Shown: positions 1-64,000 of the stretch, piece after piece
Layout: every line of letters begins with the position of its first letter
How positions within the stretch are numbered: the first letter of the stretch is position 1
From: Bifidobacterium sp. ESL0728
Lineage (GTDB): Bacteria > Actinomycetota > Actinomycetes > Actinomycetales > Bifidobacteriaceae
Direction of reading: 5' to 3'
Length of the DNA stretch: 64,000 bases
NCBI RefSeq assembly: GCF_029392015.1
Contig: NZ_CP113925.1
Span: 868,001-932,000, forward strand
Position numbers and translations under genes: made by a program
The notes under the pieces: model-generated
The model's database searches: none
Seen by the model: only the letters and a program-made list of their open reading frames with translations
Told to the model about the DNA's origin: nothing

Positions 1-1
1 G

Positions 2-1162
2 CTCATCACCGAGTCCGCCGGCGAGGTGGAACTGTGCGCGATGATCGCCGACTGGTATGCCGACCAAGCCGAGGAACTGCTGAAGCCGGACAAGCTTGAG
101 ACCAGGTTCCCGGGCGAGGCCGAAGTACTGCATCAGCCGCGTGGCGTCATCATGATGGTTGAGCCTTGGAATTTCCCGTATTATCAGATTATGCGTGTCT
201 TCGCTCCGAACTATATGATCGGCAACACGATGATTTTGAAGCACGCTTCCAACACCCCGACCTCGGCAAAGCGGTTCTGTGAAATGGTTGAGGAAGGTGG
301 AGCCGCAAAGGGCTGCCTGACCAACCTGTTCCTCACCTATGATCAGGTGACCAAAGCCATTGAGAACCCCCGCGTTCAGGGTGCGGCGCTCACAGGTTCG
401 GCTCGCGGCGGCAAGTCCGTGGCAACTGCAGCGGCTCAGTCGCTGAAGCCGAGCTCCATGGAACTTGGCGGTATGGACGCCTTCATCGTGCTCGATGATG
501 CGAATATGGACGAAGTCGGTGCGGTCGCTTGCGGCGCAAGGCTGCAGAATTCCGGTCAGGTCTGCATTTCCTCCAAGCGTTTCATCGTCATGGACAACGT
601 CTACGACCAGTTCCTGGCTTCGCTAATCGACAGCTTCAGCAAGGTCAAGCCTGGCGATCCACTCGACCCGTCCACGACGTTCGCGCCGATGTGCACGAAG
701 CACGCCAAGGAGAAGTTGCAAGGTCAGTTCGATGCAGCCGTCAAAGGTGGTGCGAAGATCGAGTACCAGTATCCTGAAATCGATTCGGAAGGTCAGTTCT
801 TCCGTCCGGTCATCCTCTCCAACGTCAGGCGCGACAACCCTGTCTACGCCGACGAGATGTTCGGCCCGGTCGCCGTGGTCTACAAGGTCCATAGCGAACA
901 GGAAGCCATCGACCTTGCCAACGACAGCCCTTATGGGCTCGGTGGCAGCGTCTTCACCAGCGATCCGGATCGTGGCGCCCGTGTCGCCGCGCAGATTGAT
1001 ACTGGAACCGTCTATGTCAACAACCCGACCACCACGTTGCCTGAGCTTCCGTTCGGCGGCGTGAAGCTTTCGGGCTACGGCAACGAGTTGGGACGAGCCG
1101 GCATTCTCGCGTTCTCGACCGAAAAGATGGTGATGAAGTCCGCTCATCCGGCTGGGATGTGA
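2..1162 (+). CDS. Aldehyde dehydrogenase, probably succinate-semialdehyde type (5' end missing)
   Basis: This is an NAD(P)-dependent aldehyde dehydrogenase that oxidises an aldehyde to the acid. The frame is open to the window edge, so the true N-terminus lies outside; about 386 residues are present against roughly 455-490 for the family. The order of motifs is normal: the PWNFP segment early on, the glutamate in MELGG, the catalytic cysteine in SGQVCISSKRF, and EMFGPV near the C-terminus. The motif set is like that of short succinate-semialdehyde dehydrogenases, but the substrate is inferred. It ends just before a terminator hairpin and is not linked to the sugar locus that follows. Confidence 0.88.
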   Translation, partial: LITESAGEVELCAMIADWYADQAEELLKPDKLETRFPGEAEVLHQPRGVIMMVEPWNFPYYQIMRVFAPNYMIGNTMILKHASNTPTSAKRFCEMVEEGGAAKGCLTNLFLTYDQVTKAIENPRVQGAALTGSARGGKSVATAAAQSLKPSSMELGGMDAFIVLDDANMDEVGAVACGARLQNSGQVCISSKRFIVMDNVYDQFLASLIDSFSKVKPGDPLDPSTTFAPMCTKHAKEKLQGQFDAAVKGGAKIEYQYPEIDSEGQFFRPVILSNVRRDNPVYADEMFGPVAVVYKVHSEQEAIDLANDSPYGLGGSVFTSDPDRGARVAAQIDTGTVYVNNPTTTLPELPFGGVKLSGYGNELGRAGILAFSTEKMVMKSAHPAGM

Positions 1163-1186
1163 TTTAGTCATAAATGACGTAAAACG

Positions 1187-1237
1187 ACGTGCTACGGAAT
1201 TGGAATAAATGCTGATTCTCGTAGCACGTTTTGTTTT
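1187..1237 (+). terminator. Rho-independent terminator after the aldehyde dehydrogenase
   Basis: A perfect 10-bp inverted repeat (ACGTGCTACG at 1187-1196 with CGTAGCACGT at 1220-1229) is followed by a T-rich run. It lies between the dehydrogenase and the 3' end of the convergent LacI gene and could serve both. Confidence 0.75.
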
Positions 1238-1249
1238 GGATAGGAAGCC

Positions 1250-2272
1250 TCAGTTCTTTTCTTCTAAGGCTGCGGTGCTGGAACGAGTAATCAGAGAAGT
1301 AGGGAATATGATGCTTTTTTCCGCATCTGCTTTTCCTTGTTTGGCGTCCAATATCATTTGCAGGGCTTGCGCTGCCATATCGCGCAATGGTTGGCGTACG
1401 GTGGTCAGTGAAGGATTCATATATGCAGCTGTCTGTACATCATCGAATCCAACCACAGAAAGGTTCTCCGGGATTTTCACGTTGAGTTGCCTTGCCGCTT
1501 CAAAGACACCCATGGCTTGACGGTCGCTTCCCGCGAAAATCGCGGTCGGAGGATTTTCCATTTGCAGAAGAGCCTTGCCTTGCGCGAGACCTTCGGTTTC
1601 ATCAAAATTACCTATTTTCACCAAAGAATCGTCAATTGGTATACCTGCTTCTTCCAACGCCGCTTGATAACCGTCGAGTCGGGCTTTCGAACACATCATG
1701 TCGGTAGGGCCGGTGATGATAGCGATTCTTTTATGCCCTAAAGATATAAGATGCCGAGTTGCAATCAGACCTCCGGTCCAATTATCCGCATGAACAGACA
1801 TGGACTCGGGAGATGGGTCACCAGATGGGTCCAAAATTGTATAAGGTATATTGCGAGAGCGAAGTTTATGCGTTTCGTTGGGCATCAAACTTGAAAAAAC
1901 AAGTATCACTCCAATAGGGTTTCTTCTGATGACGCCATCAACCCAATCCGAAGCAGGGTGCAGTTTATTGCCGTTGACAGTGACTATGACGCTTAGTCCG
2001 TTTTTATTTGCAGCGTCTTCAAGACCTCGAAGAATCTCGATTTCCCAAAGGCTGTCAAGTTTTTGAAACACGATTTCGATGTATTGCGGATGATTGGTTT
2101 TTGATGTTTTTCGGTATCCGCTTTTCAACAAAGCACCTTCGACCTTTTGGCGTGTTTCAGTGGAAATATCTGGCTTGCCGTTCACGACTTTAGAAACCGT
2201 TGCTATTGAAACCCCTAGGGAGTCGGCTATCTGAGAAAGGGTTGGTTTCTTTTTCGCTGAATCAGTCAACAT
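1250..2272 (-). CDS. LacI-family transcriptional regulator
   Basis: A 340-residue LacI/GalR regulator. The N-terminal helix-turn-helix is seen in TLSQIADSLGVSIATVSKVVNG (residues about 12-33), followed by a hinge and a periplasmic-binding-protein-like sugar domain with GFDDVQTAAYMNPSLTTVRQP near the end. It is divergent from the GH3 gene across an AT-rich 204-bp region, so it is the natural regulator of the glycoside operon to its right, probably as a repressor released by a glycoside. The ligand cannot be read from the sequence. Confidence 0.9.
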   Translation of the reverse strand: MLTDSAKKKPTLSQIADSLGVSIATVSKVVNGKPDISTETRQKVEGALLKSGYRKTSKTNHPQYIEIVFQKLDSLWEIEILRGLEDAANKNGLSVIVTVNGNKLHPASDWVDGVIRRNPIGVILVFSSLMPNETHKLRSRNIPYTILDPSGDPSPESMSVHADNWTGGLIATRHLISLGHKRIAIITGPTDMMCSKARLDGYQAALEEAGIPIDDSLVKIGNFDETEGLAQGKALLQMENPPTAIFAGSDRQAMGVFEAARQLNVKIPENLSVVGFDDVQTAAYMNPSLTTVRQPLRDMAAQALQMILDAKQGKADAEKSIIFPTSLITRSSTAALEEKN

Positions 2273-2476
2273 TATCTCCTAGAGGCATTTATTTTTAAAA
2301 TCAAACCGAAACTTATTTGTAAATATACAGAGACATTTAGATATTGCGCTAAAGGGAAACACTATTGGTTCAACGATTTGACAAATAAGAAAAGTGAATG
2401 TATTTTTTACTTAAAACAACTTAAAAAGTAAAATAATATACGAAAATTTAAGTAAAAGTAAAGGGGTATTTTAAAA
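2273..2476. promoter_or_regulatory. Divergent LacI/GH3 control region
   Basis: A very AT-rich 204-bp spacer. On the + strand a consensus -35 (TTGACA, 2378-2383) is 17 bp from a -10-like TATTTT (2401-2406). An inverted repeat TTTTACTT (2405-2412) and AAGTAAAA (2426-2433) overlaps the -10, and a third AAGTAAAA lies at 2450-2457. The repeats are candidate operator half-sites, but they lack the central CG usual for LacI operators. AAGGGG at 2461-2466 is the likely ribosome site for the GH3 gene. Confidence 0.55.
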
Positions 2477-4918
2477 ATGGTTTTCGAGAGCAACGATTCA
2501 GCGCAGATTCCCGACAAAGCTCAAAAAGGGAATGAAGGAGTGATGCCGTGGCAAAATGAAAACTTGCCGGCTGCTGCGAGGGCTAAGAATCTTGTGTCTC
2601 GTATGACCACCCATGAAAAGGTTTCTCAGCTCACATCTATCTGGAGTGGTGCCACCAATGAAGGTTATGAAGTGGCTCCTCAACAGAATGAATTGATGCA
2701 ATATATAGATTTTGACGAGGCAATATCGGATGGGATTGGTCAGTTCACCAGGCCATATGGCACTGCTCCCGTGGATCCTGCTGTTGGAGCCAAAAAATTG
2801 GAGAAAATGCAGCGTAGGGCAGTGTCTTCGAACAGGTTCGGGATTCCCGCTCTTGTACATGAGGAATGTCTGACCGGTTTCACGACTTATGGTGCTACGA
2901 CTTACCCGATTCCTCTTTCGTGGGGAGCCACGTTCAATCCGTCGCTCATTGAGCAGATGGCCGCGCGGATAGGCCGGAATATGGCTTCTTTGGGCGTTCA
3001 CCAGGGGTTGAGTCCCCTGATGGATGTGGTTAAGGATCTTCGTTGGGGGCGTTGCGAGGAAACGATTGGTGAGGATCCGCTTTTGGTCGGCACTATTGGT
3101 ACGGCCTATGTAAAAGGTCTGCAATCCTCGGGAGTCATCGCCACGTTGAAGCATTTTGTGGGATATGCCACGAGTAAAGGCGGCAAGAATCATTCCCCTT
3201 CACAGATTTCAACACGAGAATTGCTTGATGTTTTTCTACCGCCGTTTGAAATGGCGATAAAAGAAGGACATGCTCAATCGGTAATGCCTGCCTATACCGC
3301 TATTGACGGTATACCTTGTTCGGCGAATCGTGATTTGCTGACAGATGTTTTGCGCAAGTGTTTTGGATTTAAAGGTACGACGGTATCGGATTATTTCGCT
3401 ATCATCCAGCTTGCAACCAATCAGCATATCGCTGCGAGTAATCTTGACGCTGCGATTCAGTCCTTCTGCGCTGGCATGGATGTCGAGCTTCCTGGCTTGA
3501 TGTGCTTCGACGAGGATTTTGAAAAGGCAGTTGATGAGGGGGTCATACCGCAGGAAAGACTTGATGAGGCTGTGGTCCGCGTGCTGACCCAGAAAATCGA
3601 GATTGGTTTGCTCGACCAGGATTGGAATCCAGAGCCAAAGGCCATTGCGCATGTGGATGACGAAAAATTGGAAGGCAGCGTCAATCTTGATGAGCCCCAG
3701 AATCGTGCCTTGGCTCGTAAGATTGCGGAAGAGGCCATTATCCTCCTCAAGAATGATGGAATTCTGCCTCTCAAGAGTCATGAATATAAAAAGATCGCCG
3801 TAGTCGGGCCAGCGGCGAATGATAACCGTCCATTGTTCGGCTGCTACAGTTTTGAAAGACACGTAAGGACGAATTATCCAGAAAAGAAGCCTGGAATCTG
3901 TGCACCGACTTTGCTTGAAAAGCTCAAGGAATATCTTCCGGACTGTGATATCTCCTATGCACAAGGCGCTTCGATTATGCCTGCTGACGCCGACGGATAT
4001 CCTGATGAAACGGATCTTATTGCGCAAGCAGTGGAGAACGCAAAGAATGCCGATTTGGTGATAACCGTGGTTGGCGATATCGCTGGGTTGTTCGGCAATG
4101 GAACGACCGGTGAGGGGTCCGATAGCCCGGATTTGCGGCTTTCCGGCCATCAAGAGGATTTGGTAAAGGCGATAGAGAAGACCCATACGCCCAATGTCAT
4201 TGTATTGCTGACAGGCAAGCCGAGGGTGGTCACCGGGATTTACGATGAGGCGGACGCTATACTTCAGACTTTCTATCCGGGCGAGGAAGGTGCTTCGGCT
4301 CTTTCCGAAGTGCTTGTCGGGGAAGTGAATCCCTCTGGCAAGTTGCCCGTCTCCATTCCCAAGGAGTCTGGTACTCAACCGGCGACTTATCTGTCGACGC
4401 CGATTGAGAGAAATTTGCATGTGACCAATATCGACGAGGAACCCATGTTCCCGTTTGGTTACGGTCTTTCCTATACGGATTGGGAATTGTCGGAGTTTTC
4501 TGTAAGTGCGAAAGAGATTCCGACTACAGGGTCGGTTGATTTTGATATGCGATTGACCAATACCGGCAATGTTGAAGGCAGCCAGGTCGTCCAGCTTTAT
4601 GTCAATGATCCCGTTTCAAGTGTGGTAAGGCCAATTGAATATCTTGCTGGATTTTGCAAGGTCGAATTGGCTGCAGGGGCATCCGAACATATCCGGTTCC
4701 ACCTGCCCACTGAAGTGCTGAGTTTTACCGGTCGTGATTATCGAAGGATTGTGGAACCGGGGCGGATAGTCCTTAAAGTCGGATTTGATTCGGGTAAAGC
4801 GGAGTGCACTACTGAAATTCAAGTGACCGGGCCAGTCAGGGAGATACAGAATCGGAAAGTTTTTGGAGCTACCGCCGTCATTGGTGATAGCAATCATTCA
4901 ACAAAGAAGGAGGTTTAA
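2477..4918 (+). CDS. Beta-glucosidase, glycoside hydrolase family 3
   Basis: An 813-residue GH3 enzyme, probably an intracellular exo-acting beta-glucosidase since no signal peptide is visible. The TIM-barrel domain carries the KH pair (KHFVGY, about 225) and the nucleophile Asp305 in TTVSDYF. A central alpha/beta sandwich follows, and a fibronectin III-like C-terminal domain starts after FPFGYGLSYTDWELSEF. The chosen ATG has AAGGGG upstream; an internal ATG at 2543 also has a purine-rich site but with very short spacing. It is first in a run with a sugar-binding protein and two permeases, so it should cleave the imported glycoside. GH3 also includes xylosidases, so the sugar is inferred. Confidence 0.9.
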   Translation: MVFESNDSAQIPDKAQKGNEGVMPWQNENLPAAARAKNLVSRMTTHEKVSQLTSIWSGATNEGYEVAPQQNELMQYIDFDEAISDGIGQFTRPYGTAPVDPAVGAKKLEKMQRRAVSSNRFGIPALVHEECLTGFTTYGATTYPIPLSWGATFNPSLIEQMAARIGRNMASLGVHQGLSPLMDVVKDLRWGRCEETIGEDPLLVGTIGTAYVKGLQSSGVIATLKHFVGYATSKGGKNHSPSQISTRELLDVFLPPFEMAIKEGHAQSVMPAYTAIDGIPCSANRDLLTDVLRKCFGFKGTTVSDYFAIIQLATNQHIAASNLDAAIQSFCAGMDVELPGLMCFDEDFEKAVDEGVIPQERLDEAVVRVLTQKIEIGLLDQDWNPEPKAIAHVDDEKLEGSVNLDEPQNRALARKIAEEAIILLKNDGILPLKSHEYKKIAVVGPAANDNRPLFGCYSFERHVRTNYPEKKPGICAPTLLEKLKEYLPDCDISYAQGASIMPADADGYPDETDLIAQAVENAKNADLVITVVGDIAGLFGNGTTGEGSDSPDLRLSGHQEDLVKAIEKTHTPNVIVLLTGKPRVVTGIYDEADAILQTFYPGEEGASALSEVLVGEVNPSGKLPVSIPKESGTQPATYLSTPIERNLHVTNIDEEPMFPFGYGLSYTDWELSEFSVSAKEIPTTGSVDFDMRLTNTGNVEGSQVVQLYVNDPVSSVVRPIEYLAGFCKVELAAGASEHIRFHLPTEVLSFTGRDYRRIVEPGRIVLKVGFDSGKAECTTEIQVTGPVREIQNRKVFGATAVIGDSNHSTKKEV

Positions 4919-5003
4919 ATAAACATTATAAATCATAATGTATAATTTATATTAATGAAATTACCTAAAGCAATTCGTCAAAGTAGACGAGAGAGGGAAA
5001 ACG
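4919..5003 (+). promoter_or_regulatory. AT-rich leader of the sugar-binding protein gene
   Basis: A perfect inverted repeat, ACATTAT (4923-4929) and ATAATGT (4935-4941), abuts a consensus -10 (TATAAT, 4941-4946). No good -35 is seen. This suggests an extra promoter with an operator for the binding protein. GAGAGAGGGA just before the ATG is the ribosome site. Confidence 0.4.
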
Positions 5004-6302
5004 ATGAAGTTTAATGCGTTTAAGACTGTTACGGTTTCGTTGACTTGCATCGGCATGTTGATTGGTCTGGGAGCTTGCGGATCTGGGAATGGGTCTAAAA
5101 AAGCTTCGAATGGCACCATCACCATGACAATGATGCACAACTACACCATGGGAACAAGCAAAACCTACATGGAAGATATGGCAAAGCAGTTCGAGGCCAA
5201 GCATCCCAATGTGAAGATTACCCAGCAGGCCATTCAGAACGAGGATTATGAGGGTAAGATTCAGACCGCGATGCAGGATGAAAGCTCTGCTCCCGATATC
5301 TTTTATTCTCGTGGTGGGCAGAAGTTACGTGATATGGTTGATGCCGGTCAGGTACAGGATATCACCAGTAAAGTCTCCGATACAGTAAAGAAGCAGATGA
5401 AGACCGGGCTGGTGTCCCATACCATTGACGGCAAGATTTACGGAGTGCCTTCTGACATGCAGCCCGGAGGGTTCTGGTATTCCAAGGATTTGTTCAAGCA
5501 GGCTGGGATTGCATCAGCTCCTAAAACGTTGAACGAATTGAAGGAGGACGTTGGAAAGCTGAAGCAAGCAGGAATCACTCCTATCGGTCTGGCTGCCAAG
5601 GATGCATGGCCTGTGGGACATTGGTGGTATCACCTTTCCATGCGTGAGTGCCCGGTTTCTGTCTTCAAGAATGGTATGACACAGAAGAAGTTTAGTGATC
5701 CATGCTGGACCAAGGCCGGAGACGATTTGCAGGACGTCATTAGTTGGAAGCCTTTCAACGACGGCTATCTGACTACTTCCGCACAGCAAGGAGCAAGCTC
5801 TTCTGCTGGTCTGTTGGCCAATCATAAGGTAGCCATGGAGTTGACTGTTGCCAGTGAGCCAGGTGTGATTAAGAACCTCACCCCTGATGGCAAAGACCTC
5901 GCTGATCTTGGCTTCTTCCCATTCCCTGCTGTTGAAGGTGCTAAAGGAGACCAAAAGTCCATGATGGGTGGTGCTGATGGTTTTGCATGCAGCACTAAGG
6001 CTCCGAAGGAATGCTCTGAATTCCTGAACTTCCTTTCCGAGAAAAAGAACCAGGAACAGTATGCTGTCGCGAATGGTACCATTCCTGCTTCGACAGAAGC
6101 TCAGGACGTCGTTGACAATCCGGCTCTGAAGGAAGACATCGATGCCTATAATCACGCATCGACCATGTATCTGTGGATGGACACCCAGCTGGGCACTAAT
6201 GTAGGTACGGCTCTTAACACTGCGGTCGTCAATCTGCTGACTGGGAAAGGCTCCTCAAAGGACATCGTCAAGGCTGTTGAAGATGCATCCAAGAAGGGCT
6301 GA
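5004..6302 (+). CDS. Sugar ABC transporter substrate-binding lipoprotein (CUT1)
   Basis: A 432-residue extracellular binding protein of the SBP family 1 type. The N-terminus is a lipoprotein signal with lipobox GLGAC and Cys25, so the mature protein is anchored to the outer face of the membrane. A binding domain with YWYSK-like PGGFWYSKDLFKQAG and MMGGADGFACS segments follows. It lies 85 bp after the GH3 gene and precedes two permease genes, so it should deliver an oligo- or disaccharide (a beta-glucoside by context) to them. No ATPase gene is present in the locus. Confidence 0.88.
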   Translation: MKFNAFKTVTVSLTCIGMLIGLGACGSGNGSKKASNGTITMTMMHNYTMGTSKTYMEDMAKQFEAKHPNVKITQQAIQNEDYEGKIQTAMQDESSAPDIFYSRGGQKLRDMVDAGQVQDITSKVSDTVKKQMKTGLVSHTIDGKIYGVPSDMQPGGFWYSKDLFKQAGIASAPKTLNELKEDVGKLKQAGITPIGLAAKDAWPVGHWWYHLSMRECPVSVFKNGMTQKKFSDPCWTKAGDDLQDVISWKPFNDGYLTTSAQQGASSSAGLLANHKVAMELTVASEPGVIKNLTPDGKDLADLGFFPFPAVEGAKGDQKSMMGGADGFACSTKAPKECSEFLNFLSEKKNQEQYAVANGTIPASTEAQDVVDNPALKEDIDAYNHASTMYLWMDTQLGTNVGTALNTAVVNLLTGKGSSKDIVKAVEDASKKG

Positions 6303-6315
6303 TTGAATAACGAAA

Positions 6316-6361
6316 TGTGTGTTGGAAGCGGCGATTCATTGCTGGCCGCTTCCAACACACA
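6316..6361 (+). terminator. Strong intra-operon stem-loop after the binding-protein gene
   Basis: A perfect 17-bp stem (6316-6332 with 6345-6361) closes a 12-nt loop and has no U-run directly after it. In transport operons such hairpins protect the 3' end of the binding-protein message or cause partial termination, raising binding protein over permease. Confidence 0.65.
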
Positions 6362-6446
6362 CGATTTTGAATCTCCGTAAAATTATACTTTTTACTCGCT
6401 GGAGATATTTGTTCATCGTTGAACACGGAATGGGGAAAGACAGGTT

Positions 6447-7367
6447 ATGGATTCGAAGAAAACGGGATTAAAGGATTCGATCCGTAAGAAAATTGAGATA
6501 ACGGTATTATCGGCACCTGCATTGATTATTTTCTTAGGGTTTGTAATATTGCCAGTGATTCTGGCTGTCTATTATGGCTTTTATCGTTGGAAGGGATTTG
6601 GGACTCCGGCTCGCAACGGGCAATTTATCGGTTTTGACAACTATAAGGCGATTCTTGCCGATACCAGCTTCCAGCAGACGTTATGGCACAACGGGTTCAT
6701 CGTTATCGGTTCTCTAATTGTCCAGCTTCCTTTTGCGATACTTTTTGCGTTGCTTATCAACCAAAAAATGAAGGGACGAGGCATTATTCGCACCCTCATT
6801 TTCGTTCCATACGTGGTTTCCGAGGTCATAGCCGGAACCGGTTGGTCCCTTATGCTGAGCACAACCGGAGCGGTCAACGATTTTCTCAAAAAAATAGGCA
6901 TTCATGGATTGGACTGGATTGCGAATCCCAAGATAGCCATTTGGACGCTTCTTTTCATCATCTCATGGAAATACATAGGCTTCTATGTCATCCTTATGCT
7001 CGCGGGAATGCAATCGATACCCACCGAACTCTATGAAGCAGCTGAGGTCGATGGTGCTGGTTTCTGGCGCAGGCAGTGGAGCATCACTTTGCCGCTGTTG
7101 GGGCCGACAATTCGAGTCGCTGCATTCTTGTCGATGATTGGTTCACTGCAGCTTTTCGATTTGGTATATGTGATTTGGGGACAATACGTTTCTGCGACGG
7201 CAGGTACCTCAACTATGGCGACATATATGGTATTGCAAGGTCGTATGGCTTCCAACTATGGTTACGGCAGCGCGGTCGCTGTGTTGATCTTCATTATCTC
7301 GCTTGTATTGGCATTGACATATCAGAAGTTCATTCTGAGCAAGGATCTGGATGGAGCGCTCGGATGA
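6447..7367 (+). CDS. Sugar ABC transporter permease, MalF type
   Basis: A 306-residue inner-membrane permease with about six hydrophobic segments. The EAA cytoplasmic loop that docks the ATPase is visible as ELYEAAEVDGAGFWRRQWSITLPLLGP (about 192-218). It pairs with the next permease and the preceding lipoprotein. Its TGA stop overlaps the ATG of a 28-codon ORF, see 7364. The start is chosen after GGGGAAAG. Confidence 0.9.
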   Translation: MDSKKTGLKDSIRKKIEITVLSAPALIIFLGFVILPVILAVYYGFYRWKGFGTPARNGQFIGFDNYKAILADTSFQQTLWHNGFIVIGSLIVQLPFAILFALLINQKMKGRGIIRTLIFVPYVVSEVIAGTGWSLMLSTTGAVNDFLKKIGIHGLDWIANPKIAIWTLLFIISWKYIGFYVILMLAGMQSIPTELYEAAEVDGAGFWRRQWSITLPLLGPTIRVAAFLSMIGSLQLFDLVYVIWGQYVSATAGTSTMATYMVLQGRMASNYGYGSAVAVLIFIISLVLALTYQKFILSKDLDGALG

Positions 7368-7450
7368 AGACAGACGAAATGCAAAACAAGCAATATCAAG
7401 TTATTTATGGCGGAATTGATAAGCGAGGTTTGAGTAGAGATGAAATCTGA
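7364..7450 (+). CDS. Possible 28-residue coupling ORF between the two permeases
   Basis: A short frame starts in an ATGA overlap with the MalF-type stop and has GGAG at 7353-7356 with 7-nt spacing. Its TGA at 7448-7450 lies inside the first codons of the MalG-type gene (ATG 7440). The peptide begins MKTDEMQNKQYQ and has no recognisable domain. The exact overlaps at both ends suggest translational coupling of the two permease genes; it may also be chance or a decayed gene end. Confidence 0.35.
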   Translation: MKTDEMQNKQYQVIYGGIDKRGLSRDEI

Positions 7451-8303
7451 AAAAACAGCTGGGACAACATTACGTAAATCTCAGAAGAATCCTTGGGGAA
7501 GCCCAGTTACATATTTTCTCGCGCTGTTATTGATCGGTGTTTGTATCATACCGATTCTCTATATCATTCTTGGCGGGTTCCGGACGAATTCTCAAATTAC
7601 CACAAATCCGTCAGGTTTACCTTCGCCATGGGTGATGACGAACTATACTTCAGTTCTTACTTCATCAACGTTCTGGACCGAACTTGTCAATTCCGTGATT
7701 GTCGCTGTTTTCACTATGTTGGGGACCGTGGCTCTAGGTTTGATGGTTGCGTTCGTCATTGCACGGTATAAGTTCAGGTTCAACAAGGCCCTGTATATGC
7801 TGTTCACTGCTGGTCTGATGTTCCCGATTACCGTGGCGATTACGCCTTTGTACCTTTTGGTCAAGGACCTCCATCTGACAAACTCATTGACGGGACTGAT
7901 TCTTCCCGAAATCGCCTTTGCCTTGCCCCAGACGGTCATCATTCTGGTTCCTTTTCTCAAAGCCATACCAAATGAATTGGAAGAAGCTTGTGCCTTGGAC
8001 GGCTGCTCAAGACTTGGCTTTTTCTGGAGGATGGTTGTACCTCTTTCCATGCCTGGCGTCGCAACCACGGGTATATTGACCTTTGTGACGAGCTGGAATT
8101 CTTATATGCTTCCTCTGTTCCTGATCAATTCGGAAGGCAAGTACACGCTTCCGTTGGGTGTTCAGCTTTTCAGCTCGCAGTATTCTGTCGATACCGCAAA
8201 AGTTCTTGCTTTTACGTCGGTTTCAATGATTCCTGCTCTGGTTTGCTTCACTATTTTCCAAAAGCAGATAGTCGGAGGTTTGACCGGTGCGATAAAGGGC
8301 TAA
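7440..8303 (+). CDS. Sugar ABC transporter permease, MalG type
   Basis: A 287-residue permease with about six membrane segments and the EAA loop ELEEACALDGCSRLGFFWRMVVPLSMPG (about 180-207). It completes the CUT1 membrane pair. The C-terminal QKQIVGGLTGAIKG is typical of the MalG side. Since no ATPase follows, it probably works with a shared MsiK-like ATPase encoded elsewhere, which is known for actinobacterial CUT1 systems. Confidence 0.9.
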   Translation: MKSEKTAGTTLRKSQKNPWGSPVTYFLALLLIGVCIIPILYIILGGFRTNSQITTNPSGLPSPWVMTNYTSVLTSSTFWTELVNSVIVAVFTMLGTVALGLMVAFVIARYKFRFNKALYMLFTAGLMFPITVAITPLYLLVKDLHLTNSLTGLILPEIAFALPQTVIILVPFLKAIPNELEEACALDGCSRLGFFWRMVVPLSMPGVATTGILTFVTSWNSYMLPLFLINSEGKYTLPLGVQLFSSQYSVDTAKVLAFTSVSMIPALVCFTIFQKQIVGGLTGAIKG

Positions 8304-8329
8304 ATCAATATTTGTCTATAAACATTACT

Positions 8330-8368
8330 TTCCGGTCGGTTATCTACAATGTAGATTGCTGGCCGGAA
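8330..8368 (+). terminator. Stem-loop after the permease genes
   Basis: TTCCGG (8330-8335) pairs with CCGGAA (8363-8368), and an inner palindrome ATCTACAATGTAGAT sits in the loop. The T-run is weak, so it may terminate or only stabilise the message. Confidence 0.5.
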
Positions 8369-8484
8369 TTTGTATGGTTAATGTCCTTTAAGGTATTTGC
8401 TGATTAGAGTTCTTGCTGCTGTAAAAGATAATAATGAGGAATCGCGAAACCGACAAAATAGAGATTGTAAGGATTTAAGTCACG

Positions 8485-9132
8485 ATGGAAGATGAAGTCG
8501 AAAAGCTGAAGGCAAAATATCTGGATTTCGCGAAATTGTTCAATGACGAATGGCTGCAATATCGCAAGTCCGAGATTCTGCCGAAATTGACTTGGGAATC
8601 GCAATCGACGTGCTCCAAAATCAACCAGATCTATTTTGATGATCCGGATGAGGCGATGCGTCTGTTCCGTAAACTCGTGCCCGGAGCTGCGGAAAGTGTT
8701 GATTTTAGGCCACCGATTTATTTGGATTACGGGCTAGGTCTGAAAATCGGAGAACGCACGTTCATCAATATGGATTTGCTCATTGTCGGGGGAGGGCCGA
8801 TAACAATCGGTTCCGACTGTCTGATTGGCACACGATGCAGCATCTGCACGCCCAACCACGCCGTGCCCATCAAACCACGGCTTGAAGGCTGGCAACGCAA
8901 CGAGGACGTGATCATCGGCAACAATGTCTGGCTTGGTAGCAACGTGGTGGTCTGCCCGGGTGTGACGATTGGCGACAACTCTGTCATCGGTGCCGGTTCG
9001 GTGGTCGTCCACGACATTCCCGCCAACAGTGTTGCCGTCGGCAATCCTTGCAAGGTCATTCATGAAGTTCCGAAGGACTGGAATGCCGACGAGTGGAAGG
9101 CCGCAATGAACGGGGCGTCTGAATCTGATTAA
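8485..9132 (+). CDS. Sugar O-acetyltransferase (maltose/galactoside type, left-handed beta-helix)
   Basis: A 215-residue hexapeptide-repeat acetyltransferase that would move acetyl from acetyl-CoA to a sugar hydroxyl. The N-terminal Mac-type region has RLFRKL; the beta-helix has NMDLLIVGGGPITIGSDCLIGTRCSI, then the catalytic His in CTPNHAVP, and IIGNNVWLGSNVVVCPGVTIGDNSVIGAGSVV. Such enzymes often accompany sugar permeases and may detoxify non-metabolised sugars. It follows the permeases by about 180 bp and is probably part of the same locus. It ends 3 bp from the convergent xylulokinase stop. Confidence 0.88.
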   Translation: MEDEVEKLKAKYLDFAKLFNDEWLQYRKSEILPKLTWESQSTCSKINQIYFDDPDEAMRLFRKLVPGAAESVDFRPPIYLDYGLGLKIGERTFINMDLLIVGGGPITIGSDCLIGTRCSICTPNHAVPIKPRLEGWQRNEDVIIGNNVWLGSNVVVCPGVTIGDNSVIGAGSVVVHDIPANSVAVGNPCKVIHEVPKDWNADEWKAAMNGASESD

Positions 9133-9135
9133 CCC

Positions 9136-10656
9136 TCACCCACGTGCCTTGACGTAGGCATGGTAGACCTGCGGGGTTGGCTCGGCGGTCTCGGTGCCGT
9201 CGATGTTAAGACTCCATTGCGGGGGATTGGGCTCCCCGCTCAAGACCCACGCTGCCTGACGTGCGGCGCCAATGGCGACGTATTCGTCGGTGGCGGGGCG
9301 AGTGACGGGCATGCCGAAAATCGCAGGAGCCAAGGTTCGTACGGCCTCGGATTTTGCGCCGCCGCCGATCAGGAGGATACGGTTGACGCTGCCGCCCAGC
9401 CCTTTGATAATTTCCAGACAATCGCGTTGTGAGCAGAGCAGACCTTCGACGAATGCTCGCGCGAAGTTTTGCTTGGTGGTGTTGGCCAATGTCATGCCGC
9501 TCAACGTTGCGTTGGCATCCGGCCTGTTCGGTGTGCGCTCGCCGTCGAAATAGGGGACCAAGGTTAACCCGTCAGCACCGGGATTTGCGGCAAGAGCGAG
9601 CCGTCCCAGTTCGTCGTAATCCACATCGAGTGCCGCGCAGCCGGCGTCGAGAATACGCGAACCGTTGATGGTGCAGGCAAGAGGCAGATAATGCCCGGTG
9701 CAATCGGCAAAGCCAGAAACGGCACCGCTTAAGTCATATACAGGATTTTCGGCGATGGCCGCGGCCACACCGGACGTACCCAGCGAGACGCTGACGTCGC
9801 CGACCGACATTCCCAAGCCCAAGGACGCCATGGCATTGTCACCGCCGCCGGGCCCGATGATGCAGCCGCCGTCAACGGATGCGCCTGCAACGGCAGGGGA
9901 GGCCTTGACCGGTGCGGCGTCGCGTGGTCCGAGCACTTTCGGAAGAATCACATCATGTCTGCCAAGAACCATGTCGATGAGATCGTAGCGGTAGACGTTG
10001 TTCGCGGAATCGAAATAAATGGTGCCCGAAGCGTCGGAACGGTCGGTGAAGAGGGCGTCCAGATGTGCGTCCTCGCCTTCTTCGACTGGGCCAAACCCCG
10101 CGATGCGCCAGCTCAGCCAATCGTGCGGCAGGCAGATTGCCGCGATTTTCGAGGCGTTCTCAGGCTCGTTTTCGGCCACCCAAGCGATTTTGGTCAAGGT
10201 ATAGGAAGCGACGGGGGAGGATCCTACGGTCTTCACCCATCGTTGCTTTCCGCGTGCCTTCACGTCTTCCGGTTCATCCGCCGTGGTGCGTTCCGGTGCG
10301 CCGAGCCGGGTAATCAGATTTTCGGCTTGGGGTGCCGAACGCGTGTCGTTCCAAAGCAGTGCGTCACGGATCACCCTCCCGCGCTTGTCGAGCAGCACCA
10401 TGCCGTGCTGCTGGCCACCGACGGCCAAAGCCGAAACGTCGGCGAGACCACCGGCCTGTCTGGAGGCTTCGAGAAAAGCCTGCCACCAGTACTCGGGGTC
10501 AACGCTGGTGCCGTCGGGGTGCTTTGCCTGTCCGAAGCGTACAAGTTCGCCCGTGGCGGCATCGGTTACACGGACCTTGGTCGATTGCGTGGAAGTGTCG
10601 ACTCCGGCCACCAACGTTACGTGAGCGGAACCGTTTTCTGATTGTTGCCCTGCCAT
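9136..10656 (-). CDS. xylB: Xylulokinase (FGGY carbohydrate kinase)
   Basis: A 506-residue FGGY kinase that phosphorylates D-xylulose to xylulose 5-phosphate, a direct feed into the bifid shunt. Visible features are the N-terminal GVDTSTQSTKV phosphate loop, GGQQHGMVLLD, LLWNDTRS, PGGGDNAMASLGLG and the C-terminal LIGGGAKSEAVRTLAPAIFG. The ATG at 10656 has AAGGCGAG upstream; a longer frame starts at 10686 without a ribosome site. It is divergent from a ROK regulator that probably controls it. Other FGGY kinases are less likely. Confidence 0.88.
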   Translation of the reverse strand: MAGQQSENGSAHVTLVAGVDTSTQSTKVRVTDAATGELVRFGQAKHPDGTSVDPEYWWQAFLEASRQAGGLADVSALAVGGQQHGMVLLDKRGRVIRDALLWNDTRSAPQAENLITRLGAPERTTADEPEDVKARGKQRWVKTVGSSPVASYTLTKIAWVAENEPENASKIAAICLPHDWLSWRIAGFGPVEEGEDAHLDALFTDRSDASGTIYFDSANNVYRYDLIDMVLGRHDVILPKVLGPRDAAPVKASPAVAGASVDGGCIIGPGGGDNAMASLGLGMSVGDVSVSLGTSGVAAAIAENPVYDLSGAVSGFADCTGHYLPLACTINGSRILDAGCAALDVDYDELGRLALAANPGADGLTLVPYFDGERTPNRPDANATLSGMTLANTTKQNFARAFVEGLLCSQRDCLEIIKGLGGSVNRILLIGGGAKSEAVRTLAPAIFGMPVTRPATDEYVAIGAARQAAWVLSGEPNPPQWSLNIDGTETAEPTPQVYHAYVKARG

Positions 10657-10849
10657 TATTCTCGCCTTTCGAAATACGCCGAACACTGCTGCGTGCTTGT
10701 ATTGCCGCGTCTGAAATCAGTATACTTACAATCCGTTGTCCATATTAGTTAAATCAATAGATTATTTCAATGCTGTCGTGTGTTTTCGCTGTTGTTCTTG
10801 CTATTTCGCCCCGGCTGATACAGTGAACATAACTTTGAAAAGAGGGCTC
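10657..10849. promoter_or_regulatory. Divergent xylB/ROK control region
   Basis: A 193-bp AT-rich spacer. A -10-like TATACT is seen on the minus strand near 10721-10726, facing xylB. An imperfect inverted repeat, TTAAATC-AATA-GATTATTT, lies around 10750-10768 and could be an operator. Confidence 0.35.
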
Positions 10850-12073
10850 ATGGCGCTGAAAAGTATCAATCAGGATGATTTGCGCAACCACAACCTTTCG
10901 GTGGTTCTTTCCACATTGCTCCAATCGTCCAAACCCATGAGCCGTGCCAAACTCGCAAAGGCGACGGGGTTGACGAAGGCGACGATGTCGCTTTTGGTGC
11001 CGATGCTCGTTTCTTCCGATGCTTTGGAGGAAGGCAAGCCGGTTTCCGCAGGCGCGACCTACGGCAGACCCAGCACCCCGCTCAATATTTCCGGGCGACG
11101 GTTCTGTTCGATAGGACTGCAAATCAACACCGATGGATACGGTTTTGCGGTGCTTGCCCTTGATGGTTCTGTCGTTGCCCAGCGTTGGATTAGCCGTTCC
11201 ATGGAGGCCAGCGACCCCAAAGAGGTGTTCAATCAGCTTGATGAACTGGTGGATGAGGGCGAACAGGAAATCAGCAAGAGAGGTTTAACGGTAGTCGGCA
11301 CGGTTTTGGCGCTTCCAGGCCTTGTCACCGACGATATGGTGTTGTTGTCGGCGAAAAATCTTGGTTGGAAAAAGCTGGAGCTTTCTGGGTTCAACGTGGT
11401 CAAGAGGCTGGACGCTCTTGCCGACAATGAGGCGAATCTGGCCGCATTGGCGCAGATACCCGGGTATGCCACGCCTCGAAACGGCAAAAGCGTGATCCGC
11501 CCAACCGACTCGTTCATTTATATCTCCACGGATATCGGTATCGGCGGTGCCGTGGTGCGGCATGGTCAGGTCGCTCACGGTGACTCCGGGTTTGCGGGCG
11601 AGCTTGGCCATGTTTCCGTGGCTCTTGATGGGCCGCAGTGCACCTGCGGGCGTTGTGGATGCCTGGAAATGTACGCTGGGCGAAAGGCGTTGGTGGAAGC
11701 TTCCGGCGTCGCCGATCGCGGGGTTTCGACAAGGATGGAAGCGGTGGACGAACTGCTTGCCAAGTACAAGGCACATGACGACCGCACTGTGGCCGCTGTG
11801 GACCGGGCGGTAAGAGCTTTGGCATCCGCGCTCGCATCCGCCATCAATATACTCGATATTGATACCGTTGTTTTGGGCGGTCTTTGGGATAGGTTCGGCA
11901 AGGCGCTGACACGCCGGTTGAACCATGAGCTTGAGCTGCAAATATTGAGTTATCCGGAAGTTCAGCCACGCGTGCTGTTGCCCGACGTCAATACCAGACC
12001 GGCGCTTTTAGGAGCGGCGGAAGTCGGTCTGCGCAAGTTCATAGACAATCCGTTGGAGTTTATCAAATCCTGA
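10850..12073 (+). CDS. ROK-family transcriptional regulator
   Basis: A 407-residue NagC/XylR-type ROK repressor. The N-terminal winged helix is seen at SRAKLAKATGLTKATMSLLVPMLV (about 29-52). The sugar-kinase-like domain has STDIGIGGAV and the zinc motif CTCGRCGCLE. The ATG at 10850 is preceded by GAAAAGAGGG; the frame extends upstream to 10736 without a ribosome site. It lies divergent from xylB, so a xylose-related ligand is likely. Confidence 0.88.
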   Translation: MALKSINQDDLRNHNLSVVLSTLLQSSKPMSRAKLAKATGLTKATMSLLVPMLVSSDALEEGKPVSAGATYGRPSTPLNISGRRFCSIGLQINTDGYGFAVLALDGSVVAQRWISRSMEASDPKEVFNQLDELVDEGEQEISKRGLTVVGTVLALPGLVTDDMVLLSAKNLGWKKLELSGFNVVKRLDALADNEANLAALAQIPGYATPRNGKSVIRPTDSFIYISTDIGIGGAVVRHGQVAHGDSGFAGELGHVSVALDGPQCTCGRCGCLEMYAGRKALVEASGVADRGVSTRMEAVDELLAKYKAHDDRTVAAVDRAVRALASALASAINILDIDTVVLGGLWDRFGKALTRRLNHELELQILSYPEVQPRVLLPDVNTRPALLGAAEVGLRKFIDNPLEFIKS

Positions 12074-12317
12074 AGGTATCTCCTTTAATTCTGTAGCATT
12101 TTCGGCAGTTTGTCCATTAGTCTGGATGCTCGGTTTTTGGGGGATTTCAAAGTAGCACCACGATTTGGTGTAGGCCATAACCAGCGTCGATAGCGCCGGG
12201 GGTGTGCCGACATATCCGATTCTGATAGAGTGGCGGTTGGCGCCTCCGCCCGAACTGTGCAGGTCAAGGGGCGTCGTAATCCCAATGCTGTGCGCAGTTT
12301 TAATGCAAGGAACTACT

Positions 12318-13091
12318 GTGGCCAAACCAGCCCCAAAAACCGAATCTCCTGATAACACTGATAAATCCAAACCTGGGCAATTCGCATCAGAGCAAGCAGA
12401 AAGCACTTCCCCGTCGAAACCCGGTGCGGCCTCAGCGAACGTTCATACCTCAAACCCCTCCACTCGGTCAGCCAAAGAAGAAACGGGCCCTGTGCTGGCT
12501 TCCCCTCTGCGTTGGCGTTCTACGGACATCGCGGTCGGCGCGGCACTTGGCGTGGCCTGCGGCGTCATCTTTTGGGGCTTCGATTTCGTTTATCCACTGC
12601 TTTCGCCCTTGTTGGGCGCGGTTTTGCCGGGCTTATCGAGCCTGCTGCATGGCTTCTGGTATTTCTCAGGGCCGTTGGCCATGCTTATCATTCGTAAACC
12701 TGGAGCCGGCATGTACACCAATTTGGTCGGCGCGATTCTTGAGATCCTATTCGGCAACGGCTACTCGGTGATTTCGGTGTTTCTTCCGGCGTTGGCCGAA
12801 GGTCTGCTGGCCGATATTCCTTTCGCAATCTCCAAATACCGCAAGTTCACGCTTCCTCGTTCCGTATTCTCGGGATTCTTCATAGCTGTTTTCTATGGCA
12901 TCTATGTGCTTTTGACCCGACTTCAAGGTGTTTCGCTCTTCAGTGTTCGCGGCATCGTGAGCATGATTTGCGAAATCATCAGCGGCATTCTTATTGCCGG
13001 GGTGATGAGCTGGTTCCTCTATCTTGCCATTGCCAAAACCGGCGCGCTTGACCGTTTCGCTTCCGGTCGTGCAGTGAGAAGCAAAAAGTAG
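12318..13091 (+). CDS. ECF transporter substrate-specific component, YkoE-like
   Basis: A 257-residue membrane protein resembling YkoE, the substrate component linked to uptake of the thiamine precursor hydroxymethylpyrimidine. About 60 hydrophilic residues precede six hydrophobic segments; AAWLLVF-like GFWYFSGPLAMLIIRKPGAGMYTNLVGAILE is the most telling part. GTG 12318 is chosen because AAGGA lies 6 nt upstream; an in-frame ATG at 12304 and a longer frame from 12204 lack a site. No ATPase or T component is adjacent and no TPP riboswitch is visible, so it may use a shared energising module. Confidence 0.7.
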   Translation: MAKPAPKTESPDNTDKSKPGQFASEQAESTSPSKPGAASANVHTSNPSTRSAKEETGPVLASPLRWRSTDIAVGAALGVACGVIFWGFDFVYPLLSPLLGAVLPGLSSLLHGFWYFSGPLAMLIIRKPGAGMYTNLVGAILEILFGNGYSVISVFLPALAEGLLADIPFAISKYRKFTLPRSVFSGFFIAVFYGIYVLLTRLQGVSLFSVRGIVSMICEIISGILIAGVMSWFLYLAIAKTGALDRFASGRAVRSKK

Positions 13092-13255
13092 AATCTGGCT
13101 GGGATTTATGAAAAATCTCCATGACAATAATCGGCAATCGCAGCTTCGTTTTTGCAGATTTTGATTGTGATGTTGCCTGGCTGATGAATGTTATCTCTGC
13201 GTCGTTTTCCGTTGTTGCGGCGGCGTTGCGTGGTGTCGCTGGTCAGAGCGTTTGC

Positions 13256-13261
13256 TAGACT
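13256..13261 (+). promoter_or_regulatory. -10 element for the tRNA gene
   Basis: TAGACT lies 24 bp before the tRNA 5' end, a fitting distance for a promoter with a short leader. The -35 is weak. Confidence 0.4.
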
Positions 13262-13285
13262 GACAGCGTTGGCTTTCGCCAATGT

Positions 13286-13362
13286 GGGGCTGTAGCTCAG
13301 TCGGTTAGAGCATCGGACTCATAATCCGTCGGTCCTCGGTTCAAGCCCGAGCGGCCCCACCA
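13286..13362 (+). tRNA. tRNA with CAU anticodon (Met, or Ile2 if modified)
   Basis: A 77-nt cloverleaf: acceptor GGGGCTG pairs with CGGCCCC, the D stem is GCTC/GAGC, the anticodon loop is CTCATAA (CAT), and the T arm is CTCGG-TTCAAGC-CCGAG. The discriminator is A and CCA is encoded. Position 27-43 is a T.T mismatch. The acceptor lacks the initiator C1 mismatch, so it is not initiator tRNA. Elongator Met and lysidine-modified Ile2 cannot be told apart here. Confidence 0.93.
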
Positions 13363-13367
13363 AAAAA

Positions 13368-13399
13368 TCCCGGGATTCGTTGGAACCTCGGGATTTTGA
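13368..13399 (+). terminator. Terminator after the tRNA
   Basis: AATCCCG and CGGGATT arms with flanking A- and T-rich ends form a stem just after the tRNA; it reads as a terminator on either strand and may also end the convergent dehydrogenase transcript. Confidence 0.65.
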
Positions 13400-13500
13400 T
13401 ATGTCGATGTCGTGGTTATCGAACAATTCTGTTAATCGACGGCAACACTGTTATATGTGACCTGTTGATATCTCAGTATTCGACTTCCACTCCGTTGCGC

Positions 13501-14478
13501 TCACTTCATGCGGGACTCGGTGTTCCACCAATCGCCGAGGCGGGCGATGTTGGATGTGATGTGTTCGCAGGAAGCGTCCAGTGCCTTCTTTTCGCGGTCA
13601 TTGAGCTCGAGGTTGATGACCTCTTCGATGCCGTCGGCGCCGATGACGCAGGGGACGGAAGCAAAGTGGCCGCTGTGGCCGTATTCGCCCTGAAGCATCG
13701 TGGAGCAGGCGGTCACGAAGTGGGAGTTGGAAACGACGGCCTGCACGATCATGGCTGCGGCGTTCGCTACGGCGTATTCGGTGCAGTGCTTGCCGGCCAT
13801 GGTCACATAGCCGCCCTGACGTGCCAAGTCTTCGACCTCTTTCTGGTCGAAGCCGAAGCGGTCGGGCTGTTCCTTGGCCAGCTGCTCCAACGGCTTGCCG
13901 CCGAAACTTGCTGCGGAGAAGACCGCAAACTGGGAAGCGCCGTGTTCACCCATCATATAGGCGTTGATCGAATGCTGGTCGAGACCGACCTTCGAGGAAA
14001 TCGCGTTGCGCAGACGTGCGGAATCGAGAGCCGTGCCGGTGCCGATGACACGCTTGGAATCACAGCCGGAAAGGCGGCAGATCTCGGTGCAGACCACGTC
14101 GCACGGGTTCGCGATGGAAACCCAGATACCCTTGAAACCGGCGTCGGTGACGCGGGCGATGAAGGTGCGGGCGATGTCGGTGGTGATGAACAGTTCGCCG
14201 TCACGTGAAACCGCAGAGGCGTTGACGTCGCCGGCGGCGTTGACAATGACGTCGCAGCCGGCCAGCTTCTCGTATTCGTCCTTGCAATTGACGATCTTGC
14301 AATTGTGCGGGTTGAAGGAGAGCGCGTCGCTCAAATCCTGAACCTCGCTGGTGAGTTTCTTCTGATTGATATCAGCCAGATAGAGCTCGTCGGCGATGCC
14401 TTCCATCAAAAGACTGTTGGCCACGTGTGCCCCGACGTGACCCAAGCCGATAATGCCGATCTTGCGAATGAGTGCCAT
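13501..14478 (-). CDS. ldh: L-lactate dehydrogenase family (L-2-hydroxyacid dehydrogenase)
   Basis: A 325-residue NAD-dependent enzyme of the LDH/MDH family that interconverts 2-oxoacids and L-2-hydroxyacids. The N-terminal Rossmann motif is IGIIGLGHVGAHVA, NAAGD is at the cofactor edge, and the catalytic His is in YMMGEHGASQF. The wording at the substrate loop is nearer to L-2-hydroxyisocaproate dehydrogenase-like proteins than to the major bifidobacterial LDH, so it may be the second LDH of the genome. It is monocistronic and divergent from rpmE. Confidence 0.8.
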   Translation of the reverse strand: MALIRKIGIIGLGHVGAHVANSLLMEGIADELYLADINQKKLTSEVQDLSDALSFNPHNCKIVNCKDEYEKLAGCDVIVNAAGDVNASAVSRDGELFITTDIARTFIARVTDAGFKGIWVSIANPCDVVCTEICRLSGCDSKRVIGTGTALDSARLRNAISSKVGLDQHSINAYMMGEHGASQFAVFSAASFGGKPLEQLAKEQPDRFGFDQKEVEDLARQGGYVTMAGKHCTEYAVANAAAMIVQAVVSNSHFVTACSTMLQGEYGHSGHFASVPCVIGADGIEEVINLELNDREKKALDASCEHITSNIARLGDWWNTESRMK

Positions 14479-14869
14479 ACTACTATCCTTTCAAAGCGCC
14501 GTCGATCGTAGGCGAGCTTGGTTTGTCATCCATATTTATGGACTGTCATCAAGATATAACACCTTTATTGTTTCGCTGTTACTGCGTGTTCGTCGTATGG
14601 TTTGCTTTGGATTTGCTTTATTACAGGTTTTTATGTTTTGTTGAAATCCAATCAGCTCACGGAAGAAAGCAGGTATGACATAGCGGTATTTCGTGTTGTA
14701 CTGTCTGCGGGCTTATGACTAAATGAGGCAATGGAAGGGATTGGCCTTTGGCTTCTCCGCTGTTTTCCTGGTTACGGTCAACGCTCGCTGATAGAATATC
14801 AACGTTCCGGTTCACGTCTGGCCATTGGGGTTAGGCGACCCGGGTCACCTGAATTCCTTAGGAGACATT
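14479..14869. promoter_or_regulatory. Divergent ldh/rpmE spacer with a possible L31 leader
   Basis: This 391-bp gap holds no convincing gene. A -10-like TAGAAT at 14792-14797 faces rpmE, leaving a leader of about 65 nt with GC-rich complementary segments (GGGTTAGGCGACCC around 14828-14841, and CCTGAATTCCTTAGG before the start). Autoregulatory L31 leaders are known in Actinobacteria, so this is a candidate only. Confidence 0.35.
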
Positions 14870-15082
14870 ATGAAGCAGGGTATTCATCCCGATTATCACC
14901 CAGTGCAGGTTACCTGCTCTTGCGGCAATACTTTCGTAACACGCAGCACCGCCAAGGGCGATCACATGACGGTTGATGTGTGCGCAAACTGCCACCCGTT
15001 CTACACGGGCAAGCAGAAGATTCTCGATACCGGCGGCCGTGTCGCTCGCTTCGAGAAGCGCTACGGCAAGAAGACCAAGTAG
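14870..15082 (+). CDS. rpmE: 50S ribosomal protein L31, zinc-ribbon form
   Basis: A 70-residue L31. The zinc-ribbon cysteines CSC (16, 18) and CANC (37, 40) are all present, so this is the C+ type. The ATG at 14870 follows TTAGGAGAC; the frame runs upstream without a better start. It sits ahead of prfA, as in many actinobacteria, separated by a terminator. Confidence 0.97.
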
Positions 15083-15093
15083 CATTCTTTATT

Positions 15094-15145
15094 CGCCAGC
15101 CTCGCTGGTTCGGGTCTGTGGACCCGAATCCGGGCTGGCGTTTTT
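15094..15145 (+). terminator. Terminator after rpmE
   Basis: CGCCAGCC (15094-15101) pairs with GGCTGGCG (15133-15140), with an inner TTCGGGTC/GACCCGAA stem, then TTTTT. Confidence 0.9.
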
Positions 15146-15210
15146 CATACCCAATTTCGGGGATTTTTGTTTCATAAGAATATTTGACAACATAATAAAA
15201 GGACTTTTGC

Positions 15211-16299
15211 ATGGCAGACGAGCAATTCCCGGCAGCGCAAAGCGCGTTGGAAGAGTATCAGGACATCGAGCGGCAGATGAGCCAGCCCGAGGTTGCCTCC
15301 GACCCCAAGGCGATTCGTAAGCTGGGGCGTCGCCATGCCCAACTTGGCAGCATCGTCGAAGCCTATCGCGCTTGGCAGCATGCCCGTGATGATGCCGATG
15401 CCGCCAAGGAAATGGCCGGCGAGGACGCCGACTTTGCCGAGGAAGCCAAACGACTCGAAGCGTTGGTAGCGCCTGCCGAAGAGAAGCTGCGTAGCGCGCT
15501 GATTCCTCGCGATCCTGACGATGTGCGTGATACCATCATGGAGATTAAGGCAGGCACCGGTGGGGAAGAGGCGGCGCTGTTCGCCGGCGATCTGCTGCGT
15601 ATGTACACCCGTTACGCCGAAAAGCGCGGCTGGACCACCACCATCCAAAGTGAGAACAGCACCGAGCTTGGCGGCGTCAAGGATGTGCAGGTCGCCATTC
15701 GGGCCAAAGGCAATCCGGCGCCCGAGGACGGGGTATGGGCGAGCCTCAAATACGAAGGTGGCGTGCACCGCGTGCAGCGCATCCCCGTCACCGAATCGCA
15801 GGGGCGTATCCAGACTTCCGCAGCCGGCGTCATCGTTTTCCCGGAAGCCGACGAGGACGACGATGAGATTGAGGTCGATCCAAAAGACCTCAAAATCGAT
15901 ATCTTCATGAGTTCCGGTCCCGGCGGACAGTCCGTCAACACGACGTATTCTGCGGTGCGCATGACCCATATCCCCACCGGCATCGTGGTGAGTATGCAGG
16001 ACGAGAAGTCGCAGATCCAGAATCGCGCGGCGGCATTGCGAGTCCTCAAATCCCGCCTGCTGGCGATGAAACACGAAAAGGAAGCCGAGGAAGCAGCCGA
16101 CATGCGCCATTCGCAGGTGCGCTCACTCGACCGTTCCGAACGCATCCGCACATACAATTTCCCTGAAAATCGTATCGTCGACCACCGCACCAACTATAAG
16201 GCATACAACCTTGACCAAGTGCTCGACGGCGACTTGCAGGCCGTCATCGACAGCGATATTCAGGCCGACGAAGCCGCACGTCTTGCCAAAACCGACTGA
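15211..16299 (+). CDS. prfA: Peptide chain release factor 1
   Basis: A 362-residue class I release factor that reads UAA and UAG. The RF1 codon-recognition motif PVT is at 192-194 and the catalytic GGQ at 238-240. Length is normal. prmC follows by 16 bp; PrmC methylates the glutamine of GGQ, so substrate and enzyme are encoded together. Confidence 0.97.
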
Positions 16300-16315
16300 G
16301 CAAGAGGAACAATCA

Positions 16316-17398
16316 ATGGCGGAAAACGTGGCGCGTTCGACATTTGAGATGTTGCAGCAGGCAACGGAATGGCTGAAATCAGCAGGTATAGAGACGCCAC
16401 GTAATGATGCGAAATTGCTGCTCGCCGAGGCGTTTGGTGTGACGGCCGGCGATGTCGAAAAATCGATATTGCTCGATACGCCATTGCATAGCAACATAAA
16501 AGACGGTTCGGCTGCGGTCGATGGTGTCGACGTACATCGCATCGATGGTGACGATGACTCCGGGGGCATGTTTGGCGGGGATGGCGAAACCGGAGATGTG
16601 AACGGCGGTTCCGCAAACGCCGGCAATAAACATAAAAGTAATGCAGCTAATGACATTGAAGACGCCGATGGCGCCGCGATTCGCCGTTTCGCCGTGATGA
16701 TCGCCAGACGCAAGCAACGCGAACCATTGCAATATATCGTCGGTCACGCGCCGTTCCGTTATCTTGACCTTGAAGTCGGGCCGGGAGTCTTCATTCCCCG
16801 ACCGGAGACCGAAACCGTGGTGCAGGTGGCCATCGACTGGCTGACGAAAGAGAATATCAAGCCGAGCCGTCTGGTCGATCTGTGCGCCGGAAGCGGAGCA
16901 ATCGGGCTCTCACTTGTCACTGAAGTGACGGGCAGCGAGGTCTGGGCCGTGGAACTTTCGCAAGAAGCCCTTGAATGGACGAAGCGCAACGAGCAGAAGG
17001 TGTTCAAAGACCATTCGCTGGCCGGCTACAACTATCATCTTTTCCATGCCGACGCGGCGAACGCCATGACGTTGCAGCGATTGGACGGCACAATCGACGC
17101 TGTGGTCACCAACCCGCCTTATGTACCGCTCGACCAGATTCCCGAACAGCCCGAAGTCCGTGACTATGACCCAAAAACGGCGTTATATGGCGGTTCTGCA
17201 GACGGGACCTATACACCCGAACGGATCATTCTGCGTGCTGAGAAGCTTTTGCGCAACGGCGGGGCGTTGGTGATGGAACATGACATTTCGCAGGCCCAAT
17301 TGCTGGTCGACTTTGCCAGAACCCATGGTTTCCGTTCGGCGCATACCGGCGAAGACCTCACCGGTCGTCCGCGTTATCTCTTTGCCATCAAAGGGTAG
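16316..17398 (+). CDS. prmC: Release factor glutamine methyltransferase with an unusual acidic insert
   Basis: A 360-residue N5-glutamine methyltransferase for RF1 and RF2. The N-terminal helical domain (1-57) is followed by an Asp/Gly/Asn-rich segment of about 60 residues (58-118), then the helix leading to the Rossmann domain. The SAM motif DLCAGSGAIGL is at 188-198 and the NPPY motif at 266-269. ATG 16316 lies after AAGAGGAAC; the frame extends upstream inside prfA. PrmC is usually about 280-300 residues, so the insert explains the extra length. Confidence 0.93.
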   Translation: MAENVARSTFEMLQQATEWLKSAGIETPRNDAKLLLAEAFGVTAGDVEKSILLDTPLHSNIKDGSAAVDGVDVHRIDGDDDSGGMFGGDGETGDVNGGSANAGNKHKSNAANDIEDADGAAIRRFAVMIARRKQREPLQYIVGHAPFRYLDLEVGPGVFIPRPETETVVQVAIDWLTKENIKPSRLVDLCAGSGAIGLSLVTEVTGSEVWAVELSQEALEWTKRNEQKVFKDHSLAGYNYHLFHADAANAMTLQRLDGTIDAVVTNPPYVPLDQIPEQPEVRDYDPKTALYGGSADGTYTPERIILRAEKLLRNGGALVMEHDISQAQLLVDFARTHGFRSAHTGEDLTGRPRYLFAIKG

Positions 17399-17676
17399 CT
17401 TTCTGGAGTGGTTGATTTCGTCAAAATTCGTTATTTCCGTACGAGTTATATTGACGATGACCTCGCCCGATGGTTCTACGCCGATTCATTAGCGAAACGC
17501 GGCTTTTCTGGTTGGTTGTTTCGGCGCATTGCCTTCGGAAGTGATTCGTGGCATCTGCGATAGCACGATGAAGCCGTTTGCCGGACAGATGTGGATTGGT
17601 GATGCTTTCATGATGGGTTGCTCGTGAAGTCGGGGTGCAATGGTGCAATTAAGGCATACTTTGTGTTGGAGGCAAT
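17399..17676 (+). promoter_or_regulatory. Spacer upstream of tsaC
   Basis: No gene is supported in this 278-bp gap. A -10-like CATACT lies at about 17653-17658, and GGAGG at 17668-17672 is the ribosome site of the next gene. Confidence 0.35.
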
Positions 17677-18339
17677 ATGAGCGACGTGCGTGCAATTGAT
17701 GACGAATCCTTGGCGATGGCTAAAAGGATTGTCAAAGACGGCGGGCTTGTCGTATTGCCGACAGACACGGTCTATGGCGTTGCTGCGAGTCCTTTCAGCG
17801 CTGAGGCGGTGAGCCGCATTTATGAGGCGAAACGTCGCCCGCGTAGCAAGGCGCTGCAGGTGCTGCTTTCCTCAGTAGATGATTTGGACGCGCTTGGTCT
17901 CTATCTGCCGGTTCCGCTGGATCGACTTGCCAAGGTCTTTTTGCCTGGACCGTTTTCGCCGATCGCAGTGGCCGAAACCGGTTCAAAACTGGTGACGTTA
18001 CGTGAGGAAATGAACGGCGGCAAAACTCAGGCCGTGCGAGTCCCGGATTCGCAAGCTTGTCTCAAGACCTTGCGTGCCACAGGGCCGTTGGCTTGCTCCA
18101 GCGCCAATCGCAGTGGTGGGGAAAGTCCACAAACGGTTCAGGAAGCTGTTGCGGCACTTGGCGATGACGTTGATCTGTATCTTGATGGTGGGCCGACAGT
18201 AAGCCACGTTGCAAGCACTGTGGTTGCCGCTGATGTCAGCGAGCGCGATGGGATTTCGATTGTGCGCGAGGGCGTCATCAGCGAGACGCAAGTTCGTGCG
18301 GCGCTTATGGACGCCGAAGGCGGGAGTCTGAACGCGTGA
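17677..18339 (+). CDS. tsaC: L-threonylcarbamoyladenylate synthase (Sua5/YrdC)
   Basis: A 220-residue YrdC-domain protein that makes threonylcarbamoyl-AMP for the t6A37 modification of ANN-decoding tRNAs. KDGGLVVLPTDTVYGVAASP and KRRPRSKALQVLL form the binding site, and SANRSGGESP comes later. It lacks the extra C-terminal Sua5 domain. A GGAGG site precedes ATG. Its stop overlaps the next start by 4 bp, so the two genes are translationally coupled. Confidence 0.93.
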   Translation: MSDVRAIDDESLAMAKRIVKDGGLVVLPTDTVYGVAASPFSAEAVSRIYEAKRRPRSKALQVLLSSVDDLDALGLYLPVPLDRLAKVFLPGPFSPIAVAETGSKLVTLREEMNGGKTQAVRVPDSQACLKTLRATGPLACSSANRSGGESPQTVQEAVAALGDDVDLYLDGGPTVSHVASTVVAADVSERDGISIVREGVISETQVRAALMDAEGGSLNA

Positions 18340-19484
18340 GAGTCTACCTGTTCATCGCCGCGATTGCGGGAGGGGCCACATGGCTGGTCACACCCCTGGT
18401 TCGTCATCTCGCCATCGAAATCGGTGCGGTGGGTGAAGTCCGCGCGCGAGATGTGCACACGGTTCCCACCCCGCGCATGGGTGGGCTGGCGATGCTGATA
18501 GGCCTTGCGGTGTCGATAATATTCGCCAGCAAGATGCCTTTCATCTCAGGGCTTTTCGTCGGATCGAACCAAGCGTGGGTGGTACTTATCGGTGCGGCGT
18601 TGATTTGCCTGTTGGGTGTAGCTGATGATCTTTGGGATTTGGACTGGATGCTCAAACTCGCCGGGCAGCTCCTGATTTCCGTGTTCGTTGCATGGGGCGG
18701 CGTGCAGATCATCTTCCTGCCGTTCGGCTCGCTGGTGACGGCTTCGCCAAGTATTTCCATGGCTATCACGGCCTTTTTGATTGTCGCGTCGATCAACGCT
18801 GTCAACTTCGTCGACGGGCTTGATGGCCTCGCTTCCGGAATCGTTGCCATCGGCGGCATCGCCTTCGCCGTCTATTCCTACGTCATTGCGCGTTCCACAC
18901 CGAGCTACGCTTCGATGGCCACGTTGCTTGACGTCGCTTTGGTCGGTATCTGCGTCGGCTTTCTGCTTCATAACTGGCATCCTGCCAAACTCTTTATGGG
19001 GGATTCCGGTTCGATGTTGCTCGGATATATGATTACCTGCGCGTCGATTATCATGACCGGCCATCTCGACCCGGCCTCCGTACATACCAGCCTCTATCTG
19101 CCGGCGTTCATGCCGATTCTGCTGCCGATTCTGGTGCTGTTCCTGCCGGTGCTCGACATGTGCCTGGCCATCATCCGTCGTCTGAGCAAAGGCCAATCGC
19201 CGATGCACCCCGACCGCATGCATCTGCATCATCGTATGTTGCGCATCGGTCACAGTGTACAGGGCGCGGTCCTGATTCTCTGGGGCTGGGCGGCGCTGAT
19301 TTCCTTCGGTTCCATCATGATTCTTTTCTTCAGGTGGCAATATGTGGCTGTCGGCATGATTGTTGCAGCTGTGATTTTGACGATTTGCACGATGTCCCCG
19401 TACCTGATGCGACGATGGCTTGAAATACAAAAAGAAGAGGATCCAGGGGTGCGCAACGCGCGACATTCCCGAAAGAACCACTGA
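18336..19484 (+). CDS. Polyprenyl-phosphate GlcNAc-1-phosphate transferase, WecA/TagO type
   Basis: A 382-residue membrane enzyme with about ten or eleven hydrophobic segments. It starts cell-surface polymer synthesis by moving a sugar-1-phosphate onto a lipid phosphate. Family motifs are VADDLWDLDW (about 89-98), NFVDGLDGLASG (about 153-164) and the HLHHRMLRIGHS loop. The start GTG overlaps the tsaC stop. MraY is excluded by position and by the HLHHRML loop; the exact sugar is inferred. Confidence 0.88.
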   Translation: MRVYLFIAAIAGGATWLVTPLVRHLAIEIGAVGEVRARDVHTVPTPRMGGLAMLIGLAVSIIFASKMPFISGLFVGSNQAWVVLIGAALICLLGVADDLWDLDWMLKLAGQLLISVFVAWGGVQIIFLPFGSLVTASPSISMAITAFLIVASINAVNFVDGLDGLASGIVAIGGIAFAVYSYVIARSTPSYASMATLLDVALVGICVGFLLHNWHPAKLFMGDSGSMLLGYMITCASIIMTGHLDPASVHTSLYLPAFMPILLPILVLFLPVLDMCLAIIRRLSKGQSPMHPDRMHLHHRMLRIGHSVQGAVLILWGWAALISFGSIMILFFRWQYVAVGMIVAAVILTICTMSPYLMRRWLEIQKEEDPGVRNARHSRKNH

Positions 19485-21083
<1,599 letters not shown>

Positions 21084-21120
21084 TATTTATTATTTTCTCT
21101 AGCTCAGTCTTCGTTGCATG

Positions 21121-21222
21121 TAACTGACGTGGCGGGCTGGGATATACAATGCTGAGGCACCCTCCAGGCCGGTAGGCCAAGCTTTATGCCACAGCATCGC
21201 ATATCCCAGCCCGTCACTCAAC
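21121..21222 (-). repeat. Palindromic element, copy A
   Basis: A 102-bp inverted-repeat element lying after guaB. Read on the minus strand it starts GTTGAGTG, has arm core GGGCTGGGATATGCGATGCTG, an inner GGCC-TACC-GGCC hairpin, and a right arm CAGCATTGTATATCCCAGCCC ending CACGTCAGTTA. It shares this plan with copies B, D and E while the arm bases differ. Confidence 0.88.
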
Positions 21223-21306
21223 GGTTTATAGTGTTAATGATTTGTGTTGTCGCATTTCTCGTCTCTGCCTTGCAAATAGGGTATCGGGCGGCTTTATCAT
21301 TCTGTG

Positions 21307-21475
21307 GTTGAGTGGTGGGGTGGGGATATGCGATGTCAGACCGTAAAGACTTGGCCTGTGCAAAATCAGAGATTTTGCCTTCGCACTCGATACACCGCGC
21401 TCACTTCGCCTACAGAAAGTCCACTGGGCTTTCTGCTTAACGGCTCAGCCCAGAGCGTGTCGAGGCTATCGACTC
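21307..21475 (+). repeat. Palindromic element, degenerate copy C
   Basis: The left half (21307-21358) matches copies B and E closely, including GATATGCGATG and CCGTAAAGACTTGGCCTG. About 90 bp of unrelated sequence with two small hairpins then intervenes, and a fragment AGAGCGTGTC follows near 21452. The right arm with CATTGTATATC is missing, so the long stem cannot form. Confidence 0.7.
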
Positions 21476-21490
21476 TTTAACTCCGTATAG

Positions 21491-21595
21491 GTTGAGTGGT
21501 GGGGCTGGGATATGCGATGCTTGACCGTAAAGACTTGGCCTGAGCGGCCCGGAGCGTGTCAAGCATTGTATATCCCAGCCCCACCACGTCAGTAA
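21491..21595 (+). repeat. Palindromic element, copy B
   Basis: A 105-bp element with arms GGTGGGGCTGGGATATGCGATG and CATTGTATATCCCAGCCCC, an outer GTTGAGT/ACGTCAGT stem with one bulged G, and an inner GGCC-TGAGC-GGCC hairpin. Its 38-nt centre is identical to that of copy E 25 kb away. Confidence 0.9.
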
Positions 21596-21681
21596 GTGAA
21601 AATATGCAGAATTAATACTGTCGGTCATCAGCGTGAGATAGTGTGTAGAGTTCTGTTAGTGGCAGCGAAAGGGTAAATATT

Positions 21682-22332
21682 ATGGTGAATGCTCAGGATG
21701 ACGAGACGTATTCGGCGGAGGATTCGCGGCTGATTTGGATCGACTGCGAGATGACCGGTCTCGATATCTTCGGCGGCGACGAGCTTGTGGAGGTCTCCGT
21801 GGTGCCGACCGATTTCAATCTCAAGGTGCTCGACGAAGGTGTGGACTATGTTATCAAGCCCTCGCAGAAGGCGGTCGACCACATGGGCGACTTCGTGCGC
21901 ACGATGCACACTCGTTCAGGATTGATCCACGAATGGGAGACCGGCCTGAGCCTGGCTGACGCCGAAAAGAAGGTCACCGACTACGTCGCCCGCTTTACGC
22001 CTGACGGGGTCAAGCCGTTGCTCGCCGGCAACACCATCGGAAGCGACAAGAAATTCCTCGACCACTTCATGCCAAGCTTCATGAGCCATTTGCACTATCG
22101 CAGCATCGACGTGAGCACCATCAAGGAACTCGCACGTCGTTGGTATCCGGCGGTCTATATGAACCGTCCCCCCAAGAATGGCGGCCATCGTGCGCTTGCT
22201 GACATCATCGAGTCACTTGATGAACTGCGCTACTATCGCGAGGCCTTCATGGCTCCGACCCCTGGCCCGGATGAAGCTCAGGCCAAGAAGATCGAGGCCG
22301 ACATCGAGGCCACAAGCCTGCTCAACAAGTAG
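21682..22332 (+). CDS. orn: Oligoribonuclease
   Basis: A 216-residue DEDDh 3'-5' exoribonuclease that degrades short RNAs, including linear dinucleotides. Acidic residues are in [41 protein letters not shown] and [18 protein letters not shown]. The length is slightly above usual, with a short acidic N-terminal lead. It lies downstream of three palindromic elements and upstream of a hairpin array. Confidence 0.95.
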
Positions 22333-22344
22333 ACGGTGACAAAT

Positions 22345-22560
22345 GGTGCTTTTCCCCTCAGCTGGTTGGTAGATAGCGGAGAAAAGCACTATTCCAGACC
22401 ATTTTTGGTGCTTTTCCCACGGATAGGGCACCAGACTGAGGAGAAAAGCACCATTTTGGGGCGTTTTTGGTGCTTTTCCCACAGTTTGAGCGTCGGAGTG
22501 AGGCGAAAAGCACCTTTTAGGGTTGATTGTGGTGCTTTTCCCACGGCATAGGGCAGTGGG
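22345..22560 (+). repeat. Hairpin array 1, 62-bp period
   Basis: Left arms GGTGCTTTTCCC start at 22345, 22407, 22469 and 22531, exactly 62 bp apart. Complementary right arms GAAAAGCAC(C) start at 22381, 22443 and 22505, again 62 bp apart. Between left and right arms are 24 variable bases, and between units about 16 T-rich bases. The fourth unit has only a degenerate right arm. The array fills the orn-helicase spacer. Confidence 0.9.
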
Positions 22561-22595
22561 TAAGTAAGCGCTGGCAAAAGCGAAGGAGTAGCGGC

Positions 22596-24008
22596 ATGAA
22601 GCAAGCGGAGGCGCTGACGATTCTCGATGCGGGGGCGAATGCGTTCATCACCGGTGCTCCCGGCGCCGGCAAGACCTACGTCTTGAACGAGTTTATCCGT
22701 GCTGCCCGTGCCCGTGGCGCCTCCGTCGCCGTCACTGCTTCCACCGGCATCGCCGCCACTCACATCAACGGCCAGACTATCCATTCTTGGTCCGGTGTTG
22801 GTGTCTCGCAGGTCATGACCCCGGCGCTGATGAAGCGCATTCGTTCGCGGCGCAAGCGCAAGATTGAAGCCGCTGATATTTTGGTCATCGATGAGGTTTC
22901 CATGCTGCCGGCGTGGCTGTTCGATATGGTTGACGACGTCTGCCGTGCCTTGCGGCACAGTCCTGAGCCATTCGGTGGGCTGCAGGTCGTGCTTTCCGGT
23001 GATTTCTTCCAGCTGCCTCCGGTCAAGAAATCGTTCCGGCGCGACGATGTGCCACCAAGCCCGGAATTCCTGATGTCACGTCAGCGTTATGCCGATGCCG
23101 GCAAGGACGCCGACGGTTTCGTTACCGAATCGCTGGTCTGGGACGAGCTCAATCCTGTGGTCTGCTACCTGACCGAACAGCACCGCCAGGATGACGGTCA
23201 GCTGTTGACCGTACTCACCGATATTCGCGAGGGCGACGTCACACAGGAAGATCACGACGTACTTGCGGAACGCATGGGTAAGTCGCCGGCCGCTGGGGAA
23301 GTGGCTGTCCACCTTTTTCCTGTCAACAAACAGGCCGACACCCTGAACGACTTGCGGCTTTCACAGATTCACGACGAAACGCACGACTATGTCGCCGAAT
23401 CGGCGGGCCCCGCAGACTTGGTCAAGCGACTCAAGAAGAACATGCTCGCTCCTGAAAAGCTGGAATTGAAAACCGGTGCCGCGGTGATGGCATTGCGCAA
23501 CGACGCCGACCACCAGTATGTCAACGGCTCCATCGGCAAGGTGGAGGGCTTTGTCTCCGAGGCCAAGGGAGGTTGGCCGATTGTCGCCTTCGAAAATGGT
23601 AATACGGTTACTATGAAGCAGGCTTCGTGGGATATGATGGACGGCGAAACTGTGCTGGCCAGCGTCAAACAGGTGCCGCTGCGCTGTGCCTGGGCCATTA
23701 CCATCCACAAGTCGCAGGGCATGACACTCGACCGCGCCGTGATGAACTTACGGCGTACTTTCGCGCCTGGCATGGGCTATGTCGCGCTTTCCCGTGTGGA
23801 AAACCTCGATGGTCTTTATTTGGACGACATCAGCGAACGCGCCTTCATGGTTTCGCCCGACGCTGTCTTGCTCGACGGCCAGTTGCGCGACAATTCCAAG
23901 GCCGCCTGCGCCCGCCTCGAATGTGAGGGCAGCGATGCTTTCACCAAGCAGGCCACCGGCCAGCTCGCCGACGACACCGACGAATTCGCCCAGGACGAGC
24001 TGTTCTAA
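22596..24008 (+). CDS. PIF1-like superfamily 1B DNA helicase
   Basis: A 470-residue AAA/UvrD-like ATPase of the PIF1 group. Walker A is GAPGAGKT (20-27), Walker B is ILVIDEVSML, and the late motifs VNGSIGKV and ITIHKSQGMTLDRAVMNL are typical of PIF1/RecD. Such enzymes unwind DNA 5' to 3' and resolve G4 or stalled forks. ATG 22596 has GAAGGAG upstream; the frame opens earlier, in the hairpin array, but without a site. Confidence 0.88.
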   Translation: MKQAEALTILDAGANAFITGAPGAGKTYVLNEFIRAARARGASVAVTASTGIAATHINGQTIHSWSGVGVSQVMTPALMKRIRSRRKRKIEAADILVIDEVSMLPAWLFDMVDDVCRALRHSPEPFGGLQVVLSGDFFQLPPVKKSFRRDDVPPSPEFLMSRQRYADAGKDADGFVTESLVWDELNPVVCYLTEQHRQDDGQLLTVLTDIREGDVTQEDHDVLAERMGKSPAAGEVAVHLFPVNKQADTLNDLRLSQIHDETHDYVAESAGPADLVKRLKKNMLAPEKLELKTGAAVMALRNDADHQYVNGSIGKVEGFVSEAKGGWPIVAFENGNTVTMKQASWDMMDGETVLASVKQVPLRCAWAITIHKSQGMTLDRAVMNLRRTFAPGMGYVALSRVENLDGLYLDDISERAFMVSPDAVLLDGQLRDNSKAACARLECEGSDAFTKQATGQLADDTDEFAQDELF

Positions 24009-24134
24009 TCTGCTTCGATCCATTGATGCTGATATTGGAGAATTAATATCCGTCTTAGGAATTTGTCGATTTGAGCATAACCGTGAGTCACTGTGCGCTA
24101 GGGAATAGAAGCGATTCGATGGCTTCCCGCAATC

Positions 24135-24170
24135 TTGCCAATGTCGGCTCGCGCGAATAATTTAGAAACC
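24135..24170 (+). promoter_or_regulatory. Leaderless-type promoter of proS
   Basis: TTGCCA (24135-24140), a 17-bp spacer, TAATTT (24158-24163), then 7 nt to ATG 24171. This geometry puts the transcription start on the start codon. No ribosome site and no T-box are present. Confidence 0.65.
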
Positions 24171-26003
24171 ATGACTAAAGCACTTCGTATGTCCACCCTG
24201 TTCCTGCGCACGCTGCGTGAGGACCCCGCCGACGCCGACGTCGATTCGGCGCGTCTGCTCCAGCGAGCAGGCTATATTCGCAAGGCCGCGCCAGGCATCT
24301 GGACGTGGTTGCCGCTGGGACTGAACGTCCTCAACAAGATCGAGGCCGTGGTCCGTGAAGAAATGAACGGCATCGGCGGTCAGGAAGTTCATTTCCCGGC
24401 TCTGTTGCCGAAAGAACCATATGAGGCGACGCATCGCTGGGAGGAATACGGCGAGAACATCTTCCGCCTGAAGGACCGTCACGAGGCCGATTACCTGCTC
24501 GCGCCGACGCATGAGGAAATGTTCACCTTGCTTGTGAAAGACATGTATTCCTCCTATAAGGATCTGCCGGTCACGCTTTATCAGATCCAGACCAAGTACC
24601 GCGACGAGTTCCGCCCGCGTGCCGGCCTCGTGCGCGGCCGCGAGTTCATCATGGAAGACGGCTATTCCTTCACCATTGACGAAGACGGGCTGAAGAAGGC
24701 CTATGTCGAGGAGCGCGATGCCTATGAGCGCATCTTCAAGCGCCTCGATTTGGGCTACATCATGGTCCACGCGGTTTCCGGCCCGATGGGCGGCTTCGAA
24801 TCGCAGGAATTCCTTTCCCCGATGGCCATCGGGGAGGACACGTTTGCCAAGGCGCCGAGCGGCAAGGCTTGGAATGTCGAAGCGCTGACCACACCCGAAG
24901 TTCCGGCTGTTGATTGTTCCAAGACCCCGGCGATGAGCCTGCGTGACCTCCCGAACGCCAAGACCATCGATGACATGGTCAGCCAGTGCAATGCGCTCTA
25001 TCCGCGCGAGGATGGCCGTCAATGGGCACAGACCGACATGCTGAAGAACGTTGTCATCGCCGTGAAGCATCCCGGCGAACCCGATGACGAGGTTGAAGAG
25101 CACCGCAAGCCGTGGCGCGAGGTCGTCGTTGTGGCGCTGCCTGGCGATCGTCAGATCGATATGAAGCGTCTCGAGGCACAGTTCGCGCCTGCGGAAATCG
25201 AAGAGGCCAACGAGGCCGACTTGAAGGCTCATCCTGAACTGGTCAAGGGCTATATCGGGCCGTCCGTCTTGGGGCCGCAGGCGCGCGTCAAGGGCTCCGC
25301 TATCAAGGACCCGGTGCGTTATCTGGTTGACGCCCATATCGCCGAGGGCTCCGCGTGGGTCACCGGCGGCGACAAGGACGGCGTGGATGCCTTCGACATG
25401 GTCTACGACCGTGATTTCAAGGCCGATGGCACCGTAGAGGCGACTGAGGTTCGCGACGGCGACATGAGCCCGGACGGTTCCGGTCCGCTGAGCTTCGAAC
25501 GCGGTGTGGAGATTGGCCAGGTCTTCCAGCTCGGTCTCAAGTATTCCGAGGCGCTGGGCCTCAAGGTCCTCAACCAGAACGGCAAGGCCGTGCCGGTGTG
25601 GATGGGCAGCTATGGCATCGGCGTCTCGCGCGTCATGGCCTGCATCGCCGAAACCCACCACGACGAGAAGGGCCTGGCCTGGCCGGTCAACATCGCGCCC
25701 GCCGCAGTACATGTGGTCGCCACCGGCAAGAAGGACGAAGCGTTCGGTGGGGCGGAAAAGCTGGTCGCCGAGCTTGAGGCCAAGGGCCTTGAGGTCATCT
25801 ACGACGACCGCAAGAAGGTCTCGCCCGGTGTGAAGTTCAAGGATGCCGAGCTGCTCGGTGTGCCGCTGGTCGCCGTGGTCGGCCGTGATTATCTGAACGA
25901 CGGCACCATCGAGGTGCGCGACCGCGACGGCGAGAACACTGTGAAGGTTCCGGCAGATAAGGCCGCCGATACGTTGGTCGAACGGTACAAAGCAATGCTC
26001 TAA
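24171..26003 (+). CDS. proS: Prolyl-tRNA synthetase
   Basis: A 610-residue class II synthetase of the bacterial type. Motif 1-2 regions are seen in [25 protein letters not shown] and the [25 protein letters not shown] segment; a central editing (INS) domain lies between motifs 2 and 3; motif 3 is [18 protein letters not shown]; the anticodon-binding domain is C-terminal. The frame also opens at 24135, but that codon is the -35 element, so ATG 24171 is chosen. Confidence 0.96.
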
Positions 26004-26026
26004 ACCTCTTCATAATATCAAAATCG

Positions 26027-26068
26027 AATGTGGCCATCTCCTTTATTTGGGAGATGGCCACATTGGTT
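26027..26068 (+). terminator. Terminator after proS
   Basis: A perfect 15-bp stem (26027-26041 with 26050-26064) with an 8-nt loop, followed by GGTTTC. The remaining AT-rich bases up to 26383 hold no gene that I can support. Confidence 0.8.
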
Positions 26069-26383
26069 TCTGATGCTGGCTAAACGGTAATGGAAAACGA
26101 ACGTCCCTCCATCAAATATTGCCGCGGGCTCGGTTGAAAATGCCAGCAAACCGGTCCTAAATGTACGCTTAAGGCCCTGTAAAATCCTAAATATTGATGT
26201 TTGGATAGTCTGTCTTATAAATCACTAATTTTCTGTTGAAATAAAACGTTTCCATCGATTATTCATGTATCATAAAAGGGTAATTGAAAATAAAACGTAA
26301 TTATTCTCAGTGTTGGGTGATTGCGTTTGCAACTGTCTCACGAAATAATGACGTTTTCGTGAAGTCATAGACGAAAGAAGGCA

Positions 26384-27235
26384 ATGATGCAGAATCTAAC
26401 GGTATTGGGGACGGGCACTCTCGGTTCCCAGATTATTTTCCAGTCGGCCTACAGTGGCAAGAACGTGGTCGCCTACGATATCAGCGACGAGATTCTTTCG
26501 AAGCTGCCGGCACGCTGGGAGCAGCTCAAGGACTGCTACAGGCGTGACGTCAAGGGCGTGACCGAGGAAAAGCTTGATGCGGCGGTTTCGCGAATCCGTC
26601 CGACGGCCGATATGAAGGATGCACTCAAGGATGCCGATATTGTTATCGAGGCGGTTCCGGAGCGTTTGGATATCAAGCAGGATACGTGGAAGAAGGTCAG
26701 TGAGAATGCGCCGGCCAAGACGATTTTCTGCACGAATTCGTCGACCCTGCCGCCGAGCAAGATCGCGCCGTTCACCGACCGTCCCGAGAAGTTCCTGTGC
26801 CTGCATTTCGCCAACGAGGTGTGGAAGTACAATACCGGCGAGGTGATGGTGCAGCCGAAGACCGATCCGAAGGTCTTTGAAGAGGTTGCGCAGTTTGCCG
26901 ATGAGATTGGCATGGTTCCGATCCGCATCAAGAAGGAACAGCCGGGTTATCTGCTCAACTCGCTGCTGGTTCCACTGCTTGATGCCGCGGCCGACCTGTG
27001 GGTTCGCGGTGTGGCCTCGTTCGAGGATATCGACAAGACCTGGCGTATCGCCACCGGTGCTCCTACCGGCCCGTTCGAGATCTTGGACACCGTGGGTATG
27101 ATGACCCCCTATAACCTCAACAAGGACGCCACTGATCCGGTCAAGAAGGAGTTCGCTCGTCGTCTGAAAGAGGATTATATCGACAAGGGCAAGATGGGCA
27201 AGATCTCCGGTCACGGTTTCTACGACTACGAGTGA
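26384..27235 (+). CDS. 3-hydroxyacyl-CoA dehydrogenase-like protein, copy 1
   Basis: A 283-residue NAD-dependent dehydrogenase. The Rossmann motif is LGTGTLG near residue 8, DADIVIEAVPERLDIK is at the cofactor edge, and the catalytic Ser and His lie in FCTNSSTLPPS and LCLHFAN. The helical C-terminal domain begins at LLNSLLVPLL. Bifidobacteria lack a known fatty-acid beta-oxidation pathway, so the substrate is unclear. A close paralogue follows 419 bp downstream. Two ATGs in tandem follow AAAGAAGG. Confidence 0.85.
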   Translation: MMQNLTVLGTGTLGSQIIFQSAYSGKNVVAYDISDEILSKLPARWEQLKDCYRRDVKGVTEEKLDAAVSRIRPTADMKDALKDADIVIEAVPERLDIKQDTWKKVSENAPAKTIFCTNSSTLPPSKIAPFTDRPEKFLCLHFANEVWKYNTGEVMVQPKTDPKVFEEVAQFADEIGMVPIRIKKEQPGYLLNSLLVPLLDAAADLWVRGVASFEDIDKTWRIATGAPTGPFEILDTVGMMTPYNLNKDATDPVKKEFARRLKEDYIDKGKMGKISGHGFYDYE

Positions 27236-27363
27236 TTGATCGCCTTTGTTCCTGCACTTCGATGGGGTGACTGCGTTCAAGGTAAGTCCAAATCATCCGG
27301 TTGAATGGGTCTGCGTTGAAACCCCAAGACAATAAGTGTGTTTATTTTCTTCAAGTCTAGAGT

Positions 27364-27397
27364 ATGGCGTCGCGTGCCTTCGGGTGCGTGGCGCCAT
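27364..27397 (+). terminator. Stem-loop after copy 1
   Basis: ATGGCG and CGCCAT enclose CGCGTGCC-TTCG-GGTGCGTG, a stem with a TTCG tetraloop and some G.T pairs. No clear T-run follows. The rest of the 419-bp gap is AT-rich and shows no gene. Confidence 0.5.
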
Positions 27398-27654
27398 TGT
27401 CATTTCTGCATGGCCGTTCTTGGGTTGGATGGATAAATATGATGTTTGAAAGAGCTTCGTTGTTGATCAAAAGTAATGATGTGTTATCAAAGTCACTGAA
27501 TTAGGCATCACAATGCCATATTTCCGATTAGAAAAACGTTACAATTAAAAGTAAGGAATGAATTACAAATTGGGATGATTTGTAGTCTTTCCTTGGAATT
27601 ATTGGGTTCGAGTTCTTGGCATATGGAACTTGAAACGATTTATAAAAGAAGGCA

Positions 27655-28509
27655 ATGATGCAGAATTTAACTGTTTTAGGTACGGGTACGCTGGGATCGC
27701 AGATTATCTTCCAATCGGCGTTCAAGGGCAAGAACGTGGTCGCATATGATATTAGCGACGAGATTCTGGCCAAGCTGCCGGCACGCTGGGAGCAGATAAA
27801 GGAACAGTATAAAGCCGATTTGCCGGATACCGATCCCAAGGCGCTCGACGATGCGGTAACCCGCATTCGTACGACAGCCGATATGAAGGACGCCCTGAAA
27901 GACGCGGATATTGTTATCGAGGCGGTTCCGGAGCGTTTGGATATCAAGCAGGATACGTGGAAGAAGGTCAGTGAGAATGCGCCGGCCAAGACGATTTTCT
28001 GCACCAATTCCTCGACCCTGCCGCCGAGCAAGATAGCGCCGTTTACCGACCGTCCTGACAAGTTCCTGTGCCTGCATTTCGCCAACCATGTCTGGAAGTT
28101 CAACACCGGCGAGGTGATGATGCAGCCGAAGACCGATCCGGCCGTATTCGAGGAGGTCGCCAAGTTCGCTGAGGAGATTGGCATGGTTCCGATCCGTATC
28201 AAGAAGGAACAACCGGGCTACGTGCTCAATTCGTTGCTCGTGCCGTTCCTCAACGATGCCGGCAAGCTTTGGGTCAAGGGTGTCGCTTCAATTGAGGATA
28301 TCGACGCGACCTGGCGTATCGCCACCGGTGCGCCGACCGGCCCGTTCCAGATCGACGACGCAATCGGCATGATGACCATGTACAACATCGACAAGGACAG
28401 CGAAGACCCCGACATCCGGGAATTCGCCAATCGTATGAAGACGGATTATATCGACAAGGGTTACATGGGCAAGAACGCCGGTCGTGGTTTCTACAACTAT
28501 CAGGACTGA
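27655..28509 (+). CDS. 3-hydroxyacyl-CoA dehydrogenase-like protein, copy 2
   Basis: A 284-residue paralogue of the preceding gene, matching it at most positions with the same catalytic segments; the largest differences are at residues about 48-66 and in the C-terminal 60. A 98-nt tract (27907-28004) is identical to 26636-26733, although flanking codons differ. Its ribosome site and first codons (AAAGAAGGCAATGATGCAG) are also the same as in copy 1. Separate promoters are likely, given the 419-bp gap. Confidence 0.85.
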   Translation: MMQNLTVLGTGTLGSQIIFQSAFKGKNVVAYDISDEILAKLPARWEQIKEQYKADLPDTDPKALDDAVTRIRTTADMKDALKDADIVIEAVPERLDIKQDTWKKVSENAPAKTIFCTNSSTLPPSKIAPFTDRPDKFLCLHFANHVWKFNTGEVMMQPKTDPAVFEEVAKFAEEIGMVPIRIKKEQPGYVLNSLLVPFLNDAGKLWVKGVASIEDIDATWRIATGAPTGPFQIDDAIGMMTMYNIDKDSEDPDIREFANRMKTDYIDKGYMGKNAGRGFYNYQD

Positions 28510-28618
28510 GACAGGCGTAGAACCGGCTTTACAGTTTCTGGTTTTGGAAGCTTGAAGTCGGTTTTGCCGAACTTTGGTTCAGGCTGTATTCAATATAATT
28601 GAATATTTTCTTCAAATC

Positions 28619-28662
28619 CGACGGCGGCGCTGCGTACCGATTGATACGCAGCGCCGCCGTCG
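28619..28662 (+). terminator. Strong GC-rich hairpin after copy 2
   Basis: A perfect 18-bp stem (28619-28636 with 28645-28662) with an 8-nt loop, then TTTATC. It is a likely terminator, though the T-run is short. Confidence 0.7.
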
Positions 28663-28859
28663 TTTATCGGGTGTTTTTCTGTTTTCTTGGATTTCGGTTT
28701 ATCGGGGGTATCGGCTAAAGGAGTTGGTGTAACCGGGGTGGGGCCCATAACCCTTGATTTTGCATCTGCATTATCTGTAATGCATATATGGTTATCGATA
28801 TTCCTTCTTTATTGAAATTCGCATTTTTGGTTTTCTTTTATCTGCTGGTGGTCTATGGA

Positions 28860-28918
28860 CTATCCACATTTGAGATTTTGCTGTGGATACCGCCCCGTTC
28901 GTCCACATTGCATCCACA
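28860..28918. other. Cluster of four DnaA-box-like 9-mers beside an AT-rich stretch
   Basis: CTATCCACA (28860-28868), TGTGGATAC (28882-28890, minus orientation), TCGTCCACA (28899-28907) and GCATCCACA (28910-28918) each match the DnaA box TTATCCACA, or its actinobacterial variant TTGTCCACA, at 7 or 8 of 9 bases. An AT-rich tract lies immediately left (about 28765-28850). The 618-bp gap around it holds no gene I can support. Confidence 0.5.
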
Positions 28919-29062
28919 ACACGCCGGGACCCCGGGCATTCGACCACAGGACCCGTTTCAGCTTGAAAACATACAATCCCAACCTGCATACTGGAATAAC
29001 CGCGGGGTGCGTTTCAAGCCGTTTCAGCGCTGGGGTTTGGACGCGAACGCGACCGGATTCCA

Positions 29063-29092
29063 TTGACGGTAACGTATCCCGCAGTCCATAAA
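29063..29092 (+). promoter_or_regulatory. Candidate ssb promoter
   Basis: TTGACG (29063-29068), an 18-bp spacer and CATAAA (29087-29092) lie 36 bp before the ssb start. Confidence 0.45.
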
Positions 29093-29127
29093 TAGACGAA
29101 TGTCATGACGCAAAGGGAGCAGAGTCG

Positions 29128-29778
29128 ATGGCACAGCAAGGTATAGTGACGATTTCAGGATTCATGGGCGCGAACCCGCAAAGCTTTGGGAAGGAGGGAG
29201 GCCCGGCAGCCGTTTCGTTCAGAATCGGCTGCACGACGAGATATTTCAATCCAGCGGTCAATGAATGGCGTGACAGGCCGACGACGTGGATCACCGTCAA
29301 GGTGTTCCGCCAGCTGGCTGAGAATGTGTTTTCAAGTCTCAAAAAGGGCGATCCGGTCATCGCCACGGGCAATCTGGCGACCGAGGAATGGACGCGTGAC
29401 GGCACCAAACACAGCAGGATGGTGATGGAGGCCACCAGTGTCGGCCATGATCTGAGTTTTGGCATTTCGGCATTCCAACGGGTGAAACCGGGCGGAAAGG
29501 AACATGGCAATAGCCGCGACCCTGCTGAAGTGACTCAGGGGCAAGGCCAGGACGAGGCGGCTGAAGGTTCCCAGACGCAGGCCAATACGGCAGACGCAGA
29601 TCGCCTTCATGTTTCGACCGCAGACTCGAATGAGCAGCCGGAGCATGAGTCGGTGACGAATCATGCTCAAAGCAATGACGCGCAACCCGGCGATGAACCA
29701 GGTGAGGATCCCTGGGATGCCAGCGAGGTCTTTGAAGGGCATGCCACCGCAGATCGTTTGGTGGCATCAGTCGGGTAA
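29128..29778 (+). CDS. ssb: Single-stranded DNA-binding protein
   Basis: A 216-residue SSB. The OB-fold spans about 1-118 with aromatic DNA-contact segments in WRDRPTTWITVKVFRQLAENV and KKGDPVIATGNL. The C-terminal half is Gln/Asp/Glu-rich and disordered. It ends ADRLVASVG and lacks the usual acidic DDIPF-like tip, although DEPGEDPWD lies inside the tail. It stands alone, not beside rpsF and rpsR, so it is probably an accessory SSB. GGGAG precedes the start. Confidence 0.85.
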   Translation: MAQQGIVTISGFMGANPQSFGKEGGPAAVSFRIGCTTRYFNPAVNEWRDRPTTWITVKVFRQLAENVFSSLKKGDPVIATGNLATEEWTRDGTKHSRMVMEATSVGHDLSFGISAFQRVKPGGKEHGNSRDPAEVTQGQGQDEAAEGSQTQANTADADRLHVSTADSNEQPEHESVTNHAQSNDAQPGDEPGEDPWDASEVFEGHATADRLVASVG

Positions 29779-29800
29779 TAGACGTGAAGTGAATAAGAAA

Positions 29801-29832
29801 ACGGTCGGGGCACAAAGATGTGCTCCGACCGT
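29801..29832. terminator. Bidirectional terminator between ssb and pepO
   Basis: ACGGTCGGGGCACA pairs with TGTGCTCCGACCGT around an AAGA loop, between two convergent genes, with A-rich sequence on the left side. Confidence 0.75.
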
Positions 29833-29902
29833 GACTTGGACAATCTCGCTCAAATGATCGGTATGCAATCCATTGAGTGCGATTAGCTCGTCGAACTAAT
29901 GA

Positions 29903-31981
29903 TCACCAGATGGATACCCGTGCTTCGGGGGCCAGCCACAGCTTGTTTTCAGGCTTGACGTCGAAGGCCTTGTAATAAAGATCGACGTTGCGTACGATGC
30001 CGTTGGTGCGGAATTCGGCGGGGGAGTGCGGATCGATCTGCAGATACTGTTCCGTGAGCTCTTCGCGTTGGGCGGTGCGCCAAATCGAAGCGTAGCTCAG
30101 GAAGAAGCGTTGCAGACCTGTATAGCCGTCAAGTTCGGGGGCGCTCGCCAGTGATGCGGCGACAGCTTCCGGCGAACCGTCGATTGCATGGCCGGCAGCT
30201 TTGTCAAGTGCGAAGGCGTAGGCCTTCAGACTGATGTTGACGCCGCTCAAGTCGCCGATGTTCTCGCCGATGGTCAGCGCGCCGTTGACGTGCGGGGCTT
30301 TGCTTAAGTCATCACCATACTTCTCCTGAAGCTGGGAGGGAATGAATCCGTTGTATTGGTTGATCAATGCCGCGGTGAGCTTTTGGAAGTTTGCCTTGTC
30401 TTCTGCGGTCCACCAGTCGTTGAGCTTGCCGTCGCCGTCGTACTGGCTGCCCTGGTCGTCGAAGCCGTGTCCGATTTCGTGGCCGATGACCGCGCCGATG
30501 CCGCCGTAGTTGGCCGCGTCGTCGGCCTCCGGGTTGAAGAACGGGGGCTGGAGGATGGCGGCAGGGAAGACGATGACGTTCATGGACGGCTCGTAGTAGG
30601 CGTTGACCGTCTGCGGGTTCATGAGCCATTCCTCACGGTCGACGACCTGACCGACCTTGGAGAGCTGGAATCCGGTCTCGTAGGCGACAGCTGCATTGAG
30701 ATCTTCCATCAGGCTCATTTCCGGCCTGATATCGAGGGCGGTGTAGTCGCGCCAGTGGTTGGTATAGCCGATCATCGGGGTGAACTTTGAAAGCTTTTCA
30801 AGGGCTTTGGATTTGGTTGCCTCGCCCAGCCAATCGCTGCCGGAGATGGAGACACGGTAGGCCTCGATGATGTTTGAGACCAGCTGTTCCATGCGCTTCT
30901 TCGAACTTTCGGGGAAGTGGAGACGGACATACTCGCGGCCGACTTCCTCGCCGCAGATGCCGTTGACCAGTGACACACCGCGCTTCCAGCGGTCGCGCTG
31001 CTGCTTGGCGCCTGAAAGCGTCTTGCCATAGAAGTCGAACTGCGTCTTGTCGAAGTCACGGCTCAACGTGCTCGCAGAGCCGCTGATCATCGTTACGCGT
31101 GCCCATAGTTTCAGATCGTCGAGGTCACTCTGGTCCCAGAACTTGTCGAAACCGGAAAGGAAGCTCGGCTCATGCACGATGGTGCGGTTGAACGCCGATT
31201 TGAGATCCAGCGGTTGTGCCTTTGAGGCAGGCAGGGCATTGTACGCGCATTGCCACGCGGAAAGCCATGAGGCGATGTCGAAGTGGGAGAGCGTGGAGGT
31301 GAGTTCTCCGAAATCCGTGGGGTTGTAGGTTTTCTGGGAATCTCGGGTTGCCACGTTATCCCAGTGGTTCGAGGCGATTTTGGTCTCAATCTCCAGGAAG
31401 CGCTTGGCGTCTGCTTCGGCTTTTGTACTGTCGCCGTAATCGGCGAGCATCAGAAGCTTCATGACCATATGCACGTACTGCTCACGGATCGGCGCGTAAT
31501 GATCTTCGCGATAGTAGGCTTCGTCCGGAAGGCCGATGCCGCCCTGCTCGATATGCAGAATGTTGTGCTCGGGGTCGCCGGGGTCACCGTAAACACCGCA
31601 ATCGAAGAAGTCGGGGCCTCCGAGTGTGCACAGCTCACCCAAAACCTTGGTCAGTTCCGCCTTGTCGGCGGCGTTGTCGATGCGATCGAGCGTGCCCTTG
31701 ATGGGGCTGATGCCCGCGTCCTCGATGGCATCGGTGTCAAGGAATGCGCGATAGAGGCTTTGGGATTTGTGGGCCGGGCAATCCTCGTCTTCGAGAATGT
31801 CACGAATCTGGTTTTCCGAGTCTTCGGCAAGCTTGTCGAAAGCACCGTAACGTGAACGGTCGTCCGGAAGTTCATAGGTGTCGATCCATGGGCCGTTGAC
31901 GAAACGGAAGAGGTCGTCGCCGGGGCTGATGGTGCTGGAGAATGAGGTCGTATCAAGGCCTGAAATCAAAGGTGTAGACAT
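29903..31981 (-). CDS. pepO: M13-family metallo-endopeptidase PepO
   Basis: A 692-residue neprilysin-like zinc peptidase. The substrate-strand motif NAYYEPSMNVIVFPAAIL is at 460-476, the zinc motif HEIGH at 501-505, and the third ligand is in ENIGDLSG. No signal peptide or anchor is visible, so it is cytoplasmic and probably digests imported oligopeptides. Length is normal. It is monocistronic and divergent from the DUF308 gene. Confidence 0.95.
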   Translation of the reverse strand: MSTPLISGLDTTSFSSTISPGDDLFRFVNGPWIDTYELPDDRSRYGAFDKLAEDSENQIRDILEDEDCPAHKSQSLYRAFLDTDAIEDAGISPIKGTLDRIDNAADKAELTKVLGELCTLGGPDFFDCGVYGDPGDPEHNILHIEQGGIGLPDEAYYREDHYAPIREQYVHMVMKLLMLADYGDSTKAEADAKRFLEIETKIASNHWDNVATRDSQKTYNPTDFGELTSTLSHFDIASWLSAWQCAYNALPASKAQPLDLKSAFNRTIVHEPSFLSGFDKFWDQSDLDDLKLWARVTMISGSASTLSRDFDKTQFDFYGKTLSGAKQQRDRWKRGVSLVNGICGEEVGREYVRLHFPESSKKRMEQLVSNIIEAYRVSISGSDWLGEATKSKALEKLSKFTPMIGYTNHWRDYTALDIRPEMSLMEDLNAAVAYETGFQLSKVGQVVDREEWLMNPQTVNAYYEPSMNVIVFPAAILQPPFFNPEADDAANYGGIGAVIGHEIGHGFDDQGSQYDGDGKLNDWWTAEDKANFQKLTAALINQYNGFIPSQLQEKYGDDLSKAPHVNGALTIGENIGDLSGVNISLKAYAFALDKAAGHAIDGSPEAVAASLASAPELDGYTGLQRFFLSYASIWRTAQREELTEQYLQIDPHSPAEFRTNGIVRNVDLYYKAFDVKPENKLWLAPEARVSIW

Positions 31982-32202
31982 GGCTCTACTGTATCGGCGT
32001 TCTCTGACAAGAAGCGTTGCGGGATAAAAGAAAAATCGTGCGGAAACCAGAGATTTTTACACCCGGCTTGTGCCAAGTTCAAAGTCTTGAAGTCGCTAGC
32101 GAAGGAATAGCTTTCGACTTTAATCTGTTGAATGACATGGTAGTTGAAGTGAAGCGCCACTGTGTGATTTGATGGTGACGGCGACAATGAAAAGGAGTCG
32201 AT

Positions 32203-33312
32203 ATGTCAGACGCCAATACGAATGATAATAATTTGAACGTGAATGGAAACAACGAGAACGCTCAGCAACAGCCCAATAGCCAACAACCGTCAGGTCAGCC
32301 GGAATATGGAGCCTATGCGCCTAATGCCAACGCTATGAATGGCAACGAAAACCAGTCCGAAAACAATGGGTATGCTCAGAACGCCGGACAAAGCAACCAG
32401 AATTATGGCCAATACACCGGCAACCAAGGCGGTGCTCCGCAAGCCGGCCCGAACGCCAATCCATACGTATACAACGGTCAAGGTCAGAACCAGAATCAGG
32501 CCCCGTATAGCGGTTATGGTCCGAACGGTTATGGGCCGTATGCCGCTGACCCCAATCAATACGACCGGCAATACCAGAATGGCAACCCTTACGCCAATGC
32601 CAATCAATATGCCAACGCCAGCCAAAACGGCCAATACCAATATGCGCGGAACGGTCAGCAGACTCGAAATGGTGGCCCGACAGCAGGCAATAACAACTAT
32701 TTCAACGCCCAATCGGCTCGACCCGGAAGCAACGAATGGTGGCGGATGAACCCCTTCAAACTGGCCGAGGAATGGCTGCCGAACCAGGCGAAGAAAACCA
32801 TCCGCATCGTCTATGGTGTGGTCGGTGTCGTCGCTCTCCTGCTTGGCTTGGCGCTGCTGATTTGGCCCGGCAAGACACTGGTGGCTGTGGCCATCGTTTT
32901 GGGTGCCTACTTCGTGGTTTCCGGCGCCATCCGCATCATCGGCGCCATCGTCGAAAACGGGCTGCCCGGCGGCTGGCGAGTGCTTGACATACTCGTTGGC
33001 CTTCTTTTGGTGATCGGTGGTGTGATTATGCTCAAGAACACCGCGATTTCCACAGCTTTGCTGACGATTTTGGTCACCTTGACAGTCGGCATCGGCTGGA
33101 TCATGGAAGGCATTATGGCGTTGGTCGAGACCTGGCGCTTGCCGAAGTCCGGTTGGGCCATCTTCTATGCGATTATCTCCATCCTCGCCGGTATCGTCGT
33201 GCTTTTCTCCCCGTTCGCTTCGGTGATCGTACTGGTCGTTTTCGCGGGCATCGCCATGGTGGTCATGGGCATTCTCGCCATCGTCCGCGCCTTCCGTTTC
33301 GGCAAGAAGTGA
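32203..33312 (+). CDS. DUF308/HdeD-like membrane protein with an Asn/Gln/Tyr-rich N-terminus
   Basis: A 369-residue protein in two parts. Residues 1 to about 178 are low-complexity, dominated by Asn, Gln, Gly, Tyr and Ala with almost no charge, as in prion-like domains. From about 203 there are six hydrophobic segments of the DUF308/HdeD type, for example LLGLALLIWPGKTLVAVAIVLGAYFVVSG. HdeD in E. coli is linked to acid resistance; the role here is unknown. The ATG follows AAAAGGAG. It has its own terminator. Confidence 0.8.
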   Translation: MSDANTNDNNLNVNGNNENAQQQPNSQQPSGQPEYGAYAPNANAMNGNENQSENNGYAQNAGQSNQNYGQYTGNQGGAPQAGPNANPYVYNGQGQNQNQAPYSGYGPNGYGPYAADPNQYDRQYQNGNPYANANQYANASQNGQYQYARNGQQTRNGGPTAGNNNYFNAQSARPGSNEWWRMNPFKLAEEWLPNQAKKTIRIVYGVVGVVALLLGLALLIWPGKTLVAVAIVLGAYFVVSGAIRIIGAIVENGLPGGWRVLDILVGLLLVIGGVIMLKNTAISTALLTILVTLTVGIGWIMEGIMALVETWRLPKSGWAIFYAIISILAGIVVLFSPFASVIVLVVFAGIAMVVMGILAIVRAFRFGKK

Positions 33313-33386
33313 CGATAATATCTGACGAATGATATCGTTGCGCAACGCTTTTCGTATCCGTTTATCTAAGGCACCGTTGACGATAT

Positions 33387-33434
33387 AACGCCTTGGCTGC
33401 TTTGAACCCCGTGTTCAAGCAGTCGAGGCGTTTT
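33387..33434 (+). terminator. Terminator after the DUF308 gene
   Basis: AACGCCT (33387-33393) pairs with AGGCGTT (33426-33432), extended by GCTTTGAA/TTCAAGC, then TTTT. Confidence 0.8.
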
Positions 33435-33534
33435 CATATTTGGTGAGGGCGATATGGTTTCGCGGTTGATTACGGCAATGAGCGAATTGAAAAATCGCCG
33501 GAAGATTGTTGGCCGAACGAAGTAGGGTGAAGGC

Positions 33535-34311
33535 ATGATCGAATTGAAAACGCCAAAGGAAATCGCTTCGATGAAGGTCGCCGGCCGTTTCGTCGGCAGC
33601 ATTCTGAAGGAACTTCAGGAAACCACCAAAGTCGGTACCAATCTGCTTGAGATCGACGATTTGGTTCGTCGTCGCATCGAAAGCCGCAAGGGCGCCGAAT
33701 CCTGCTATGTGGATTACGCCCCTGATTTCGGCACCGGCCCGTTCAAGCATTACATCTGCACCTCTGTCAACGATGCGGTGCTGCACGGTGTTCCTTACGA
33801 TTACGCACTCAAGGACGGCGATTTGGTGAGCCTTGACTTGGCCATCAGCGTCGACGGATGGTGCGGGGATTCCGCAGTGAGCTTCGTGGTCGGCAAGGAT
33901 CCGAATCCCGAGGATATCGCGCTGATCAAGTGCACCGAAGAGGCGCTCGCGGCCGGCATCGCGGCGGCGCAGTCCGGCAACAGGCTTGGTGACGTCTCCG
34001 CAGCTGTCGGTGACGTGGCGCATGAGCATGGTTACACCGTCAACATGGAGTTCGGCGGCCATGGCATCGGACATGTGATGCACGGCGATCCTTTCGTTCC
34101 CAACGACGGCAAGGCCCACCACGGCTACAAGCTGCGCCCGGGCCTGACCATCGCCATCGAGCCGTGGTTCATGAAAACCACCGATGAGATCTATCAGGAT
34201 GCCAAGGACGGTTGGACGCTGCGCAGCTCCGACGGTTCCAACGGCGCCCACAGCGAGCACACCATCGCCATCACCGACAACGGCCCCGAGATTTTGACCG
34301 TTCGCGAGTAG
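33535..34311 (+). CDS. map: Methionine aminopeptidase, type I
   Basis: A 258-residue enzyme that removes the initiator methionine. Metal ligands sit in LDLAISVDGWCGDSAVSF, GGHGIGHVMHGDP, TIAIEPWF and HSEHTIAIT; the His of ICTSVNDAVLHGVP is also present. It lacks the N-terminal zinc-finger extension found in some actinobacterial homologues. It is monocistronic. Confidence 0.96.
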   Translation: MIELKTPKEIASMKVAGRFVGSILKELQETTKVGTNLLEIDDLVRRRIESRKGAESCYVDYAPDFGTGPFKHYICTSVNDAVLHGVPYDYALKDGDLVSLDLAISVDGWCGDSAVSFVVGKDPNPEDIALIKCTEEALAAGIAAAQSGNRLGDVSAAVGDVAHEHGYTVNMEFGGHGIGHVMHGDPFVPNDGKAHHGYKLRPGLTIAIEPWFMKTTDEIYQDAKDGWTLRSSDGSNGAHSEHTIAITDNGPEILTVRE

Positions 34312-34458
34312 CTTTCCGTAGGCTTGGGAATCTACATTTATCATGGCATCTGCTTCTTTGCAAGTGGATGCCAATTGTATCTGTGCGTGTTTTGCAGCTG
34401 ACAGGAATAGTGAACTGAACAAAGAGGTTTAGCCTGTTGTCTGGATGACATCTGTTGC

Positions 34459-34540
34459 TGAACGGTTTTCGGGCATGACTTGGCCAGGAGGCCGTAAACC
34501 GTTCATTTAGCCGATTAAGTTGGTTTTTGACGGCTTTTTG
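34459..34540 (+). terminator. Two stem-loops after map
   Basis: TGAACGGTTT (34459-34468) pairs with AAACCGTTCA (34496-34505). Just after it AGCCG (34509-34513) pairs with CGGCT (34531-34535), followed by TTTTTG, which is a normal terminator. The rest of the 425-bp gap to gltA shows no supported gene. Confidence 0.65.
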
Positions 34541-34736
34541 ATGAGTCGGTTGATTGAAGATGCTCATGGTCAAGGCAAAATGTACGGAACGTGGACATTT
34601 GCTTCCCCAGTTTACATTCATGCAATAAGGTGTGTTCAATCCTCAATGGATTGCGGCAATGCTTTTCGTTTTGTCTGGTTTGGTAAGCTGAGAGGCAGCA
34701 AAGTAACGGTCGAGGGGCGTAAGGAAGGTGGAAGCC

Positions 34737-36032
34737 ATGGTGGAGGCAAAACTCAATGTCGATGCGAGCAAGTTCGATTTGCCCGTAGTCAAAGCCACGG
34801 AGGGGGCCGACGGCATCGTGGTCTCCAGCCTCAAAAATGATGGCTTCGTCACCCTTGATCCCGGCTTCCTGACGACTGCTCAATGCGAATCCAAAATCAC
34901 CTTCATCGACGGTCAGAAATCCATTTTGCGTTATCGAGGCTACCCGATCGAGCAGCTTTGTGAGCAATCCGATTTTCTTGAGGTGGCCTGGCTTCTGCAG
35001 CATGGTGAACTGCCAACAAAGGCGGAATACGACCAATTCTGCCTTGATCTGAACCATCGCACCATGGTGGGCGAGGACTTTCGCAGTTTCATGGCCTCGT
35101 TCCCGCATTCCGCCCAGCCGATGAGCGTACTCGCCTCGGCAATCAATGCGCTGGCGGCGTTTTATCCTGATACCACCGATATCAGCGACCCCGATCAGCT
35201 TGACGAATCGGCACGAATCATCATGGCCAAGGCCCGTACCATCGTCAGCTATATCTACCGTCGACGCCGTGACGAACCGATGCTTTACCCGGACGTCGCA
35301 CGTGGTTATGTCGACGATTTTCTGCGCATGTGCTTCGCAGTGCCTTACGAGCCCTATGAATCCGACGAACTGTCCATCCACGCGCTCGGCCGTTTGTTGA
35401 TCATCCACGCCGACCACGAGCAGAATTGTTCGACTTCTGTGGTGCGTATTGCCGGCAGTGCCCACGCCAACCTGTATTCGGCAGTGGCGGCAGGTGTCAA
35501 TGCACTTTCCGGCCCGCTGCACGGCGGCGCCAACGAAGCGGTGTTGAAACAGCTTGAGGTTATTCGTGATTCGGGCGAAAGCGTCAGCCAGTTCGTCGAA
35601 AACGCAAAAAAGAACGGTACCCGCATTTCCGGTTTCGGCCATCGAGTTTACAAATGCTACGACCCGCGGGCAGTGGTCGCCAAACACTATCTTGAGCAGC
35701 TGATGGCGCGAGGGGACGTCGATAATCGTCTTCCTGTAGACGAACGCGCTCTGTTTGATATTGCCACGGAACTTGAGGACATCGCCACGCACGACGATTA
35801 TTTCGTCTCTCGTCATCTCTATCCGAACGTCGATTTCTATACCGGTCTGCTCTACCGGGTCATCGGCTTCGACGCCCCGATGTTCACCCCGCTTTTCGCA
35901 CTTGGCCGCATTCCCGGCTGGATTGCGCAATACCGCGAGATGCTGGACGACCCAAAGACCAAGATCGGCCGGCCACGCCAGGTCTACACCGGCGAAACCG
36001 AACGTGATTACGTCCCGATGAATCAGCGCTAG
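34737..36032 (+). CDS. gltA: Citrate synthase
   Basis: A 431-residue type II citrate synthase that condenses acetyl-CoA and oxaloacetate. Active-site segments are HADHEQNCSTSVVR, SGPLHGGANEAVLKQL and GFGHRVYKCYDPRA. Bifidobacteria have an incomplete TCA cycle, so it probably feeds 2-oxoglutarate and glutamate synthesis. ATG 34737 follows AAGGAAGG; a GTG three codons earlier is the other choice. It is convergent with dapD. Confidence 0.95.
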   Translation: MVEAKLNVDASKFDLPVVKATEGADGIVVSSLKNDGFVTLDPGFLTTAQCESKITFIDGQKSILRYRGYPIEQLCEQSDFLEVAWLLQHGELPTKAEYDQFCLDLNHRTMVGEDFRSFMASFPHSAQPMSVLASAINALAAFYPDTTDISDPDQLDESARIIMAKARTIVSYIYRRRRDEPMLYPDVARGYVDDFLRMCFAVPYEPYESDELSIHALGRLLIIHADHEQNCSTSVVRIAGSAHANLYSAVAAGVNALSGPLHGGANEAVLKQLEVIRDSGESVSQFVENAKKNGTRISGFGHRVYKCYDPRAVVAKHYLEQLMARGDVDNRLPVDERALFDIATELEDIATHDDYFVSRHLYPNVDFYTGLLYRVIGFDAPMFTPLFALGRIPGWIAQYREMLDDPKTKIGRPRQVYTGETERDYVPMNQR

Positions 36033-36041
36033 GTTCCAAAA

Positions 36042-36113
36042 CACAAGTCAGGGGATAGGTTTTTGAGAATGGCGGAAAATGGCCGATTTCAAAAACCTAT
36101 CTACCGACTTGTG
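36042..36113. terminator. Long imperfect hairpin between gltA and dapD
   Basis: Arms of about 24 bp (CACAAGTC... at 36042, ...GACTTGTG ending 36113) share GATAGGTTTTTGA with its complement and hold a 23-nt centre with ATGGC and GGCCGAT. It can act as a bidirectional terminator. Confidence 0.65.
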
Positions 36114-36118
36114 AGAAA

Positions 36119-37123
36119 TCAGTTCTTGTGCAGCTTCTCGTTCAGGGCGATGCCGACCTTGCGGTAGCGGGCCTCGATGGCACCGGTCACCGAATTGCGG
36201 ATGAAGAGGATGTTGTCTTTGCCTGAAAGCTCGGAACCTTTGACCACTTCCAGCGGCTCGCCTGCAGCAATCTTGGCCTTGTCGTGGATGGTGATCTTTG
36301 TGCCGGCGGTGACGTAGAGTCCCGCTTCGACCACGCAGTTGTCGCCCAGGGAAATCCCGATACCGGCATTGGCGCCGAGCAGGCTGTGCTCGCCGATGGA
36401 ATTGCGCAGCTTGCCACCGCCGGAAAGCGTGCCCATGATGGACGAGCCGCCGCCGACGTCGGAGCCGTCTCCAACGGTGACACCTTGGGAGACCCGACCT
36501 TCGATCATGCAGGTGCCGAGCGTGCCGGCGTTGAAGTTGACGAAACCGGCATGCATTACGGTCGTGCCGGCGGCCAAATGGGCGCCGAGACGTACGCGGT
36601 CCGCGTCGCCTATACGTACGCCTTCCGGCACAACGTAATCGACCATACGCGGGAATTTGTCGATGCCGAGCACGTTGACGTCGACGTGGGGAGCGGGCAT
36701 ACCGCCGGCGACCGTGCCGGCCTTGGCCACGGCGTTCATCACGTCCATCTTGCGTAGTGCGAAGTTCTCGGCGGCGAACGGCCCGTAGTTGGTCCACACC
36801 ACGTTGGCGAGTTTGGCGAAAATGCCGTCGAGATTGATGGTGTTCGGCTCGACCATGCACATGCTTAGCAAGTGCAAACGCAAGTAGGCATCGGCGGCGT
36901 CGGCGATGGGAGAGTCAAGAGCGGAGACGGTGAACACGGGCACACGCCGTACACCGCGAGCGTCTGGCTGGTCGTAAGCCAAAGCCCCGAATCCATGCTT
37001 CGGCCGCGAAGCCTCGTCGGGTGCCGCACCCATTTCCAGTTTCGGATACCACACATCCAGCGTGTTGCCCGCCTCGTCGATCGAGGCCAGGCCCCAGCCC
37101 CAAGCCGTCCGTTCGTCACTCAT
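36119..37123 (-). CDS. dapD: Tetrahydrodipicolinate N-succinyltransferase
   Basis: A 334-residue hexapeptide-repeat enzyme of the succinylase lysine/diaminopimelate route, in the longer actinobacterial form. The N-terminal domain reaches about 150; the left-handed beta-helix has [35 protein letters not shown] and [28 protein letters not shown] precedes the ATG. It stands alone and convergent with gltA. Confidence 0.93.
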
Positions 37124-37259
37124 ACCTGCTCCTTTTTAGCTACATTGTTGAAATGAATATGTATCCAATCTAGCGCAAACCAGAATATTTGTCGCTGCAA
37201 AGCCCAGAAGCCAAGCTATCAAGACGTTAAATCCCGCAGGCTCGATACAATGATGGATT

Positions 37260-37391
37260 GTGAGTGATTACAGGAAAGAACGCGAACGCCGCGAGGGCCG
37301 TCGCCGCAATATCGTGCGGGCGATTTGCATTGTCGTGGCTGCAGCGATGCTGCTTGCGCTGGTCATTCCTGCAATCTATGCGGGCCTTTGA
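37260..37391 (+). CDS. Possible 43-residue single-pass membrane peptide
   Basis: A GTG-started frame begins SDYRKERERREGRRRN, a strongly basic head, followed by a hydrophobic helix with ICIVVAAAMLLALVIPAIYAGL to the stop. That basic-in, hydrophobic layout is typical of small membrane proteins and unlikely in random sequence. TACAAT at 37246-37251 ends 8 nt before GTG, so it may be transcribed leaderless. No family is recognised. Confidence 0.45.
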   Translation: MSDYRKERERREGRRRNIVRAICIVVAAAMLLALVIPAIYAGL

Positions 37392-37595
37392 CGATCTTGC
37401 ATTGAATACGGCAACAAGGTCATGACGGTCAGGGCGACGGATTTTGTGGTGCAAGATTCATTGAAGGAAATGAATATCTACCTTGATATCCGGGCAAGTC
37501 GCAGGAACTGCGTTAATCGGAATCGATTATTTTCGACCTTGTGCCAATAAAGACGGTCAGAGAATTTTCAGTGAGCAAATATAAGGTGAAGTGCA
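37392..37595 (+). other. Spacer upstream of prfB
   Basis: No gene is supported in these 204 bases. AAGGTGAAG before 37596 is the prfB ribosome site. Confidence 0.4.
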
Positions 37596-38759
37596 ATGGC
37601 AGAATTTGATTTTTCCCAGGCGCTGGGTGAGGCGCGAACCAAATACGAGACGATTGAAAAGGCATTGGATGTCAATCGCCTGAAATCCGAAATCGACGAG
37701 CTTGAGAAAGAGGCGTCGGCGCCGAATCTCTGGGACGATGTCGAAAACGCTCAGAAGATCACCAGCAGGCTCTCCAACAAGCAGGGGCTGATCAAGAAGC
37801 TTGATTCGCTTTCGAGCCGGCTTGATGACATCGAAACGCTCTACGAACTCGGTCAGGAAGAAGACGATCCTGACTCGATGAAAGAGGCGCAGAACGGTGT
37901 CGACGCCTTGCAAAAAGACCTTGACGAAATGGAGATCCAGACCCTGCTTGACGGCGAATATGACGAGCGCAGCGCTGTGGTGACCATCCGAAGCGGCGCT
38001 GGTGGCGTGGATGCTGCCGATTTCGCGCAGATGCTGCTGCGCATGTACCTGCGTTGGGCCGAGCGCAACGGCTATAAGGCCAAGGTGATGGACACCTCGT
38101 ACGCCGAAGAGGCAGGCATCAAATCCGCGACTTTCGAAGTCGACGCGCCGTACGCTTACGGCCGTCTTTCCGTGGAAGGCGGCACGCACCGCCTGGTTCG
38201 TATCTCTCCTTTTGATAACCAGGGCCGCCGTCAGACCAGCTTCGCCGCGGTCGAAGTGGTGCCGCTGGTCGAAGAAACCGATCACATCGACATTCCCGAT
38301 TCCGATATCCGCGTGGATACCTACTGCTCGTCCGGCCCCGGCGGACAGGGCGTCAACACCACGTATTCCGCGGTGCGCATCACCCATTTGCCTACGGGTA
38401 TCGTGGTGACCATGCAGGATGAGCGCAGCCAGATACAGAACCGCGCCGCCGCCATGGCCGTGCTCCAATCCCGCCTTCTCGTGCTTCGCCATGAGGAGGA
38501 AGCCAAGAAGAAGAAGGAACTGGCCGGCGACATCAAGGCCAGCTGGGGCGATCAGATGCGTTCTTATGTGTTGCATCCGTATCAGATGGTCAAGGATCTG
38601 CGCACCGGCTACGAGACCAGCCAGACGCAGGCCGTTTTCGACGGTGACATCAACGGGTTCATTGACGCGGGCATCCGCTGGCGCCACGAACAACGCCGTG
38701 AGGCCGCGTTGGAAGCCGAGCAGGCCGAAGATCAAACCAAAAACAACAATAAAAAGTAA
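37596..38759 (+). CDS. prfB: Peptide chain release factor 2
   Basis: A 387-residue release factor that reads UAA and UGA. The SPF recognition motif is at 204-206 and GGQ at 249-251. The frame is continuous; the programmed frameshift found near codon 25 in many bacteria is absent. A charged C-terminal tail ([15 protein letters not shown]) is extra. It precedes ftsE, as in many actinobacteria. Confidence 0.96.
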
Positions 38760-38852
38760 AGACTTTCAGCCATTTCAGTGGAATCAGGACAATCTGCGAG
38801 GCTGAAGTTCGTAGACTTGAACTTGAGCGGCAAACAGTAAGGACACGGCATT

Positions 38853-40361
38853 ATGGCGTTGATCACATTGGACAAGGTCTCCAAGATCTATCCGAAGGGC
38901 ACCAGGCCCGCCCTTGACCATATCAACCTCAACATCGAACGCGGCGATTTCGTCTTTTTGGTGGGCGCTTCGGGCTCCGGCAAGACGACATTGCTGAGTC
39001 TATTGTTGCGCGAGGAAGAGGCCACGGACGGTGAAATCCGTGTGGCTGGCAACGACCTACGCCGCCTAAGTGCGCGTCAGATTCCACAGTATCGTCGTTC
39101 GATAGGTTTCATTTTCCAGGATTACAAGCTGCTGAACAACAAGACGGTCTGGCAGAACGTCGCCTTTGCGCTCGAGGTCATCGGTACCCGTCGTTCCACC
39201 ATCAAGTCGCTGGTCCCGAAAGTTCTTGAAACCGTAGGTCTCACCGGCAAGGAAAAGAACTACCCGCACGAGCTTTCCGGCGGCGAGGCCCAGCGTGTAG
39301 CCATCGCCCGCGCCTACGTCAACCACCCGCAGATTCTTCTGGCCGATGAGCCCACCGGCAACCTCGACCCGACCACGTCGCTCGGCATTATGGAAGTCTT
39401 GGACGCCATCAACCGCACCGGTACCACCATCGTGATGGCCACCCACAACGAGGAAATCGTCAATTCCATGCGCAAGCGCGTCGTCGAGCTGCATGCGGGC
39501 AAGATCGTGCGTGACGAGGCCAAGGGCAGCTATGATTCCGCCCGATACTTCCCGGACGCCGACGTGGAGTCCAAGGCCAAGCAGGTCATCGATCCTACCG
39601 CCAATAAATTCAAGAGGCCGCAATCCCGTGTCAGTGCCATATCGGCGACGTCGGGACAGTCAATCAACTCCCAAACCAGCGATGAGCGTTCCATTGTCGC
39701 CACGCAGGCCATGGATGCCGTCGCCGAGGCCGTAGCGAACGGTACCGGCGAAAACGAAGGCATCGCCCGACTTGCCAGCGCCATGCATTCCGGCCGCACC
39801 GGACGCTACGGAGAGGCGTTCCAATCTGCGGAAACCACGATGACATGGGGTAAAGGCCTGACGTCTGAGGAAATGACCGGCGCACACGAACCAGTGTCGG
39901 CTGCAAACCAAGGAACACAAACCGGGCAATCGGAACGTTCGAGACGTTCGGGGCAAGGCACTGATTCTTCGTCTTCATCGGTTGCGGGAAACACGCAGTC
40001 CAAGCCTGCAGCTTCCCGTATTTCGAAGACTTCAGGGGGCGCAAAAGCAGTGAATCCAGCGGGTACTGCCGGTAGTGCGTCCACTGCAGAGCAACAAGGC
40101 AAGCAGCCGAAAGCCAATATCACGAATACTCGGACGGCTGGAATTCTGAAGAGCTCCCAGAGTGTAAAAAACTCTGATAGCGTGGCAAAAACCGGCAAAG
40201 CAAAGGCCAAAGCGCCATCTTTGCCAGCGCCTCCGATTCCGCCATCGCAAGCAAAATCGAAGCCGAACACGAAGCCGACGGCCGGCAAAGACGTGCAAAG
40301 TAAACAGGTTCACAACGCACAAGGCCGTAACAACGGCAAGAATGCAGGGGAGCGGAAATGA
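38853..40361 (+). CDS. ftsE: Cell-division ATPase FtsE with a long disordered tail
   Basis: The first 224 residues are a normal FtsE: Walker A GASGSGKT (38-45), Q-loop FIFQDY, signature [14 protein letters not shown] (140-153), Walker B ILLADEP and the H-loop ATHNEE. With FtsX it drives activation of peptidoglycan hydrolases at division. Residues 225-502 are a Ser/Ala/Lys/Pro/Gln-rich tail without a domain, more than doubling the usual length of about 225-230. The stop overlaps ftsX by 4 bp. Confidence 0.93.
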
Positions 40362-41281
40362 GAGCACGGTTTATCCTTTCTGAAACATGGACGAGTCTGA
40401 GGCAGAACGTCTCGATGATTCTTTCCGTGCTTTTGGTCACGTTTATCTCCTTCCTTTTCATCGGCGCTTCCGGCCTGATGCAGGCGCAGATCACCAAGGC
40501 CAAAGGGGATTGGTATAAAGAGGTCGAAGTGGTGGTCTGGCTGTGCCCCGACGGCACCAGCCAGGTCGCCAATTGCTCGGCAGGCAAGGCCCCGACCCAG
40601 CAGGAGATCATCCAGCTACAGGATAAGATTCACGACGAGCTCGGCAACGTGGTCTCGAAGATCACCTATGAAAGCCGTGAGGATTTCTATAAGAACACGT
40701 TCCTCAAGCAATATCCGAACGGCATCTATCAGGGCCGTACGCTGACGGCCGCGGATATGCAGGATTCGTTGAAGCTCAAGCTCAAGGATCCGACGAAGTA
40801 CCAGGAGGTCTCCGAAACGCTTTCTGGCAGCCAAGGGGTCGAGGAGGTGCTGGATCAGCGACAGATCTTCGACCCGGTCTTCGCTGTGCTCAACAAGGGC
40901 ACTGCGGTCACGTTGGTTTTGGCGGCGGTGATGGTCGTGGTGGCTGTCCTGCTTACGGCGATTACCATACGTATGAGCGCGGCGAGTAGGAAAAACGAGA
41001 CCGAAATCATGCGTTTGGTCGGGGCCTCGAATTGGACGATTCGATTACCGTTCGTGCTCGAAGGTGTTCTGGCCTCGCTTTTGGGCTCGTTGCTCTCTTG
41101 CGCGGCGTTGAGCGCCATCGTCAAGTTGTTCATCACCGATTGGCTTGCCAAGACGGTGCAATGGATGCCCTTCGTCAATCAGGCGACGGTGTGGCTGATG
41201 GCTCCTGCGTTGATAGTCGGCGCAATGCTGCTTTCCGCGATCGTCTCGACGATATCCCTACGGCGATATCTTCAGGTCTAG
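40358..41281 (+). CDS. ftsX: Cell-division permease-like protein FtsX
   Basis: A 307-residue membrane protein with an N-terminal transmembrane segment, an extracellular domain (about 45-180) that should contact the hydrolase, and three C-terminal transmembrane segments with [23 protein letters not shown] between them. It is coupled to ftsE by an ATGA overlap. The secreted CHAP hydrolase encoded next is its likely partner. Confidence 0.94.
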
Positions 41282-41344
41282 GACTCATTGCACTACTATC
41301 ATGCTGTAACAGACTCGCTTAATGAACTGATAATAAGGGTTTGT

Positions 41345-41350
41345 TACAAT
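41345..41350 (+). promoter_or_regulatory. -10 element for the CHAP hydrolase
   Basis: TACAAT lies 34 bp before the GTG start; an upstream -35 is poorly matched. Confidence 0.35.
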
Positions 41351-41383
41351 AGAGACATTGCATTACTTAAGAAAGGTGTTGTC

Positions 41384-42751
41384 GTGCTGAAAGTCACTCA
41401 ACGTTTGCGCGTGTTTGTGGGGATGGTACTTTCCGTCGTCATGTTGCTCACTTGCGCCGCTGCGGTGCTTACCGCCAATCCGGAACAGGCCGAAGCCGCC
41501 ACATGGGGGGATTATCAGCAGAAACAACAGGAGACCAACAATCTGCGCAGCCAGCTTGTCGGGGTCAATTCCGATTTGGCGAACAAGATCATTCAGCTCA
41601 ATGATCTGACCGACAACCAGATTCCCGCAGCTCAGCAAGCCGCCGATGATGCGCAGGGCAATGCCACGCAGGCCCAGACGGCGGCGCAGTCCGCCACCGA
41701 TCGCCTCAATGCCGCCATCAAAGACAAAGACGATCTCGAAGCCAAGATCAAGCAGACAGGTATCGATTACGATGACGCGAAGGCCGGTGTCGCCCAGGTG
41801 GCACGCGACAGCTTCCACGCCACGCAGGCCACGCAGGTCATGGATGTGGTCACCAAGTCTTCCACCACGCAGGATTTCGTCGACAAGATGCAGTCCCAGG
41901 CAGCCGTCAAGCGCAGCGAGGCCAATGCGGCGGACGAAGACGCCAACACCTTGAACTCCTCAATGAACCGCAAGCAGCGTCTTGACGCAATCGAGGAGCA
42001 GATTTCCAAACTCAAGGTCCAGGCCGACAGCGATGCGGCCACGGCCCAGCAGGCGGCTCAGACCGCACAGGCCAAGCAGAGCAGCCTGCAGTCCTTGCTC
42101 AGCCAGGGCATGAGTCAGCGAGACTATCTGCAAAGCCAGTCGAGTCAGCTGACCACCGATTCGGCAAGGGCTGCAGCGCAAATGGTCTCCTTGAAGGCCC
42201 AGATTGATGCGCAGTCCCAGCCGGCGCTGAACTCCTACAACAACAACTACAATGCCCATTCCAGCGGTCAGACTTGGAACAACGGCTCTTCCGGCGGTTC
42301 TTCCCGTCCTTCCGGTGGCAACAACTATCGTCCCGCCCCTTCAACTCCGGCTCCGTCCCGGCCTTCCAGCGGTGGCGGCTGGAGCGGTGGCAGTGCTCCG
42401 TATCCGCCGCGTCAGTGCACGCTATGGGCATGGATTCGCCGCAACCAGTTCGGCAAGCCGGTCACCGGCAGTATGGGCAACGGTGGCCAGTGGGCCGCAA
42501 CCGCCCGCAGTATGGGTTGGCCTGTCGACAACTCTCCGCGTGTAGGTGACGCCATGGTCTTCACTCCCGGCTCGATCATCACCGGCTCGATGGGTTATCG
42601 CCCGGTAAGCGCCGCTTATGGTCATGTGGCCATTGTCGAGCGTGTGAACGGCGACGGTTCTGTGTTCATTTCGGAAGGCGGCACGGGCTTTGCCACGTTC
42701 CCCGCCTACGAGACGGTCTACGGTGCCAGCAAATACCAGTTCATTCACTGA
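41384..42751 (+). CDS. Secreted peptidoglycan hydrolase with coiled coil and CHAP domain (PcsB-like)
   Basis: A 455-residue secreted protein. A signal peptide covers about 1-38 (cleavage near AEA). A long coiled-coil region spans about 42-275, then a Gly/Ser/Pro/Asn linker (about 285-340), then a CHAP amidase/endopeptidase domain with Cys345 (RQCTLWAW) and His414 (YGHVAIVE). The plan is that of PcsB/RipC-type hydrolases activated by FtsEX, and it directly follows ftsX. GTG 41384 is chosen for GAAAGG 7 nt upstream. Confidence 0.88.
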   Translation: MLKVTQRLRVFVGMVLSVVMLLTCAAAVLTANPEQAEAATWGDYQQKQQETNNLRSQLVGVNSDLANKIIQLNDLTDNQIPAAQQAADDAQGNATQAQTAAQSATDRLNAAIKDKDDLEAKIKQTGIDYDDAKAGVAQVARDSFHATQATQVMDVVTKSSTTQDFVDKMQSQAAVKRSEANAADEDANTLNSSMNRKQRLDAIEEQISKLKVQADSDAATAQQAAQTAQAKQSSLQSLLSQGMSQRDYLQSQSSQLTTDSARAAAQMVSLKAQIDAQSQPALNSYNNNYNAHSSGQTWNNGSSGGSSRPSGGNNYRPAPSTPAPSRPSSGGGWSGGSAPYPPRQCTLWAWIRRNQFGKPVTGSMGNGGQWAATARSMGWPVDNSPRVGDAMVFTPGSIITGSMGYRPVSAAYGHVAIVERVNGDGSVFISEGGTGFATFPAYETVYGASKYQFIH

Positions 42752-42899
42752 TTGACGATAAGCGGCTGGATGGTTGAGATTAATCCGCCGCTTGTTTAAA
42801 ACAGAACGTCCAAGCGCGCTGCCCATACCGAGTGGCGCGCTTGTGCTATGGTCGGGGCATATCAAGCGTCAAAGAGATTCAAAGCAAAAAGGGGAGGGC

Positions 42900-43379
42900 A
42901 TGGTGAAGGAGCAGGGTACAAAGCTGATCGCACAGAACCGCAAGGCTCGGCACAACTATACGATTGAAGACCATTACGAGGCTGGCTTGGTCCTTACCGG
43001 AACCGAGGTCAAGTCGCTGCGGGAAGGCCGCGCGTCCTTGGCTGAATCGTTCGTCTCCATCGATCGCAACGGCGAGATGTGGTTGGAAGGCGCGAATATT
43101 CCGGAATATCTCAACGGTACGTGGAATAACCATGCGCCCAAGCGCAAGCGTAAGCTGCTGTTGCACGCCTCGCAGATCGCCAAGCTCAGCCGACAGACCG
43201 AGGCCAAGGGCTATACCATCGTGCCGTTGAGTCTCTATTTCAAGGATGGCCGAGTGAAGGCCGAAATCGCCTTGGCCCGAGGCAAGAAGGAATACGACAA
43301 ACGCCAGTCCTTGCGCGAGGCCGAGGACAAGCGCGAGGCTTTGCGTGCGATGCGCTACAAGAACAAGCTGGTGCGCTAG
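42900..43379 (+). CDS. smpB: SsrA-binding protein
   Basis: A 159-residue SmpB, the tmRNA partner in ribosome rescue. The beta-barrel starts [13 protein letters not shown], with [19 protein letters not shown] and the C-terminal basic tail [34 protein letters not shown] 42900 follows GGGGAGG; the frame extends upstream without support. No tmRNA gene is visible nearby. Confidence 0.96.
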
Positions 43380-43389
43380 GTGTAATTTG

Positions 43390-43569
43390 TGCCGGAAATT
43401 GCCTGAATTATGGTGACGGCCGTGTATACGCTGTGTTTCCGGCAGTCCCCACTCATTTATGCTGGTAAAGACGTATTTGGCGCCGATATTCACGTCATTT
43501 CCAGCGCAAAACTGCAGGGAGTGCTGGAAACAACCTATATTGTCGACTTCCCTTCGCAGTAAACATATT
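43390..43569 (+). promoter_or_regulatory. Hairpins and promoter between smpB and the amino-acid binding-protein gene
   Basis: Two inverted repeats occur: TGCCGGAAA (43390-43398) with TTTCCGGCA (43436-43444), and TTTCCAGC (43498-43505) with GCTGGAAA (43523-43530). A promoter-like TTGTCG (43540-43545), 18-bp spacer and CATATT (43564-43569) follow. No gene is supported in this 310-bp gap. Confidence 0.4.
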
Positions 43570-43689
43570 GTGGAATCGTGTTATGTCCATTTATTGAGAC
43601 GGTGTTTTTGCATAAATACGTAGGTGAGTATATTATGCATTTATACGAAGAAGGCGGAACGTTCGAGTTCGCCCCAGAGAGGATTCAAT

Positions 43690-44625
43690 ATGTCGTTCCA
43701 TGTTTCCAAGTCGGTCAAGGTCGTTTTGGCCGGTATTTGTGCCACCGCAATGCTGGCCAGTGTCGCCGCGTGCGGTACCACCGACGAAAGCGATCAGAGC
43801 GCGACGCCTAAGAGCAGCGCCTCCAACACCAGTTCGGTCAAGAAAGACGACAAGATCGCCGCGATGCTGCCGGATTCAATCAAGAAAGACGGCAAATTCA
43901 CCGTCGGTACGTCACCTGATTATGCACCCGCTGAATTCCTTGACAAGGACGGCAAGACCCCGATCGGCTATGAAATGGATATCGCCAAGGCCGTTTCCGC
44001 GGTCTTCGGGCTCAAATTCGACCCGACCTCCGCCGAGTTCGATTCGATCATGCCGGGCGTCGGCTCGAAATACGATGTCGGCATTTCCGGCTTCACCATG
44101 GACCCCGCCCGTAAGGACGCCGGCGAATTCGTCTCCTTCATGAACGAAGGTGCCACTTTCGTGGTTCAGAAGGGCAATCCAAAGAAGCTTTCGACCGATG
44201 ATCTCTGCGGGCACAGCATCGCGGTACAGACAGGAACCGTGCATGAGACCACGGTCAAGGATCTGAGCCAGAAGTGTGTCGCCTCCGGCAAGAAGGCCAT
44301 TGACATCCAGTCGATGAAGGAGCAGACAGTGGTGGCGACCAACGTCTCCACCGGCAAGGCCGATGCGTTCCTCGCTGATTCTCCGGTTTCGGGCTATGCC
44401 GTCAAGAAGAGCGACGGCGGGCTTGAGTTCCTTGGCAAGACCTTCAACATGACCCCTGAGGCCGTGGTGGTCAAGAAGGGCGACATGCAGACGGCAAAGG
44501 CGGTTCAGGCCGCGATTCAGAAGCTTATCGACGATGGTACGTACATGAAGATCCTCAAGTCTTGGGGCAGCGAATCCGGCGCCGTCAAAGAGGCCAAGAT
44601 CAACAACTACGACGATATCAAGTAG
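43690..44625 (+). CDS. Polar amino-acid ABC transporter binding lipoprotein
   Basis: A 311-residue SBP family 3 protein. The lipobox is LASVAAC, so it is membrane-anchored. Domain landmarks are FTVGTSPDYAPAEFLD, GYEMDIAKAVSAVFG and AVQTGTVHETTVKDL. Glutamate, glutamine or cystine-like substrates are usual; the exact one is not readable. ATG 43690 follows AGAGAGG; the frame opens upstream at 43624 without support. Confidence 0.88.
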   Translation: MSFHVSKSVKVVLAGICATAMLASVAACGTTDESDQSATPKSSASNTSSVKKDDKIAAMLPDSIKKDGKFTVGTSPDYAPAEFLDKDGKTPIGYEMDIAKAVSAVFGLKFDPTSAEFDSIMPGVGSKYDVGISGFTMDPARKDAGEFVSFMNEGATFVVQKGNPKKLSTDDLCGHSIAVQTGTVHETTVKDLSQKCVASGKKAIDIQSMKEQTVVATNVSTGKADAFLADSPVSGYAVKKSDGGLEFLGKTFNMTPEAVVVKKGDMQTAKAVQAAIQKLIDDGTYMKILKSWGSESGAVKEAKINNYDDIK

Positions 44626-44647
44626 TTTTAACCTGGTTAACATTATG

Positions 44648-44690
44648 CAATCCGACTGATGCTGATATAGGGCATCGGTCGGATTGTTAT
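44648..44690 (+). terminator. Stem-loop after the amino-acid binding-protein gene
   Basis: CAATCCGAC-GATGC (44648 on) pairs with GCATC-GTCGGATTG (ending 44686), followed by TTAT. It separates the binding protein from the permease and probably sets the expression ratio. Confidence 0.7.
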
Positions 44691-44913
44691 ATCAATATTC
44701 CAATGTCAAACATCAGTGGCGGATCGCGATCGATGGTGTCAGAGCCGCCGATGGTTTGCCCGTTGAAATCACTTTCGAGTTTTTGGAATATGAGACGACC
44801 GAACGATTATGCGTAGTGTCGTATATTATACATATAGTTTTGTTGACGTTTTGTAGTGGTAGTTGATGTCGGTTTGCCGGCGAAAAGGCAGTTACGGGAG
44901 AGGTAGAAACGTT

Positions 44914-45903
44914 ATGGCACATAAAAATGAATCGGACGGGCTGGATATTCCCAATCGGATCCATGCAAGGCCGGTGCATCGTCCCGGTTCATTGATCGCG
45001 GGGATCATCGTCGCATTCTTCGCGGTGATGCTGGTGCATGGCATGGTGACCAACGGCAATTTCGAATGGCCGATTGTCTGGAAATACCTGTTCAATGAGC
45101 ACGTCCTGAACGGCATCGGATGGACGCTCGTGCTGACGGTCACCTCCATGCTCATCGCCATCGTGCTGGCCGTGCTGCTCGCCGTGATGCGCAAGTCCGT
45201 CAATTCGGTGCTGCGCGGGGTCAGCTGGTTCTGGATCTGGTTCTTCCGTGGCACCCCAATCTACACGCAGTTGGTGTTCTGGGGCCTCTTTTCGGTGCTG
45301 ATTCCCACGATTTCGTTGGGCATTCCCTTTACTCACATCAACTTTTGGTCGATGAGCACCGAACAGATCAACAAGCTCATTTCCCCTGGTTTCCTCGCCG
45401 CGATGCTCGGTTTGGCATTGAACGAATCCGCCTATCTGGCCGAAATCGTGCGTGCCGGCTTGGAAGCCGTCGACCCCGGGCAAAGTGAGGCGGCAGAGGC
45501 GCTTGGTATGCCGCGCACGATGATTATGCGCCGCGTGATTTTGCCGCAGGCCATGCGTATCATCGTCCCGCCCACCGGAAACGAGGTCATCAGCATGTTG
45601 AAGACGACTTCGCTGGTTTCGGCGGTGCCGTTCAGCTTGGAAATCCAGTTTGCCACCAATGCCATCGCCGCCCGTATTTACAAGCCGATTCCGTTGTTGC
45701 TCGTGGCCTGCTTCTGGTATCTGGTGATCACCTCAGTGCTCATGGTGGTGCAATCGTGGATCGAGCGCTATTTCGGCAAGGGCTTCAACGAGGGTTCCAA
45801 CGGACCCAGCGAGGGCGGCAGTGACGCCAAAGACGAGAAGCCGTCCGCAAAGGTAGCCGAGGGCAATGAGGGTGGCACCACATTCCTCGGACTCAACGCG
45901 TGA
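44914..45903 (+). CDS. Polar amino-acid ABC transporter permease
   Basis: A 329-residue HisM/GlnP-type permease with five or so membrane segments. The EAA loop is [32 protein letters not shown]. An N-terminal cytoplasmic lead of about 30 residues and a Glu/Gly/Ser-rich tail of about 45 flank the core. ATG 44914 follows GGGAGAGG. It couples to the ATPase gene that follows. Confidence 0.9.
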
Positions 45904-45920
45904 AGGAAGACGGGACAGAG

Positions 45921-46802
<882 letters not shown>

Positions 46803-46839
46803 ATCTTCTTTTCGATTTTATCAACACCGAGGTTTCTGA

Positions 46840-46940
46840 CTGGCGTAGCTGGGCGGAGATATACAATGTTCGGGACGCTCCTTGGCCGCTCGGCCGTGTC
46901 TTACGCCCGAACATCGCATATCTCCGCCCAGCTACTCAAC
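46840..46940 (-). repeat. Palindromic element, copy D
   Basis: Same plan as copies A, B and E on the minus strand, with different arms: AGCTGGGCGGAG pairs with CTCCGCCCAGCT, the GATATGCGATG/CATTGTATATC core is kept, TTCGGG pairs with CCCGAA, and the inner hairpin is GGCC-GAGC-GGCC. The outer stem keeps the bulged G. Confidence 0.88.
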
Positions 46941-46970
46941 GATTAAAACAATTGGGATGCCATCGGTTAG

Positions 46971-47075
46971 GTTGAGTGGTGGGGTGGGGATATGCGATGG
47001 CCGACCGTAAAGACTTGGCCTGAGCGGCCCGGAGCGTGTCGGCCATTGTATATCCCCACCCCACCGCGTCAGTTA
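46971..47075 (+). repeat. Palindromic element, copy E
   Basis: A 105-bp element facing copy D. Arms are GGTGGGGTGGGGATATGCGATG and CATTGTATATCCCCACCCC, then GCCGAC with GTCGGC. Its 38-nt centre is identical to copy B. It lies about 110 bp before glmS. Confidence 0.9.
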
Positions 47076-47174
47076 GCTGCCGTATTGAATAAATAAAAAA
47101 TAAGAAGACGCTCGATTAGTGTGGGGGATGGTGAAACTTTCGCGGGGGTGGTGTTGCGGTTCAGGGTTGTCACG

Positions 47175-47188
47175 TAGACTGGTGAGCT
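47175..47188 (+). promoter_or_regulatory. Possible leaderless -10 for glmS
   Basis: TAGACT (47175-47180) ends 8 nt before ATG 47189. The alternative ribosome site GGTGAG is weak, and no good -35 is seen. Confidence 0.35.
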
Positions 47189-49078
47189 ATGTGTGGAATC
47201 GTTGGATTTGCAGGAAACAAGACAGCTTGCGGGAAACCGTTGGAAGTGTGCATGCAGGGACTCAAACGCCTCGAATACCGGGGATATGATTCGGCCGGAG
47301 TCGCGTTGGTGGCGCCTGGAATGGAAACGGCCGCCGTACGCAAGAAATCCGGAAGACTCGCCAATCTCGCTTCCGACATCGAACGCAGCCCCATGCCCGA
47401 TGCAACTGTAGGGATCGGCCATACCCGTTGGGCCACCAATGGCGAACCCAGCGATGTCAACGCGCATCCACATACCAGCCAGGATGGCAAGATCGCCATC
47501 ATTCACAACGGCATCATCGAGAACGCCGAGAAACTGCGTCTCGACTTGCAGACCGAAGGCTATACGTTCCTTTCGGCCACCGACACCGAAGTGGCCGCGA
47601 AACTGCTCGGCAAGATCGCCAATACCATCATCAAGGAGACCGGAAAGCCCGACCTGTTCGAGGCATTGCGCCGTATGGCCCGTATGCTTTCCGGGGCATT
47701 TACGATTCTGGCCGTTGACGTTCGTCAGCCGGAAATCGTCGTCGGCGCGCGTCACGATTCGCCGCTCGTCGTAGGCCTTGGCGATGGCGAGAACTTCCTG
47801 GGCTCCGATGTGGCCGCGTTTGTCGCTTACACCAAGGAAGCGATGGAACTTGATCAGGATCAGGCGGTCTGCATTTCCGGTGACAACGTCACCGTCACCG
47901 ATTTCGATGGGAACCCCGTCACCGATTCCAAACGTTTCACCGTCGACTGGGATGCCAGCGCCTCCGAAAAAGGCGGATGGGATTCCTTCATGGACAAGGA
48001 AATTCATGAGGAACCGGCGGCGGTGCGCAACACCTTGCTTGGCCGTTTTAACGAAGACGACGAAATCAAGCTTGACGAGCTGCATATCGACCCGGAAGTC
48101 TTCAAACAGATCGACAAGATCATCGTGGTGGCCTGTGGCACCGCCAGTTACGCCGGTATGGTGGCCAAATACGCCATCGAGCACTGGGTGCGTATCCCCG
48201 TCGAAGTCGAGCTGGCGCACGAATTCCGTTATCGTGACCCGATTCTGACCCCACGTACGCTGGTCGTCGCCATCTCGCAGTCCGGGGAGACCATGGACAC
48301 GCTGATGGCCCTGCGTCACGCCCGCGAACAAGGTTCCCGAGTACTTGCCATTTGCAACACGCAAGGTTCCACGATTCCGCGCGAAGCCGACGCCGTGCTC
48401 TATACGCACGCCGGCCCCGAAATCGCCGTGGCATCGACGAAAGCCTTTGTCGCCCAGATTATCGCCGCTTACTTGCTTGGACTCTATTTTGCCCAAGTCA
48501 AGAACACGCTCTATCGTGATGAGATTCATCAGATTTTGGATCAGCTCAAGGCCATGCCCGAGAAGATCCAATGGGTGCTCGACAACGATGCCGAAACCGT
48601 TAGCGATGCGGCGAAGAAGCTCCTGAACGCCAAATCATTCCTCTTCCTCGGACGCCACGTCGGCTACCCGGTGGCGCTGGAAGGTGCCCTCAAACTCAAG
48701 GAAATCGCCTATACCTTTACCGAAGGGTTCGCGGCTGGCGAGCTCAAGCATGGCCCGATCGCGCTGGTCGAGCCGGGGGAGCCGGTGGTGATCATCGTCC
48801 CGTCCTCGCGTGGGCGCAATGTGCTTCACAACAAGGTCATTTCCGCCATCGAAGAGGTCAAGGCTCGTGGCGCGTTCACCATCGCGGTGGCCGAACGAGG
48901 CGACCCCGACGCCGAGAAATATGCGGATATCGTCTTCTGGCGTCCTGAGTGCGCGACGCTGCTGAGCCCGTTGGTCGATGTGGTTCCGTTGCAGCTCTTT
49001 GCGCTCGATGTGGCCACGCTCAAAGGTTATGACGTCGACAAGCCTCGCAATCTCGCCAAGTCCGTGACGGTTGAGTGA
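47189..49078 (+). CDS. glmS: Glutamine-fructose-6-phosphate aminotransferase (isomerising)
   Basis: A 629-residue enzyme that makes glucosamine 6-phosphate from fructose 6-phosphate and glutamine, the entry to peptidoglycan amino sugars. The N-terminal Cys2 (MCGIVGF) is the glutaminase nucleophile; the two SIS domains carry CGTASYAG, SQSGETMDT and AAGELKHGPIAL; the C-terminus ends KSVTVE. No glmS ribozyme is visible. The following gene begins 6 bp later. Confidence 0.97.
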   Translation: MCGIVGFAGNKTACGKPLEVCMQGLKRLEYRGYDSAGVALVAPGMETAAVRKKSGRLANLASDIERSPMPDATVGIGHTRWATNGEPSDVNAHPHTSQDGKIAIIHNGIIENAEKLRLDLQTEGYTFLSATDTEVAAKLLGKIANTIIKETGKPDLFEALRRMARMLSGAFTILAVDVRQPEIVVGARHDSPLVVGLGDGENFLGSDVAAFVAYTKEAMELDQDQAVCISGDNVTVTDFDGNPVTDSKRFTVDWDASASEKGGWDSFMDKEIHEEPAAVRNTLLGRFNEDDEIKLDELHIDPEVFKQIDKIIVVACGTASYAGMVAKYAIEHWVRIPVEVELAHEFRYRDPILTPRTLVVAISQSGETMDTLMALRHAREQGSRVLAICNTQGSTIPREADAVLYTHAGPEIAVASTKAFVAQIIAAYLLGLYFAQVKNTLYRDEIHQILDQLKAMPEKIQWVLDNDAETVSDAAKKLLNAKSFLFLGRHVGYPVALEGALKLKEIAYTFTEGFAAGELKHGPIALVEPGEPVVIIVPSSRGRNVLHNKVISAIEEVKARGAFTIAVAERGDPDAEKYADIVFWRPECATLLSPLVDVVPLQLFALDVATLKGYDVDKPRNLAKSVTVE

Positions 49079-49084
49079 TACGTT

Positions 49085-49822
49085 TTGCCGGAAAAGCATC
49101 GTTTCGTCATTGATGAGCCGGAAGTGCCGTTTGAGCTGACGGTTCTTTACGAGGATGAAAACATCATCGTGGTGGACAAGCCGCATTTTCTGGCGACGAC
49201 GCCGCGGGGAATGTGGTATCGGCAGACAGCGCTGATCCGGTTGCGCAAACGTTTCAAGGAACCGCAGATTACGCCGGCTCACCGGCTTGACCGCCAAACG
49301 GCCGGGGTGGTACTTTTCGTACGCAACCCCGATCGACGGCGGGACTATCAGATGCTGTTTCAGGAGCATCGGGTTGAAAAGACTTACGAATGCCTCGCGC
49401 CGGCCTTGCCGATTGTGCGGCCCAAAACCGGAACCATCGAAAGGCTCAATCCGCCCGCGCCATTCCCAGTCAAGCGCCGCTCTCATATCGTCAAAAACCG
49501 TGGACGCTTGCAGGCGTACGAAATGCCGGGAAACGTCAACGCTGAAACTGTCATCGAGCTGGGGGATACGGACGGAAATATCGCATCCCAGGGTTTTCGC
49601 CGTTATATCCTGCACCCGAAAACCGGCAAGACCCACCAGCTGCGTGTCCATATGAATTCGCTGGGTCTGCCGATCAAAGGCGATGACCTGTACCCGAAAA
49701 TCCTCGAACCGGACTATACCGACTTCTCCAGCCCTCTTCAATTGGTGGCCCGTTCGCTCAGTTTCATTGACCCGGTCAGCCACGAACCTCGTAGATTCAC
49801 TTCGCAGATCGACCTTGGCTGA
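49085..49822 (+). CDS. RNA pseudouridine synthase, RluA family
   Basis: A 245-residue RluA-type synthase that isomerises uridine in rRNA or tRNA. The catalytic Asp is in HRLDRQTAGVVLF, preceded by DENIIVVDKPHFLATTP, and KTHQLRVHMNSLGLPIKGDDLYP is late. No S4 domain is present. A TTG at 49085 is the first start after the in-frame glmS stop; the next option, GTG 49124, would shorten it by 13 residues. The target cannot be told. Confidence 0.88.
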   Translation: MPEKHRFVIDEPEVPFELTVLYEDENIIVVDKPHFLATTPRGMWYRQTALIRLRKRFKEPQITPAHRLDRQTAGVVLFVRNPDRRRDYQMLFQEHRVEKTYECLAPALPIVRPKTGTIERLNPPAPFPVKRRSHIVKNRGRLQAYEMPGNVNAETVIELGDTDGNIASQGFRRYILHPKTGKTHQLRVHMNSLGLPIKGDDLYPKILEPDYTDFSSPLQLVARSLSFIDPVSHEPRRFTSQIDLG

Positions 49823-49860
49823 GCTGTTACAAACTGAGCTTTTACAAACTGAGACGTCTC
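49819..49860 (+). repeat. Short tandem repeat at the end of the pseudouridine synthase gene
   Basis: CTGAGCTGTTACAAA and CTGAGCTTTTACAAA are adjacent 15-bp units over the stop codon, followed by a partial CTGAG and the palindrome GAGACGTCTC. Confidence 0.6.
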
Positions 49861-49952
49861 GAATGGAACTGCGTTAGGTCGGCGGAATCCGTATGGGGCA
49901 AAATACAAATCGTAGGGCCAGGCCGCAAGATACAGGTCCGAGCTGTCAAGCC

Positions 49953-50963
49953 CTATTCAATCGACCGCACGGAGCCGCGCTCGATCAGCTGGGTCGGGAT
50001 GACGGTTTTTATGCCTGCGCGAACATGCTTTCCGTCACATTGCCATTTGACCATGTCGAAGGCCGTACGCCCGATTTGGTTGAACGGCATTTTCATCGTC
50101 GTCAGATTGAGGCGAGGCACGAGACCGACCAGCGAATCGTCGACACCGACGATGCTGACATCCTGCGGTACTTTTTTGCCCAAGCTTTCGTAAGCCTGGA
50201 CAACGCCATAGGCCATCTGGTCGTTCGCCGCGTAGATGGCGGTGCATCGAGGATTGGTCGCCAACGACAATCCTGCCTGGTAGCCGCTGTCGGCATTCCA
50301 ATCGCCGATATAGGTCTGAGGTATGGGGGCTCCGACTTGCTCAAGAGCGTCTCTCCAACCCAGTTCGCGGCTCTGTGCCGCTCGCGAGGAAGTCGGTCCG
50401 GCGATGTGGTAGACGGTGGAATGCCCATGACTGAGCAGATAATCGACAATGGCGATCGAGCACCCGTATTGGTCCGCGTCTACGGTGGGGCAGTGGTCTG
50501 AGGGTTCCTCACTGATAAGAACCACGGGCAAATCGGGCAGGGGCACATACGAGTTGACGTCCGGAAGATTCTTTTCCAAAATGACGATCACCCCGTCGAC
50601 GGGCAGTTTTTTCATACGGTTGATTGCCGCCTGGAGGGTGTGGATGCTGTCGTCTCCGATTCGGTGGAGGGTAACGGCGTAATCGTTGTCAAGCGCGGCG
50701 TCCGTGATGCCGTTGAGAATACGGGCATTGCCGTACGAAGTCATATTGAAAAGCACGACTCCGATATTGTTGAAATGCCCGTGTTTCAATGCTCGGGCTG
50801 CGTAATTCGGCCGGTAGCCTAGTTTCTGCATGGCGTCTTCGACGCGTCTGCGTGTGTCCGGTTTTACGGCATTACTGTGATTCGCCACCCGTGAGACCGT
50901 CTGCGGGGAAACCCCTGCTTCGCGGGCGACATCCTGCATTGACACTACCCGGTTGGTTGGCAT
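49953..50963 (-). CDS. LacI-family regulator of the galactoside locus
   Basis: A 336-residue LacI/GalR regulator. The helix-turn-helix is SMQDVAREAGVSPQTVSRVANHSNAV (about 7-32), then the hinge YRPNYAARALKHG and a sugar domain ending NQIGRTAFDMV and TQLIERGSV. ATG 50963 follows GAGGT; a GTG at 51005 is the longer option. It is divergent from the permease and GH42 genes and probably represses them. Genes of this content match the known galacto-oligosaccharide (gos) loci of bifidobacteria, but that identity is inferred. Confidence 0.9.
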   Translation of the reverse strand: MPTNRVVSMQDVAREAGVSPQTVSRVANHSNAVKPDTRRRVEDAMQKLGYRPNYAARALKHGHFNNIGVVLFNMTSYGNARILNGITDAALDNDYAVTLHRIGDDSIHTLQAAINRMKKLPVDGVIVILEKNLPDVNSYVPLPDLPVVLISEEPSDHCPTVDADQYGCSIAIVDYLLSHGHSTVYHIAGPTSSRAAQSRELGWRDALEQVGAPIPQTYIGDWNADSGYQAGLSLATNPRCTAIYAANDQMAYGVVQAYESLGKKVPQDVSIVGVDDSLVGLVPRLNLTTMKMPFNQIGRTAFDMVKWQCDGKHVRAGIKTVIPTQLIERGSVRSIE

Positions 50964-51145
50964 CTGTTGACCTCGTAAATCGTTGTTGCATTGTTTATTC
51001 TGCACTTATATTGGTGACGATACCATTCTAAGACATATTTCCTAATGATGTTTCTCAAAAGTCAGTAAATAATTACTAAGAGCGTCAATCAATGGGCAAA
51101 TGTGCACGTCGACACGAATCGTGTTTCGCTTTCATGAATAAATGC

Positions 51146-51163
51146 TACAATGGTAACGTAAAC
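51146..51163 (+). promoter_or_regulatory. Promoter -10 and operator upstream of the permease operon
   Basis: TACAAT (51146-51151) is immediately followed by GTAACGTAAAC (51153-51163). The same 11-mer with one change (GTAACGTATAC) overlaps the -10 of the binding-protein gene at 55431, which suggests a shared operator. Confidence 0.5.
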
Positions 51164-51227
51164 ATTTTTCCACTGGCGAGTGCGATTGGCTCGTCACCGA
51201 GATTTTCTTCGAAGGAGAAGATGCAAA

Positions 51228-52153
51228 ATGAGTGCAGCAGAGGTTTCTGCCGGGCCAAGTCCCAAGGTGGACTCGGTGTCGGTGAATCGTCATCGTGTGG
51301 ATTGGCGTGGTTGGAAGTTTTTGTGGCCGTTTGTTGTGGTGTTTTTGTTTGTGTTCATCGTGCCGGTCGTGTATGCGGTGTTCCTGTCGTTCTTCCAGAC
51401 GCGGATGGTGGGGGGCACGGTGTTCGTGGGGTTCCAGAACTATGTGCGGCTGTTCCGTGACGGGCAGTTCTGGGGTTCGGTGTGGCGGGTGACGCTGTTC
51501 ACGCTGGTGCAGGTGCCGGTCATGCTGGCCCTGTCGGCGTTGCTGGCGTTGGCGTTGGATTCGATGAGGCTTCATGGCACGCGGTTCTTCCGTATCTCGA
51601 CGTTTTTGCCGTACGCGGTGCCTGCGGTGGTCTCGACGTTGATCTGGGGGTTCATGTACGGGGCGAAGTACGGTCTGGTGGGTTCGCTGAACTCGTGGTT
51701 GGGCGTGCATCTGGACGTGCTGCAGCCGGGGGTGCTGTTGGCGTCGATCGGCAACATCGTGACGTGGGAGTTCACGGGCTACAACATGCTGATCTTCTAT
51801 TCGTCGCTGTCCACGATCCCGCATTCCCTGTATGAGGCGGCGGCGATCGACGGCGCCTCGGAGTGGCAGATCGTGCGGAGGATCAAGATGCCGGAGTTGA
51901 AGGGGTCGCTGGCGATCACGGTGATCTTCAGCATCATCGGCAGCTTCCAGCTGTTCAACGAGCCGAGCATCATGCAGAACATGGTGCCGGGCAACGCGAT
52001 CACGACGTACTATACGCCGAACATGTATGCGTACAACCTGAGCTTCACGGGCGGCCAGTCGAACTATGCGGCCGCTTTGGCGATCGTGATGGCCGTGATC
52101 ACCATGGCGGTGGCGTACGCGGTGCAGCTCAACAGCATGAAGGAGCAGATGAA

Positions 52154-52157
<4 letters not shown>
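51228..52157 (+). CDS. Sugar ABC transporter permease, MalF type
   Basis: A 309-residue permease with about six membrane segments. The EAA loop is LYEAAAIDGASEWQIVRRIKMPELKG. ATG 51228 follows GAAGGAG with 10-nt spacing. The next gene starts in an ATGA overlap. Its DNA is markedly G-rich (gtg, ctg and tcg codons dominate) unlike the GH42 gene that follows. Confidence 0.9.
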
Positions 52158-55298
<3,141 letters not shown>

Positions 55299-55414
55299 AA
55301 AAATCTGTAGATGAAAGATGTTCCTCGCCGGTTTGAAACAAGAAATAATCAGCCATATTGATTTCCTTAAAACGCCGGCGGGAAAAATAAAACGTGAAAA
55401 GCTCTGATGGGATT

Positions 55415-55442
55415 TTGCAAATCAAGCAAAGTAACGTATACT
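55415..55442 (+). promoter_or_regulatory. Promoter with overlapping operator for the galactoside-binding protein
   Basis: TTGCAA (55415-55420), 16-bp spacer, TATACT (55437-55442). The 11-mer GTAACGTATAC (55431-55441) lies on the -10, where a LacI-type repressor would block transcription. The leader to the gene is about 150 nt. Confidence 0.5.
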
Positions 55443-55592
55443 TAAAAATGTTATCGCAATCATTTTACGAACCGATTGTCTGATATCTGTTTCTTGCTTC
55501 TAGAAGTCAGAAGGGATACCAAGATTCTAAAAGTTGGTTACGTTAGACAAAGTTTCCATTTGCTCAAAGCATTTGGGGAAGGAGAAAGAACG

Positions 55593-56945
55593 ATGAAGTT
55601 CACTAAGCAAGTGATCGCAATGGTCGGGGCGGCTGCCATGTTGGTGCCGTTGGCTGCATGCGGCGGTTCGAACAGTTCCTCTGCGGATTCGTCGAAAGGC
55701 GGCAAGACCTCGATTCTCGTATGGTCCTGGGATTCGACGCTGCCTCGTACCGTGAAAGGCTTTGAGAAAGCCAACCCGGATATCACCGTGAAGGTGACCA
55801 ACGCAGGAACGAACAAGAAGGAATACACCGCGCTCAACAACGCAATGTCCGCAGGCAAGGGCGCGCCTGACGTGGCCCAGATCGAATATTATGCGTTGCC
55901 TGAATATGTCATCCGCAACAATGTGACCAACCTTTCGGATATGGGAGCTTCGGGATACAAGAGCTTCTACACCCCGGGCACATGGAATTCGGTCAACATC
56001 AATGGCGGAGTCTATGCGCTGCCGATGGATTCCGGCCCCATGGCCTTCTTCTACAACAAGGAGGTCTTCGACAAGGCCGGAGTCACCCAAGTGCCGACGA
56101 CCTGGGACGAGTTCTATGATGCGGCCAAGAAAATCCGCGCCACCGGTAACTACATCACCTCCGATTCCGGCGATGCGGGCTTCTTCGATTCGATGACCTG
56201 GCAGGCCGGCGCGAAGCCGTTCGATACCAGCAAGGACGGCAAGACCGTCACCATCAACCTGACCGGCAACGACAAGGTCAAGAAGTGGACCGATTTCGAG
56301 CAGAAGCTCATCGACGAGGACCTGATCGACACCAAGACGCCGGGCTGGTCCGATGACTGGAACAAGGGCCTGGGCGACGGCTCCATCGCCTCGCTGCTCA
56401 CCGGTGCATGGATGCCCTACAACCTGCTTTCCGGCGCTCCGCAGGCATCCGGCAAGTGGCGCGTGGCGCAGATGCCGACCTGGGAGAAGGGCGGCACCGA
56501 GAACTCCGAGAACGGAGGTTCCTCGCTCGCTCTGATGAAGACCAAGGACAGCGCCAAGGCCAAGGCCGCGTACAAGTTCATGGAATATGCCTGCCACAAC
56601 AAGGAAGGCATCAAGACCCGTGTTGACGGCGGCGCTTTCCCGGCCGACAACAACACGCTTTCCTCCAGCGACTTCCTGAACATGACTTCGATGACCGACG
56701 CCAAGGGTCAGCCCAACGAGTACTTCGGCGGACAGAAGTTTAACGAGGAGCTTGCCAAGGCCGCCAAGAACGTGCTTCCTGGCTACAAGTTCCTTCCGTT
56801 CGAGGTCTATGCCCGCGGTGTCTTCGCCGATGACGCCGGCGGCGCCTTCACCGACAAGAAAATCACCCTCGACAAGGGTATCGAGGCCTGGCAGAAGAAT
56901 ATGACCGACTACGCCAAGCAGCAGGGCTACACCGTTAAGCAATAA
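55593..56945 (+). CDS. Sugar ABC transporter substrate-binding lipoprotein (galactoside locus)
   Basis: A 450-residue SBP family 1 lipoprotein with lipobox VPLAAC. It has VWSWDSTLPRTVKGFEKANPDI, YALPMDSGPMAFFYNKEVFDKAG and the late WQKNMTDYAKQQGY. ATG 55593 follows GGGGAAGGAG; the longer frame from 55476 lacks support. It should serve the two permeases at 51.2-53.2 kb, though it has its own promoter and a strong terminator. Confidence 0.9.
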   Translation: MKFTKQVIAMVGAAAMLVPLAACGGSNSSSADSSKGGKTSILVWSWDSTLPRTVKGFEKANPDITVKVTNAGTNKKEYTALNNAMSAGKGAPDVAQIEYYALPEYVIRNNVTNLSDMGASGYKSFYTPGTWNSVNINGGVYALPMDSGPMAFFYNKEVFDKAGVTQVPTTWDEFYDAAKKIRATGNYITSDSGDAGFFDSMTWQAGAKPFDTSKDGKTVTINLTGNDKVKKWTDFEQKLIDEDLIDTKTPGWSDDWNKGLGDGSIASLLTGAWMPYNLLSGAPQASGKWRVAQMPTWEKGGTENSENGGSSLALMKTKDSAKAKAAYKFMEYACHNKEGIKTRVDGGAFPADNNTLSSSDFLNMTSMTDAKGQPNEYFGGQKFNEELAKAAKNVLPGYKFLPFEVYARGVFADDAGGAFTDKKITLDKGIEAWQKNMTDYAKQQGYTVKQ

Positions 56946-56978
56946 TCGGCACTGGCTGGTAACTGCCTCTAATCAATA

Positions 56979-57035
56979 ATGATGTTTCGTGAATCCGGAT
57001 GATAGTTTGTTTGGATTCACGAAACATCATTTTTT
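56979..57035 (+). terminator. Terminator after the binding-protein gene
   Basis: A perfect 18-bp stem (56979-56996 with 57013-57030) with a 16-nt loop, then TTTTT. Confidence 0.93.
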
Positions 57036-57187
57036 ACGTTGTGGTGACGAATCGTCGGCAGTTTTCTGACAAAAAGACTGTGTCGCAAGCCGTGACGACC
57101 GACGAGATTTCGTGTCTTTTTAGGGGCTTCGCAAGGTGAGGATAGACTTGTCATTGAATAAAACGGTGGAACGACGACAGGAATAGA

Positions 57188-58588
57188 ATGAGCAAGGTCC
57201 GACGGCTGTTTGCGCAGATGTGCGCTTGTCTGCTGCTCGCTTCCACAACCGGCTGCGGGGGGCAAGACAACCGGACCGTTATCACCGTCTGGTCGTGGGA
57301 ACCAAGCATGCAGACCGAGGCCCGGGATTTTGAAAAGGCCAATCCCGACATTCGCGTCGACATCAAGTCCACCAGTGGCTATGACAATCTCAATTCCGCC
57401 ATTCAGGACGGCTACAACATGCCCGACGTGGTGCAGCTCGAGTATTTTGCCCTCCCTCAGTATGCGGTAAGTGGCCAGCTGCGTGACATCACTGACCAGA
57501 CGCAGGACTACGGCGACAACTACACGCCAGGCACGTGGTCGAGTGTGCACACCAATGGCCGGGTTTATGGGGTGCCGATGGATTCGGGGCCGATGGCCTT
57601 TTTCTACAACGATGACGTCTTCCGTCAGGCGGGTGTCGACGCCTCGCAGATCCATACATGGAACGATTACTATGAAGCGGCTAAAAAGCTCAAGGCGATA
57701 GGCGTCTATATCGCCGCAGATTCCGGGGACGCAAGCTTCTACAATGCGATGATCTGGCTTAATGGAGGCCGGCCGTTCCATACCACCGGTGATGGCAAAA
57801 CCGTTACTGTCAATCTCACCGATGATGCAGGAACGCAGAATTTCAGCGAGTTCTGGCAGAAAATGATCGACGAGGGGCTGATCAATACTCAGCTGAACAC
57901 CTGGTCCGACGGATGGAAAAGCGCGCTTGCGGTGGGAAATGTCGCTTCCGTGTTTACCGGGGCGTGGATGCCGTCTCTGCTGCTTTCCGACGTTCCGGGC
58001 AGTGCAGGGCTGTGGCGCGTCGCCCCGATGCCGACGGCGGATGGAGCACAAACCAATTCTGAGAACGGTGGTTCGGCCCTTGCCGTGTTGAACCTGACAC
58101 GCAAGCCGGAAGCCGCAATGCGTTTCATCCGTTACGTCTGCCTCGACCGGTCCGGCATTGCCAAACGTGTGGACGGCGGCGCGTTCCCTGCGGACAAGGC
58201 GACACTGAACAGCCATGCGTTCCTGACGAAAACGACGATTCGGGATTCGCGCGGCATCGATGTACCTTATTTCGGCGGGCAGCAATTCAACCGTGTGCTT
58301 TCGAGTGCCGCGGAGAACGTGTCGGTCGGCTACCAGTATCTGCCCTTCGAGGTCTATGCCCGAGGTGATTTCAAAGCGACGGTGGGGCAGTCGTATAAAT
58401 GGGCGAATGCCATGCGTGCGGTGCAAAAGACACAGGATCGGATCAATGCCGGGCAGACCAACCCGGATGGCAGCGCATTGACATTGCCCCAGGATCCCGG
58501 CCCCAAGATCAGCCTGATGCAAGGGATCGGGCTATGGCAGAAAGACATCAAGGAATACGGCAACAACCAGGGCTTTGCAGTGCAATAA
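57188..58588 (+). CDS. Second sugar-binding lipoprotein, paralogue of the preceding one
   Basis: A 466-residue SBP family 1 protein with a short lipoprotein signal ending TTGC. It shares VWSW, FEKANPDI, PMDSGPMAFFYN and LPFEVYARG with the preceding gene over most of its length but is clearly divergent. A C-terminal insertion (about 407-440) is extra. It has no permease of its own, so it may compete for or widen the substrate range of the same permeases. Confidence 0.85.
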   Translation: MSKVRRLFAQMCACLLLASTTGCGGQDNRTVITVWSWEPSMQTEARDFEKANPDIRVDIKSTSGYDNLNSAIQDGYNMPDVVQLEYFALPQYAVSGQLRDITDQTQDYGDNYTPGTWSSVHTNGRVYGVPMDSGPMAFFYNDDVFRQAGVDASQIHTWNDYYEAAKKLKAIGVYIAADSGDASFYNAMIWLNGGRPFHTTGDGKTVTVNLTDDAGTQNFSEFWQKMIDEGLINTQLNTWSDGWKSALAVGNVASVFTGAWMPSLLLSDVPGSAGLWRVAPMPTADGAQTNSENGGSALAVLNLTRKPEAAMRFIRYVCLDRSGIAKRVDGGAFPADKATLNSHAFLTKTTIRDSRGIDVPYFGGQQFNRVLSSAAENVSVGYQYLPFEVYARGDFKATVGQSYKWANAMRAVQKTQDRINAGQTNPDGSALTLPQDPGPKISLMQGIGLWQKDIKEYGNNQGFAVQ

Positions 58589-58634
58589 CATGTTGCGATA
58601 AATACATTGCCGTTGCCAATGCGAGGATCAAACC

Positions 58635-59411
58635 TTATACGTTGAGGCGGTAGATGATCGACATCCCTTTGAAAATGAGTTCCGGATCGTAGACGTCGAT
58701 GGTATCGGTGTCATCTTTGAAAATCGAGCCGAGGCCACCGGTGGCAACCACCTTGAAATCTTCCTCTATCTCCCGGTGAAATTGCTTGATGGTGCGTTCG
58801 ATGCCACCGAGGAAATTGTAATATAGGCCGGCTTGCATGGCCGTTTTCGTGCCCTTGGCCAGAATCGAATCTGGGCGCGTGATTTCGACTTCAGGCAGCT
58901 GGGCAGTGCCGGATACCAGAGAGCTAATCGAGGTTTGCAGACCAGGACTGATCAGCCCTGCGGTGATGGCTTTGTTGCCGTCGACGTAATTGAAGGTGGT
59001 GGCCGTGCCGAAATCCGCCACCAGCACGGGGCCGCCGTACGTTGCGTACGCGCCTACGCAATCCGCGAGACAGTCCGCGCCTAGCGATTTCGGATCGTCC
59101 ATACGGATGGAAAGTCCGGATTTGACACCGGGGCCGACGATAATCGGGTCGATATCAAGGAATTTGACGATGCTGGAACGGAAGGAATGCATGATCTGAG
59201 GAACGACCGAGGCGACAATGACATCATCGACGTCATCGGAGGCATATCCGCCGGACTCGAGGAATTGAAGCAGAAGTAGACCGTATTCGTCGCTGGTTCT
59301 AAAGGTTTTGGTGGTGATACGCCAAGTGTCGATGATGGAGGCGTCAGGGGAGCTGTCATCCACCACGCCGATTTCGATGTTTGTGTTGCCGATATCAATT
59401 GCGAGTAGCAT
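58635..59411 (-). CDS. coaX: Type III pantothenate kinase
   Basis: A 258-residue enzyme for the first step of coenzyme A synthesis. The phosphate motif DIGNTN is at 6-11, GADCLADCVGAYATYG and VADFGTATTFNYVD follow, and ISPGLQTSISSL is in the central part. Type III enzymes need a monovalent cation and are not inhibited by CoA. It is divergent from the peptide-binding gene. Confidence 0.93.
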   Translation of the reverse strand: MLLAIDIGNTNIEIGVVDDSSPDASIIDTWRITTKTFRTSDEYGLLLLQFLESGGYASDDVDDVIVASVVPQIMHSFRSSIVKFLDIDPIIVGPGVKSGLSIRMDDPKSLGADCLADCVGAYATYGGPVLVADFGTATTFNYVDGNKAITAGLISPGLQTSISSLVSGTAQLPEVEITRPDSILAKGTKTAMQAGLYYNFLGGIERTIKQFHREIEEDFKVVATGGLGSIFKDDTDTIDVYDPELIFKGMSIIYRLNV

Positions 59412-59601
59412 ATTGCCCGCCTTCCTAAGGCTTTACTGACGTATACCCGGTTTCCGTGTAAAGGTGCCGTATTCCCTTTAAGCTTATGTTCCATCATACG
59501 CTGCCAGCGTCGTAAATCTATCGGTATTCGTATGATTGGGAATCGCAGACGACCCGTAAGGGCGGCTAGCGAATGTAATAATTTCTATCAAAGAGGAATG
59601 T
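59412..59601. promoter_or_regulatory. Divergent coaX/oligopeptide spacer
   Basis: An inverted repeat, ATCATACG (59492-59499) and CGTATGAT (59528-59535), lies between the two genes and is a candidate operator. AGAGGAATG precedes the peptide-binding gene. Confidence 0.35.
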
Positions 59602-61617
59602 ATGCCTACCAATTCAGGTGCGTACGGTGAAAACGACGCAACCGATAACCAAGCAACAGGCAACAACAAAAACGGAATGGAGGCCAGCGACGCTGGAAAT
59701 TTGGCGAACCGTGGCGGCGGTTCGCAGAATGCTGGGCGTGCCGACGTTGTCGGTGACACAGCGAGTGACGGGGACGCCAACGATACCGGTAACTCGGTGA
59801 ACACAGGCAGTAGTGAGGCGAGCGTTGCCGGTGATTCGCTAAAAGCCGGAGATGACAACGTTACCGGTCACTCCGTGAACGCAAATGACGCTCACGCCAA
59901 TGTTGCCGGCCAGCCTTCGAATTCAGAGAATGCCGTCGCAAACGGGGACGCTGGTAGTAACTGCGATGTCAAAGCCGACGCAAACAGCGCGGGCAGCACC
60001 GATGAGACGCTCAATGCGCATGTCAAAGGCGGCAACGCCGGTTATGGTTTCGGCGGTAGTGGCAACGGCAAAGCCGGAAAAGCCAAGAAAAAAGGCTGGA
60101 TCTGGGCCATTATCGCGGCTGTGGTCGTGGTGGCGCTTATCGCTGCTTTCGTGGTAATCCGCAATCAAAAGGCCGATACTGAACCTGCCAAGATGCATAC
60201 TGCCGATTCCGTGACCATCGGGCTCAAGCTCGCGCCCACGAACCTTGACATTCGCAATCAGTCGGGTTCCTCACTCGACCAGGTGCTTGTCGGCAACGTT
60301 TACGAAGGGCTTGTCGCTCGCGATTCCAATAACAAGGTCGTGCCGGGGCTGGCCAAAAGCTGGGAGAAGAACGCCGACGGCACGAGCTATACGTTCCATC
60401 TGAACCGAGGCATGAACTTCTCCAACGGCGACAAGCTCGACGCCAATGACGTGGCTTGGTCCATCAACGAATTGGTGACCAAGCATTACCACGATTCCGA
60501 ATCGCTGATGAACTTCAAGTCCGTCACTGCCACCGACGCCGATACCGTCAAACTCGATTTGACCGCCCCCTACGCCAATCTCTTGTGGGAGCTTGCCTGC
60601 CGGCCGGGACTGGTGTTCGATAAGAACGCCAACTACGACATGAAAACGCAGGCGGTGGGCTCCGGGCCATATACCGTCGCCAAGTTCGTGCCGAACGATT
60701 CCATCACATTGAAGGCCAATCCGAACTATTGGGGTGCGCACAAGGCCGTCACCCCGACCATCGTGTTGCGCTATTTCGGCGATGACAATGCGGCCGTCAA
60801 CGCCCTGAAATCCGGGGATGTTCAGGTGCTTGCGCCCGTGACCGAAAATCTTGCGGAACCTTTTGTGAAAGATGACGCGCACTATCGCGTTGCGGACGGC
60901 GATGACACCGACAAGTACGTGCTTGCCATGAATTCCAAGGGTTCCAAGACCTCGGACGTGCACGTGCGTCAGGCAATTCGCTATGCCATCGACCACAAGC
61001 AGCTCATCGCCTCTCGCGGCGGGGCCGACAAACCGTTGGGCGGACCGATTCCTTCGCTTGATCCGGGTTATCAAGACTTGACCGGTCTTTATCCGCACAA
61101 CGTCGACAAGGCCAAGGCGCTGATGAAGGAAGCCGGTTATGCGCCCGACCATCCGCTTGAGCTGCGGCTGACCTACGCCAACACCTACGGCACCGAGCTT
61201 GGCGACCAGCTGCGCAGCCAGCTCAAGCCCATCGGCATCGATTTGAAGGTCAACGTGGTCGAATTCTCCACGTGGCTGCAGGACGTGCTCAAGAACAAGG
61301 ATTACGATTTGTCGCTGGTCGACCACAACGAAAGTCACGACTTCTCGCAGTGGACCCAAGACGCCTACTATTACAACTACAGCAACCAGAAAGTCAAGGA
61401 CTACTACAACCAGGCGATGGCCGCTTCCAGCGATTCCCAGCGCGATGCGTTGCTGGCCAAGGCTGCCCGTGTGGTAAGCGTCGACGCCCCGGCCGATTGG
61501 CTGTTCAACTACCGCATCACCACGGCGATGAAGAGGGGCGTATCGGGCTTCCCGCTCAACTTGAACCAGACGCTGTTGCCGCTCTACAACGTGAGATATA
61601 TGACGCCGACCAAGTAG
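59602..61617 (+). CDS. Oligopeptide-binding protein (SBP family 5) with an N-terminal membrane anchor
   Basis: A 671-residue DppA/OppA-type binding protein. Residues 1-160 are Asn/Gly/Asp/Ala-rich and disordered; KAKKK is followed by one transmembrane helix (about 166-187); the binding domain starts near 200 (TVGL-like DSVTIGLKLAPTNLDIRNQSG). There is no lipobox, so it is anchored as a type II membrane protein with the disordered part inside the cell. Homologues are usually lipoproteins. It starts the oligopeptide locus. Confidence 0.88.
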   Translation: MPTNSGAYGENDATDNQATGNNKNGMEASDAGNLANRGGGSQNAGRADVVGDTASDGDANDTGNSVNTGSSEASVAGDSLKAGDDNVTGHSVNANDAHANVAGQPSNSENAVANGDAGSNCDVKADANSAGSTDETLNAHVKGGNAGYGFGGSGNGKAGKAKKKGWIWAIIAAVVVVALIAAFVVIRNQKADTEPAKMHTADSVTIGLKLAPTNLDIRNQSGSSLDQVLVGNVYEGLVARDSNNKVVPGLAKSWEKNADGTSYTFHLNRGMNFSNGDKLDANDVAWSINELVTKHYHDSESLMNFKSVTATDADTVKLDLTAPYANLLWELACRPGLVFDKNANYDMKTQAVGSGPYTVAKFVPNDSITLKANPNYWGAHKAVTPTIVLRYFGDDNAAVNALKSGDVQVLAPVTENLAEPFVKDDAHYRVADGDDTDKYVLAMNSKGSKTSDVHVRQAIRYAIDHKQLIASRGGADKPLGGPIPSLDPGYQDLTGLYPHNVDKAKALMKEAGYAPDHPLELRLTYANTYGTELGDQLRSQLKPIGIDLKVNVVEFSTWLQDVLKNKDYDLSLVDHNESHDFSQWTQDAYYYNYSNQKVKDYYNQAMAASSDSQRDALLAKAARVVSVDAPADWLFNYRITTAMKRGVSGFPLNLNQTLLPLYNVRYMTPTK

Positions 61618-61690
61618 CTGGTTGCGTGAGTGTGATGTGACTTGGGCTCATGATGAGGATGCGATGGGAATCAGGAATGGCGTGCGGAAT

Positions 61691-61856
61691 CGTGGTTATC
61701 TCTGCACGATCAGCATACACGCAGGGAAATCACGAGATATGCCCCGAAAACGTGATTTTCTCTGCAACTTTGGGTTTTGTGCAGGATAAATTACGCAATG
61801 TGGTCAATAAACGTGATTTGCGCCGCGATTTCGGGATTGATGCAGAATAAATCACG
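61691..61856 (+). repeat. Hairpin array 2, 60/61-bp period
   Basis: Left arms with consensus CGTGATTTTCTCTGC start at 61691, 61751 and 61812; right arms with consensus GCAGRATAAATCACG start at 61721, 61781 and 61842. Each hairpin has about 15-bp arms and a 15-nt variable loop; linkers are 16 nt and also variable. The array lies between the binding-protein gene and the permease gene, in a 305-bp gap without other features. Confidence 0.88.
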
Positions 61857-61922
61857 AAATTGAGGCAATTGAACTCAGACTTCTGGCCGCAGAGGATCGG
61901 CTTGGAAAGGAATAGGTGAATC

Positions 61923-62894
61923 GTGCGATTCGTCATTCGGCGTTTCCTGCTATTTGTGGCGGCGCTGCTCGCCATTTCGGTGGTGATTTTCGCGGCGCTG
62001 CGCATTCTGCCGGGCGACGTGGCCAGCGTGATGGCTGGGCTCAACGCACCCCCGGAGCGCGTGGCTCAGCTGCGCTCGCAGATGGGGCTCGACCGGCCGC
62101 TGATTGTGCAGTACTTCAGTTGGTTGGGCGGTTTGTTGCGAGGAAACTTTGGCACCTCACTTCTGACCGGCCGTTCGATCAGCTCGACGGTCGCCATGCG
62201 CGCTTCCGTTACTTTTCCGCTGATTGTGTTGGGGCTTGTCGTGGCGCTCGCCATCGGCCTGACGCTTGGGGTTGTGGCTACTTTGGCTACGCGTCCGGCA
62301 GTGCGTTCCGCGTTCCATTTCGTCGCCATCGTTGGGGGTGCCATTCCCGCGTTGTGGGGAGGGTTGCTGCTGATTCTGCTCTTTGGACGTGGCACAGGGT
62401 TGTTGGGGATACTGCCCTCGCAGGGATTTCCTGAGGCTGGTTGGAGCAGTTTCGGTTCGGCGTTGGCCTCGCTGGTGCTGCCGGCGTTGACGGTCGGCAT
62501 CATCGACGGTGCAAGTCTTATGCGCTATACACGCTCGGCGTTGGGTGACGTGATGAACAGCGGCTATATGGATCAGGCGATGGCCTGCGGCTATACGCGC
62601 CGTCAGGCCGCTCTCAAAGTCGGGCTGAGACTGGCGACGCCGCAGTTGGTGAGCGTGGTCGGTCTGATGTTCGCCGGCATGATCACCGGCGTCATGGTCA
62701 TCGAAAACCTCTTCGCGCTACCTGGCATCGGAGCGGGCTTGGTCACTGACCTTGGCAACCGCGACCTCGTTGCTGTGCAAAGCGAACTCTTCATGCTGGC
62801 TGCCTTCTTCCTGTTGGTTGGCTTCCTTGTCGACTTGCTTCACCGCTTCCTCGACCCACGCCTGAAGCACGCCGTTCAAGGAGGTGCGCAATGA
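61923..62894 (+). CDS. Oligopeptide ABC transporter permease, DppB type
   Basis: A 323-residue permease with six hydrophobic segments. It has the family N-terminus VRFVIRRFLLFVAALLAISVVIF and the EAA-like loop YMDQAMACGYTRRQAALKVGLRLATPQLV. GTG 61923 follows GGAATAGGTG. It is coupled to the next permease by a 4-bp overlap. Confidence 0.92.
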   Translation: MRFVIRRFLLFVAALLAISVVIFAALRILPGDVASVMAGLNAPPERVAQLRSQMGLDRPLIVQYFSWLGGLLRGNFGTSLLTGRSISSTVAMRASVTFPLIVLGLVVALAIGLTLGVVATLATRPAVRSAFHFVAIVGGAIPALWGGLLLILLFGRGTGLLGILPSQGFPEAGWSSFGSALASLVLPALTVGIIDGASLMRYTRSALGDVMNSGYMDQAMACGYTRRQAALKVGLRLATPQLVSVVGLMFAGMITGVMVIENLFALPGIGAGLVTDLGNRDLVAVQSELFMLAAFFLLVGFLVDLLHRFLDPRLKHAVQGGAQ

Positions 62895-63892
62895 CCGGAA
62901 ATAATGAATACGCCACCCTCGAAGCAAATCGAACCGGCAACGAAGCTACAAATACGAGACAAGATGTTGGCACTTCGGTTGAAAACAATGTAATCCAGCC
63001 TTCAGGAAAAGCCGCTAAGAGCGCGAAAGCCAAAACTTCAAGTAAGTTCACCGTTGTTTTACGTTCTATCTGGATTCGCAGCGAAGGCAAGTTCGCGCTG
63101 ATCGTATTGGCGCTGTGGGTTGCGGTTTCGCTGGTTTCGCTCGTCTGGACGCCGCAATCACTGTGGGCGACCGACGGCTATCATGTCTGGGCCAAGCCGT
63201 CTGCTTCGCACTGGCTGGGTACCGATGGCACCGGCGCGGATGTGTTCAGCTGGCTGATGGCAGGTGCTCGCACGAATCTTTTCATCGCGATCTTGGCCGT
63301 CGTCTTTGCCGGAGCGTTGGGCATATTGCTGATGAGCGCGATGGTTTCGCGAAACTCGGCATTGTCCAATGTTTCGGTGGTGGCGGTGGACGCGTTGATT
63401 TCCATCCCGACCGTGCTGATTGCCTTGATTCTGGCGGTTCCGATGGGCGCCTCGGTGGCCGTCATCGTCATTGCCTGCGGTATCGGCTACGGCCTCAATC
63501 TGGCGCGCATAGCACGGCCTCAGGCCTTGCTCGCGGCCAATTCCGACTATGTTGCCTCGGCGCTTTCCTACGGTGCTTCGGGATTCTCGGTGATGCTGGA
63601 TCATATTCTGCCTAATGCGATGCCGACCATCATGGTTCAGCTTTCACTTTCCGCAGGAACTGCGGTGCTCGCCGAATCCAGCCTGACCTACCTCGGTGTC
63701 GGCGTGCCCAGCGGCGTGCCGAGCTGGGGTCATTCACTGGCTACGTCGGTCAAGTTCATCAATGTCTATCCACTGACCGTGCTCTGGTCCGGCCTTATCG
63801 TCACCATCGTGGTGGTGGCGTTGAACGTCTTCGGCGACGTGCTGCGCGATGCCGTCGATTCGGTGACCAATCCGGAATTGCGGAGGTCATAA
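62891..63892 (+). CDS. Oligopeptide ABC transporter permease, DppC type
   Basis: A 333-residue permease with a Thr/Asn/Lys-rich cytoplasmic lead of about 55 residues, then six membrane segments and the coupling loop ADYVASALSYGASGFSVMLDHILPNAMP. Length is above the usual 280-300 because of the lead. The start overlaps the DppB-type stop. Confidence 0.92.
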   Translation: MTGNNEYATLEANRTGNEATNTRQDVGTSVENNVIQPSGKAAKSAKAKTSSKFTVVLRSIWIRSEGKFALIVLALWVAVSLVSLVWTPQSLWATDGYHVWAKPSASHWLGTDGTGADVFSWLMAGARTNLFIAILAVVFAGALGILLMSAMVSRNSALSNVSVVAVDALISIPTVLIALILAVPMGASVAVIVIACGIGYGLNLARIARPQALLAANSDYVASALSYGASGFSVMLDHILPNAMPTIMVQLSLSAGTAVLAESSLTYLGVGVPSGVPSWGHSLATSVKFINVYPLTVLWSGLIVTIVVVALNVFGDVLRDAVDSVTNPELRRS

Positions 63893-63893
63893 G

Positions 63894-64000
63894 ATGATGG
63901 TCTCGGTATTGGGCGTGTGTCCGGTTTTGGCCTGTTCCGGCAAGGCAAGCCGTCGTGAGGATTATGCAGCTGGATATGCGCCGGACAAATTGTGCAGTGA
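63894..64000 (+). CDS. Start of a following gene, possibly the transporter ATPase (cut by window)
   Basis: Two ATGs in tandem lie right after the DppC-type stop, and GGAGG is at 63882-63886. The frame stays open to the window end (MMVSVLGVCPVLACSG...). By order an ATPase should follow, but the 35 visible residues show no ATPase motif, so this is uncertain. Confidence 0.35.
   Translation, partial: MMVSVLGVCPVLACSGKASRREDYAAGYAPDKLCS

Follow-up and report, generated by a model that had tools for sequence, protein, structure and literature searches.

The window analysed here, a 64-kb stretch of the 2.59-Mb single-contig genome of Bifidobacterium sp. ESL0728, carries four intact hairpins in two intergenic regions (Table 1). 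Hairpins A and B lie between guaB and orn, and hairpins D and E between a gene for an amino-acid ABC transporter ATPase and glmS. Since in each region the first hairpin is on the minus strand and the second on the plus strand, they form two divergent pairs. The sequence-only reading had described all four as variants of one plan, and direct reading of each copy bears this out: an outer stem, a variable arm, a GATATGCGATG/CATTGTATATC core containing two G.T pairs, an inner stem, an internal loop and a GGCC/GGCC hairpin. That reading had also given the outer stem as GTTGAGT/ACGTCAG throughout; the outer stem is indeed present in every copy, but D has ACGCCAG and E has GCGTCAG in place of ACGTCAG. 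Folding, done for B and D, gave -73.8 kcal/mol (z -9.8) and -70.9 kcal/mol (z -10.3), respectively. With at most one mismatch, CATTGTATATC occurs four times in the window against 0.47 expected (0 of 100 shuffles), and GATATGCGATG six times against 1.57 expected (3 of 100 shuffles reach six).

Table 1. Hairpins of the window and the genes that flank them
Feature	Positions	Strand	Description	Basis
Hairpin A	21124-21222	minus	loop type I (CATAAAGCTTGGCCTACCGGCCTGGAGGGTG); adjoins 3' end of IMP dehydrogenase gene	read directly; model match 21130-21216, 100.2 bits
Hairpin C	21307-21461	plus	long-apical-loop variant; 5' arm whole, 3' arm missing	read directly
Hairpin B	21491-21592	plus	loop type II (CGTAAAGACTTGGCCTGAGCGGCCCGGAGCGTG); upstream of oligoribonuclease	read directly; model match 21498-21585, 94.0 bits
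Hairpin D	46840-46940	minus	loop type III; adjoins 3' end of amino-acid ABC ATPase gene	model match 46847-46933, 95.2 bits
Hairpin E	46971-47072	plus	loop type II; upstream of glmS	model match 46978-47065, 93.4 bits
IMP dehydrogenase (guaB)	19494-21083	plus	flanking gene	TIGR01302 above cut-off
Oligoribonuclease (orn)	21682-22332	plus	flanking gene	NF003765 above cut-off
Amino-acid ABC transporter ATPase, GlnQ/EhuA-like	45900-46802	plus	flanking gene	best models below equivalog cut-offs
glmS	47189-49078	plus	flanking gene	TIGR01135 above cut-off

Beyond the four copies noted earlier, the window holds a fifth, C, which sits between A and B and has about 90 nt inserted in its apical loop. The 5' half of C recurs in B and E, and the orthologous region of another species (G025) contains a whole long-loop copy. 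The composite A-C-B is present at two loci of this genome, in opposite orientation. Inserts of about 80-100 nt in apical loops were seen at window positions 21357-21448 and in further hairpins at L151:2636-2804, L179:3143-3304, L060:868-1041 and L191:940-1060. They are made up of GAGYCGTTAA, a hairpin and TAGRCGAAGTGAG, the Y/R changes preserving pairing in those copies that were read, and they often also contain TGCAAAATC-GATTTTGC; judged by eye, the insert of G001 and that of our clade point in opposite directions with respect to the host loop. The insert may represent a second, nested hairpin family. Elsewhere in the window, three tandem repeats of about 62 nt (GAGAAAAGCACC...GGTGCTTTTCCCAC) follow orn and are immediately preceded by an inverted copy (22341-22556), and two adjacent similar genes (26374-28142) form direct repeats of 85-90% identity at a spacing of 1271.

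Stem covariation and the strand that folds

The stem was analysed in two sets of copies. The first (A3) comprises 34 copies from the clade of our genome, picked by the exact core, so that core pairs were unable to vary. Even so restricted, it shows double changes at 13 of 29 pairs (136 cells versus 38 in shuffles), with only five one-sided standard changes among 986 cells. The second (A6) comprises 88 of the 95 short copies of other species (G145, G025, G066, G071 and G001), leaving out seven length outliers, three long-loop copies and the 21 copies of our own genome. Here both sides change at 28 of 35 pairs, pairing is retained in 98.7% of cells, all of UA, AU, GC and CG are found at 22 of 25 outer stem positions, and double-change cells number 793 as opposed to 178 after shuffling. 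When the partner is slid by one column, only 39.1% or 30.5% of cells pair, and slides of up to three columns never give more than 44.8%. The sequence of the stem is thus nearly free, whereas its pairing is not. The apical domain, on the other hand, hardly varies: no variation occurs in the GGCC/GGCC pairs or in the C-G pair beneath, and almost none in the apical internal loop. The covariation is beyond chance both versus shuffles and versus slid partners. What had been proposed from four copies, namely that both sides of the arms change together and that the fold is selected, thus holds in much larger sets of copies.

The remaining mismatches show which strand folds. Over the 24 outer pairs of 119 copies, read on the strand carrying CCGTA...GGAGCG, there are 110 G.T and 15 A.C mismatches; leaving out our own genome, in which two G.T pairs are a fixed part of the core, gives 66 and 7. 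The excess is similar in copies antisense to both neighbouring genes (24 versus 2) and in copies sense to both (25 versus 4), while the convergent places (5 versus 1) are too few for a verdict. To lessen model bias, we also searched 60 loci with the apical motif only, a test that is not fully independent because the loci themselves had been fetched by model matches. This search gave 90 matches, of which 89 form 20-24 of the 24 Watson-Crick pairs and the last forms six; among these copies G.T outnumbers A.C by 58 to 3 (p 3e-14). When the arm of one copy is paired with the arm of another, the mean is 12.3 of 24 pairs and the maximum 21, with 4% of combinations at 18 or more. The excess of G.T over A.C on one strand means that the selected hairpin is strand-specific, either RNA or one strand of DNA, and its similar size in antisense and sense copies means that the selected strand is not that of the host mRNA. 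A double-stranded cruciform, as well as symmetric template-switch correction, would yield equal counts, and the inequality therefore argues against both. Three points are thus established: a single strand folds, the apical domain is constrained and the direction of the host mRNA is irrelevant.

Distribution, arrangement and age of the family

The exact core-pair pattern is found at eight places in our genome, with none for the reversed pattern, and in 8 of 119 genomes, which all belong to one genus; the core pair also occurs in Bifidobacterium sp. ESL0784 and in MAG B-bin1. To look further we used two covariance models, R1 built from the 34 copies and R2 from five distant species. At E<=0.01, R1 returned 32 rows in our genome, of which 11 are opposite-strand repeats of the same places, leaving 21 distinct copies, and these lie at 13 places. 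Within the genus, R1 matched 71 of 112 genomes at E<=0.001 and R2 matched 70 of 112 species genomes at E<=1e-6, the other 42 giving no match; these searches used stricter Infernal filters, with about 40 scored candidates per genome, so that absences and high counts are approximate. Copy number varies from none matched to 55 or more distinct places (G145). Among 297 genomes sampled across 94 genera of the order, R1 matched five at E<=1e-6, all of them Bifidobacterium, a genus to which 14 of the rows listed belong; in a sample of the class (394 genomes), the single R2 match was our own genome. Accordingly, neither sample gave a match in another genus, and for the queries given there was none in plasmids, phages or viral contigs. 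The family, far from being rare or confined to one strain, is part of bifidobacterial genomes throughout the genus.

The sequence-only reading recognised no named family in these hairpins, and the same holds for Rfam: at gathering score, only tRNA was found in the window, and the hairpins of six loci searched at E<=1 match only miRNA models, far below gathering. A match resembling a TPP riboswitch (L060:1635-1752; 44.6 bits, against a gathering score of 54.3) lies just downstream of one hairpin. No description of the family was found in the open-access papers searched, including the available parts of PMC2430713, PMC3733652, PMC12306157, PMC8040213, PMC2864571, PMC8355165 and PMC3116915, and the terms searched for are absent from PMC2267715.

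Arrangement was studied in our genome and in 98 copies from 60 fetched loci of five other species (67 of 165 rows were dropped as opposite-strand repeats of the same places), with genes called by a home-made codon-usage script. Neighbouring copies no more than 700 nt apart are divergent in 28 of 28 pairs of the other species, with spacers of 38-398 nt, and in seven of eight pairs of our genome, the eighth being tandem. In G058, the spacer of a hairpin pair (L189, ~700-810) contains an inverted repeat, GCGAATAGCTRCCGCA...TGCGGCAGCTATTCGC, and a related motif is present in a spacer of G025 (L149). With respect to the neighbouring genes, 42 of the 119 copies are antisense to both, 38 sense to both, 22 convergent and 5 divergent, 8 overlap a predicted gene (111 do not) and 4 are incomplete. 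Orientation relative to neighbouring genes is thus neutral, and the neighbours are mixed, in contrast to the consistent sense orientation upstream of one gene class that would characterise a cis-regulatory RNA. Divergent (promoter) intergenic regions make up 5 of 61 regions with an element versus 32 of 106 without (p 0.0009, the same fetched loci serving as the baseline); put the other way, of the intergenic regions in these loci that measure 120 bp or more, elements occupy 5 of 37 divergent ones as opposed to 56 of 130 others. The 3' side is closer to a gene in 99 of 114 copies, at a median of 45.5 nt.

The flanks carry little common sequence. The 98-copy profile shows a weak consensus of GAG before the stem and CGGNC after it, while CGTC, seen mainly in the clade of our genome, was rejected on this profile as a family-wide tag. 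An own promoter on the element was likewise rejected, as the 70 nt upstream show no sigma-70-like enrichment (best match 6.84 of 12 versus 6.92 in shuffled sequence). There is a small peak of TANNNT at -20 (8 of 119 copies versus a mean of 1.5 per offset) and a weak preference for T at -16 and -15. No U tract follows the stem, T being at 0.02-0.24 from +1 to +12.

Many of the loci are shared between species. Clustering of neighbour proteins shows that 10 of 13 loci of our genome have the same neighbours as element loci of G025, and those at glmS, dnaG-dgt, prfA and sufC-sufS recur in more distant species. Among low-copy genomes, 29 of the places found were examined, and eight of these genomes have kept some copies where other species have them, at sufC-sufS and prfA and next to genes resembling nrdD, rpsA and parB (the first two of these last named by eye, parB by a gene-model match). 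On the sufC side, a copy in the same orientation is present in five species, and the stems differ yet pair. Stem identity is 57.8% for orthologous copies (12 pairs), as opposed to 50.7% within genomes and 46.5% when all pairs of copies from different species are taken, the corresponding loop values being 87.2, 88.2 and 83.8%. By these figures inheritance is visible but weak and genome-wide homogenisation of loops is slight on average, so that the case for exchange of modules rests on local examples. Between the conserved edges of the guaB-orn region, compared in seven species, copy number, loop type and arms all differ. G058 has three copies with an identical 65-nt core and loop and with differing arms, two of which match copies of our own genome having matching flanks. 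To us both cases suggest that hairpin modules were exchanged among sites that themselves stayed fixed. The ABC ATPase-glmS region holds a pair in G145 and none in the intergenic stretch of G071 and G066. In the guaB-orn region of G149 (L050, ~700-1350) there are also an extra degenerate hairpin and an apparent short open frame, absent from the six other species compared.

Possible nature of the family

Several known systems invite comparison. ERIC elements are imperfect palindromes of about 100-130 bp located between genes, and their copies have a common stem sequence. Like ERIC and other long MITE-like palindromes, the bifidobacterial hairpins are long and intergenic; unlike them, they have a stem that is nearly unconstrained except for its pairing. 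An attC reading was rejected, since the attC-like motif GTTRRRY lies on what we take to be the wrong side of the stem. MIC/RIT elements, known from B. longum, are also found in Bifidobacterium and have a palindrome and an inverted repeat at their ends. However, the inverted repeat and palindrome among the printed sequences available in PMC2430713 are, by eye, unlike the hairpins, and the three tandem tyrosine recombinase genes that such an element needs between its repeats contrast with pair spacers of only 38-398 nt. Together with the lack of a recombinase trio in our genome, which has five separate Phage_integrase matches, this led us to reject MIC/RIT.

The closest parallel is with REP, REPIN and BIME elements of the GTAG and CGTC types. 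According to the available parts of PMC3733652 and PMC3116915, these too are intergenic palindromes, occur mostly as inverted dimers and often as heterodimers, and show compensatory changes; for GTAG REPs, the RAYT transposase recognises single-stranded REP DNA. The bifidobacterial hairpins likewise are multicopy intergenic palindromes with the inverted dimer as the main unit, but they measure about 100 nt rather than 20-40, with stems of ~25-30 bp versus 8-9 bp for CGTC REPs (PMC3733652, available part). They also differ in having a conserved apical domain and in lacking both a family-wide GTAG or CGTC end tag and a link to a Y1 transposase. The terms 'Actinobacteria' and 'Bifidobacterium' did not turn up in the searchable part of PMC3733652, which does describe CGTC elements that are also without a known transposase. 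Because two defining features of REP, the end tag and RAYT, are not associated with it, we file the family as an interspersed palindromic repeat and not as REP. Our best reading is that of a new type: a long rod-shaped hairpin of ~100 nt in which a presumed recognition domain at the apex is conserved, while the stem of ~25-30 bp may take any sequence as long as it is paired.

As to how such a hairpin persists, we propose that the family works in the manner of REPIN/BIME, being spread or overwritten through a one-strand hairpin intermediate; we consider this about evenly poised between right and wrong. A putative factor would recognise the hairpin of one strand, either as single-stranded DNA or as its RNA, via the apical domain, and copies would spread, or old sites would be repeatedly overwritten, through the folded intermediate. 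Given such a passage, only well-paired copies might persist, and singles and broken copies such as C might be remnants. Passage through a single-stranded hairpin fits the strand, the apical constraint, the irrelevance of host mRNA direction and the dimers. Several observations count against it. Many loci are old, whereas a purely selfish element would be expected to disappear from them more often; no clean empty site at which a target-site duplication might be read came to light; loop homogenisation within genomes is weak on average; and no transposase partner was found. Y1 transposases (RAYT) are encoded in 7 of 112 genomes of the genus and reverse transcriptases in 8 of 112, with neither in our own genome, and both were rejected, the latter as a general partner. 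Among 165 neighbour proteins in 101 clusters, a single cluster occurs at two sites of one genome, and it is permease-like by eye, not a transposase.

The age of the loci would suit a multi-copy structured RNA better. Each element would then be a gene, or part of a UTR, whose hairpin RNA is recognised by RNase III or an RNA-binding protein, and selection on the host would keep it in place. Covariation at 28 of 35 pairs, G.U-type mismatches prevailing over A.C on one strand, the almost invariant apical internal loop and loci common to distant species all agree with this account, and the TANNNT peak and the T preference upstream could be a promoter remnant. Yet the upstream 70 nt are without sigma-70-like enrichment, the strand bias is the same in copies antisense to both neighbours, and 42 of 112 species gave no match under the stricter filters. 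In addition, G.U pairs in the hairpins seem rarer than in ordinary RNA helices. We therefore regard such an RNA as possible but somewhat unlikely.

Mobile hairpins might also home into hairpins: a strand-specific, loop-recognising factor would copy the core and apical part into resident hairpins, so that sites and outer arms stay, loops are overwritten and the arms of the stem are re-templated from each other. This idea is distinctly speculative, and we think it probably wrong. That the elements are bidirectional terminators of transcription, or strong hairpins of a generic kind at the ends of genes, is more doubtful still; this would suit the intergenic location, the avoidance of divergent regions and the short distance from the 3' side to a gene, but the stem is not followed by a U tract, the apical loop is conserved far beyond what a terminator needs, and symmetric use would not yield a mismatch bias on one strand. 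Finally, it is very improbable that palindromes under no selection are kept perfect by template-switch (quasipalindrome) correction in replication, for although nearly all changes are double, as the few one-sided changes in A3 illustrate, symmetric correction predicts G.T to equal A.C instead of the 58 to 3 observed, in both genomic orientations, two core G.T pairs stand uncorrected in 34 of 34 A3 copies (picked by that very core), and 89 of 90 apical motifs located without the stem have a paired one.

Whichever of these accounts applies, stem covariation in the family is near saturation, with a defined strand to test. The family makes the function of REP-like palindromes testable in a genus whose species are mostly without Y1 transposases; it also provides a natural set of loci for watching the exchange of loops and arms between hairpins.
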